A stretch of DNA of 34,383 nucleotides from a virus: IMG/VR virus record IMGVR_UViG_3300025853_000313, positions 1 through 34,383 of that record; one strand, 5' to 3'. Both the position numbers and the translations under genes were made by a program. Every line of letters begins with the position of its first letter. Position 1 is the stretch's first letter. Positions 1 to 34,383 of the stretch are shown piece by piece. Under the pieces are notes generated by a model that was not told where the DNA came from, searched no databases, and worked only from the letters and a program-made list of their open reading frames with translations.

Positions 1-2
1 TT

Positions 3-596
3 GAAAATCAAATTGATAGACTTATAGATACTGATGCACAAAGAAGATATGCAACAACAACTTTTGAAGCTAACAATGCTTTTTTAGATGTTAGTGGCCC
101 AGAAGGTGGGTTTAGGTTTGCTAGAGCATTACAAATTGTAGCTGATGATGGAACAAGAACTTGGTTAGAGCAAAGAGATGCTACTTTTATGGACGAATAT
201 TCAGTAGAAAGATCTACGACAGATACAAATTTTACAGGTCAACCTAAATATTGGGGAAATTGGGACGCAACAACTTTGATTGTAGCTCCTACTCCAAATA
301 CGGCTTACACAGTAGAAATGTGGTATGACGAAACACCAGAACGTTTAGGAAATGGTGCAGGTATAACTTCAACAACGACCTTTATATCAAACAATGCACC
401 AGAAGTTTTGTTGTATGGTACGCTATCCGAAGCATTTTCATACTTGAAAAACGCACAAGATATGCAATTATACACTCAAAAGTTCCAAACAGCTTTACAG
501 GCTTTTGCTAATGAGCAAATGGGACGTAAAAGAAGAGACGAGTATGTGGATGGAGTCCTTAGAGTGGCTTTGCCTTCCGCAGACCCAAAAGCCTAA
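3..596 (+). CDS. Head-tail adaptor protein, 5' truncated by window edge
   Basis: The reading frame is open from base 3 and its start lies outside the window; the first visible Met (base 189) is internal, since good coding sequence precedes it. The visible 197 residues contain a WGNWD segment, then a stretch on 'apyt'-like beta structure and a C-terminal helical part (LLYGTLSEAFSYLKNAQD, then a QKFQTALQAF helix). This pattern resembles the adaptor proteins of SU10-like podoviruses, which join portal to tail. The basic stretch GRKRRDEY comes near the end. It is the first of a run of plus-strand virion genes, and a strong AAGGAGGG site overlapping its stop serves the next gene. The family call is from memory of the pattern, so moderate confidence; that it is a virion gene is more certain. 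Confidence 0.65.
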   Translation, partial: ENQIDRLIDTDAQRRYATTTFEANNAFLDVSGPEGGFRFARALQIVADDGTRTWLEQRDATFMDEYSVERSTTDTNFTGQPKYWGNWDATTLIVAPTPNTAYTVEMWYDETPERLGNGAGITSTTTFISNNAPEVLLYGTLSEAFSYLKNAQDMQLYTQKFQTALQAFANEQMGRKRRDEYVDGVLRVALPSADPKA

Positions 597-610
597 GGAG
601 GGCATAAAAC

Positions 611-1054
611 ATGGCAATAAACCAAGCAGTCTGTGCTTCCTTTAAAAAGGAGCTGTTAGCAGGGGACCACGATATTGATAATGATACAATTAATCTCGCT
701 CTGTACACAAATTCAGTAACTTTAAATGGAAACACAACAGCCTACTCAGCAACAAACGAAGTAGGTAATTCAGGAACATATGCAGCAGGTGGTATAACTT
801 TAACAAGTCCAACTATCGGCTTAACAGCAACTAGCGCAACAGCTTCTACAGCATTTGTTGATTTTGCAAACGCAAGTTTTACATCAGCAACAATTTCTGC
901 TCAAGCAGCTTTGATCTATAATAGATCATCAGCTAATACAAACGCAGCTATTTGTGTTCTTGATTTCGGAAGTGTAAAAACATCAACAAACGGTACATTC
1001 ACAATCGCATTCCCAACCAATGATGCTTCAAGTGCTATATTAAGATTATCTTAA
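611..1054 (+). CDS. Small beta-rich virion protein
   Basis: 147 residues. The start is fixed by a strong AAGGAGGG about 8 bases upstream. The N-terminus (SFKKELLAGDHDIDNDTINL, followed by an ALYT segment) and the Thr/Ser/Ala-rich beta-strand body, ending in a 'vLDFGSVKTSTNGTFTIAFP' type segment, are typical of a conserved phage structural protein usually found among short-tail genes. No enzyme motif or membrane segment is visible. Its place between the adaptor and a repeat-rich fibre-like gene supports a role in the tail or tail spikes. The exact function is unknown. Confidence 0.7.
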   Translation: MAINQAVCASFKKELLAGDHDIDNDTINLALYTNSVTLNGNTTAYSATNEVGNSGTYAAGGITLTSPTIGLTATSATASTAFVDFANASFTSATISAQAALIYNRSSANTNAAICVLDFGSVKTSTNGTFTIAFPTNDASSAILRLS

Positions 1055-1071
1055 TTTAGAGGAGCATTACC

Positions 1072-2058
1072 ATGGCAGATGCTTGGGGTGAAAATAATTG
1101 GGGCGAAGGCTTTTGGGGCCAACAAAGCTCGATCACAGTATCTGTTACTGGGTTATCGACTACAACAGCATTAGGCACGGAAAGTGTCGTAGCTGATTGC
1201 TTAGTCACATTAGATTCATTACAAGTATCTTCTGCTTTAGGAACTGCAACAGGTACACCTGAACACGTTATTTCTGTAACACCTGTTACATTTGAAACAC
1301 AATTATCTGGTGCACTTGCAATTGAAGAAGGCGCAGGTGTCGTTCTTGGTAGCTTATCCACATCATTTGGTTTAGGCACGGAAGTAGCAGACGGAACCGT
1401 TGATGCAGGTTGGGGAAGAAATACTTGGGGTTCTTTCGCATGGAATGAGAATATAGAATTTATTACTAACGTCACAAGTGTGACGATGTCCACGGACCTA
1501 GGCACTCCTACAGTTGAAGTAGGTTCAGGTGTCATAGTTTCTGTAACAGGCTTAGAGATGACAAGTGCTCTAGGTGATACAACTGAAACAGGAACATCTC
1601 TTGTTACTTTAGATAGTCAATTAGTAAGCGTAGCTTTATCAGGAGCGACTGTTTCTGGTGAAGGAAGTGTTGCAGTTATTGCACCTTCCGATCAATTAGA
1701 TTTTGCTATTGGAACTCCTGTAATTGATATCTATACTCAAGTAGATCCTGTTCCAGTCACTATGACTTCTGCTCTTGGAACTGCTACTGTAGAGGCAGAT
1801 GCTCTTGTACAACCTACAGGAGTTTCAATGACTTCTGCTTTAGGTACGGAAACAGTAGAAGTAGGAACGGGTGTAATTGTAAGCGTTTCCACAGTTGCCA
1901 TGAGTTTTGCTGCAGGAACAGCAACAGCTACAGGTAGTGCTACAGTAAATTTAACAGGACTTGACTTATCGATAGTCACAGGAAATCCGTTTTCCACACC
2001 TTGGGCAAATGTAGTAACAGGTGCAAGTAATACTTGGACAGAGGTAGATGCAGCATAA
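1072..2058 (+). CDS. Repeat-rich virion protein with WG motifs
   Basis: 328 residues, SD AGAGGAG upstream. The protein begins with a tryptophan-glycine triad (WGENNWGEGFWG), repeated with changes about 110 residues later (GWGRNTWGSFAWNEN). The rest is about a dozen degenerate repeats of about 24 residues built around 'V-t-MtSALGTaTVe', each probably a pair of beta strands. No catalytic motif is seen. Such repeats suit an extended tail or decoration protein; this is inference. A long minus-strand open frame over 1056-1535 is a shadow created by the repeats. The WG triad recurs in the protein at 7585-9411, suggesting a shared module or assembly contact. Confidence 0.65.
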   Translation: MADAWGENNWGEGFWGQQSSITVSVTGLSTTTALGTESVVADCLVTLDSLQVSSALGTATGTPEHVISVTPVTFETQLSGALAIEEGAGVVLGSLSTSFGLGTEVADGTVDAGWGRNTWGSFAWNENIEFITNVTSVTMSTDLGTPTVEVGSGVIVSVTGLEMTSALGDTTETGTSLVTLDSQLVSVALSGATVSGEGSVAVIAPSDQLDFAIGTPVIDIYTQVDPVPVTMTSALGTATVEADALVQPTGVSMTSALGTETVEVGTGVIVSVSTVAMSFAAGTATATGSATVNLTGLDLSIVTGNPFSTPWANVVTGASNTWTEVDAA

Positions 2059-2064
2059 AAAGTG

Positions 2065-2092
2065 TTGCTTGAATAACAAAAAAAGATATATT
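2065..2092 (+). promoter_or_regulatory. Putative sigma70-like promoter before the tail fibre gene
   Basis: TTGCTT (2065-2070), a 16-base spacer, then TATATT (2087-2092), in the only sizeable gap of this gene run. The tail fibre start follows 16 bases after the -10 box. The -35 matches 4 of 6 consensus bases and the -10 matches 5 of 6. In AT-rich DNA such matches arise by chance, so confidence is modest. Confidence 0.4.
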
Positions 2093-2108
2093 TTAGAGAG
2101 GTTTAAAC

Positions 2109-3179
2109 ATGGCAAGTACATATACAAGTAGATTCAAATTAGAAAAGATGGAAACAGGGGCTAACGCCAATACCTGGGGTACAAATACCAATAATAATTT
2201 GGATGTTTTAGATGCCTTTGGTGGTGGTTATTTAGCTAAATCTGTTGCAGGTTCTGCTAATATTACTCTTTCAACTGCGGACGCAGATCCAACTGCTGAG
2301 TCTTCTAATAAAGTAATTGAACTCACAGGAGCTTTAACAGGGGATATCGTAGTATTTATTCCTGCCACTGAAAGTGAATATGTTTTCTTTAATAATACAA
2401 CAGGTTCTCAAACTCTCACCATAGCTGCAACAGGTCATACTGCAAATGGTTTTGTTATAGCACAAGGAGCCTATTCACATGTTTACTGTGAGGGTTCTGC
2501 AAATTTTAAAATTTACAACTCAGTTGATAAACTAGGAGCTACAACTTTTAAAGACACTGTTACTGCTGGTTCATCAGGACAAATTATTCTTAGAACAAAT
2601 GGTGCTGTCACTGCTACAACATTTACAGGTGACGGTTCAAATTTAAGTGGAGTTGAACCTTTTCCTTCTGGAACAAAACAAGTTTTTTATCAAGCGTCTG
2701 CTCCAACAGGTTGGACACAAGACACTGCTGCTGCATTATCAGAATCTGTAATGTCAGTTGTCACAGGTTCAGGTGGAGGTACAGGTGGTTCTACTGCTTA
2801 CTTCTCTTCTTTCTTAGCTACAACTAATAAAGCTGGAACAGATACAGCAACTGTTACAGGTTCTGTTGCTGGAACAGTGGGAGGAACAACACTTTCCACG
2901 CCAACAATCGCTAGCCACACTCACGACATAGCTAAAGGTAATCCAGATCCAGATCAACCTCAACCTTCAAATCGAATTACTGGTATAGGTTTCCCTGATC
3001 GTTGGCAAAGTCAAGACCCTATTCCTGGAGGACCAGGATCAATAACTCCCACAGGTGGAGGTGGATCACACTCGCACCCCTTTAGTGGATCTTTATCAAG
3101 TGCAACTGCTGATGTCTCAGTAACTGTACCTGCTGCAAACGTTAAATATGCAAACGTAATTATAGCCGCCAAAGATTAA
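2109..3179 (+). CDS. Tail fibre / collar-domain protein
   Basis: 356 residues, SD AGAGAGG upstream. The N-terminus (YTSRFKLEKMETGANANTWG) is the conserved virion-anchoring start of many phage tail fibres. A beta-rich middle follows, with the TTFTGDGSNLSGV motif near residues 168-180, typical of fibre shafts. The C-terminal part (PSGTKQVFYQASAPTGWTQD) matches the tail-collar fold, and it ends with His motifs (ASHTHDI, GSHSHPF) like the metal-binding histidines of such fibre tips, then ANVKYANVIIAAKD. It should bind the host surface. The gene overlaps the next start as TAATG, so translation is probably coupled. Confidence 0.85.
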   Translation: MASTYTSRFKLEKMETGANANTWGTNTNNNLDVLDAFGGGYLAKSVAGSANITLSTADADPTAESSNKVIELTGALTGDIVVFIPATESEYVFFNNTTGSQTLTIAATGHTANGFVIAQGAYSHVYCEGSANFKIYNSVDKLGATTFKDTVTAGSSGQIILRTNGAVTATTFTGDGSNLSGVEPFPSGTKQVFYQASAPTGWTQDTAAALSESVMSVVTGSGGGTGGSTAYFSSFLATTNKAGTDTATVTGSVAGTVGGTTLSTPTIASHTHDIAKGNPDPDQPQPSNRITGIGFPDRWQSQDPIPGGPGSITPTGGGGSHSHPFSGSLSSATADVSVTVPAANVKYANVIIAAKD

Positions 3180-3640
3180 TGCCCATATTCGACCCTGACG
3201 GTAAATGTCCGTTACTCAACAAAAAATGTATTAAACATCAATGTGTTTGGTACAACATGCTTCAAGGCAAACACCCTCAAACAGGTTTGGATGTACAAGA
3301 GTGGGGATGTTCTATAGCTTGGCTTCCTTTACTTCTTGTAGAAAATTCAGCAAAAACGGCAGGAGTTCAAGCAGCAACCGAATCTTTTAGAAATGAAATG
3401 GTCAAAGGTCAAAATGTTATGAATAACATTTTAGCTGCTCAACCTCAAACAAGAAAAGAAATGCAAAATATAACTAGTCTTTTCGGAAAAATAGGAGATC
3501 ATCAAAAAGCCCTTGAAGAAAAAAATACAAAAGGTGAAGATGAAACCATTAGACAATTAAGTAATAATAAGATAAAAGTAAAGAAGGAAAAAAAGGTAAA
3601 AAAAGATGGCAACAACCGTAAACAACACAACCGTAAATAG
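3179..3640 (+). CDS. Conserved Cys-containing phage protein
   Basis: 153 residues, start overlapping the fibre stop (TAATG). The N-terminal third has four cysteines in CPLLNKKCIKHQCVWY and a later EWGCSIAWLP, which look metal- or disulfide-related; after it come a helical region (TESFRNEMVKGQNVMNNIL) and a very basic Lys-rich tail. I recall similar 'CPLLNK.C..H.C.WY' proteins next to fibre genes in marine phages, with no known function. The basic tail is encoded by an A-rich stretch that overlaps the next gene by 35 bases. Possible roles include fibre chaperone or minor virion protein; unproven. Confidence 0.7.
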   Translation: MPIFDPDGKCPLLNKKCIKHQCVWYNMLQGKHPQTGLDVQEWGCSIAWLPLLLVENSAKTAGVQAATESFRNEMVKGQNVMNNILAAQPQTRKEMQNITSLFGKIGDHQKALEEKNTKGEDETIRQLSNNKIKVKKEKKVKKDGNNRKQHNRK

Positions 3641-4034
3641 TAGAATTACTATAATTTTTGACTCTAGAGGAGCATTAGATGGTGATGGACCCGCTAAAGG
3701 CACAGGTAACACTGAATCCGATGTTTACCTCGATAGTAAAGTACACTTAAATGTAAGATCTCATACTGAAATAGATTCTGGTATTCATGCTTTACAGTGG
3801 GATGCTACGACAAACACAGGTGAAATTGAGTACACAAATAATAATGACAATCTTGCAATATCCTCCTTTCCTCAGTGGGCAACAAATGTTGTAATAAGAT
3901 GTGAAGCAAATGATACTTATACAACAACATATGATGGTCATGCTGATGCTGGTGCAGAAGATGATTCCGCAGCGGTGACAGCAGCAACTACAGCTAGGAA
4001 TAACTACCTATCTGCACACAGTATTACTTACTAA
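3606..4034 (+). CDS. Hypothetical protein, possible virion component
   Basis: 142 residues, starting inside the Lys-rich end of the upstream gene (35-base overlap) with an AAGGTAAAAAAAG region as weak SD. Thr/Asn-rich N-terminus, then alternating strands, and a C-terminal helix with a DAGAEDDSAAVTAATTARNN segment. Nothing recognisable as an enzyme. Its composition matches the other small virion proteins here. A 60-residue minus-strand frame inside it is a shadow. Confidence 0.6.
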   Translation: MATTVNNTTVNSRITIIFDSRGALDGDGPAKGTGNTESDVYLDSKVHLNVRSHTEIDSGIHALQWDATTNTGEIEYTNNNDNLAISSFPQWATNVVIRCEANDTYTTTYDGHADAGAEDDSAAVTAATTARNNYLSAHSITY

Positions 4035-4035
4035 A

Positions 4036-4049
4036 TTTTCTGTGTATAA
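4036..4049 (+). promoter_or_regulatory. 14-base element TTTTCTGTGTATAA upstream of the oxygenase cassette
   Basis: TTTTCTGTGTATAA occurs here, 7 bases before the first oxygenase start, and again exactly at 27684-27697 before the small-gene region. It includes a TATAAA-like -10 hexamer without a good -35 box. It may be a phage-specific late promoter or a shared regulatory site; no function is shown. Confidence 0.3.
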
Positions 4050-4056
4050 ATAAAAA

Positions 4057-4602
4057 ATGAAAGAATATATTTTAGAAGTCAAAAAAATAATACCTCAAAA
4101 TTTTTGTAAAAAAATTATCTCCTATTTTGATAACGATTATATTGATGCGGGCACTGTTGGAAAAGGTGTGGATAAAGATATAAGAAATTGTGTAACTCGA
4201 TCTTTATTAGACGCTAAATCATTCGGAGAAAAAATTTGTTTAAATGCAGTGAAAGAAAAAATATTTCAATGTGTTGATCATTATAAAAATAATAATTCTA
4301 TTAACATAGATAAAATATCTCAACTTGACATACTTAGATACGATGCAAACAAATACAAAGCAGGTTATGATTTTCACAAAGATTTTGGTGCTAAAGTAAC
4401 AGAGAGACATCTGTCTATTTCTATTTGTTTAAACAACGAGTATGAAGGTGGAGAATTTGTTTTTGATATTCCAGGTGGGCATCATATTGTGCCACAAAAT
4501 GTAGGTGACGCAGTTATATTTCCGTCTAATTTTATGTTTCCTCATCAAGTAAATAAAATAACAAAAGGAACACGTTATGCCTTGATAGCGTGGGTAATAT
4601 AA
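4057..4602 (+). CDS. 2-oxoglutarate/Fe(II)-dependent oxygenase 1
   Basis: 181 residues, about the size of a stand-alone prolyl-4-hydroxylase-type double-stranded beta-helix domain. The full ligand set is visible: H107-x-D109 (FHKDF), a distal H163 (FPHQV) and R173 (KGTRYALIAW), the usual 2OG carboxylate-binding Arg ten residues later. A conserved LSISICLNNEYEGGEFVF stretch lies between them. It should hydroxylate or oxidise a substrate using O2 and 2OG, releasing CO2 and succinate. The substrate is unknown. It is first in a run of similar genes, and the next start follows its stop directly. Confidence 0.85.
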   Translation: MKEYILEVKKIIPQNFCKKIISYFDNDYIDAGTVGKGVDKDIRNCVTRSLLDAKSFGEKICLNAVKEKIFQCVDHYKNNNSINIDKISQLDILRYDANKYKAGYDFHKDFGAKVTERHLSISICLNNEYEGGEFVFDIPGGHHIVPQNVGDAVIFPSNFMFPHQVNKITKGTRYALIAWVI

Positions 4603-5199
4603 ATGGAACCAATTTTTATAAAAGAATTTTTACCAAAACAAATTTTAAATTTAGCTTATTCTTACTCAATTATAAAATATTCAAATATGAAAAAATTTAA
4701 TGTTGATCGTCAAACACAATCATTAATATCTGAACATAGTGATTTTCTTATGGAAACGCTATTAGATGCTAGTGTTCCTGTTATAGAACAAAATGTTGGA
4801 AAAAAATTATGGCCAACATACTCTTTCTTTAGAATTTATGACAAAGGCTCAGATTTAAAAATTCACAAAGATAGAGAATCTTGTGAATATACGGTGGCTT
4901 TATGTTTAGGAGCAGATCCTATAGATCAACCTTATGAAATATTTGTTGGAGAAGAGGATGAGAATTCTGATTATAAATATTATAATAGAAAAGAAGAAGT
5001 GAAAAGGTGTAGAATTGAACATAAGTTTCCAATGATTCCTAACAATGCAGTAATATTCAAAGGGATGGAGAAAATTCACTGGAGAGAAATGTGCACTCAT
5101 GATCATTTTATAACAGTATTTCTACACTATGTTGATCAAGACGGACCATACAAAGAATTTAAGTTTGATAAAAGACCTATGTTAGGATTTAAAATCTAA
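4603..5199 (+). CDS. 2-oxoglutarate/Fe(II)-dependent oxygenase 2
   Basis: 198 residues, starting at the base after the previous stop. Predicted iron ligands are H88-x-D90 (IHKDRES), inside a YTVALCL strand, and H159 (KIHWREM), with R161 as a possible co-substrate contact instead of the usual Arg about ten residues on. The middle insertion (EEDENSDYKYYNRKEEVKR) is acidic then basic. Sequence similarity to the neighbouring oxygenases is low apart from the ligands, so this is not a recent tandem duplicate. Substrate unknown. Confidence 0.75.
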   Translation: MEPIFIKEFLPKQILNLAYSYSIIKYSNMKKFNVDRQTQSLISEHSDFLMETLLDASVPVIEQNVGKKLWPTYSFFRIYDKGSDLKIHKDRESCEYTVALCLGADPIDQPYEIFVGEEDENSDYKYYNRKEEVKRCRIEHKFPMIPNNAVIFKGMEKIHWREMCTHDHFITVFLHYVDQDGPYKEFKFDKRPMLGFKI

Positions 5200-5224
5200 G
5201 TATTGCATTAAGGAGAAAATGTAG

Positions 5225-5707
5225 TTGTTACAAGTTTTAGAAAATAAGATAGAAGAAAATATTGTAGATAAATTTTTACACACATTAGATGTGTTTAAAG
5301 ATTTAAGACCAGATTTGAATCGTTCTTTACTTCCAAATCATTCTTGTGTAAATGGCTATCACACAGGAAATATACTTAAATTTAATTTTACTGTTAAAAT
5401 GGTTAACGAAATTTTAGATAAAATTCCTTATGGGGATACAGTTTTACATCATGTGCATTTAATTCATTTTTATGAGAGTGGTTATGAGAAAGCTCATGAT
5501 CATAAACAAACGGAAGATTTTTCTTTTATCTTATATTTATCAAACTCAGAAGACGGACATACTTGTTTTAAATTAAAAGAAGAATTGTACAAAGTAAAAC
5601 CTGAAAAGGGAAAGATAATTTTTTTTCCTTCTGATATTTGGCATTGGGGAGAACCTAGTTCTGGTAATAAAAAAATTGCAGTAGGAGCATTATCTAGAAA
5701 GACATAA
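5225..5707 (+). CDS. Oxygenase-like double-stranded beta-helix protein 3 (TTG start)
   Basis: 160 residues. AAGGAG (5210-5215) is followed by ATG TAG TTG in one frame; the ATG at 5219 is closed at once by amber TAG, so the start must be TTG at 5225, nine bases after the SD. The fold pattern fits a cupin/2OG oxygenase: HLIHFYESGYEKAHDHKQTE, then FSFILYLSN, then IIFFPSDIWHWGEP with distal H140 and a basic residue at K149/K150. The first ligand motif reads H91-D92-H93, not H-x-D. It may bind iron with an altered set or use E97/D98. Enzymatic activity is less certain than for neighbours 1, 2 and 5. Confidence 0.65.
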   Translation: MLQVLENKIEENIVDKFLHTLDVFKDLRPDLNRSLLPNHSCVNGYHTGNILKFNFTVKMVNEILDKIPYGDTVLHHVHLIHFYESGYEKAHDHKQTEDFSFILYLSNSEDGHTCFKLKEELYKVKPEKGKIIFFPSDIWHWGEPSSGNKKIAVGALSRKT

Positions 5708-6214
5708 ATGAATTTTATGGAAAATAAATATATATTTAAAAGTAAGGTAAAAAATCATCAAGAGATTAAAGAAAAACTTTTACAGCAGATAGCTTTGATA
5801 CCTCAAAATCCGTATAAAGTGGAAACCAATGATATTCTGCACACAGATTGGAATCTTCCCAAAACAATGCATCGAGAATATAAAAATTTGTTTATAGAAA
5901 CAATTAGTGATCACTTGGTAAGCATGTGCCATGCATTGAATGTTAATAGGTACATTGTAGGTAATTTTTGGTTTCAACAATATGGTCAAAATAATAGGCA
6001 TGGATGGCATACTCATCCTGGTTCAAATTTTGCTAATGTTTATTTTGTGGAATGTTCAAAGGGTGCAAGCACTAAATTTAAACATTTTACCGAAGATTGT
6101 GAAGAGGGGGACATTATAAGTTTCCCTGCTTTTTTACCACACATGTCACCACCCATTGAGGATAATAATAGAAAAACTGTAATTGCATTTAATACAGATT
6201 TTCCTACAGAATAG
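5708..6214 (+). CDS. 2OG-Fe(II) oxygenase-like protein 4 (2OG-FeII_Oxy_5 type)
   Basis: 168 residues, starting next to the previous stop (the second ATG at residue 4 is also possible). The core reads FWFQQYGQNNRHGWHTHPGS, then ANVYFVE, then GDIISFPAFLPHMSPP and a basic NNRKTVIAFN. This matches the pattern I know for the 2OG-FeII_Oxy_5 family, which has an HxH-type motif; here H101-x-H103, distal H145 and R155. It would belong to the same cassette as the other oxygenases. Substrate unknown; no search was possible. Confidence 0.7.
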   Translation: MNFMENKYIFKSKVKNHQEIKEKLLQQIALIPQNPYKVETNDILHTDWNLPKTMHREYKNLFIETISDHLVSMCHALNVNRYIVGNFWFQQYGQNNRHGWHTHPGSNFANVYFVECSKGASTKFKHFTEDCEEGDIISFPAFLPHMSPPIEDNNRKTVIAFNTDFPTE

Positions 6215-6222
6215 AGGAACAA

Positions 6223-7041
6223 ATGATTAAACCAGAAGAACTAAAAGATCAAAACTTTAAATTATTTTTAGGGATGCCAATGTATGGTGGCATGCTTACG
6301 GAACCGACTTTACATGGCTTGTTGGAGTTACAGTCTTGGACTCAAGCTAACAATGTTGCAATGAGAATACAAACAATGGGTAATGAAAGTTTAATTACTC
6401 GTGCTCGAAATACCATAGTCTCCATGATGATGGATCAACAAGATTTTGTTGCTACACATCTTTTATTCATAGATGCTGACATAGGTTTTACTTGGAAAAA
6501 TATTGAACGATTACTTTGTGTAGATAAAGATATAGCTTGTGGAATTTATCCCAGAAAACATTTATACCTTGAAAAGATTAAAGACATTTTAAAAGAAAAC
6601 CCTGACGCACAACCTGATGAAATAGAAGCTAAAGCCTTAGGATATAATGTAAATTTTGATGACCCTTTAAATTTAAAAGGTGAGGGAGGTTTTTTTCCTG
6701 TGCAAGAAGCAGCCACAGGTATGATGTTAGTTAAAAGAAAAGTATTTAGAACTATGATGAAAAAGTTTCCTGAAAGAAAATATGAGTCGGATCAAATTGT
6801 TAATGGTGGATCTTATAAGTCTGATAACTGTTATGATTTATTCGCTGTTGGACCTTACAATACGAAAACAAAAGAAGGTCAACCACAAATAAGATATTTA
6901 TCTGAAGATTACTACTTCTCTCGTTTATGGCAAGAGTGTGGTGGTGAAATTTGGGCTGACTTAGCTATGCCTTTAACTCACTTTGGTAATAGAGCCTTTA
7001 AAGGTCATGTTGGGTCTTTAGTAGCTAAAAAAGATGAGTAA
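6223..7041 (+). CDS. GT-A fold glycosyltransferase
   Basis: 272 residues, SD AGAGGA just upstream. An N-terminal strand (KLFLGMPMYGG) opens a Rossmann-like nucleotide-sugar domain; the metal-binding D84-A-D86 (LLFIDADIGF) follows, then AATGMMLVKR, and S227-E-D (LSEDYYFSRLW), the usual place of a catalytic acid, and H253 (LTHFGN). This order is that of family-2-like GT-A transferases and occurs in a number of marine phages. It should transfer a sugar from a nucleotide donor; acceptor unknown. It sits inside the oxygenase cassette and overlaps the last oxygenase by 8 bases, so they are probably translated together. Confidence 0.8.
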   Translation: MIKPEELKDQNFKLFLGMPMYGGMLTEPTLHGLLELQSWTQANNVAMRIQTMGNESLITRARNTIVSMMMDQQDFVATHLLFIDADIGFTWKNIERLLCVDKDIACGIYPRKHLYLEKIKDILKENPDAQPDEIEAKALGYNVNFDDPLNLKGEGGFFPVQEAATGMMLVKRKVFRTMMKKFPERKYESDQIVNGGSYKSDNCYDLFAVGPYNTKTKEGQPQIRYLSEDYYFSRLWQECGGEIWADLAMPLTHFGNRAFKGHVGSLVAKKDE

Positions 7042-7546
7042 AAATATTAAGATAATTTATAATTTTTTTGATTTTCCAAATCTCATATATGAGAATTGTA
7101 AAAAGTTAAATTTTTATACATTAGAGGAAATGAATAAAATTATTCCAGGAAAATATGATTGGCCTGGTAAACGAACACTTTCTTTTGAAAAAGAAAATCC
7201 TTTTTTACATTTACATATTTTATCCTACCTTAAACTAAATGGAATAGATGTAGATAAATACAAAAGAATAGTCACATATGCTCATATTAGATTAGCCGAA
7301 GATGAAGAAAAAGATTGGATACATAGAGATAATTGTGACACAGCCTTAATTTATCTTTCTAATACTAACCTAGATTCGGGAACTCAATTTCTTGCTGATA
7401 ATCAAGAAAATGAAATATCAAAAGCAAATTTCGTACAAAATACTTGTGTGTATTTTGAAAAAGGCTTGTATCACACTTCTTTTGGTAATCATGGATATAG
7501 TATTGAAGATGCACGTATGACGCTTAATATTTTTATGTTCAAATAA
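7034..7546 (+). CDS. 2-oxoglutarate/Fe(II)-dependent oxygenase 5
   Basis: 170 residues, start overlapping the glycosyltransferase end by 8 bases. Ligands are H97-x-D99 (DWIHRDNCD), then TALIYLSNTNLDSGTQFL, distal H147 (GLYHTSFGN) and R161 (DARMTLNIFMFK), a complete iron/2OG set with the Arg 14 residues after the distal His. It is close in pattern to other phage 2OG oxygenases that hydroxylate free or peptide-linked substrates, but the substrate cannot be read. It closes the cassette; the next gene is structural. Confidence 0.8.
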   Translation: MSKNIKIIYNFFDFPNLIYENCKKLNFYTLEEMNKIIPGKYDWPGKRTLSFEKENPFLHLHILSYLKLNGIDVDKYKRIVTYAHIRLAEDEEKDWIHRDNCDTALIYLSNTNLDSGTQFLADNQENEISKANFVQNTCVYFEKGLYHTSFGNHGYSIEDARMTLNIFMFK

Positions 7547-7584
7547 GCTATTTATCTATTGGATTTTTGTAGTATATTGACGTC

Positions 7585-9411
7585 ATGCCATTAGTAAATT
7601 TTAGACCAGCACCAGGTATCAATAAAGAAGTCACCGACTACACAGGCGAAGGCAAGTGGACAGATGGGGATAACGTACGTTTTTTTCAAGGATTACCACA
7701 GAAAATTAAAGGATGGGAGAAGTTTATCTCCACAACCTTGGTGGGTGTCGCTCGTGATCAACATGCTTGGGTAGCCTTAGATGGCACACGATACAACGCT
7801 GTTGGCACTGATAGAAAGCTTTATGTTATAGAAGAAGGACTAGCTTATGACATTACCCCTATTAGAGAAACACAAGCTTTAACTAATCCCTTTACTACAA
7901 ACGCAACAACCTCAGTAGTAGTAACCGATACTGCGCATGGAGCAGCGAAAGGTGACTTTGTTACTTTTGATTCTTTCTCAGCTATTGATGGCTTGGATAT
8001 GAATAAAGAATTTGAAGTTACATCAGTAGCTAATAACAATGCTTATGTTGTAACAACAACCGCTGCTGCCTCAGGATCAACAGCAAGTGGTGGTGGATCA
8101 GGCAATGCTAAATATCAAATTACTATTGGTCCTGAGATATCTACTTCAGCTTTTGGTTGGGGCACTGACTCATGGGGCTCTAGTACATGGGGCACTCCTT
8201 CTGCTGCTTCTAATGTAACTTTGGAAGCGAGACAATGGTCGCTAGATAATTTTGGAGAAGATTTAATTGCAACAGTTTTAAATGGTGGTGCCTTCAGGTG
8301 GGACACATCAACAGGTGTAAGCACAAGAGCCGCTGCTATATCAGGTGCACCAACCGCATCAAGAATAAGTTTAGTTTCAACGCCTGATAGACATTTACTT
8401 TTTATGGGAACAGAAAACACAATTGGAACTGTAAGTTCACAAGATGACTTACTAATAAGATTTTCGGATCAAGAAGATATTACTACGTATCAACCTACAG
8501 CAGAAAATACTGCTGGCTCATTAAGAATTGCTGACGGATCACGGATCGTGGCAGCAGAGCGATCTAGAGGTCAAATACTTGTATGGACAGATACATCATT
8601 ACACTCAATGCAGTTTATTGGTCCTCCTTTTACTTTTGGTTTACGACAATTAGGTCAAAACTGTGGAATCATTGGTAGTCACGCAGGACTTGATTTAAAC
8701 GGTGTTGCCTATTGGATGTCGCAAGATTCTTTTTATCTGTTTGATGGTACAGTCAAAAAATTACCGTGTACCGTGGAACAGTTTGTTTTTGACAATATTA
8801 ATATAACAGGATCTGAAAATGCTTTTGTAGGTCATAATGGCGAGTACAATGAAGTATTATGGTTTTACCCAAGAACAGGATCTGACACAATTAACGCAGT
8901 AGTGGCTTATAACTATCTAGAGCAAACTTGGTGGACAGGAACACTAGATAGAACAACTTGGATTGATAGAGAAGTCTATGATAATCCTGTAGCCTCGGAC
9001 TACTTACCAACGACCACGGCCAACAATGAAGTTATCTCTGGTTTAACTGATGGTGCGACTCAAATGTTTTTACATGAGACAGGAAATAATGCAGACGGTG
9101 AAGCCATGACTGCTTTTGTGAAATCAGGATCTGTAGAAATAGGTGAAGGTAATGATATTCTTTTTGTACAAAAACTTATACCTGATATTCAAAATCAAGA
9201 AGGTACTTTAAATATGAAATTAGAATTTAAGTATTATCCAAACAATACAACGAGCACTATTAAGACAGCGACCTTTACTGACACAACAGAGTTTGTAAGC
9301 TTACGAGGAAGAGGTAGAGAATTCACAGTCAATGTTGTCTCTAATACAACAGGCACCGCTTGGAGATTAGGAACACAACGTTTTGATATTCAACCCGATG
9401 GTAGAAGATAA
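7585..9411 (+). CDS. Large tail nozzle / stabilisation-type virion protein
   Basis: 608 residues. The N-terminus (NFRPAPGINKEVTDYTGEGK, then DGDNVRFFQGLPQKIKGWE) is a start I recognise from conserved marine podovirus structural proteins that probably form the tail nozzle, as the P22 gp10 stabilisation protein does. The centre is beta-rich with propeller-like repeats (RSRGQILVWTDTSLHSMQFI; VAYWMSQDSFYLFDG). A WG triad (GWGTDSWGSSTWG) lies near residues 190-202 and recalls the one in the protein at 1072. A 101-residue minus-strand frame at 8115-8420 is a shadow. Virion role fairly certain; nozzle assignment moderate. Confidence 0.7.
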   Translation: MPLVNFRPAPGINKEVTDYTGEGKWTDGDNVRFFQGLPQKIKGWEKFISTTLVGVARDQHAWVALDGTRYNAVGTDRKLYVIEEGLAYDITPIRETQALTNPFTTNATTSVVVTDTAHGAAKGDFVTFDSFSAIDGLDMNKEFEVTSVANNNAYVVTTTAAASGSTASGGGSGNAKYQITIGPEISTSAFGWGTDSWGSSTWGTPSAASNVTLEARQWSLDNFGEDLIATVLNGGAFRWDTSTGVSTRAAAISGAPTASRISLVSTPDRHLLFMGTENTIGTVSSQDDLLIRFSDQEDITTYQPTAENTAGSLRIADGSRIVAAERSRGQILVWTDTSLHSMQFIGPPFTFGLRQLGQNCGIIGSHAGLDLNGVAYWMSQDSFYLFDGTVKKLPCTVEQFVFDNINITGSENAFVGHNGEYNEVLWFYPRTGSDTINAVVAYNYLEQTWWTGTLDRTTWIDREVYDNPVASDYLPTTTANNEVISGLTDGATQMFLHETGNNADGEAMTAFVKSGSVEIGEGNDILFVQKLIPDIQNQEGTLNMKLEFKYYPNNTTSTIKTATFTDTTEFVSLRGRGREFTVNVVSNTTGTAWRLGTQRFDIQPDGRR

Positions 9412-9578
9412 TGGCAAAACTAACATTACAAAGATTTCCTGACCCTAGACCTGAGTATGATGCTCAACAGTCTGCTGAACTAATTCGACAATTAGAGGAA
9501 ATGATACAACAATTGAACACTCAATATACACAAGACACTCAAGAGGAGTCCACAAGAAGAGCGTGGTTTTTTAGATAG
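9411..9578 (+). CDS. Short coiled-coil protein (55 aa)
   Basis: 55 codons starting in TAATG overlap with the nozzle-like gene and ending one base before the next ATG. The protein has a Pro-containing start (RFPDPRPEYDAQQ), a predicted helix (QSAELIRQLEEMIQQLNTQY) with heptad leucines and isoleucines, and the end EESTRRAWFFR. I recall small proteins with the same STRRAWF ending beside nozzle genes in marine phages. The tight packing and clean coding composition support it. A small virion or needle-associated protein is one possibility; function unknown. Confidence 0.7.
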   Translation: MAKLTLQRFPDPRPEYDAQQSAELIRQLEEMIQQLNTQYTQDTQEESTRRAWFFR

Positions 9579-9932
9579 ATGGCTGATGTATTTAAAAGGT
9601 TTACACAAAAAGCAGCTAACACTGCAGCTATAACAATTTTTACAGTTCCTGTTGCAAATGTGGCAGCAACTCCTCCAACACCTGTTTCAACCTTTATAGT
9701 TCAAACGATAGTTCTTCATAATGATTCAGGATCAGGTACTGTTAATGCAAAAATTACACATAATAATGGTTCTACTGACGTAGAAATTAATAACATTGAT
9801 GTGGCTCACGGTGCTACTCAACAACTCAATGGACCTTTTGTGTATGAGGGTGGAGACTCTTTAAAAATTCAAGCGTCTTCAACAGATCTCACCTCTGATA
9901 TATCTGTATTAGAAGTCAAGCAACAACAATAA
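9579..9932 (+). CDS. Small beta-sandwich virion protein
   Basis: 117 residues, directly following the 55-residue gene. After FKRFTQKAANTAAITIFTVP comes alternating beta sequence with a VQTIVLHNDSGSGTVNAKIT segment and a GGDSLKIQASSTD segment, the pattern of small phage decoration or tail-fibre-associated beta-sandwich proteins. No catalytic residues stand out. Location among virion genes supports a structural role. Confidence 0.65.
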   Translation: MADVFKRFTQKAANTAAITIFTVPVANVAATPPTPVSTFIVQTIVLHNDSGSGTVNAKITHNNGSTDVEINNIDVAHGATQQLNGPFVYEGGDSLKIQASSTDLTSDISVLEVKQQQ

Positions 9933-9937
9933 ACCTG

Positions 9938-9964
9938 TTGATTTCCTAGCTTTCTACCTATAAA
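9938..9964 (+). promoter_or_regulatory. Weak putative promoter before the internal-protein operon
   Basis: TTGATT (9938-9943), a 15-base spacer and TATAAA (9959-9964), in the 40-base gap before the gene at 9973. The spacer is shorter than ideal. The bases after the -35 (TCCTAG) resemble the TCCTAA word found after the -35 box of other promoters here. Kept as tentative. Confidence 0.25.
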
Positions 9965-9972
9965 AATAGAGT

Positions 9973-10224
9973 ATGGCAAAGATTGTAGATGAACCAAAGA
10001 TCCTGCGTTATGACTCGATCGATGGTAAAAAAGTTCCTGTATATAGTGCAAAAGTAGAAACTACTGTCACTAATACTAAAACAGGTCAAGAATATAATTC
10101 ACATGAGGAATGTCAGGCAGATATTGACAATCCAGATACAGACACAAAAGAAGCAGATATAAGAAGAGATGTTCATGTAACAGCTCCGAATGTATTTGCT
10201 GGAGCACATACACTACCGGAGTAA
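9973..10224 (+). CDS. Small acidic conserved phage protein
   Basis: 83 residues (VDEPKILRYDSIDGKKVPVY, then a YNSHEECQADIDNPDTD segment, ending RRDVHVTAPNVFAGAHTLPE). It is acidic, with one cysteine and no membrane segment. No function recognised. It starts a compact run with the following internal-protein genes, with the next ATG only 2 bases after its stop. Similar small proteins occur at this place in related phages, as far as I remember. Confidence 0.6.
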   Translation: MAKIVDEPKILRYDSIDGKKVPVYSAKVETTVTNTKTGQEYNSHEECQADIDNPDTDTKEADIRRDVHVTAPNVFAGAHTLPE

Positions 10225-10226
10225 AA

Positions 10227-11159
10227 ATGTTTAAGAAGATATTCAAAGCTGCAAAAGATTTATTACGAAGTCCTGTTGGACAAATCGGTATTGGACTACT
10301 ATTACCTGGTCTAGCAGGAGTTCAAGGTGCAGGAACCATGGCAAATATAGCACGTGGTATAGGAAGTTTTGCAGCAGCGAACCCGATGTTAACACAAGCA
10401 GGTGCAGGTTTACTTGCAGGTGACAAACCTGAGAATGTTTTAAGAAACGTGGCCTACGGATCACTGGCCAGAGGTATTGGTGCTATGGGCACACCTGAAG
10501 GATTTATGGGTGGAGTAAAAAGTGGTTTTGGTATGACTCCTGGTGGTATGACAGATCCAATTGTTACACCACAACAAGGAGGTTCTTTCACTGTTGATGG
10601 AGGAGGCTCTATAGGATCAATCGGTTCAGGAGGCACTAATTTATCTGCACCAGTCAAGAAGCCGGGATTTTTAGAGGGCTTAATAAATAAAACAAAAGTT
10701 ATTACAAATGCTGATGGTTCACAATCCATCGTTCCTGTCACAGACTTCTTTGAAAAATATGGCACTTTACTAAAGCTAGGATCTGTTGGTGCAACTGTTG
10801 CAGCAGCAGCAATGTCTGATGAAGAAAAAGAAATGTTTTACGATCCAACAAAAAATCCTTATTTAAAATCTGGATCAGCCGACAAAGACTTTTATGAAGA
10901 TATTAATCCCGTTTATGCAGCCACTATGAACCAAGGTGGAGTGATGGACTTTCCTGAAAAAGACGGTATGATTAATGGTCCAGGTGATGGTCAATCTGAC
11001 GATATCCCTGCAATGCTCTCCGATGGCGAATTTGTAATGACGAAACAAGCAGTAATGGCTGCGGGTAATGGTAATAGAGAACAAGGTACTAAACAAATGT
11101 ATGACATGATGTATTCTTTAGAAGACAAAGCACAAAACATGGGAATAGGTAGAGTTTAA
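10227..11159 (+). CDS. Putative internal virion / ejection protein A
   Basis: 310 residues. Low-complexity Gly/Ala-rich N-terminal region with hydrophobic stretches (GQIGIGLLLPGLAGV; ARGIGSFAAANPMLT), then a C-terminal signature, DDIPAMLSDGEFVMTKQAV followed by AAGNGN, that I recognise as recurrent in marine podovirus internal proteins. The amphipathic, membrane-seeking character fits DNA-ejection proteins that leave the capsid and span the host envelope (as P22 gp7, gp16, gp20). Start at 10227 is 2 bases past the previous stop; the end overlaps the next gene (TAATG). Confidence 0.65.
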   Translation: MFKKIFKAAKDLLRSPVGQIGIGLLLPGLAGVQGAGTMANIARGIGSFAAANPMLTQAGAGLLAGDKPENVLRNVAYGSLARGIGAMGTPEGFMGGVKSGFGMTPGGMTDPIVTPQQGGSFTVDGGGSIGSIGSGGTNLSAPVKKPGFLEGLINKTKVITNADGSQSIVPVTDFFEKYGTLLKLGSVGATVAAAAMSDEEKEMFYDPTKNPYLKSGSADKDFYEDINPVYAATMNQGGVMDFPEKDGMINGPGDGQSDDIPAMLSDGEFVMTKQAVMAAGNGNREQGTKQMYDMMYSLEDKAQNMGIGRV

Positions 11160-12043
11160 TGACACCACAAGAATTACAAGATTTAATTGCACAACAATAT
11201 GGTAATGTGCTAACTGCAGGTCAGGCTTTAACGTCTAATGCTGCAGCAATCCCAACACAAACAGTTGTTTCCCCTTCAGCCGCTATTGGTCAAGCAACAA
11301 ATTTAGCCGCTAATGCAGCTACAACAGGACCTGATTATTTCGGAATGGGTGTAGGAGCACTACAAGGTGCAAATGCAGCTATTAGTAATGCGATGACGAC
11401 CTCAGCGCAAACAACCGGGGCCTACGATCCACAGTCCTATCAACAGTTTATGAATCCTTATCAACAAGAAGTGATTGATAAGTACAGTCAAGAAATGCAA
11501 AGAAATTTTGATATTTCACGTCAAGGAAGAGCAGCACAAGCTTTAGGCGCAGGTGCTTTTGGTGGTGGTCGTGAAGGAGTTTTAGAAGCAGAAGCACAAA
11601 GAGGTTTTCAACAACAGTTAGGCACAGGTATAGCTGGCCTATTATCATCAGGTTTTCAAACTGCACAACAACAAGCACAATCAGCATTTGAAAATCAACG
11701 ACAAGCACAACAAGCTGCTGCAGGTTTACAACTTGCAGGTGGTGAACTGGGCACAGGCATTGGTCAATTATACGGAGGCTTTGGTGTACAAGCTCCAACA
11801 ACACAAGCAAATTTAGCGACACAACTAAGTCAACTAGGTGTCACACAAACTGCTGCCGATCAACAAGCAGCACAAACTGCTTATCAAAATGCAATGTCTC
11901 AGTATCAACAGCCCTATCAACAATTATCATTTCAAGCTGGCTTACTTGGTGGTGCCGCACCATCTTTCATGCAAGCTTCGGCACCAGGAATGGGTAATCC
12001 TCTTTTACAAGGAATAAGTGCATTAGGCGGATACGCAGGATAA
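11159..12043 (+). CDS. Putative internal virion / ejection protein B (Gln/Ala-rich)
   Basis: 294 residues, strongly rich in Gln, Ala and Gly. A central segment (PYQQEVIDKYSQEMQRNFDI, then RQGRAAQALGAGAFGGGREG) is the conserved core of a family of phage proteins that resemble P22 ejection proteins. Long predicted helices (QQQAQSAFENQRQAQQAA) may form a channel. The overlapping minus-strand 124-residue frame is a repeat-driven shadow. It overlaps ejection protein A by one base (TAATG) and precedes protein C with a GGAGG site. Confidence 0.65.
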   Translation: MTPQELQDLIAQQYGNVLTAGQALTSNAAAIPTQTVVSPSAAIGQATNLAANAATTGPDYFGMGVGALQGANAAISNAMTTSAQTTGAYDPQSYQQFMNPYQQEVIDKYSQEMQRNFDISRQGRAAQALGAGAFGGGREGVLEAEAQRGFQQQLGTGIAGLLSSGFQTAQQQAQSAFENQRQAQQAAAGLQLAGGELGTGIGQLYGGFGVQAPTTQANLATQLSQLGVTQTAADQQAAQTAYQNAMSQYQQPYQQLSFQAGLLGGAAPSFMQASAPGMGNPLLQGISALGGYAG

Positions 12044-12052
12044 GGAGGGTTC

Positions 12053-13933
12053 ATGAGTTCTTTAGGATATGATACCCTTAGCGATTTCAAAATCGACTTA
12101 ACAGTTGATCCTATTCAACCAATAAATTCTATTAGACCTCATCAAGGAGGTAAATTTTCTATATCAGAACAGCAAGAAGCACCAACTCCTGAAATGGAAG
12201 CTAATGCTGCAACCAGTGTACAACAAGCGGCGCAAGAGGTTGATACAACATCTTATATGAATGCCATGGCCAATCAGTTTGCTGGTCAGTATTTACCTGT
12301 GAGAGATCAAAGACGAGCTTATGCTGATCAATACTACAAAGCTTTAGGTCTAGGTGATCGTTATAACCCTGCTGATTTTGAAGCACAGATTAGACAATCT
12401 TTAGGAGAACTTCCAAAAAGAAGTGGTTTAGATTCAACTCTTAATTTTGTGATTGATGCCTTAAATGGCAGAACACAATTTAAAGGCGTTGCAGGTGCTC
12501 TTGATGTATTAGCACAAGCCACTGGAAAAGCTTTAAGTAGAGCAGATCAAGACCAATTAAACAGAATTAATTATCAAATGAAAGTTGGAGAGCTTGCTGT
12601 TCAACAAGCACAAGATGCGAATAAAATAATTATGGAAAAAGAAGCTGATTTCTTTTTGAAGATGATGGGTTATGACAATGATGACATGACCAAATTTATG
12701 AGTTTCAATTCCGATATTTTAAAAGATGTATCCTCACACAATCTTGACGTGCAAAAAGAAAGAATAAAATCTTCTTTGAGTATGTTAAATGATTTGGATG
12801 CGCCTTTAAATGTTAGCTACATTGATCCAACAGGTGCAAGACAATATGGCAGTGGTAGAATGGTTGCTTCCGAATTTGGACCACAATTAATGTTAGGTCG
12901 AGTACAAGCATTAGAAGATGGAAGACAAGTACAGATTTTTGATGTGCCAATTCCTGCTGGCCCTGACGGCACTTTTAATGCAACAATTATTGGAAAAACA
13001 CAACCTGGAACAGAACAAGCTACACTTGAATCATTGACACCCTCCGTGCAGAAGATTACAGAAGGTGTTCAAGACTTTGCATCACTAGACGGTATTAGAT
13101 CAGACATATCAAATATTTTAGTGACTGCTTCAAGTGATATTAATAAGTTAGGTTTACCTGGTAATATTCAAAGTATTATTCAAACTGCGGGCTTCAATAT
13201 TGAATCTATTTTTAACGAAATTTCAAAACAATCAGGTGGAAGTGGACTAGCAGGTACTAACTTAACCAGTGGTGGTGAACAGCTATACAACAAAGATTTC
13301 CTTGAGTTTGATGATTACAACGAAAAAGAAACTGTCATTACTCTTACTGATCTACCTACACCAAAAAATCCTTTTGCATCAACAACTAAAAATGTAGAGG
13401 TCTCTATGGCTGATTTATTCAATGAAGATTGGTTCAAAAGCCAAGGTTACGACACAAGTTATGCAGAAAACAAAGTTCGTGAAAACTTTATTATTTATGG
13501 TTTAGCTAGAGCTAACAAACCAACAGGTCGTTTAAACGTGGATGATATTAAACGTGCCAGTGATGCGATTTCTATTTATGGTGCAAAAGCTCCGCAAGAT
13601 GTGATCGCTGCGTTGAAAGAAGTTGATCGTAAAATTAGACAAGCTCAAGGTGGTTTACTACGTGCCTATCCTGAGATTTTAACAAGAGATCCAACTTTCT
13701 CCGATCGTACAAAAACAGAAAGCATTTTAAGAAACTTAGGTCTTAATCCTGCAGACTTTAACCAATATTTAGGTCAAATAAATCCAGCAGGTACAAGTCC
13801 TGAAGCGGATGCCACACAAAGTCAACAACCAGAAAATCAACAAAGAACTGTACCTAATGAATTTGATAACGAAGGTGAAGTGATAGATCTTGATGATTTA
13901 TTTAGTGTATCTTCTGTAGAAGGGTTAATGTAA
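12053..13933 (+). CDS. Putative internal virion protein C
   Basis: 626 residues, SD AAGGAGG about 5 bases upstream. Mostly soluble helical sequence; an early segment (GQYLPVRDQRRAYADQYYKA) and later acidic C-terminus rich in Glu/Asp (NEFDNEGEVIDLDDLFSV). No peptidoglycan-cleaving or protease signature seen. Its size and position between ejection-like proteins suggest a third injected or core protein. Stop overlaps the next start (TAATG). Confidence 0.6.
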   Translation: MSSLGYDTLSDFKIDLTVDPIQPINSIRPHQGGKFSISEQQEAPTPEMEANAATSVQQAAQEVDTTSYMNAMANQFAGQYLPVRDQRRAYADQYYKALGLGDRYNPADFEAQIRQSLGELPKRSGLDSTLNFVIDALNGRTQFKGVAGALDVLAQATGKALSRADQDQLNRINYQMKVGELAVQQAQDANKIIMEKEADFFLKMMGYDNDDMTKFMSFNSDILKDVSSHNLDVQKERIKSSLSMLNDLDAPLNVSYIDPTGARQYGSGRMVASEFGPQLMLGRVQALEDGRQVQIFDVPIPAGPDGTFNATIIGKTQPGTEQATLESLTPSVQKITEGVQDFASLDGIRSDISNILVTASSDINKLGLPGNIQSIIQTAGFNIESIFNEISKQSGGSGLAGTNLTSGGEQLYNKDFLEFDDYNEKETVITLTDLPTPKNPFASTTKNVEVSMADLFNEDWFKSQGYDTSYAENKVRENFIIYGLARANKPTGRLNVDDIKRASDAISIYGAKAPQDVIAALKEVDRKIRQAQGGLLRAYPEILTRDPTFSDRTKTESILRNLGLNPADFNQYLGQINPAGTSPEADATQSQQPENQQRTVPNEFDNEGEVIDLDDLFSVSSVEGLM

Positions 13934-16788
13934 TGGAAAGAGATAACATTGTACAAATAGATTCTTTCACACCAGGAACAAAAAAAGGCAAGCCAATTAC
14001 CTTAATGAAAGGCACTCCTAATCAAAAAACAATTATGTTAGAGATGCCTGGAGGTAAGATGTCTCAACAAGATTTAAGTAAGATAAAAAAAGCTTACGGC
14101 TTACCTGCTGATTTAACATTTGAGGGAACTCAAGAAGTGTTAAAAAAGATTGAAGCTAGTGACAAACAAATGTTACTTTCTGGAATACCTTTTGAAAAAG
14201 GAAGTAAAGAATACTATGGTGAACTAGCTAATAAAACTTCTGATGTTATGGCTCGTGAAGAGTTAATAAAAGATCCAGCAAACTTTTACTATAATCAAGC
14301 AGCAAAAGAGTTTTCGCTACCTAACCCCGGTTCTTACATTCCTTTTGTAGGACAATACTTACCTGATGATGTAAGACTACCTCAAAACTTAGTTTCTAAA
14401 CCTTCTGCTGAAATGATTGGTGGTATGACTGGTGTAGCAGGAGCACAGGCTGCAAAGGTAATGGGTACACGAAATCCTTTTGCTTTGTTAACTCCGCAAG
14501 AATTATATGGCTCTGAAATGCTTGGAACACAAGCGGGTGGTTATGCCTATGATTTTAGTAATAGAATTCTTAGAACATTATTAGATTTACCAAACCCTAG
14601 TTTGAAAGAAGCAAGTTCACAATTTTTATATGACACTATGTTAAACGCTGCATTTACAGGTGGAGCCGCTGCAATGGGACCTATCTTCAATCATACAAAA
14701 GGATTTATTGGTAATAAAATATTTGGCATTAGTCCTACAAAAAAGAATTTACAAAAATTAGCTGAGATATCAGACACTTACGGTATGCCATTGGGTATTA
14801 TTCAGGCTACCAATATGCCATTTTGGAGAGCGTACAGTAAAGTTATTGGTGTTTTACCATGGGTAGGTAAAGAATTTGGAACACAACAACAAGCTGTACA
14901 AGAAGCTTCAAGACAATATTTAGGTAAATTAATGAACTCTGTAGCACCTTTACAAACAGTTTCAATGTTAGGAAAGGATTTGTCTAAGATGATGCAAAGT
15001 AATTATGAGTCTGTAAGAAATGCACAACGATATTTATATGAAAACTTTGAAGAGTATGCCAAAAAACTAAAAGGTAAAAAAGTTATAAATATAGACAATT
15101 TTAGAAAACTTGCTAATGACACTCGAGCATCGTACGAAGAGGGTATTCCCGGTCTTACTACAGGAGAACCCTTTCAGTTTCCAGGTTCAAAGTCTCAAGA
15201 ATCTTTTGGAAAGTTATATGGGATGTTGGGAAAATTAGATCCTAATATTACAATGGAACAAGCAATCACACTTCGTCAAATGTTTAATGATTTTGCAGTT
15301 AATTTTAAAACAGAATTTAAAGGTAAGATTCCAGAAAACCAAGCACAAGCCATTGGTAATTTAGCTGCGATGTTAGAAATGGATATTACCAATCTTAAAA
15401 ATATAGGTAATGAAGTGGATGATGTTGTCTTTAATACTGCTTTGAAAAAACTTTCTGCTGCTAATGAATATTTTGCAGCAACTATACCTGATTATACAGG
15501 TGGAGTGGCCTCTAATGTAAAACAAGTTAATGCAAACATATTTGGTCCAGGACCTGATCAAAAATATGGCATGATGTATACAAAAGAAGTTTTTGACACC
15601 ATTTTACAAAGAGCAAAAAATGATCCTGATGCAATGAAACATTTATTAGAACTATCAAAAGCAACACCTGAACAAGTACAAGCTTTTAGAAAAGCGGGTA
15701 ATAAAGAAGGTGTGGTTGTTAATATAGAAACTCTTGTAAAAGATTTAGATCCAAAAAGTCCAACATATAATCAAACCATTAAAAAAGTTCTACCTATTAC
15801 GAGCGTTGCACCCAATGCGGGTCAATTAAGAGTTGTAAGAAGACTCTTAGGTGATGCCCTTAATGATTCAATCGTAGGTCTTCCTGTTGGTGTAACACCT
15901 AATCAATACTTAAATGTTACTTCCGCAAGTCCTGATTTAATTCAAAAGCATGGTTTGAAAAAGGCAGCACCAGAAATGTTAGAATTTGGTCAGGTAGAAT
16001 TTAGTCCACAAGCATTTGCTAAGAAACTAGGTTTAGATACTGAAGATGGTATTGAAGTTCTTACTGAAGCATTAGAGGGCACAGGCGTAACAGTTAATGG
16101 TATAAAAGACTTTTTATCTGCAGCAGATGCGGCAGGTGCTTTCATTGTTAATGATCCTTCAACCTTCGTTACTAGAAGGATTACCTTGAGTGGTTTTAAA
16201 GGAATCATGTTAGGTTCTGCTATGGGCGCAGGCGCAGGTGGATTTGTGGCTATGAATCCTATTATGACAGCATTAATGTTAAAGTATGGTTCAAAATTAT
16301 TAACAAGTCCTAAAGCTTTAAAAGCATTTACTGAAGTGTATACTGACGCTGTTAAGTTTCCTACAAAAGATCCTCTTACAAAATCAAGAAGAAATGACCT
16401 TATACAGTGGGCAAATGAATTCTTACCAACCGATGAAGATTTAGAAGAACAAGACTTTATGAAAGAGATTGATCAATCGATTATTAGTTTAATAGAGAAT
16501 CCTCAAAGTAAATTAGAACAAAATGCAGCTAGAGATAAACAAATTGAATTAATGACTAAAACTCCAGAAGGACGTGACTTAGAAACTTTACGTGAGATTG
16601 ACAGAAGAGTTACACCTGATACTCAAGAACAACGTTTTTATGATACTACTTTTCAACCTGACGTTTCACTACAACCAAATATTCCAGGAGCACAACTTGC
16701 ACCACAAACTCGAAGTGATTTAGCTTTTGGAACTTTAGATGATGCCTTAGAAAGTCAAATGATGAAAAGAGGAATAGGAACACTATGA
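13933..16788 (+). CDS. Large putative internal virion protein D
   Basis: 951 residues, the longest gene in the window, overlapping the previous stop (TAATG). Long helical stretches alternate with Gly/Ala-rich, moderately hydrophobic regions; the clearest is GFKGIMLGSAMGAGAGGFVA near residues 755-775, a possible membrane-inserting segment. An early GEL-like segment is not a catalytic motif. By analogy with short-tailed phages the largest internal protein forms part of the injected channel; no transglycosylase motif is obvious. Translation of the next gene is coupled by ATGA. Confidence 0.6.
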   Translation: MERDNIVQIDSFTPGTKKGKPITLMKGTPNQKTIMLEMPGGKMSQQDLSKIKKAYGLPADLTFEGTQEVLKKIEASDKQMLLSGIPFEKGSKEYYGELANKTSDVMAREELIKDPANFYYNQAAKEFSLPNPGSYIPFVGQYLPDDVRLPQNLVSKPSAEMIGGMTGVAGAQAAKVMGTRNPFALLTPQELYGSEMLGTQAGGYAYDFSNRILRTLLDLPNPSLKEASSQFLYDTMLNAAFTGGAAAMGPIFNHTKGFIGNKIFGISPTKKNLQKLAEISDTYGMPLGIIQATNMPFWRAYSKVIGVLPWVGKEFGTQQQAVQEASRQYLGKLMNSVAPLQTVSMLGKDLSKMMQSNYESVRNAQRYLYENFEEYAKKLKGKKVINIDNFRKLANDTRASYEEGIPGLTTGEPFQFPGSKSQESFGKLYGMLGKLDPNITMEQAITLRQMFNDFAVNFKTEFKGKIPENQAQAIGNLAAMLEMDITNLKNIGNEVDDVVFNTALKKLSAANEYFAATIPDYTGGVASNVKQVNANIFGPGPDQKYGMMYTKEVFDTILQRAKNDPDAMKHLLELSKATPEQVQAFRKAGNKEGVVVNIETLVKDLDPKSPTYNQTIKKVLPITSVAPNAGQLRVVRRLLGDALNDSIVGLPVGVTPNQYLNVTSASPDLIQKHGLKKAAPEMLEFGQVEFSPQAFAKKLGLDTEDGIEVLTEALEGTGVTVNGIKDFLSAADAAGAFIVNDPSTFVTRRITLSGFKGIMLGSAMGAGAGGFVAMNPIMTALMLKYGSKLLTSPKALKAFTEVYTDAVKFPTKDPLTKSRRNDLIQWANEFLPTDEDLEEQDFMKEIDQSIISLIENPQSKLEQNAARDKQIELMTKTPEGRDLETLREIDRRVTPDTQEQRFYDTTFQPDVSLQPNIPGAQLAPQTRSDLAFGTLDDALESQMMKRGIGTL

Positions 16789-17333
16789 TCGCTTTAGATG
16801 CTGTAACACCGTTAAGTCAATTACCGACAAAGCCATTGAAAATGAATAAGGGTGGTGCAACAAAAAAACTTGCTGAAGGTCCACCAGAGAACATAGATAT
16901 GTTACCAAGGTTCGAGGGCTTTGAACCAGGACCTAATCAGTTTATGTTACCAGAAGAAGAGACAGTGATTCCTAGTGAGCCAAATATTATAGAACAAGAT
17001 TTGTTTCAGCGAGGTGAGGTGCGTCCTTACGCTGTTCCGAAGACGGATACACCAATGTCTAGTGAGCCTTTTTTTGATACAGATATGGGCACAATCAGAC
17101 CAGAAGTAGATATGGAAAAAAGAATGATGTATGGCCCTGTGATCAGACCACAAGAAGTATATCCTATGGACCCCGATCCAGGGATCATGGGCATTCCACC
17201 AAACCCTAATATGCCAATGGGAGGCATGCCACAATTATTAGAAGCTAACTTGCAAAATGTTGGGAATAATGGTATTTTTGATTTATTAGGTAAACTAGAT
17301 AATGAAAAACCTGTGGGCAGTTATAACATATAA
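16785..17333 (+). CDS. Proline/Met-rich protein with an MNKGG motif
   Basis: 182 residues, overlapping the previous stop by four bases (ATGA). Proline, methionine and acidic residues dominate (DMLPRFEGFEPGPNQF; PMDPDPGIMGIPPNPNMP). Near residue 22 is MNKGGATKKLAEG, similar to Gly-Gly tags seen in other proteins of this window. The sequence looks disordered. The virion run ends here; what follows is a lysis-related module. Function unknown. Confidence 0.55.
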   Translation: MIALDAVTPLSQLPTKPLKMNKGGATKKLAEGPPENIDMLPRFEGFEPGPNQFMLPEEETVIPSEPNIIEQDLFQRGEVRPYAVPKTDTPMSSEPFFDTDMGTIRPEVDMEKRMMYGPVIRPQEVYPMDPDPGIMGIPPNPNMPMGGMPQLLEANLQNVGNNGIFDLLGKLDNEKPVGSYNI

Positions 17334-17365
17334 AATTAAAAATTTATTTAAGAAAGGAGATCCCG

Positions 17366-17392
17366 ATGAACATCAAAAGCATTGGGGGATAG
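17366..17392 (+). other. Eight-codon upstream reading frame before the lysozyme
   Basis: ATG at 17366 follows AGAAAGGAGAT with an ideal 6-base gap and encodes MNIKSIGG, stopped by TAG at 17390-17392, four bases before the lysozyme ATG at 17397. It lies in a different frame from the lysozyme. It may feed ribosomes to the lysozyme start (re-initiation) or delay it. The only other strong-SD explanation would be a decayed start codon. Confidence 0.4.
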
Positions 17393-17396
17393 GATC

Positions 17397-17852
17397 ATGA
17401 TTGATTTAACAGATGACTTGAAAGCAAGGGTGCGTTTGCATGAAGGGGTGCGCACAGTAATGTATTTAGACACACTAGGAAAAGCCACGATCGGCATAGG
17501 CCACCTTATTCAGCCTCACGAACGGACACGATACGCTGAAGGCGTTGAAATATCCATGGAAGAAGTCGAAGAACTATTTGATATAGACCTGAATAGAGCT
17601 GCTGCGGGGGCTGATCTATTGATAGATGAGTGTGTTGGACACGATTTACCTGACAATGTATCTGAAGTTATACTAGAAATGGTGTTTCAATTAGGCACAA
17701 ATGGTGTTCGTAAGTTTAAAAACATGTGGAAAGCCATGCGTGAGAAACGTTGGAAAGACGCCGCTACTGAGATGAAGGACTCGAGGTGGCATAAACAGAC
17801 AACAAAAAGATGTGAAAGTCTTGCAGAAATAGTTGCAAAAACGAACGTATAA
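17397..17852 (+). CDS. Endolysin, T4-type lysozyme (GH24)
   Basis: 151 residues. Start taken at ATG 17397, preceded by GGGGGA at 17384-17389; an in-frame TTG at 17382 would overlap the upstream mini-frame and lacks a better SD. The catalytic triad spacing of T4 lysozyme (E11, D20, T26) is kept exactly: E16 (RLHEGVR), D25 (YLDTLGK), T31 (ATIGIGH). Later conserved pieces include VILEMVFQLG and TTKRCESLAEIV. It cleaves the glycan strands of host peptidoglycan and should drive lysis. No signal peptide, so a holin or another release route is required; candidate small membrane proteins are at 28159 and 33958. Confidence 0.9.
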   Translation: MIDLTDDLKARVRLHEGVRTVMYLDTLGKATIGIGHLIQPHERTRYAEGVEISMEEVEELFDIDLNRAAAGADLLIDECVGHDLPDNVSEVILEMVFQLGTNGVRKFKNMWKAMREKRWKDAATEMKDSRWHKQTTKRCESLAEIVAKTNV

Positions 17853-17867
17853 GAGTAGGATTCAAGC

Positions 17868-18017
17868 ATGGGTAAATACAAATTTGATCATATAAAGATA
17901 ATTGAACCTAAAGTTATTGACGAGTCTAAAATCGTTGATGTTCCAATGCCAAAAGGCATGGTTGAAAAAGCATATACTGCAAGAGCCATGAAGCTTTATG
18001 GCAAAAAGAAAAAGTAG
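17868..18017 (+). CDS. Small basic protein (49 aa)
   Basis: 49 codons with AGGA seven bases upstream. Reads GKYKFDHIKIIEPKVIDESK, then PMPKGMVEKAYTARAMKLYG and a Lys tail. It lies between the lysozyme and a second small gene, all on the plus strand with tight spacing, which is good evidence of expression. No function recognised. A related marine-phage protein may exist, but I cannot place it. Confidence 0.6.
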   Translation: MGKYKFDHIKIIEPKVIDESKIVDVPMPKGMVEKAYTARAMKLYGKKKK

Positions 18018-18025
18018 GAGGCTCT

Positions 18026-18199
18026 ATGAAAAAGAATCTAAAAACAGTTGATAAAAAGAAGAATCCAGGTCTAGCAAAGCTACCAAAAAAAGTCCGTAAC
18101 AAAATGGGTTACATGAAAGATGGTGGTGTTGTTAGAGGAACAGCTAGAGGTGGCGGAGCAGCTACTAAAGGCTTAGGTTATAATGTAAGGCCCAACTAA
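18026..18199 (+). CDS. Small basic Gly-rich protein (57 aa)
   Basis: 57 codons, GGAGG seven bases upstream (in AAGTAGGAGGCTCT). After a Lys-rich front, the end carries MKDGGVVRGTARGGGAATKG and LGYNVRPN, a glycine tail that I recall from small proteins and structural proteins of marine phages. The last base of the stop is the first of the next ATG (TAATG). Function unknown; the tail may be a recognition or packing tag, given its recurrence at 16785 and 18330. Confidence 0.65.
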   Translation: MKKNLKTVDKKKNPGLAKLPKKVRNKMGYMKDGGVVRGTARGGGAATKGLGYNVRPN

Positions 18200-18330
18200 T
18201 GTCATATGATAAAGAAGAAGATATCTTAGAGAGAATTAGAGAGCTTCGTGGCTCAATGACCGAGGACAACGAATCAGAAGTTATGGCTGAAATCATTCAG
18301 CTTGAAGACGAACTCACAGGTGGTGATTAA
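18199..18330 (+). CDS. Small acidic helical protein (43 aa)
   Basis: 43 codons, overlapping both neighbours as TAATG. Nearly all helix and highly charged: DKEEDILERIRELRGSMT, then NESEVMAEIIQLEDELTGGD. Acidic, a partner for the basic proteins on either side is conceivable. The exact stop-start overlaps on both ends strongly argue that it is translated. Confidence 0.65.
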   Translation: MSYDKEEDILERIRELRGSMTEDNESEVMAEIIQLEDELTGGD

Positions 18331-18731
18331 TGGTTCTCCCTTTAGTACCAATCGCAGCACAAATTGCTAGAGTAGTAGCAGGTAAAGGTATCAAAGCAGC
18401 AATAAAAAAGTTTGGTAAAGATGCTGTAAAAAAGAATGCTAAAAATATTCCATCATTAGTTCGTGCCAAAAAGATAAAAGCAGGAGCCAAAGAAGGCGAT
18501 CGTGTAAGATCTATAAAAACACCAAAATCTAAGTTTGATAAGGATTACAAGCCGTTTTCACCATCAAAAAGTCAAGCTGGTATCAGAGCACGTCAAGCAG
18601 AAAAAAGATCAATAGCTCGTGGAGAAAAACCTGACAGAAGATCTACACTTGGTAGAAGAGGTTATAACTTTAAAAATGGTGGAACTGTAGCTGGTCGTTT
18701 AGCTAAACGTGGTTACGGAATATCTAGGTAA
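18330..18731 (+). CDS. Very basic protein with N-terminal hydrophobic helix
   Basis: 133 residues. Starts with VLPLVPIAAQIARVVAG, a hydrophobic or amphipathic helix, then Lys/Arg-rich sequence (KKFGKDAVKKNAKNIPSLV; RQAEKRSIARGEKPDRRSTL) and ends FKNGGTVAGRLAKRGYGISR, the same Gly-Gly tail type as its neighbours. The strong positive charge suggests nucleic-acid or membrane binding. Stop overlaps the next start (TAATG). Confidence 0.6.
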   Translation: MVLPLVPIAAQIARVVAGKGIKAAIKKFGKDAVKKNAKNIPSLVRAKKIKAGAKEGDRVRSIKTPKSKFDKDYKPFSPSKSQAGIRARQAEKRSIARGEKPDRRSTLGRRGYNFKNGGTVAGRLAKRGYGISR

Positions 18732-18979
18732 TGAGTATCTTCGGTATTGCAAAAAAAGGCTTGGGTCTTTTAGGTAAAAAGAAGAAAAAGGAAAAAACCT
18801 TTCGCGACCGATCTGAAAGTAGAGTTATCAAAAGAATTAAACAAAGAAAAAGAGATGATGCTATTTTTAAAGGTATAATGGGTGGCACCGCCGCAACAGG
18901 TTATATTGGTATTAAATTAGAAACTACAATGAGGGATTCAGAAAAAATGAGAAAAGCTCAAAAGAAAAAATCTAAGTAA
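18731..18979 (+). CDS. Small basic protein at the end of the plus-strand virion/lysis run
   Basis: 82 residues. N-terminus FGIAKKGLGLLGKKKKKEK, then RDRSESRVIKRIKQRKRDD, a short hydrophobic GGTAATGYIGIKL and a Lys-rich end. It resembles a small membrane-active peptide followed by a basic tail. Its last 8 bases overlap the convergent helicase gene on the other strand. Function unknown. Confidence 0.55.
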   Translation: MSIFGIAKKGLGLLGKKKKKEKTFRDRSESRVIKRIKQRKRDDAIFKGIMGGTAATGYIGIKLETTMRDSEKMRKAQKKKSK

Positions 18980-20432
18980 TCCAACTTTTCAACTCATCAC
19001 CCATCACTTGACTGGCTATGTCGACTTTGTTCTTCAAGGCAGTTAATATCTTTTCATCAACCGTTCCCTGACAAACAAAATCAACATAGGTAACCTTATT
19101 CTTCTGACCAATTCTGTGAGCACGATCCTCGCTTTGTAATCTTATCTCAAGATCATAATTGTTTGAAAAGTACACAACAGTGTGAGAGGCAGTAAGAGTG
19201 ATTCCATATCCACCAGTCTTAGGGTTCGCAACAAGGTACGTGAGATCATGTCCTTTGTCCTGAAAATTTTTGACAAGATCCATGCGTACTTGATTTTCTG
19301 TATCACCATAAAAAGCTGCAGTCGAAGTATCACCGTATTTCTCCTTTAGTTTTTGAGTTATCGTTTCAATATTGTGTCTATAGTTTGCCCAGATAATTAC
19401 TTTGCCATCGACTTCCTCTAGGACATTTAATAGTTCATCATATCGTTTGTTAGGCACGTCGTGGATTTCACCATTATCATTAATAGTGAATCCACAACAT
19501 ACCTGGTGCAACTTAACAATCTGTGAGAGCCGGTTCACAGATGTCGTTGTTTTGTCATTGAAAATAAACATTGCGTTTCTTCTCAATGATTCATAAGCTA
19601 CGAGTTGTTTCTCACTCATAGGTATGAACCTTTTCATATATATTTTCTCAGGCAGGTCCGTGCATTCTTCTTTCTTGACACGGAAAGCATGAGTATAAAT
19701 CTTTTCTTCTAATTCATCTAAACGTTGATAGCCTGTTATCAAAGGGAAGTGACGACCACCTGACGTAGGTCTATTGACAATCTTTGCGTAGCGAGCACGA
19801 AAAGCATAGTAATTAGTTTGACCAAGTATCTTAGGGTCAAGAAAAGCAAACTGTGTATAAATATCTAGTGGTGATTTAGTAATAGGTGTACCTGTTAAAA
19901 TTCTTTTATAGCTTAAATCTTTTGTCAACTTAATTAAGTTTTTTGTACGTTTAGCATTGTGTGTTTTGATAGTTGTACTTTCATCAACAATCATCATTGT
20001 TTTCTTTTTATCTTGTACACTAAGGTATTTTTCTAAAAACTTTACACCTTTTGGTGATGAGATAGATTCTATATTCATCAAAAAAATATTAAGTGGTACA
20101 ATACTTTTTTCTAATAAATCTGTTAATTTAGCTTTAGTAACAGGATCTTTAAGACTAGGGTCCCACGTACTAATTGCATATTTTGTTTTTTCAGGTGCAA
20201 CAAATTCTGTAATTTCTTTATACCAATTACGATACACGGACTTCGGTGCAAAGATTACACAGTTATCCACACCTTTTTCATGATGCAATATCATCAAATC
20301 CATGATTGCTGTTATAGTTTTACCTGTGCCCATTTCCATCAAGTAGGCGAAATTGTTGATATTTCTATCATGACAAATTCGTCTTGCTTTAAGTTGATGA
20401 AGAAAAGGTTCCTTCAAAAAAAAGTTAGCCAT
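18972..20432 (-). CDS. SNF2-type superfamily 2 DNA helicase/ATPase
   Basis: 486 residues, the only large gene on the minus strand. Motifs in order: Q-like PFLHQLKA (9-16), Walker A MGTGKT (34-39), DEST (motif II, IVDEST near 150), TGTPI (motif III), then in the second RecA domain VANPKTGGYGITLTAS and the SNF2-type motif VI, RLQSEDRAHRIGQ. It should translocate on or remodel double-stranded DNA by ATP hydrolysis, as the SNF2-like helicases in many phage replication modules. The ATG has no SD; the putative -10 lies close enough that the transcript may be nearly leaderless. It is convergent with the gene at 18731 and divergent from the replication operon. Confidence 0.88.
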   Translation of the reverse strand: MANFFLKEPFLHQLKARRICHDRNINNFAYLMEMGTGKTITAIMDLMILHHEKGVDNCVIFAPKSVYRNWYKEITEFVAPEKTKYAISTWDPSLKDPVTKAKLTDLLEKSIVPLNIFLMNIESISSPKGVKFLEKYLSVQDKKKTMMIVDESTTIKTHNAKRTKNLIKLTKDLSYKRILTGTPITKSPLDIYTQFAFLDPKILGQTNYYAFRARYAKIVNRPTSGGRHFPLITGYQRLDELEEKIYTHAFRVKKEECTDLPEKIYMKRFIPMSEKQLVAYESLRRNAMFIFNDKTTTSVNRLSQIVKLHQVCCGFTINDNGEIHDVPNKRYDELLNVLEEVDGKVIIWANYRHNIETITQKLKEKYGDTSTAAFYGDTENQVRMDLVKNFQDKGHDLTYLVANPKTGGYGITLTASHTVVYFSNNYDLEIRLQSEDRAHRIGQKNKVTYVDFVCQGTVDEKILTALKNKVDIASQVMGDELKSWIT

Positions 20433-20440
20433 ATAGAAAT

Positions 20441-20475
20441 AATATATTGCATTTTGTTAGGATTTCAAGTATAAC
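20441..20475. promoter_or_regulatory. Overlapping divergent promoters sharing a TTAGGA motif
   Basis: On the minus strand, TTGAAA (revcomp of 20463-20468), a 16-base spacer and TATATT (revcomp of 20441-20446) point to the helicase. On the plus strand, TTGCAT (20447-20452), a 17-base spacer and TATAAC (20470-20475) point to the replication operon. Both spacers contain GTTAGGA (20456-20462), which reads TCCTAAC on the other strand. A protein bound there would block both promoters. Confidence 0.5.
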
Positions 20476-20491
20476 TTTTTTAACGAACAAT

Positions 20492-20687
20492 TAAGTGCTT
20501 AGCTGGCACTTATAGCTTGTGGCGGAATAACGTTTTTAACAGAGGCGTAACGCACAGGGGTGATAGAGTAGGGCTAACTAGCTGAGGCTATCATGAGTAG
20601 GTACGAGTAGGGTAGAGCAATGTTTATCTGTATCCCGAAAGTTGGAGGTGAAACAACTAGGCCTCCCAAGCTGTTCTATAAAGGAGG
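20492..20687 (+). promoter_or_regulatory. Structured leader of the replication operon
   Basis: A hairpin TAAGTGC/GCACTTA (20492-20498 with 20506-20512, seven-base loop) is followed about 130 bases later by GGAGG (20644-20648), CCTCC (20662-20666) and the true SD GGAGG (20683-20687) before the ATG at 20692. CCTCC can pair with either GGAGG, so the SD could be open or hidden. No known riboswitch class is recognised. The 260-base gap otherwise holds no gene. Confidence 0.35.
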
Positions 20688-20691
20688 TAAT

Positions 20692-21267
20692 ATGGCTAAC
20701 ACAATAGACTTTGATGATCTGAAACAAGATGCAGGTGATTTAAAGAAACTTCAAGATGATGATCTAACAGGATTATCTAAACTTATTCAACGACAATTAG
20801 ATTTAGACTCTGAAATAGAAAATATGGAAGAGACAATGAAAGAATTAAGACGAGAAAGAGATATACTTTCTGGTGAAACAATTCCAACAAAAATGCAAGA
20901 ATTAGGTATCAATGAAACAACCATGAAAGATGGCAGTAAAGTAACTGTCAAAGAAGGCTTTCATTGTAGAATACCTAAGACAAGAGAAGATGAAGCATTA
21001 GATTATTTAAGAAATAATGATCTTGGTGATATAATCAAGAATCAAGTTTCAACAAGTTTCGGAACGGGTGAAGACAATATGGCTGGAGATTTAGCTGGAT
21101 ATATAGAACAGAACTTCGGTATCACCCCTAACGTGAAAAAATCAGTGCACCCCTCGACACTGAAGGCGACCCTAAAAAAGCGCCACGAAGAGGGATTAAC
21201 GGACCCTGATGATCTCTTTGGGATCTTCATACGTCCAGAAACTAAAATAACAAAAGGAAAAAAATAA
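20692..21267 (+). CDS. Conserved phage replication-operon protein with coiled coil
   Basis: 191 residues. The start at 20692 is chosen because AAAGGAGG lies five bases upstream; the in-frame ATG at 20620 would place the SD inside the coding sequence and give a low-quality extension. A long charged helix (SEIENMEETMKELRRERDIL, about residues 41-60) precedes a globular part (KVTVKEGFHCRIPKTREDEA; TLKKRHEEGL). I recall this type in front of the SSB-like gene in many phages; precise function unknown. It may be an accessory replication or recombination protein. Stop overlaps the next start. Confidence 0.65.
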   Translation: MANTIDFDDLKQDAGDLKKLQDDDLTGLSKLIQRQLDLDSEIENMEETMKELRRERDILSGETIPTKMQELGINETTMKDGSKVTVKEGFHCRIPKTREDEALDYLRNNDLGDIIKNQVSTSFGTGEDNMAGDLAGYIEQNFGITPNVKKSVHPSTLKATLKKRHEEGLTDPDDLFGIFIRPETKITKGKK

Positions 21268-22079
21268 TGAATGAACAAACAAAAAAACAGGAAGTAGCAA
21301 CAAAGAAAGCTTCTGCCGTTGCCGCCCCTACCATTGATCTTGGTATGGTCGCACAAGACCAAGGTTTAGGTTTAGCCGTTGTTGATATGAACACGACTGC
21401 TATACCTTTCTTGAAAATACTTAGCTCTATGTCTCCGCAGACAAAAAAACAAAAGAGTGAGTATGTTGATGGTGCAGAAGAAGGTATGGTTTTCAATACT
21501 GTCACAGAAGAACTCTATGATGGTACTGAAGGTGTTACAGTTATACCATGTCACTTCGAACCTGTTGCATTAGAATGGTCCGATAGAGGAACTGGTTCCT
21601 CTGCTCCCATCGTTCACCCTGTGGATACTCCTCTTTGGGATAAAACAAAAAAGGACGCTGAGGGTAAATCTAGGCTTCCAGAGGGTACATATTTAGAAAG
21701 AACTCACAATCACTACTGCCTCCTTACAAACAGTGAAGGACTTACATCGCAAGTTCTCCTATCCATGAAAGTGAGTGGACTATCTAAATCAAGAAAATGG
21801 AACAGTCTTGTGATGTCGGCTAAGGTGAAGAATGGTGATCAAATCATCAATCCTCCTAGTTGGTATTACTCCTATGTGCTTACAACTAAGCCTCAGTCAA
21901 ATGACAAAGGTGACTGGTATAGCTGGGACATAAGAAGAGGTGAAGTCGTTTCGGCTAGTCAATACGAAGAAGGTAAACGATTTCATAACGCCGTGAAGAA
22001 GGGATCTGTTGAGGTCAACTATGAACAGGCGAGCGAAAGTTCTGGAAGTGATAAACCAGACACCGACAATCCTTTTTAA
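21267..22079 (+). CDS. SSB-like phage protein with acidic C-terminal tip
   Basis: 270 residues, overlapping the upstream stop. A Lys/Ala-rich start, then beta-rich sequence (IPFLKILSSMSPQTKKQ; VTVIPCHFEPVALEWSDR; WNSLVMSAKV), and an acidic C-terminus ending DTDNPF, like the DDDIPF tip of bacterial SSB proteins that recruits other replication proteins. It is probably the phage single-stranded-DNA-binding protein, matching the operon. OB-fold is not provable by eye, so the assignment rests on position, beta content and the tail. Confidence 0.6.
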   Translation: MNEQTKKQEVATKKASAVAAPTIDLGMVAQDQGLGLAVVDMNTTAIPFLKILSSMSPQTKKQKSEYVDGAEEGMVFNTVTEELYDGTEGVTVIPCHFEPVALEWSDRGTGSSAPIVHPVDTPLWDKTKKDAEGKSRLPEGTYLERTHNHYCLLTNSEGLTSQVLLSMKVSGLSKSRKWNSLVMSAKVKNGDQIINPPSWYYSYVLTTKPQSNDKGDWYSWDIRRGEVVSASQYEEGKRFHNAVKKGSVEVNYEQASESSGSDKPDTDNPF

Positions 22080-22084
22080 GGGCT

Positions 22085-22104
22085 AGGGGGCTTCGGCCCC
22101 CTTT
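22085..22104 (+). terminator. UUCG hairpin between the SSB-like and primase genes
   Basis: AGGGGGC (22085-22091) and GCCCCCT (22096-22102) form a 7-bp stem capped by TTCG, a very stable tetraloop, followed by only three T. It could be a weak terminator, or a 3' stability element for the abundant SSB message. It covers the space where a primase SD would be expected. Confidence 0.5.
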
Positions 22105-22109
22105 CACAT

Positions 22110-23633
22110 ATGGAAGCGTATCAAAAATTAAAACAGATCTTCAATGGTCTAAGCCGAGCCCATGGCGTATTTTATCGTGGTGAAACTAAAGAAAGCGGTA
22201 AAGTCGGTGGTAAGGCATATATTCTTAAAGAAGAAGTTACTGACAAACATTGGAGAGACCATGTCGAAGGAAATGATCCAAGCCTTGGAATTATTCCGAT
22301 ACGTGATGATAATACATGTTCTTGGTCTTGTATTGATGTTGACGATTACTCAATTGATGTACGCAAGACAATTACTAAATATACAAAATTAAATCTACCT
22401 ATTATACCTTGCCGATCTAAATCGGGAGGATTTCATCTTTTCATATTCTTTACAGAACCTGTACCTGCCAAAGATGCTATTAAAAAATTAACAGAGATAG
22501 CTTCCGTGTTAGGATTTGCTGACTGCGAGATATTTCCAAAACAAGAATCACTCAATGCGGAGCGTGGTGACACAGGAAACTTTCTCAACTTACCCTATTT
22601 TAAGGGAGACATGAGCGGAAGATACGCTATGGACGAAAAAGGAGAGTCCTTAACGCTTGATGAGTTCTTCAATTTGGTTTCTCAGAAGGCAATCACACAC
22701 GACCAACTTCAAAACCTATCTGTAAAGCCTTTAAAACAGAAAAAGACCACTTTTGACGGCCCTCCATGCATAGAAATCATGCAAAACATGGGTATTTTTG
22801 AAGGATCGAGGGATGATGTGGTATTTCACTACTGTGTCTATGCAAAAAAGAAGTATGGACCTGGTGAGTGGCAAAACAAAGTCATGGAATTTAACACAGC
22901 GTACTGCAAACCACCGATGGGTTACGATCAAGTTAAGCTCAAGATAGATCAACACGAGAAAAAAGAATATGGCTACAAGTGTAAGGACGTACCGATGCGT
23001 TCACATTGTGATAGCACGAAGTGTCGAGTAAGAAAATATGGTATTGGCAGAGATGATGTGGCAATGGACATTGCTAATCTCACAAAGTTAGAGTCTGATG
23101 AATCAGTATGGCATTTAGATGTAGACGGCTCACGGATCACGGTCACTACAGATGAACTAATGGATCAACGATTGTTTAGAAAGAAAGTATTGGAGACACA
23201 TACTAGCCTGCCTGTAGAGATGTCTAAAAGAGATTATGAAGCTCGTATGAGAGAATTACTAGAAACCTGTGAAATTATTAAGATGCCTAAAGAAGTGACG
23301 AGAGAAGGACGTTTCTATTCACACATAGAAGATTTTTTATATAATCAAGCTATTGCAGATGACATTGAAGATGTATTAAATCACAGTGTTTGGAAAAGTG
23401 ATGGTAAAATATATTTTCAATTATCAAGTCTGGAAAGATATATGCGTAAGATTCAGTTTAAAGAGTTTTCAACAACTCAAATGGGTTCTTTAATTAGAGA
23501 CAAAGGTGGAGATTCTAAACAATTTAGAATTAATAAAAATACTGTGAAGAATTTATTTTTTATACCTGATCCTAAACCACAAGATGAGTCTAAGTTAAAT
23601 GTACCTAAGGTAAAAGATGACGTCCCATTCTAA
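22110..23633 (+). CDS. Archaeo-eukaryotic-type primase (AEP)
   Basis: 507 residues. The N-terminal domain shows AEP motifs in order: D76-V-D78 (CIDVDDY), SGGFH with H109 (SKSGGFHLFIFF) and an E140-containing CEIFPKQ, the metal and nucleotide-binding residues of a PriS-like primase. A second region has C291, C300 and C305 (KCK...HCDSTKC), a possible zinc knuckle, and a helical C-terminal part. It should synthesise RNA or DNA primers for the PolA-type polymerase. No Shine-Dalgarno is seen at the ATG, directly after a hairpin. The protein ends KDDVPF, an SSB-like tip, encoded where the helicase gene starts. TOTE-type AEP family resemblance is from memory. Confidence 0.8.
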   Translation: MEAYQKLKQIFNGLSRAHGVFYRGETKESGKVGGKAYILKEEVTDKHWRDHVEGNDPSLGIIPIRDDNTCSWSCIDVDDYSIDVRKTITKYTKLNLPIIPCRSKSGGFHLFIFFTEPVPAKDAIKKLTEIASVLGFADCEIFPKQESLNAERGDTGNFLNLPYFKGDMSGRYAMDEKGESLTLDEFFNLVSQKAITHDQLQNLSVKPLKQKKTTFDGPPCIEIMQNMGIFEGSRDDVVFHYCVYAKKKYGPGEWQNKVMEFNTAYCKPPMGYDQVKLKIDQHEKKEYGYKCKDVPMRSHCDSTKCRVRKYGIGRDDVAMDIANLTKLESDESVWHLDVDGSRITVTTDELMDQRLFRKKVLETHTSLPVEMSKRDYEARMRELLETCEIIKMPKEVTREGRFYSHIEDFLYNQAIADDIEDVLNHSVWKSDGKIYFQLSSLERYMRKIQFKEFSTTQMGSLIRDKGGDSKQFRINKNTVKNLFFIPDPKPQDESKLNVPKVKDDVPF

Positions 23634-25143
23634 AATAAAAAAGATCTACGGACCACCAGGTACAGGTAAAACAACATACTTACTTAATATTGTAGAAGAA
23701 GAGTTAGAAAAGAATTTAACACCTGAAGATGTAGCCTTTGTTGCCTATACAAAGAAAGCTGCAAGTGAAGCTATTAGTAGAGCGGCACATAAATTTAAAC
23801 TCGATCAAAAAGATTTTAAATACTTTAGAACAATACATAGTTTAGCTTTTCAATGTTTAGGTCTATCTACGAATGATGTATTAAAACCAAAACATTACAT
23901 TGAAATATCAGATGCTTTAAAAGTAGATCTAGCACCAAAAGATATACATGATGATGATGGTAATTTTATACAACAAGATCCTTATTTAAAAATTATTGAC
24001 TTATCCAGAATTACAGGAGTGGGTTTATATGAAACTTTTTCTAAGTTTGGACACATTGTAGGCGGTTGGAGAAAACTAGAACAGATTGCGGAGTATCTTA
24101 AAGAATTCAAAAAAAATAGAAAATTATATGACTTTACTGACATGCTGTTAGAGTTTAATCTTAGACCTGACATATGGCCAGATATAGAGGTAATCATCGT
24201 TGACGAGGCGCAAGACCTATCGCTCGTACAGTGGCAAGTTATTACAAACCTCATATCTAAATGTAAAAGAGCCTATATTGCAGGTGATGACGACCAAGCT
24301 ATTTTTAAATGGGCTGGGGCTGATGTTAATACATTTCAGTCTTATCCTGGCACTTCTGTCGTACTCAATAAATCCTACAGAATACCTAAATCCCATCACT
24401 TCGTGGCATCCAAGATCGTTCGAAAAATCAGAGATAGAGTCGAGAAAGAATGGGAAGCTAAAGACGAAGAGGGCAAAGTCGTTACAGTCTATTCACATGA
24501 AGCAATCCCGTACAAAGATAAACAGTGGCTTGTACTCGCAAGGACTAAATACATACTTAATAAAGTTGAGAAGTTCTTCTTGGAACAGGGTTACTACTAC
24601 GCACGGTTTGGACAAAGTAGCATAGCTGATAAATTGAAACACGCCATTGCATCTTGGAATAAGATATCAGAGGGTGAGAGTGTTGGTTTGGATGGTGTTA
24701 AAGCCATGTATGAATACATGTCATCAGGTATTGGTGTTCAACGTAACTATAAAAATCTTAAAAATTTAGATGATAAAGAAAAGTTTGATTATGAAAAACT
24801 GATGTTTCAACACGGTTTATTAATTCAAAAGACAGCTACATGGTATCAAGCATTAGACAAAATACCGTATGGTAAAGTGATGTATGTCCGACAGCTCATG
24901 AAGCGAGGTATAAACATTTGGCAAAAGCCACAGATAGAAATTTCTACGATACATGGAGCTAAAGGTGGAGAGGCAGACAATGTTGTTTTACTTTTGGATC
25001 TATCGAGAAAGTCCGAAGAAGCATTAATTAGCAACCCTGACGATGAACACAGAGTCTTTTATGTAGGTGCTACAAGAGCACGAAAAGAGCTATGGCTCGT
25101 ACGTTCTGAGACAGATAGAGAATACCTGGAGGTAATACGATGA
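23617..25143 (+). CDS. UvrD/Rep-like superfamily 1A DNA helicase
   Basis: 508 residues. Walker A G12-PPGTGKTT-20, motif Ia-like AYTKKAASEAI, motif II D196-E-A-Q (IIVDEAQDLS), GDDDQAIFKWAGA (motif III), the Arg-rich KSYRIP (motif IV), ISTIHGAKGGEAD (motif V) and VGATRAR at 483-489 (motif VI). This is the full SF1A order, 3'-5' polarity in relatives. It probably unwinds DNA during phage replication or repair. It overlaps the primase by 17 bases and the next gene by four (ATGA), implying coupled translation. Confidence 0.88.
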   Translation: MTSHSKIKKIYGPPGTGKTTYLLNIVEEELEKNLTPEDVAFVAYTKKAASEAISRAAHKFKLDQKDFKYFRTIHSLAFQCLGLSTNDVLKPKHYIEISDALKVDLAPKDIHDDDGNFIQQDPYLKIIDLSRITGVGLYETFSKFGHIVGGWRKLEQIAEYLKEFKKNRKLYDFTDMLLEFNLRPDIWPDIEVIIVDEAQDLSLVQWQVITNLISKCKRAYIAGDDDQAIFKWAGADVNTFQSYPGTSVVLNKSYRIPKSHHFVASKIVRKIRDRVEKEWEAKDEEGKVVTVYSHEAIPYKDKQWLVLARTKYILNKVEKFFLEQGYYYARFGQSSIADKLKHAIASWNKISEGESVGLDGVKAMYEYMSSGIGVQRNYKNLKNLDDKEKFDYEKLMFQHGLLIQKTATWYQALDKIPYGKVMYVRQLMKRGINIWQKPQIEISTIHGAKGGEADNVVLLLDLSRKSEEALISNPDDEHRVFYVGATRARKELWLVRSETDREYLEVIR

Positions 25144-25319
25144 GGATTGTTTACAAAGACGGAAAAGTATTTATATCTTTAATAGAGAAAGAAATGAAGG
25201 ATATCAAAAAGTCTTGGCCACAGCCTGTAGAGATTGATAGAAGCTGGATACCATTCTTAGTAGAAGACATAGCTACAGTAAATTTAGAAGCATGGCGGGA
25301 TGAATTGGATAAGAAATGA
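25140..25319 (+). CDS. Small protein (59 aa) between helicase and zinc ribbon
   Basis: 59 codons; the ATG overlaps the helicase stop (ATGA) and its stop overlaps the next ATG. Reads RIVYKDGKVFISLIEKEMKD, then KSWPQPVEIDRSWIPFLVED. No motif recognised. The double overlap within a coordinated operon makes it a real gene with good probability. Possibly a partner of the helicase or polymerase. Confidence 0.65.
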   Translation: MRIVYKDGKVFISLIEKEMKDIKKSWPQPVEIDRSWIPFLVEDIATVNLEAWRDELDKK

Positions 25320-25504
25320 ACTGTTGGCATTGTAATACAGAATTAAGATGGATGCAGGATGAAGACATTAGTGAAGAATCGGAAGTTTATTCTTTTATGA
25401 CATTATTAGATTGCAGTACATGCAGATCATTAACAGAAGTTTATTTTCCAAAAGAAAAGGAGAAGGATGACAATACAAAATCCCCTATTTCAACCACCGA
25501 GTGA
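25316..25504 (+). CDS. Small zinc-ribbon protein
   Basis: 62 residues with two Cys pairs, C3-x2-C6 and C33-x2-C36, the spacing of a zinc ribbon. The middle is acidic (DEDISEESEVY). The stop lies 38 bases into the polymerase gene, a long overlap suggesting coupling. Small zinc ribbons are common beside phage polymerases but I know no defined role. Confidence 0.65.
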   Translation: MNCWHCNTELRWMQDEDISEESEVYSFMTLLDCSTCRSLTEVYFPKEKEKDDNTKSPISTTE

Positions 25505-27326
25505 GTGGGTCTGTCCTGAGTTTATAGATTACAAAGGGCAAAGCCCTGTTGCTATCGACTTAGAAACATACGATCCAGGAATCAAGGACCACGGACCAGG
25601 TTGGGCAACCGGTAATGGAAAAGTTGTAGGCGTTGCAATCGCATGGGAAGGTTTCAAAGGATACTTTCCAATTGATCACGACTCACCAGGTAACTACGAT
25701 AAAAAAGTTTTTATGAGACAGTTTCAAGACATGTTAGATCGTTGTCCTGAAATTGTTTGTCACAATGCCATGTACGATGTCGGTTGGATGAAACGTATGG
25801 GTATGAGAATTACATCAAAGATTTGGGACACCATGTTAATGGCACCTATCTTAGATGAAAACAGAATGCGATATTCTTTGAATATTGTTGGACAAGATTA
25901 TTTAGGGGAAAAGAAATCAGAAGCACTGTTATATGAAGCAGCAAAAGAATGGGGTGTTGATGCAAAGAACGACATGTGGAGATTACCTCCCATGTACGTT
26001 GGACCTTATGCAGAACAAGATGCCGAGCTTGCGTTAAAATTATTTCACGTTCTTCAAAGAGAAATCCTCGCACAAGATTTAACTCACATTAATGAGTTAG
26101 AGCACCAAGTCTTACCAGTCTTGATTGATATGAAATGGCATGGTGTTAGAGTTGACATAGATCAAGCTGAACGCACAAAAAACAAACTCTTAAAAGAAGA
26201 GTCTGAACATTTACAGAAAATCAAAAAAGAAACAGGATGTGAAGTAAATGTGTGGGAAGCTAAATCTATATCTAAAATGTTCGATGCATTGGATCTTCCA
26301 TATGCACGAACTGAATTGACGGGTGCTCCAAAATTCGATAAGCATTTCCTCCGCACTCATGGACACCCGTTGGTTCAAGCTGTCGCTCAGGCCAGAGAAT
26401 ATAATAAAGCCCGAACGACTTTCATTGATACAATTCTAAAGCATGAACATAAGGGGAGAATCCATGCTGAAATAAACCAATTACGGGGAGATGGTGGTGG
26501 CACCGTCACAGGACGACTCAGCTACAATACACCAAACCTCCAACAAGTTCCTTCCTCGAAGGTTTTAGGACCGATGATACGCTCGCTCTTTAAACCCGAA
26601 GAGGGGATGCAATGGGGTGCGTTCGACTACTCACAACAAGAACCACGTCTCGTGGTTCACCTCGCTAGCTTAACGGCTGGTGGGTTGAAAGGCGCAGATG
26701 AGTTTGTCAACGCATACCATGAAGACCCCAACACTGACTTCCATACAATGGTTTCCGAGATGGCTAAAATAGACCGTAAAAAGGCTAAAACGATCAATCT
26801 AGGGCTATTCTATGGCATGGGTAAGGGGAAACTATCTTCTGAGCTAGGATTGACTCCTGGTGAGGCTGAGGACCTTTTTGAGAAGTATCATGGACGTGTT
26901 CCTTTTGTAAAAGAAATGATTGAACGAACCATGAAGAAAGCGGCTGATGTCGGTCATGTAAGAACCTTACTCGGTCGTAAGTGTCGATTTGATATGTGGG
27001 AACCTTCACGCTACGGTGTCCACAAACCACTGCCCAGGGACCAAGCTGAAAGAGAACATGGTAAACAAATACGCCGTGCCTTTACATACAAAGCTTTAAA
27101 CAAAATTATACAAGGATCTGCTGCTGACATGACGAAGAAAGCAATGGTAGATTTACATAAAGAAGGAATTGTACCCCTCATTCAAGTGCATGATGAACTA
27201 GATTGTTCTTTTGACAGTGAAGAACAAAAGAATAAAATTATGGAGATAATGCAAAACGCAGTGCAATTAGAAGTGCCTGTAAAATTAGATTGTGAGGTTG
27301 GACCATCATGGGGCGAGGCGAAATAG
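25467..27326 (+). CDS. polA: Family A DNA polymerase with 3'-5' exonuclease
   Basis: 619 residues. Exonuclease motifs: D31-x-E33 (AIDLETY), N100-D104 (HNAMYDVGW), Y181-D185 (YAEQDAEL). Polymerase motif A D387-YSQQEPR (DYSQIELR in most homologues, with I and L replaced by Q and P), motif B KAKTINLGLFYG with K441, L445 and Y449, and motif C H575-D576-E577 (QVHDELD). L445 corresponds to E. coli Pol I Phe762, a position known to separate viral PolA types. No 5' nuclease domain. It should be the replicative polymerase of the phage. Start ATG at 25467 has an AAGGAGAAGGA-type SD. Confidence 0.92.
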   Translation: MTIQNPLFQPPSEWVCPEFIDYKGQSPVAIDLETYDPGIKDHGPGWATGNGKVVGVAIAWEGFKGYFPIDHDSPGNYDKKVFMRQFQDMLDRCPEIVCHNAMYDVGWMKRMGMRITSKIWDTMLMAPILDENRMRYSLNIVGQDYLGEKKSEALLYEAAKEWGVDAKNDMWRLPPMYVGPYAEQDAELALKLFHVLQREILAQDLTHINELEHQVLPVLIDMKWHGVRVDIDQAERTKNKLLKEESEHLQKIKKETGCEVNVWEAKSISKMFDALDLPYARTELTGAPKFDKHFLRTHGHPLVQAVAQAREYNKARTTFIDTILKHEHKGRIHAEINQLRGDGGGTVTGRLSYNTPNLQQVPSSKVLGPMIRSLFKPEEGMQWGAFDYSQQEPRLVVHLASLTAGGLKGADEFVNAYHEDPNTDFHTMVSEMAKIDRKKAKTINLGLFYGMGKGKLSSELGLTPGEAEDLFEKYHGRVPFVKEMIERTMKKAADVGHVRTLLGRKCRFDMWEPSRYGVHKPLPRDQAEREHGKQIRRAFTYKALNKIIQGSAADMTKKAMVDLHKEGIVPLIQVHDELDCSFDSEEQKNKIMEIMQNAVQLEVPVKLDCEVGPSWGEAK

Positions 27327-27532
27327 ATAAAAAGAAAGATGACAAAGTAGAAGCAACACTATGTCCGAGCTGTTCGTATGAACATGTCATTGTTCCTATG
27401 TTTCGTATTGATAACGATAACTATCACTGCCTACTATGTAGAACTTCTTTTGTAAAAAGAGTAAATGGTAGAACATTATATATTCCTCTTTCTGAACCTG
27501 ACGTTGAATTTGAAGCTGAGTTTGATGTTTAG
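27308..27532 (+). CDS. Zinc-ribbon protein overlapping the polymerase end
   Basis: 74 residues, starting 19 bases before the polymerase stop. Cys pairs C19-x2-C22 (LCPSC) and C41-x2-C44 (HCLLC) form a zinc ribbon; the end is acidic (PLSEPDVEFEAEFDV). With the gene at 25316 it brackets the polymerase. The frame shows good coding composition beyond the overlap. Function unknown; accessory replication factor or transcription-related role are options. Confidence 0.65.
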   Translation: MGRGEIDKKKDDKVEATLCPSCSYEHVIVPMFRIDNDNYHCLLCRTSFVKRVNGRTLYIPLSEPDVEFEAEFDV

Positions 27533-27716
27533 CAACGACAATTATTAAACTGTTTATTTGCAAGAGACACTAATCTAATAACTTTTGCAATACACAAAAT
27601 TCCTTTCGTGTTTCGGCCGTTGCTATCCTAATATTTTACCAGTTGCATAACTGTCATGCAATCAAAACAAAACTAAAAATTATTTTTCTGTGTATAAGTA
27701 GGCCAGGAGAAAAATC
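27533..27716 (+). promoter_or_regulatory. Intergenic region with inverted TTGCAT repeats and TCCTAA motif
   Basis: No gene is seen in these 184 bases. It contains TTGCTATCCTAA (27620-27631), the -35-like word plus TCCTAA found at other promoters; TTGCAT (27643-27648) and ATGCAA (27656-27661), an inverted repeat with a 7-base gap; and TTTTCTGTGTATAA at 27684-27697, shared with the oxygenase cassette. The SD AGGAG (27705-27709) serves the next gene. A convincing -10 box is not found for the -35-like word. Confidence 0.35.
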
Positions 27717-27893
27717 ATGTTTAACTTAACCAACAAAGCCAAAGATCATTTCTTGAATTTTTTTAAGAGTGATGACAAAGACCAATCAATCAAAGATTTC
27801 TGTCAAGCAGAATATAAAAAAGATTGGTATGCAGCCTATAGATCTTTTAAAGAAGAAGGTCAATTTCCAAATTTTATACGAAGAACTCTATAG
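27717..27893 (+). CDS. Small charged protein (58 aa)
   Basis: 58 codons, ATG at 27717 with AGGAG at 27705-27709 seven bases upstream. Reads NLTNKAKDHFLNFFKSDDKD, then FCQAEYKKDWYAAYRSFKEE and ends FPNFIRRTL. Highly charged, helical. The same bases in another frame give a poorer 71-residue frame (27769) that I treat as a shadow. Its last six bases overlap a convergent gene. Confidence 0.6.
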   Translation: MFNLTNKAKDHFLNFFKSDDKDQSIKDFCQAEYKKDWYAAYRSFKEEGQFPNFIRRTL

Positions 27894-28097
27894 CAAGTCT
27901 TCTAATACGCCTGATGATGCACAAGTAAATTGTAATTTAATTGTCTCATCACGGCTTGTTAGTTCGGTAGCCACTAATTTGTAATACTCATTACATTCTT
28001 CATACGTATCAAAGATAACTTCCGAGCCTACTCGTACACATTTTTGATCGTAGCCTAATCCGATACACGCCCAGCCTACTAAAAAGAATTTTAACAT
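27888..28097 (-). CDS. Small secreted-type protein (69 aa), minus strand
   Basis: Starts with a hydrophobic MLKFFLVGWACIGLGYDQKC, a signal-peptide or single membrane-helix pattern, then a conserved-looking Cys-rich region (FDTYEECNEYYKL; QFTCASSG). The cysteine arrangement suggests disulfides outside the cytoplasm. Only a weak SD (AGGGG). It overlaps the gene at 27717 tail to tail by six bases and diverges from the promoter at 28111. The combination of signal-like N-terminus and TYEEC motif is the reason for accepting it; function unknown. Confidence 0.55.
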   Translation of the reverse strand: MLKFFLVGWACIGLGYDQKCVRVGSEVIFDTYEECNEYYKLVATELTSRDETIKLQFTCASSGVLEDLL

Positions 28098-28110
28098 TTA
28101 TTTACCCCTA

Positions 28111-28139
28111 TTGACATTTATACCATAAATTCTTATATT
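28111..28139 (+). promoter_or_regulatory. Near-consensus sigma70 promoter
   Basis: TTGACA (28111-28116, perfect), a 17-base spacer and TATATT (28134-28139, 5 of 6). It precedes the small membrane gene at 28159 and should be read by host RNA polymerase. TTAGGAC at 28151-28157, near the expected transcript start, matches the word found in other promoter regions here. Confidence 0.75.
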
Positions 28140-28158
28140 ATACTAAGAAATTAGGACT

Positions 28159-28275
28159 ATGTTATACATTGTATTGATATCATTAATATTAGTAACACTA
28201 ATATTTTATTTTAGATGGTTTATGGCTACAGGTCTAATTTTAATTTTAATATTACACTTTTTAGGAGTTATTTAA
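28159..28275 (+). CDS. Small two-helix membrane protein (38 aa)
   Basis: 38 codons, MLYIVLISLILVTLIFYF then RWFMATGLILILILHFLGVI: two hydrophobic segments with only one Arg between them. Directly downstream of a near-consensus promoter, no clear SD, and stop overlapping the next ATG (TAATG). The two-helix architecture fits a small holin or regulator of membrane proteins, but this is a guess based on topology. Confidence 0.55.
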   Translation: MLYIVLISLILVTLIFYFRWFMATGLILILILHFLGVI

Positions 28276-28430
28276 TGGATGCAAGCAAATACAAATCAGT
28301 AGCTATCAAGGTCGCTGTGTATAATAAAGCACGACCGATGGCAGAAAACGATTACTGTACAATGGGTGGATTTATACAAAAACTAATTGAACAAGAGGAG
28401 AAGAAACGCAATGGCAAATTACGAAAGTAG
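28275..28430 (+). CDS. Possible ribbon-helix-helix DNA-binding protein
   Basis: 51 residues. Start at 28275 (TAATG overlap) is preferred over an in-frame ATG 60 bases upstream that would read through the membrane gene. Sequence: KYKSVAIKVAVYNKARPMAE, then GGFIQKLIEQEEKKRNGK. A short strand with alternating residues (KSVAIKVAV) followed by two helices ending FIQKLIEQEE fits the ribbon-helix-helix family (Arc/CopG type), which act as dimeric repressors at short repeated operators. The gene is downstream of a strong promoter with a TTAGGAC word, so autoregulation is plausible. The fold is inferred by eye. Confidence 0.45.
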   Translation: MDASKYKSVAIKVAVYNKARPMAENDYCTMGGFIQKLIEQEEKKRNGKLRK

Positions 28431-28644
28431 AAAACAATTAAAGAAACATTTATCTAATGCGATTGGCTATATGAAGCATGATCGTACACAGTTTTCTTTA
28501 CCAACAACGGTAGCTTTTTTAGAAGGATACTTAGATGGCTTAGAAGAAGAAGAACGTAAATTAGAAAACACACTTCAATTTATGGATAATAAGAACAAAT
28601 TTTTTGATTTTGCTGATAGTGAAAAACCTACCAAAGTCACATAA
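28411..28644 (+). CDS. Small helical protein (77 aa)
   Basis: ATG at 28411 is preferred to an upstream TTG, with GAGGAG ten bases before. The protein is mostly helix, KQLKKHLSNAIGYMKHD then PTTVAFLEGYLDGLEEEERK. No family recognised. It overlaps the previous gene by 20 bases, consistent with translation coupling. Confidence 0.6.
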   Translation: MANYESRKQLKKHLSNAIGYMKHDRTQFSLPTTVAFLEGYLDGLEEEERKLENTLQFMDNKNKFFDFADSEKPTKVT

Positions 28645-28787
28645 CAAGTTCCGATTGCGCCGGCCCAATTCGGGTAAAGCAGATGTATAGCATACACGGT
28701 AGTGTATTGTGAAAAGCTGTGAGTTTTAGTTGGAGTGCCTTTCCTCTATCTACGACTCAGGTCGGCTGACCAACAAAGGAGGATACA
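28645..28787 (+). promoter_or_regulatory. Structured leader region before a small-gene cluster
   Basis: No gene is seen here. Predicted elements are an imperfect CCGATTG/CAATTCGG hairpin, a perfect ATACAC/GTGTAT hairpin (28692-28697 with 28702-28707), and GGTC/GACC flanking a four-base loop just before an AAAGGAGG SD. A short TCCTC word upstream could pair with the SD. Possibly a regulated 5' leader of the next operon; no known RNA class fits. Confidence 0.3.
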
Positions 28788-28991
28788 ATGAAATTTCAAC
28801 CTGTATACGAATATCAAGACGGTCGAGGTCATTCCATACGCTATTCACATCAACGTGATAAAAGACGCAGAGCGAGGAAAAGAGCCGAGAAACTAATGGG
28901 TAAAAGTTATTTTACAAACCCGAAGGAATCATTAGAATTGTCTCATGAATATAAACATGATGACAGAAGACCTAGAGTCCCTAATCTCTAG
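28788..28991 (+). CDS. Small basic protein (67 aa)
   Basis: 67 residues with AAAGGAGG six bases upstream. Reads KFQPVYEYQDGRGHSIRYSH, then an Arg/Lys cluster (QRDKRRRARKRAEKLMGKSY). Strongly basic, suggesting nucleic acid binding. It overlaps the next gene by 47 bases. Not recognised further. Confidence 0.55.
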   Translation: MKFQPVYEYQDGRGHSIRYSHQRDKRRRARKRAEKLMGKSYFTNPKESLELSHEYKHDDRRPRVPNL

Positions 28992-29196
28992 GCGTATGGT
29001 GCTTGATCTGATCGACCATGATAGAGACTACTTTAAGAATAAAAAACATAAAGTAGAAGCACTACGGGCCTGTGCTGATCTTTGGGACCACGAACTTGTG
29101 GGAGATACCAAGGATTTACAGGAAGCAACACGCCGTTTAATTGTACAAAAATTAAGTAAACTCAAGGACGGAAATGTGTTATCTTTCCCAAGATGA
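28945..29196 (+). CDS. Small charged helical protein (83 aa)
   Basis: 83 residues from ATG 28945; an internal ATG pair at residues 5-6 is an alternative start, as no SD separates them. Helical: ESLISRRMVLDLIDHDRDYF, ALRACADLWDHEL, DLQEATRRLIVQKLSKLKDG. It lies in a chain of overlaps with both neighbours. Function unknown. Confidence 0.55.
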   Translation: MNINMMTEDLESLISRRMVLDLIDHDRDYFKNKKHKVEALRACADLWDHELVGDTKDLQEATRRLIVQKLSKLKDGNVLSFPR

Positions 29197-29384
29197 TCAA
29201 AGATATTGTAACTAATGTAGAAATCTTCACAAAAGTCTCTAATCCACCAGAGATGCAGGAATACTTGATGTATCGTGTATTATATCGGGACGGGACGAGT
29301 GAGGAATTTACCCACGATCAGTGGCATAAGATTGTAACTAGGGGTTCTGGAGCCTTGAATCAAGGCTCACCGACCACCACATAG
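29193..29384 (+). CDS. Small protein (63 aa)
   Basis: Overlaps the preceding stop by 4 bases (ATGA). Reads IKDIVTNVEIFTKVSNPPEM, then MYRVLYRDGTSEEFTHDQWH, a beta-strand and turn pattern, and ends GSGALNQGSPTTT over a hairpin. No family identified. Spacing and overlap with the neighbour support it. Confidence 0.5.
   Translation: MIKDIVTNVEIFTKVSNPPEMQEYLMYRVLYRDGTSEEFTHDQWHKIVTRGSGALNQGSPTTT
29350..29368. terminator. 8-bp hairpin at the end of the small-gene cluster
   Basis: GAGCCTTG (29350-29357), AAT, CAAGGCTC (29361-29368): a perfect 8-bp stem with a three-base loop, inside the last codons of the gene at 29193. No T-run follows on either strand, so it is not a classical terminator; it may stop ribosomes or stabilise the transcript end. 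Confidence 0.35.
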
Positions 29385-29386
29385 TC

Positions 29387-29467
29387 TTATTTCTTTTCTG
29401 ATATTTGCGCCTGTAACAGAGCAATGACTATGTACGCTTCTTCTAATTTCTTTTCTAATTCTTGCAT
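29387..29467 (-). CDS. 26-residue helical peptide gene on the minus strand
   Basis: On the minus strand GGGAGG precedes ATG by six to seven bases and the frame reads MQELEKKLEEAYIVIALLQA then QISEKK, stopping three bases after the end of the plus-strand gene at 29193. The peptide is a heptad-like helix with charged ends and a hydrophobic centre. An upstream TTGACT-N18-TACAGT on the minus strand could drive it. Too short for routine gene calling, but the SD and clean helix make it credible. Confidence 0.5.
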   Translation of the reverse strand: MQELEKKLEEAYIVIALLQAQISEKK

Positions 29468-29504
29468 GATAAACCTCCCTTATATGCGTTAGTGCGTACC
29501 TATT

Positions 29505-29570
29505 ACTGTATCAAACTCCGATTTTAAAAGTCAATAAATCTTTGCTCTTGACTTTATTTTTTGTTATGTT
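29505..29570. promoter_or_regulatory. Divergent promoters with an 8-bp inverted repeat
   Basis: Minus strand: TTGACT (revcomp of 29529-29534), 18-base spacer, TACAGT (revcomp of 29505-29510), towards the 26-residue peptide. Plus strand: TTGCTC (29542-29547), 17-base spacer, TATGTT (29565-29570), towards 29615. AAAGTCAA (29527-29534) and TTGACTTT (29548-29555) are perfect inverted arms, 13 bases apart, overlapping both -35 regions. Confidence 0.4.
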
Positions 29571-29614
29571 CTTAGTTGTACAAAGACTACGAACCACGGA
29601 CCAAGGAGTTTATT

Positions 29615-30046
29615 ATGCCACAAGGAATGAAACCAAGAAGCAGAAGAGTAAAAATGGCGACAAAGCCTATTCGCAAAGCAGTTAGAAAATTAAAAGAGGG
29701 AATGATGAGTATCCCTCCAAAAGCATTACAAACAGGACCTCGAAGAATTAAAACCGATGGTCGTATCACAAAAGAAGATATTGAAAAATATATGAAGAAA
29801 AAACCTAGAGAGTTTCAAACGGGTAATCCTAGACTAACCAAAGATAAAGGTCCAATGCAAGCAAGACCTTTACCCCTGACTCCTGAAATGATTAAAAAAA
29901 TGAAGGATAGAAAAGTACCTAATCCTAAAGCTACACCACGTGATCGTTCCAAGCCTAATATTGTCACTCCGATGAGAAGAAGAAAATCTGCTAAGCAACC
30001 AGTTGGTTTTAGACAAAGACGTGCAACAGGTACAAGGGCTAAGTAA
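29615..30046 (+). CDS. Very basic disordered protein
   Basis: 143 residues. The start at 29615 has AAGGAG six bases upstream; an in-frame TTG at 29576 would read through the SD. Arg/Lys/Pro/Met-rich throughout (KPRSRRVKMATKPIRKAVRK; RRRKSAKQPVGFRQRRATGT), so probably bound to nucleic acid or a virion structure. No fold recognised. The stop overlaps the next gene (TAATG), indicating co-expression with the Gly-rich protein. Confidence 0.6.
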   Translation: MPQGMKPRSRRVKMATKPIRKAVRKLKEGMMSIPPKALQTGPRRIKTDGRITKEDIEKYMKKKPREFQTGNPRLTKDKGPMQARPLPLTPEMIKKMKDRKVPNPKATPRDRSKPNIVTPMRRRKSAKQPVGFRQRRATGTRAK

Positions 30047-31032
30047 TGGCCCCTCCAAGCATTCGTAACAGACCCCGAAGTAGAGCACCTACAGGTATTA
30101 ACAGACCAGGGACATCTTCCCCTGCATTTAGTGGTTATAGTAAACCTTCGTCTAGACCAACAGGTCCAGGTTCAGGTTATACACCGGGTGGTGATTCTTT
30201 TCAAAACTACAGTCAAAAAGATCAGAACATCATGTTTAATCAAGCTGGTGGAAAAGATAAGTTTATTGAAATGGCTGGAAACCTTCAGCAAAAATATCCA
30301 AGAGGTTTGGACTATCAAAAATATTTAGACAAATCAAAACAGTATTTCGCAGGACAATCCGTTGGTGGCAAAGAAGTGATGGGCCCTGATGGTATCATGC
30401 GTTTACAAATGTCTGGTGCTGATGTTCCTATGAAAGATGCACAAGGTCGAACTATCTTATCAATGATGCAACCTGAACTCACAGCACAAGCTCCGACACT
30501 AGGACAACTTGTGGGTGACATGGGTCGCGGTATTGGAAGTATGATGGGAGCGGGCGCCGATTTTATCTTGGGCGGTGGAACCATGGGTAAAGTATTAGGT
30601 GGTCTAAAAGATAAATTCGCACAAGGTACAAATTTTATGGGTAAAGTTTTTAACCCAGGAGACATCGCAGGAAGACTACAAGCTGCGGGACCTGAAGCAC
30701 AACGAAAATATGGACAAATGTTGCAACAAGGAATGACCTATCAACAAGCATTTGAGGCAGCTACAGGCTCACCCTTTTCTACAGGTACAACTGCTACTGT
30801 ACCTATGCCTATGACTGATACACCTATAACTAATAATATAGGAAGTGGAGTTAAAGACTATTTATCGAAAGTTTTTAATCCAGGTGATATTGCAGGAAGA
30901 TTACAATCCGCAGGACCTGAGGCACAACGAAGATATGGAGAGTTCATGCAAAAAGGAATACCTTACCAACAAGCTTTTGAAATGGCTACTGGGCAAAAAT
31001 TTGCTATGGGTGGAATTGCTACTTTGAATTGA
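30046..31032 (+). CDS. Gly/Pro-rich protein with internal duplication
   Basis: 328 residues, coupled to the upstream basic gene. Arg/Pro-rich start (RNRPRSRAPTGINRPGTSS), a middle with hydrophobic helices (GDMGRGIGSMMGAGADFILG) and two copies of a 42-residue unit at 200-241 and 275-316 starting KVFNPGDIAGRLQ. It ends MGGIATLN, the Gly-Gly style of ending seen in ejection-like proteins here. That and the composition suggest an internal or structural protein although it lies far from the virion operon. Overlaps a minus-strand gene by 14 bases. Confidence 0.6.
   Translation: MAPPSIRNRPRSRAPTGINRPGTSSPAFSGYSKPSSRPTGPGSGYTPGGDSFQNYSQKDQNIMFNQAGGKDKFIEMAGNLQQKYPRGLDYQKYLDKSKQYFAGQSVGGKEVMGPDGIMRLQMSGADVPMKDAQGRTILSMMQPELTAQAPTLGQLVGDMGRGIGSMMGAGADFILGGGTMGKVLGGLKDKFAQGTNFMGKVFNPGDIAGRLQAAGPEAQRKYGQMLQQGMTYQQAFEAATGSPFSTGTTATVPMPMTDTPITNNIGSGVKDYLSKVFNPGDIAGRLQSAGPEAQRRYGEFMQKGIPYQQAFEMATGQKFAMGGIATLN
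30643..30768 (+). repeat. Internal repeat copy 1 (codons 200-241 of the gene at 30046)
   Basis: Encodes 42 residues that match copy 2 at 30868-30993 in 33 positions by my alignment (KVFNPGDIAGRLQ core and YQQAFE-ATG end). The copies lie 225 bases apart, start to start. Confidence 0.8.
30868..30993 (+). repeat. Internal repeat copy 2 (codons 275-316 of the gene at 30046)
   Basis: Partner of the repeat at 30643-30768. Differences are spread over the unit and include conservative changes (K/R, Q/E, M/I), so the duplication is old and both copies appear under selection. Confidence 0.8.
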
Positions 31033-31285
31033 TGTTTGACATATCAACTTCGGCTATTTCTGTAATCTTCTTGATCATTCCTCTAGGGACCGTGGTCCCC
31101 CGACCAAAAGTTTTAGATGACGGAATCCAATCCGCAACAACAGTGACAGAATCTTCTTCTTCTTTTAAAATTAACCCAAAACTCCAAACAAGGGGCGGCG
31201 GTTCAAGGTCTTTGATGTCTTCTTGTTCGTACCAACCAGTCTGATGTTCAATAGTATCATCCCAGTCAATCCTTACCAATTTCAT
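31019..31285 (-). CDS. Conserved small phage protein, minus strand
   Basis: 88 residues from the ATG at 31285; an in-frame upstream ATG at 31315 adds ten hydrophobic, less likely residues. Sequence begins KLVRIDWDDTIEHQTGWYEQ and continues with a beta pattern (PLVWSFGLILKEEEDSVTVV, ADWIP). This 'DW.D.....GW...E.......P....S.G.....' pattern is familiar from many phages, often near terminase or replication genes, without known function. It is convergent with the Gly-rich gene (14-base overlap). Confidence 0.65.
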   Translation of the reverse strand: MKLVRIDWDDTIEHQTGWYEQEDIKDLEPPPLVWSFGLILKEEEDSVTVVADWIPSSKTFGRGTTVPRGMIKKITEIAEVDMSNINSK

Positions 31286-31329
31286 GTAAATCACTATATA
31301 TATTATTCTACACAAATTAAATCTAAACT

Positions 31330-31449
31330 TGTAAAAAATCAGCGAAATCGGTTTACATATTTACAATATAGTAAAAACATATATATATCGCGGGTTCCCT
31401 CTGTAAATAAGTTGTCATCTCGTTGTAAACGGTTGGCTCTTCGTTTACA
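31330..31449. repeat. Phased TGTAAA/TTTACA sites upstream of terS
   Basis: TGTAAA at 31330, 31402 and 31424; TTTACA at 31352, 31360 and 31444. Start-to-start gaps are 22, 8, 42, 22 and 20 bases, mostly near multiples of 21. The last two form a perfect 8-bp inverted repeat (TGTAAACG, 31424-31431; CGTTTACA, 31442-31449). The 210-base gap between 31285 and 31496 holds no gene. These could be repressor or terminase-recognition sites. Confidence 0.45.
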
Positions 31450-31495
31450 CAGTTTGTTGATAAATAAGGCTTTTTGGAGGGTCTCAAGTTAAAAA

Positions 31496-32068
31496 ATGGA
31501 AAAAACGATGTCAAAAAAACAGGAAAAAACACTCGATTTGACCCCAAAACAGATGAAATTTGTCGATATTTTCATCGAAAAAGGGCATATTCAGAGTGCA
31601 AAACAGTGTGCTTTGGACGCTGGATACGCTGAAAGTGGGGCTACTGTCAATGCAAGTCAATTACAAAACCCTAAATACTATCCTCGTGTAGTCGAGGAAA
31701 TAGAACGTAGAAGAGCTGAGTTGGCTAGGAGATACTCCATTTCCTACAAATCTCATGTACAAAAACTAGCTGAGTTGAGAGACTCGGCGGAGGCTGCTGG
31801 TAATTACACTGGAGCTATTGCTGCTGAGAAATATCGAGGCATGGTAGCTGGACTTTATGTTGACAAGAAAGAAATCATGCATGGCACGATTGATTCAATG
31901 TCTGTTGGAGAAGTAGAGGAGAAACTAGTTGAACTTAGAAAAAAACTATCCATTCCTGGAGAGTATGAAATTATTGACCAAGACACATCTGAAGGGTCAT
32001 CTGTCGGAGAGTCTGGCGATGACTTACTTATTGAAGAAGGGGAATCTAGTCTTCAAGACGATTCATGA
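31496..32068 (+). CDS. terS: Terminase small subunit
   Basis: 190 residues, SD TTGGAGGG some distance upstream (an internal ATG at residue 5 is an alternative start). The N-terminal LTPKQMKFVDIFIEKGHIQS and AKQCALDAGYAESGATVNAS are the helix-turn-helix DNA-binding part of the Terminase_2-type family, followed by a helical oligomerisation region (RRAELARRYSISYKSHVQKL) and an acidic Ser/Gly/Glu-rich tail. It recognises phage DNA and regulates the large terminase during packaging. The large subunit is not in the window. The tail region is shared in another frame with the nuclease at 31965. Confidence 0.85.
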   Translation: MEKTMSKKQEKTLDLTPKQMKFVDIFIEKGHIQSAKQCALDAGYAESGATVNASQLQNPKYYPRVVEEIERRRAELARRYSISYKSHVQKLAELRDSAEAAGNYTGAIAAEKYRGMVAGLYVDKKEIMHGTIDSMSVGEVEEKLVELRKKLSIPGEYEIIDQDTSEGSSVGESGDDLLIEEGESSLQDDS

Positions 32069-32306
32069 CACTGGTTGTGTCGATATTGTGTCTATTGATA
32101 AGCGTGGAAAAGTCCATTTGTATGACGTTAAAACGGCTTTGAAGTATGCAAAAGGAAACAAAAAAGGTAAACCAATCAACCGAGTATTAACTGCATTACA
32201 GAAGAAACTTAGGGTTGAGTTATTGATGGTTGATCTTGAAGAAGAAAGGTGCTGGATAATTAAACATGGCAGAAGAGAAAAACCTCTGGAAACAGTTAAA
32301 AAATAA
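31965..32306 (+). CDS. PD-(D/E)XK-type nuclease
   Basis: 113 residues from ATG 31965; an in-frame ATG at 31929 would lengthen it without better support. Motif order: KGHLSES with E15, AMTYLLKKG helix, D35-TG-CVD40-IV, and D54-V-K56 (LYDVKTA). The E...D...(D/E)xK pattern with a KG.xxE start is that of small PDDEXK nucleases such as the group I intron endonuclease-like family. Its 5' 104 bases lie within terS, which is unusually long for an overlap, yet the protein's motif quality is good. It may cut phage or host DNA. Confidence 0.65.
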   Translation: MKLLTKTHLKGHLSESLAMTYLLKKGNLVFKTIHDTGCVDIVSIDKRGKVHLYDVKTALKYAKGNKKGKPINRVLTALQKKLRVELLMVDLEEERCWIIKHGRREKPLETVKK

Positions 32307-32685
32307 TACTAAATCAATAATTTGGACTAGAATTGAAAGCTCTACAGGTTTGGGTATTCCTGATCTGTTTGGCTTTTACAAACGAGGCTTTTGGTTAGAG
32401 TTGAAGATAATAACCAATAATAAACTTAACTTCTCAGCACATCAAATTGCGTGGATCCACAGGCATTATTCTGCTGGCTGTCCTGTGTTCGTACTTGCCA
32501 GAGACCCTCTTTCGAAGACCCTTAAATTATTCTCAGGCTCCATTGTCCGTGATCCATTATCCATTAACGATAAACCCGTCCTTTGTTCCATCGCCCCCGG
32601 TTCCAGGTCCCAGAGCTGGGATCTCCTGATGCACTTACTGGGTTGCTGGACTCCTGATGGTAGTTCAAGCACGAAGCTCCATTAG
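32266..32685 (+). CDS. VRR-NUC-like nuclease
   Basis: 139 residues, overlapping the previous nuclease by 41 bases. The core shows R22-x-E24 (TRIESSTG), GIPD33-LFGFY, E45-L-K47 (WLELK), then NFSAHQIAWIHRHYSAGCPV and FVLARDP, the usual VRR-NUC/PDDEXK order seen in many phages. It probably cuts DNA with branched or flap structures. The C-terminal third (after about residue 85) is encoded by repeat-rich, G+C-rich DNA and looks unlike typical homologues, so it may be an extension acquired late. Confidence 0.7.
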   Translation: MAEEKNLWKQLKNNTKSIIWTRIESSTGLGIPDLFGFYKRGFWLELKIITNNKLNFSAHQIAWIHRHYSAGCPVFVLARDPLSKTLKLFSGSIVRDPLSINDKPVLCSIAPGSRSQSWDLLMHLLGCWTPDGSSSTKLH

Positions 32686-32833
32686 TCTCCATTCCCACGG
32701 CCCACCACCATTACCTCTTAATAAAAAAACCGTGCAGCCAGTCCCCCAGGCTGTGATGGTTGACAGCAGGAGTACATTCTGCTACTCCTAAGTTCTTCCT
32801 TCTTTGTTTAGTTAGCCAAACATTAAACAAAAC

Positions 32834-32867
32834 GGTGAGTCGAAGTCCTCGGCTCACCACCCTTTTT
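32834..32867 (+). terminator. Rho-independent terminator after the nuclease genes
   Basis: GGTGAGTCGA (32834-32843) pairs with TCGGCTCACC (32849-32858), a 10-bp stem with one T-G wobble and loop AGTCC, followed by ACCCTTTTT. It should end the terS-nuclease transcript. Confidence 0.75.
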
Positions 32868-33022
32868 CCATTGTCCATTACCCATTACCCATTACCCGAT
32901 GACCTCTTAGTATTACTATTATATACAGGAGCTGGCATCCCAGGGAGCTGGGTTTCTGGACAGCAGGACTTTAAAAAAGTTTTCTTTTACCTCTTGACAT
33001 CCTAACTAATTAGGACTATATA
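32868..33022 (+). repeat. Repeat module copy 1 (CCATT run, GAGCTGG, promoter)
   Basis: Order: TCCATTGTCCATTACCCATT run (32868 on), a short ATTACTATTATATA stretch, GGGAGCTGGGTTTC (32943-32956), ACAGCA, an AAAAAAGTT stretch, then the promoter with TCCTAAC. The same order occurs at 34109-34267, with GGGAGCTGGGTTTC exact at 34170-34183. Confidence 0.55.
32994..33022 (+). promoter_or_regulatory. Strong sigma70-like promoter with palindromic spacer
   Basis: TTGACA (32994-32999, perfect), 17-base spacer, TATATA (33017-33022). Bases 33000-33015 of the spacer read TCCTAACTAATTAGGA, an inverted repeat with 6-bp arms, a likely operator. It drives the small-gene run at 33154-34137. Confidence 0.75.
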
Positions 33023-33153
33023 TATTAATAGAACTTGGAAGCGATAAAGGAAAAAGGATAAGTAGCGAACAGACGAACACGCACCGACCAAGTTTAGGTT
33101 CAGGTAGTTGCCGTAATGACTCGAGATCCTGAATCGCAAACAAAGGAGGGAAC

Positions 33154-33357
33154 ATGAGCACTAATATGTATGATCAAGCAAAAGAGGACACGATCCCCAA
33201 TGATTATGTTGTAGACTTTGGATCGGTTTACATTGACAAAGCAACCAAAGACAGACTGGACATAGATCCAGAGTTCTGCAGAGAGTGGATCATTGAACAC
33301 GCATACATTGATCAAATCATAAAGGATGAATATGAGGAGGAAGAAAATGTCAGATAA
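33154..33357 (+). CDS. Small acidic protein (67 aa)
   Basis: 67 residues with AAAGGAGGG just upstream. Sequence NMYDQAKEDTIPNDYVVDFG, then DKATKDRLDIDPEFCREWII, then many Glu at the end. It is the first gene after the promoter at 32994, with a leader of about 120 bases. A minus-strand frame on the same bases is a shadow. Function unknown. Confidence 0.6.
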   Translation: MSTNMYDQAKEDTIPNDYVVDFGSVYIDKATKDRLDIDPEFCREWIIEHAYIDQIIKDEYEEEENVR

Positions 33358-33481
33358 ACAAATCATTTATAATATTAGGGTGTGGTTGATTCTTAATTGT
33401 AGAAACTATGCTGATGAAGGATTAATCAAAGACAATCAACTTTTACTAAAAGCAATTAGAAACTGGAGGCAAGAAAAATGA
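33347..33481 (+). CDS. Small protein (44 aa)
   Basis: 44 codons, AGGAGG eight to nine bases upstream, overlapping the end of the previous gene by 11 bases. Reads SDKQIIYNIRVWLILNCRNY, then IKDNQLLLKAIRNWRQEK. A helical, Trp-containing small protein. The stop overlaps the next ATG (ATGA). Confidence 0.55.
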   Translation: MSDKQIIYNIRVWLILNCRNYADEGLIKDNQLLLKAIRNWRQEK

Positions 33482-33591
33482 ATTACCATTTCAAGCACAT
33501 TGAATACAGACTATTATTTCAACACGGCTGGAACCGTTGTCCCTGGTTCGTGAGCTGGAGAGAGGAGGTCCATCATGCCAGTAGAATTTAA
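33478..33591 (+). CDS. Small protein (37 aa)
   Basis: 37 codons beginning in ATGA overlap with the preceding stop: NYHFKHIEYRLLFQHGWNRC, then PWFVSWREEVHHASRI. A short TGGAGGCAAGAAAA stretch upstream serves as SD. It overlaps the next gene by 17 bases, and its second half covers the SD of that gene. Low confidence because of its size. Confidence 0.4.
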   Translation: MNYHFKHIEYRLLFQHGWNRCPWFVSWREEVHHASRI

Positions 33592-33958
33592 ACAAGACTC
33601 CATTAAGGAGTGGATCACAAGCAACCTGGATGAGAGTACCATCTCTGACGTTGTCCTGAACGGATGCCAGGGGGGAACGATCCCCGAGCTTATCTATTAT
33701 GCAGACACGAATGCATTTTATGAAAAGTACCAAGAAGAGATTTGGGACATGTTGTGGGACTCGTACTCTGACTGTGGTTCAAATTCTATTCTCCATTTCA
33801 TAAGCACTTTTAATGGTGCTGATGGCGTGGCATCAGACCTGCAGTTCAGGAACCTGCTGGCGTGGTACGCTGCGGAAGAAGTGTGTCGCCAAATCATGGG
33901 CGATAAAGAATCGAAGGAGTGCTTTGATGAAATAAGCACGGCTCTTCATCAAACTTAA
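33575..33958 (+). CDS. Conserved phage protein of unknown function (127 aa)
   Basis: 127 residues with AGAGGAGG before the ATG. Contains SIKEWITSNLDESTISDVVL, then NGCQGGTIPELIYYADTNAF (residues 29-48), then YEKYQEEIWDMLWDSY, SILHFISTFNGADGV and RNLLAWYAAEEVC. These recall a DUF-type phage protein (DUF7222, from memory, unverified). G+C content is higher than in the genes before 32 kb, as for the whole region from 32.5 kb. Stop overlaps the next start (TAATG). Intracellular; role unknown. Confidence 0.65.
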   Translation: MPVEFKQDSIKEWITSNLDESTISDVVLNGCQGGTIPELIYYADTNAFYEKYQEEIWDMLWDSYSDCGSNSILHFISTFNGADGVASDLQFRNLLAWYAAEEVCRQIMGDKESKECFDEISTALHQT

Positions 33959-34137
33959 TGCCTCCCTTTTTAGTTTACTTTGGAATATTAACACTGGTAG
34001 CGGTGATGGTTTCGTTTTCCATCGCCAAGCTACCTTTTGGCATTGGTGCAGTATTCCGTGAAATACTGGCGAGCTGGACGCTGCTCCTGCTGTACTGGCT
34101 GGTGTTCTCCATTCTCCATTCCCTTCTTACCCTTTAG
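33958..34137 (+). CDS. Small two-helix membrane protein (59 aa)
   Basis: 59 codons from TAATG overlap. Two hydrophobic segments: FLVYFGILTLVAVMVSFSIA (about 5-24), and SWTLLLLYWLVFSILHSLLT (about 39-58), with AKLPFGIGAVFREIL between them. The second contains GAGCTGG and CCATT words at DNA level, tying the gene to the repeats around it. A holin is possible, but a holin usually sits with the lysozyme, which is 16 kb away. Confidence 0.5.
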   Translation: MPPFLVYFGILTLVAVMVSFSIAKLPFGIGAVFREILASWTLLLLYWLVFSILHSLLTL

Positions 34138-34212
34138 GGTATTAGGTATAGTAATATAGAAGTTCCCCCGGGAGCTGGGTTTCCTGACAGCACAGGGTTT
34201 GGTGTTAAAAAG

Positions 34213-34221
34213 TTATCCACA
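34213..34221 (+). promoter_or_regulatory. Perfect DnaA-box sequence
   Basis: TTATCCACA, the consensus DnaA box, sits in an AT-rich region between the second repeat module and the last promoter. An isolated box may be chance (another lies inside the helicase gene at 20263-20271), but an origin or host-DnaA-controlled promoter cannot be ruled out. Confidence 0.3.
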
Positions 34222-34239
34222 ACTTAATTAAATAATTAC

Positions 34240-34267
34240 TTGCAATTAGTTAGGACATCACTATATT
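34240..34267 (+). promoter_or_regulatory. Putative promoter with GTTAGGA in the spacer
   Basis: TTGCAA (34240-34245), 16-base spacer TTAGTTAGGACATCAC and TATATT (34262-34267). The ATG of the following frame comes only six bases after the -10 box, so the transcript could be leaderless. Confidence 0.5.
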
Positions 34268-34269
34268 TA

Positions 34270-34350
34270 ATATATGAACATGATAGCTAGTTGTAAAAGG
34301 CGTGATGATCTACTAGCAGAATACATCACATTAACTGAATGTTCATATAT
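34270..34350. repeat. 12-bp perfect inverted repeat around the last start codon
   Basis: ATATATGAACAT (34270-34281) and ATGTTCATATAT (34339-34350) are exact reverse complements, 57 bases apart. The left arm contains the start codon at 34274. TATATGARCATG also repeats directly at 34271 and 34346. Confidence 0.55.
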
Positions 34351-34383
34351 GAGCATGCGTTATGTAAGATTAAATCTTCACCT
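34274..34383 (+). CDS. Small open frame running off the window end
   Basis: ATG at 34274 opens a frame to the window edge (36 codons seen), NMIASCKRRDDLLAEYITLT, ECSYMSMRYVRLNL. No SD, but it lies right after a promoter whose -10 is six bases upstream. Too little is visible to name a family; a small regulator is one option given the position. Confidence 0.4.
   Translation, partial: MNMIASCKRRDDLLAEYITLTECSYMSMRYVRLNLH

Follow-up and report, generated by a model that had tools for sequence, protein, structure and literature searches.

Oxygenase-fold genes that sort with tail-fibre tip type in a marine phage lineage

INTRODUCTION

The closest described systems to the locus analyzed here belong to HTVC023P-type pelagiphages (HTVC023P, HTVC027P and 023Pt_psg01), which share with it a homologous stabilization protein, the fibre and further 2OG/Fe(II)-oxygenase (2OG) genes. 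Wittmers et al. (2022) describe eight non-orthologous 2OG genes and a "ferrochelatase" gene adjoining a 2OG gene, so the co-location of the two in these phages is already published; in the portions on which we draw, the ferrochelatase is taken as such and the genes are not linked to the fibre (PMC9599517). Arrays of 2OG-fold genes with a terminal homologue of this "ferrochelatase" (OX2 below) also occur in the T4-like pelagiphage HTVC008M and in cyanomyoviruses (e.g., Syn9 gp43-gp54), which differ from our locus in their backbone and kind of virion. The neighbours of the HTVC008M array include an S74-type fibre, a protein rich in glycine and a MAHFA protein, and its oxygenases are on the strand opposite the fibre; no annotated fibre was present within the 16.5 kb of Syn9 that we examined. 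Enrichment of 2OG oxygenases and phrog_2954 "ferrochelatases" has been reported for seasonal marine phages (PMC11561400). Both have so far been read as metabolic helpers.

RESULTS

A block of oxygenase-fold genes lies near a tail-fibre gene

We analyzed a 34,383-nucleotide stretch of marine phage DNA (the window). Positions 4057-7546 encode five dissimilar 2OG/Fe(II)-oxygenase-fold proteins (OX1-OX5) and a probable glycosyltransferase (GT). OX1-OX4 are consecutive (4057-6214) and are followed by GT and then OX5, and the oxygenase block is near the tail-fibre gene. All six open reading frames named in the original prediction were present where it had placed them. The features are as follows:

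2109..3179, + strand: tail-fibre-like protein (phrog_31104, 4.7e-22; phrog_12796 tail fiber, 2e-10)
3179..3640, + strand: protein "a", contains Cys; 27/27 homologues in type A loci; no PHROG match
3606..4034, + strand: protein "b", small; 27/27 homologues in type A loci; no family match
4057..4602, + strand: OX1, prolyl-4-hydroxylase (P4H)/PKHD-like 2OG oxygenase (PF13640, 2.3e-12; phrog_61, 2e-32)
4603..5199, + strand: OX2, predicted 2OG-oxygenase fold, annotated "ferrochelatase" (phrog_2954; predicted model)
5225..5707, + strand: OX3, 2OG oxygenase (PF13640, 1e-7; phrog_274, 6e-13); TTG start codon preceded by AAGGAG
5708..6214, + strand: OX4, 2OG-FeII_Oxy_5-type oxygenase (PF13759, 4.5e-7; phrog_81, 2e-23)
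6223..7041, + strand: GT, probable GT-A-type glycosyltransferase, conserved core gene (phrog_1574, 9e-36; phrog_34859 glycosyltransferase, 2e-4)
7034..7546, + strand: OX5, predicted 2OG-oxygenase fold, between GT and the stabilization protein (phrog_1644, 1e-11; phrog_274, 3e-6; model)
7585..9411, + strand: stabilization/virion structural protein (phrog_3287, 5e-88)

The stabilization protein, which served as the backbone marker for finding relatives, is 39.6-47.9% identical to those of pelagiphages HTVC023P and HTVC027P and of phages DSL-LC04 and 023Pt_psg01; a nucleotide-level search against phage isolates returned no match. Homologues of OX1 and OX2 occur in HTVC023P and 023Pt_psg01. HTVC023P differs from our locus in that its block is on the upstream side of the fibre and its GT homologue comes after the stabilization gene.

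Fold, metal sites and selection

Three of the five proteins passed Pfam cut-offs (OX1 and OX3, PF13640; OX4, PF13759). OX2 and OX5 had no Pfam 2OG match; their AlphaFold models (pLDDT 93.9 and 90.4, respectively) matched 2OG oxygenases, OX2 with a Foldseek E of 8e-8 and a VIA Z of 15.8 to a prolyl hydroxylase, and OX5 with a Foldseek E of 5e-5 and a Z of 15.4 to the P. putida P4H. A double-stranded beta-helix core is thus indicated for all five, by Pfam family for OX1, OX3 and OX4 and by confident models for OX2 and OX5. The prediction of five different 2OG oxygenase-like genes next to a transferase was thereby borne out, by Pfam for three and by models for two, with fold evidence for every protein rather than three or more lacking a jelly-roll core. 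NCBIfam searches gave sub-threshold matches only (PKHD, TIGR02466), and a PDB sequence search with GT, OX2 and OX5 found nothing meaningful. A profile of the OX1 family matched structures of PKHD hydroxylase and P4H (4e-11 to 1e-7). OX1, OX2 and OX5 had bacterial P4H/PKHD hydroxylases (P. putida P4H 4j25, 3dkq, PiuC) among their top matches by structure or profile; the structural matches share ~9-15% identity, and their substrates are not transferable to the OX proteins.

The metal residues proposed earlier were all found at their positions in OX1-OX5: H107/D109/H163 in OX1 (at least 90% conserved in 30 sequences), H88/D90/H159 in OX2 (invariant in 42 homologues), H91/H93/H140 in OX3 (6/6 homologues), H101/H103/H145 in OX4 (24-25 of 25 homologues) and H97/D99/H147 in OX5. 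A candidate 2OG-binding basic residue follows ~9-14 residues past the distal His in four proteins (R173 in OX1, K149/K150 in OX3, R155 in OX4 and R161 in OX5). R155 is kept in 15/25 OX4 homologues; D99, H147 and R161 are invariant in nine OX5 homologues, and the first His of the triad is absent from a distant one (L021). OX2 has no Arg or Lys at the usual 2OG-binding position; the arginines invariant among its homologues are R77, R91 and R161.

Usable pairs for a dN/dS test were available for OX1 (0.11-0.16), OX2 (0.11-0.18) and OX4 (0.12-0.18), and none for OX3 or OX5. OX1, OX2 and OX4 are under purifying selection; gene decay was rejected for these three, and the relatives do not show a single retained gene among decaying ones.

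OX2 is a 2OG-fold protein by its model

OX2 matched no Pfam family at E ≤ 1, the ferrochelatase profile included, and the same was true of its phage homologues L087 and L023. Over the whole chain (residues 1-186), the OX2 model aligns to the beta-helix fold of 2OG oxygenases (163 aa, 3.0 Å, Z 15.8). We rejected the ferrochelatase identity, since there is no profile match and the predicted fold is that of a 2OG oxygenase and not of a chelatase; this phrog_2954 "ferrochelatase" partner of 2OG genes is, by its predicted structure, itself a 2OG-fold protein, which is new. Bacterial OX2 homologues (~28-37% identical) lie in lasso-peptide-type clusters (HPr-kinase-like/PqqD/Asn_synthase/Transglut_core3) or beside NRPS genes, a setting also newly observed here and one that points to peptide substrates. 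Such RiPP clusters (e.g., Brevundimonas L195) contain cyclase and protease genes, neither of which is in the phage block.

A near-constant pair and a core gene among sporadic extras

Across 54 related loci, the interval between the fibre and stabilization protein holds a mean of 3.8 such oxygenase genes; five in one block, predicted to be unusual, is so against most phages but not within this lineage. The OX1-OX2 pair is nearly universal in relatives, and the remaining genes of the OX2-GT interval occur sporadically. Homologues of OX3 (56-73%) lie upstream of the fibre (L020) or after the stabilization gene (L027), those of OX4 are mostly downstream of the stabilization gene, and OX5 is sporadic. 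Relatives also carry O-carbamoyltransferase-, sulfotransferase-, methyltransferase- and nucleotide-sugar-epimerase-type genes.

GT is 77-98% identical in almost all relatives (77-97% in a 26-sequence alignment) and is a conserved core gene rather than cargo. It has the motifs NESLITRARN...FIDADIGF and matched neither Pfam nor NCBIfam; its phrog_34859 glycosyltransferase match is weak (E 2e-4), as is the Anp1 match of a distant HTVC023P homologue (2.7e-4, below cut-off). GT is probably a GT-A-type glycosyltransferase judging from these sequence matches, and the GT-A label given to it earlier is weakly supported.

The block has a GC content of 29.6%; the window as a whole stands at 37.4%, the stabilization gene at 39.5% and the fibre at 40.6%. 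In all relatives, oxygenase genes are similarly low (29.6%, n = 404) versus structural genes (39.1%), so this composition is no evidence for recent cargo insertion here; given also that GT is core, we rejected recent insertion. The original prediction was right about AT-richness, and its "cassette" of cargo is half right: it describes the sporadic OX3-OX5 but not the near-constant OX1-OX2 pair or GT.

The OX1-OX2 pair sorts with fibre-tip type

The fibre consists of a conserved N-terminal region of ~135 aa and an exchangeable tip, here of a "type A" form: an HxH motif, a Pro/Asn/Gly-rich variable loop, GGGGSHSH and ...ANVIIAAKD. The loop is hypervariable and Pro-rich (9.9% versus 2.3% in the fibre body). 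Complete type A fibres that we examined have two HxH motifs, a feature shared, in sequence only, with the distal fibre of the T4 gp37-type iron-binding tip. Genes "a" and "b" were found with type A tips only, and protein "b" is possibly a fibre accessory; in type C loci, the gene between the fibre and OX1 is instead a tail-fibre-assembly homologue.

On trees of 41 loci, tip type changed twice for OX2 (the minimum), three times for OX1, four times for the fibre N-terminus, five times for GT and eight times for the stabilization protein (shuffled mean ~16). The best match fell within the same tip type for OX1 in 44/44 cases and for OX2 in 43/44, versus 28/46 for GT, 19/38 for oxygenases between GT and the stabilization gene and 35/67 for those after it (chance 0.43). 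The adjacent OX1-OX2 pair therefore sorts with fibre-tip type and oxygenases beyond GT do not, a new observation; subfamily make-up matches the same pattern. Non-oxygenase genes between OX2 and GT were also tip-type-sorted (38/39), so the pattern is partly accounted for by linkage on a single exchange segment. Among type A loci, the distance between fibre tips correlated weakly with that between OX1 sequences (partial rho 0.25, p 0.03), and its correlation with OX2 distance was not significant (partial rho 0.20, p 0.09); fine co-divergence of tip and pair inside this type is weak.

The pair adjoins adhesin genes in other phages

A second set of 61 loci was found through the gene of the myovirus HTVC008M. 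A glycine-rich or MAHFAKL adhesin gene lies ≤5.5 kb from OX2 in 44 of them; in the other 17, the sequence ends too soon on the relevant side or BLAST detected a MAHFAKL homologue (L093, L127 and L132). The adhesin is on the opposite strand in 14/45 loci, indicating that the linkage outlasted inversions. That the pair keeps next to glycine-rich adhesin genes in other phages, including HTVC008M (on opposite strands), is likewise new.

DISCUSSION

That OX1 and OX2 travel with fibre-tip type suggests that these phages chemically finish their host-recognising part. We consider it close to, if short of, an even call that the block is part of a receptor-binding module in which OX1 and OX2 would hydroxylate either the fibre tip or an adhesin, with OX3-OX5 and the transferases as swappable extras. 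OX1 and OX2 would act as a dedicated pair, with a version for every tip type, most likely hydroxylating side chains of the newly made tip before release. The target may be the HxH-flanked Pro/Asn/Gly-rich loop in type A and a separate glycine-rich adhesin in other lineages; OX3, OX4 and OX5 would be additional tailoring enzymes that can be exchanged. The hydroxyls formed could be capped by GT and, in relatives, likewise by the carbamoyl-, sulfo- and methyltransferases. We infer the oxygenase activity, the substrate, the modified residue and the action of GT on the same product. The likeness of OX1 to peptide and protein prolyl/lysyl hydroxylases and the peptide-cluster setting of bacterial OX2 homologues speak for hydroxylation of a tip or adhesin, together with the tip-type sorting and adhesin adjacency of the pair. 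We counted against it that OX2 lacks the usual 2OG-binding Arg/Lys, that co-divergence inside type A is weak, that non-oxygenase genes sort by tip type too, and that the relatives' transferases would suit a glycan no less than a protein target. We found no report of phage-fibre hydroxylation in the open-access literature, which is weak evidence of absence.

The same genes might instead modify the host surface (a receptor consisting of LPS, glycan or lipid), which could, for instance, serve to prevent superinfection or release progeny. Because the receptor would be the same one, co-segregation with tip type fits equally well, and the relatives' carbamoyl-, sulfo- and methyltransferase and epimerase-type genes and a core GT are at home in such a scheme. 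We nonetheless judge it somewhat unlikely: OX1 is nearest to peptide and protein hydroxylases, bacterial relatives of OX2 are found in peptide clusters, no oxygenase family clearly specific for lipids or glycans was matched, and the genes immediately follow the fibre, its "a" and "b" genes or a fibre-assembly gene. Another possibility is that recombination exchanges the whole stretch between fibre tip and GT as a unit between conserved flanks, in which case its genes need not act on the tip. The sorting of nearly everything between tip and GT, non-oxygenase genes included, and the weak co-divergence inside type A are what hitchhiking predicts, but it leaves unexplained why the pair is nearly universal when the other genes found there are sporadic, and why it keeps an adhesin as its neighbour in other phages, a T4-like myovirus among them, despite strand inversions; we regard it as quite unlikely.

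A metabolic role has been proposed for cyanophages (PMC3037559) and pelagiphages (PMC9599517), and marine phages are rich in 2OG genes. The oxygenases might shift 2-oxoglutarate/nitrogen status or, with the "ferrochelatase", iron/haem metabolism. This we hold to be very unlikely, as OX2 is not a ferrochelatase by profile or predicted fold, and 2OG consumption accounts neither for many dissimilar enzymes nor for the tie to tip type. Predicted phage base-modification systems also place oxygenases next to a glycosyltransferase. A DNA base hypermodification of the TET/JBP-plus-glycosyltransferase type would agree with the hypermodification genes reported elsewhere in HTVC023P-type phages (PMC9599517). 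However, none of OX1-OX5 matched the Tet_JBP profile at E ≤ 1, and we rejected a TET/JBP identity on this profile evidence; their families are P4H/PKHD and Oxy_5-like, and the genes belong to the tail block and follow the fibre tip in their sorting. We consider this reading highly improbable. Of the fibre, nucleotide or lipid originally envisaged as the object of a multi-step modification, the fibre thus gains support from tip co-segregation and adhesin adjacency, and the nucleotide gains none.

Returning to hydroxylation of the tip or adhesin, we tentatively propose, aware that it may well be wrong, an adhesin-maturation system in which each tip type has its own peptide-hydroxylase pair (a P4H-like OX1 and a misnamed "ferrochelatase", OX2), with swappable oxygenases and transferases added, such that specificity would lie partly in enzymatic tailoring and not in tip sequence alone. 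If tip finishing is true, the role of numerous phage 2OG oxygenases would become testable by virion mass spectrometry in cultured pelagiphages, the haem/iron reading would fall, and many genes now taken to be auxiliary metabolic genes, a large class, would become host-recognition genes.

Five oxygenase-fold genes between fibre and stabilization gene

The window is a linear virus record of 34,383 bases, of the marine podovirus type. The stabilization protein encoded at 7585-9411 matches phrog_3287; its identity to the counterparts in phage DSL-LC04, pelagiphages HTVC023P and HTVC027P, and phage 023Pt_psg01 is 40-48%. Between fibre and stabilization gene lie, close-set and all on the + strand, two small genes, four oxygenase-like genes (OX1-OX4), a probable glycosyltransferase gene (GT) and a fifth oxygenase-like gene (OX5).

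2109-3179, +, fibre
4057-4602, +, OX1
4603-5199, +, OX2
5225-5707, +, OX3
5708-6214, +, OX4
6223-7041, +, GT
7034-7546, +, OX5

Upstream of the fibre, a protein with imperfect repeats (..TTTALGTE..) and WGxxxWG motifs (1072-2058) is kept beside it in relatives.

The original prediction of a 2OG oxygenase array was sound, and the metal-motif residues it listed are correctly placed and conserved among homologues. OX1, OX3 and OX4 passed Pfam cut-offs; OX2 and OX5 matched no 2OG family in the Pfam search and were therefore chosen for structure prediction. Both models were confident (pLDDT 93.9 for OX2, 90.4 for OX5) and aligned with prolyl hydroxylases along almost the entire chain. OX2 alone among the five has no Arg or Lys at the usual 2OG-binding position. 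It has invariant Y73, R77, R91 and R161 instead; R77, R91 or R161 could substitute, or the chemistry may differ. For the OX1, OX2 and OX4 pairs that were tested, dN/dS is 0.11-0.18, a sign of purifying selection.

A constant pair within a variable array

We collected 80 loci with the same stabilization gene as the window. In 54 loci having both fibre and stabilization gene, the window and three isolates among them, profiles made in this analysis counted 0-6 2OG-like genes between the two (mean 3.8), with further ones beyond the stabilization gene. The richest locus has eleven; all 10 of those scanned match PHROG families of 2OG fold, and seven of the ten have a Pfam 2OG match that is weak or better. 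Among relatives, 391 2OG-like genes fall into 56 subfamilies at 40% identity, and 31 of these have at least three members. Low GC is general in the oxygenase genes (29.6% versus 39.1% for structural genes). Numerous 2OG genes have been known in cyanomyoviruses since 2010 (PMC3037559), and a pelagiphage study has already described many non-orthologous 2OG genes co-located with 'ferrochelatase' in HTVC023P-type phages (PMC9599517).

OX1 and OX2 form an adjacent pair downstream of the fibre that is almost constant among relatives, and GT shows the constancy of a core gene. OX3, OX4 and OX5 are sporadic, and their relatives also occur ahead of the fibre or beyond the stabilization gene. In some relatives, HTVC027P among them, block oxygenase genes are inverted relative to the tail genes (L055:4657-5790, -; L056; L085:10283-11944, -). 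L066:3704-8225 carries a longer insert between the OX genes and GT, with nucleotide-sugar-epimerase-like genes.

OX1 and OX2 sort with the fibre tip

The fibre N-terminus is conserved and the tip is not. We distinguished five tip types.

Type A (window): two HxH motifs flanking a hypervariable loop
Type B: S74-type C-terminus; glycine-rich protein and MAHFAKL protein as separate genes
Type C: glycine-rich C-terminus, then a tail-fibre-assembly homologue
Type D: glycine-rich, then a long oxygenase (~375 aa)
Type E: glycine-rich; OX5-type gene present, OX1-OX2 absent

When tip type was mapped on gene trees (41 loci, types A-C), it changed twice for OX2, the minimum, three times for OX1, four for the fibre N-terminus, five for GT and eight for the stabilization protein; shuffled labels gave ~16. 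With near-copies left out, best match and query agreed in tip type for 44/44 OX1 and 43/44 OX2 proteins. The corresponding counts were only 28/46 for GT, 19/38 for the oxygenases that lie between GT and the stabilization gene, and 35/67 for those after it; the fraction predicted by chance is 0.43. Genes between OX2 and GT likewise sort by tip type (69/77), so the exchanged segment extends from the tip up to just short of GT, and physical linkage explains part of the pattern. Within type A, fine co-divergence of tip and OX pair is weak.

A second search, begun with the OX2 homologue of HTVC008M, a T4-like pelagiphage, gave 65 loci. Of the 61 new ones with a called OX2 gene, 44 have a glycine-rich or MAHFAKL gene within 5.5 kb of it; the other 17 end too early on the relevant side or have a MAHFAKL homologue detectable by BLAST only. 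The adhesin gene is on the strand opposite OX2 in 14/45 loci, as in HTVC008M. That adjacency is kept through inversions and across podovirus and myovirus backbones favours function over linkage alone.

Clues to the substrate

A profile of the OX1 family hits PKHD and prolyl 4-hydroxylases; its matches to lysyl hydroxylase-glycosyltransferases are weaker. Bacterial OX2 relatives (~28-37% identical) lie in lasso-peptide-type clusters (HPr-kinase-like, PqqD, Asn_synthase, Transglut_core3) in two loci and partly in a third, and adjoin NRPS genes in L173 and L191.

L195:4568-9181, lasso-peptide-type cluster
L207:7869-15289, lasso-peptide-type cluster
L164:4627-10942, lasso-peptide-type cluster in part

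These surroundings point to peptide substrates, making the bacterial relatives candidate peptide-tailoring oxygenases; those scanned matched no Pfam or NCBIfam family. The hypervariable loop of the type A tip is rich in Pro (9.9% versus 2.3% in the fibre body), and the HxH layout of this tip is that of T4 gp37-type iron-binding receptor tips (PMC11705849). Glycine-rich adhesins occur in Salmonella phage S16, as cited in PMC6957217.

Relatives also encode carbamoyl-, sulfo- and methyltransferases, with genes inserted in the variable region (L074:6687-8213, L019:3469-4260 and L066:14065-14679, respectively). Such enzymes can add caps to hydroxyls or modify glycans.

A predicted role in receptor binding

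Our best reading is that the oxygenase block would be part of a receptor-binding module, with OX1-OX2 as its own hydroxylase pair finishing the tip or adhesin, and the exchangeable enzymes would provide additional tailoring. The modification pathway originally proposed is partly sound as an idea, with its chemistry a prediction. The chief rival is that the oxygenases modify the host receptor, which would account for much of the same pattern.

Phage OX2 homologues are named 'ferrochelatase' in phrog_2954, phrog_3531 and many GenBank records; their fold is instead that of a 2OG oxygenase. 'DNA endonuclease V' and 'minor coat protein' are also attached to this fold here, and such PHROG names mislead. 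The 'ferrochelatase' annotation of these phage proteins is very probably wrong, and it underlies two published ecological readings.
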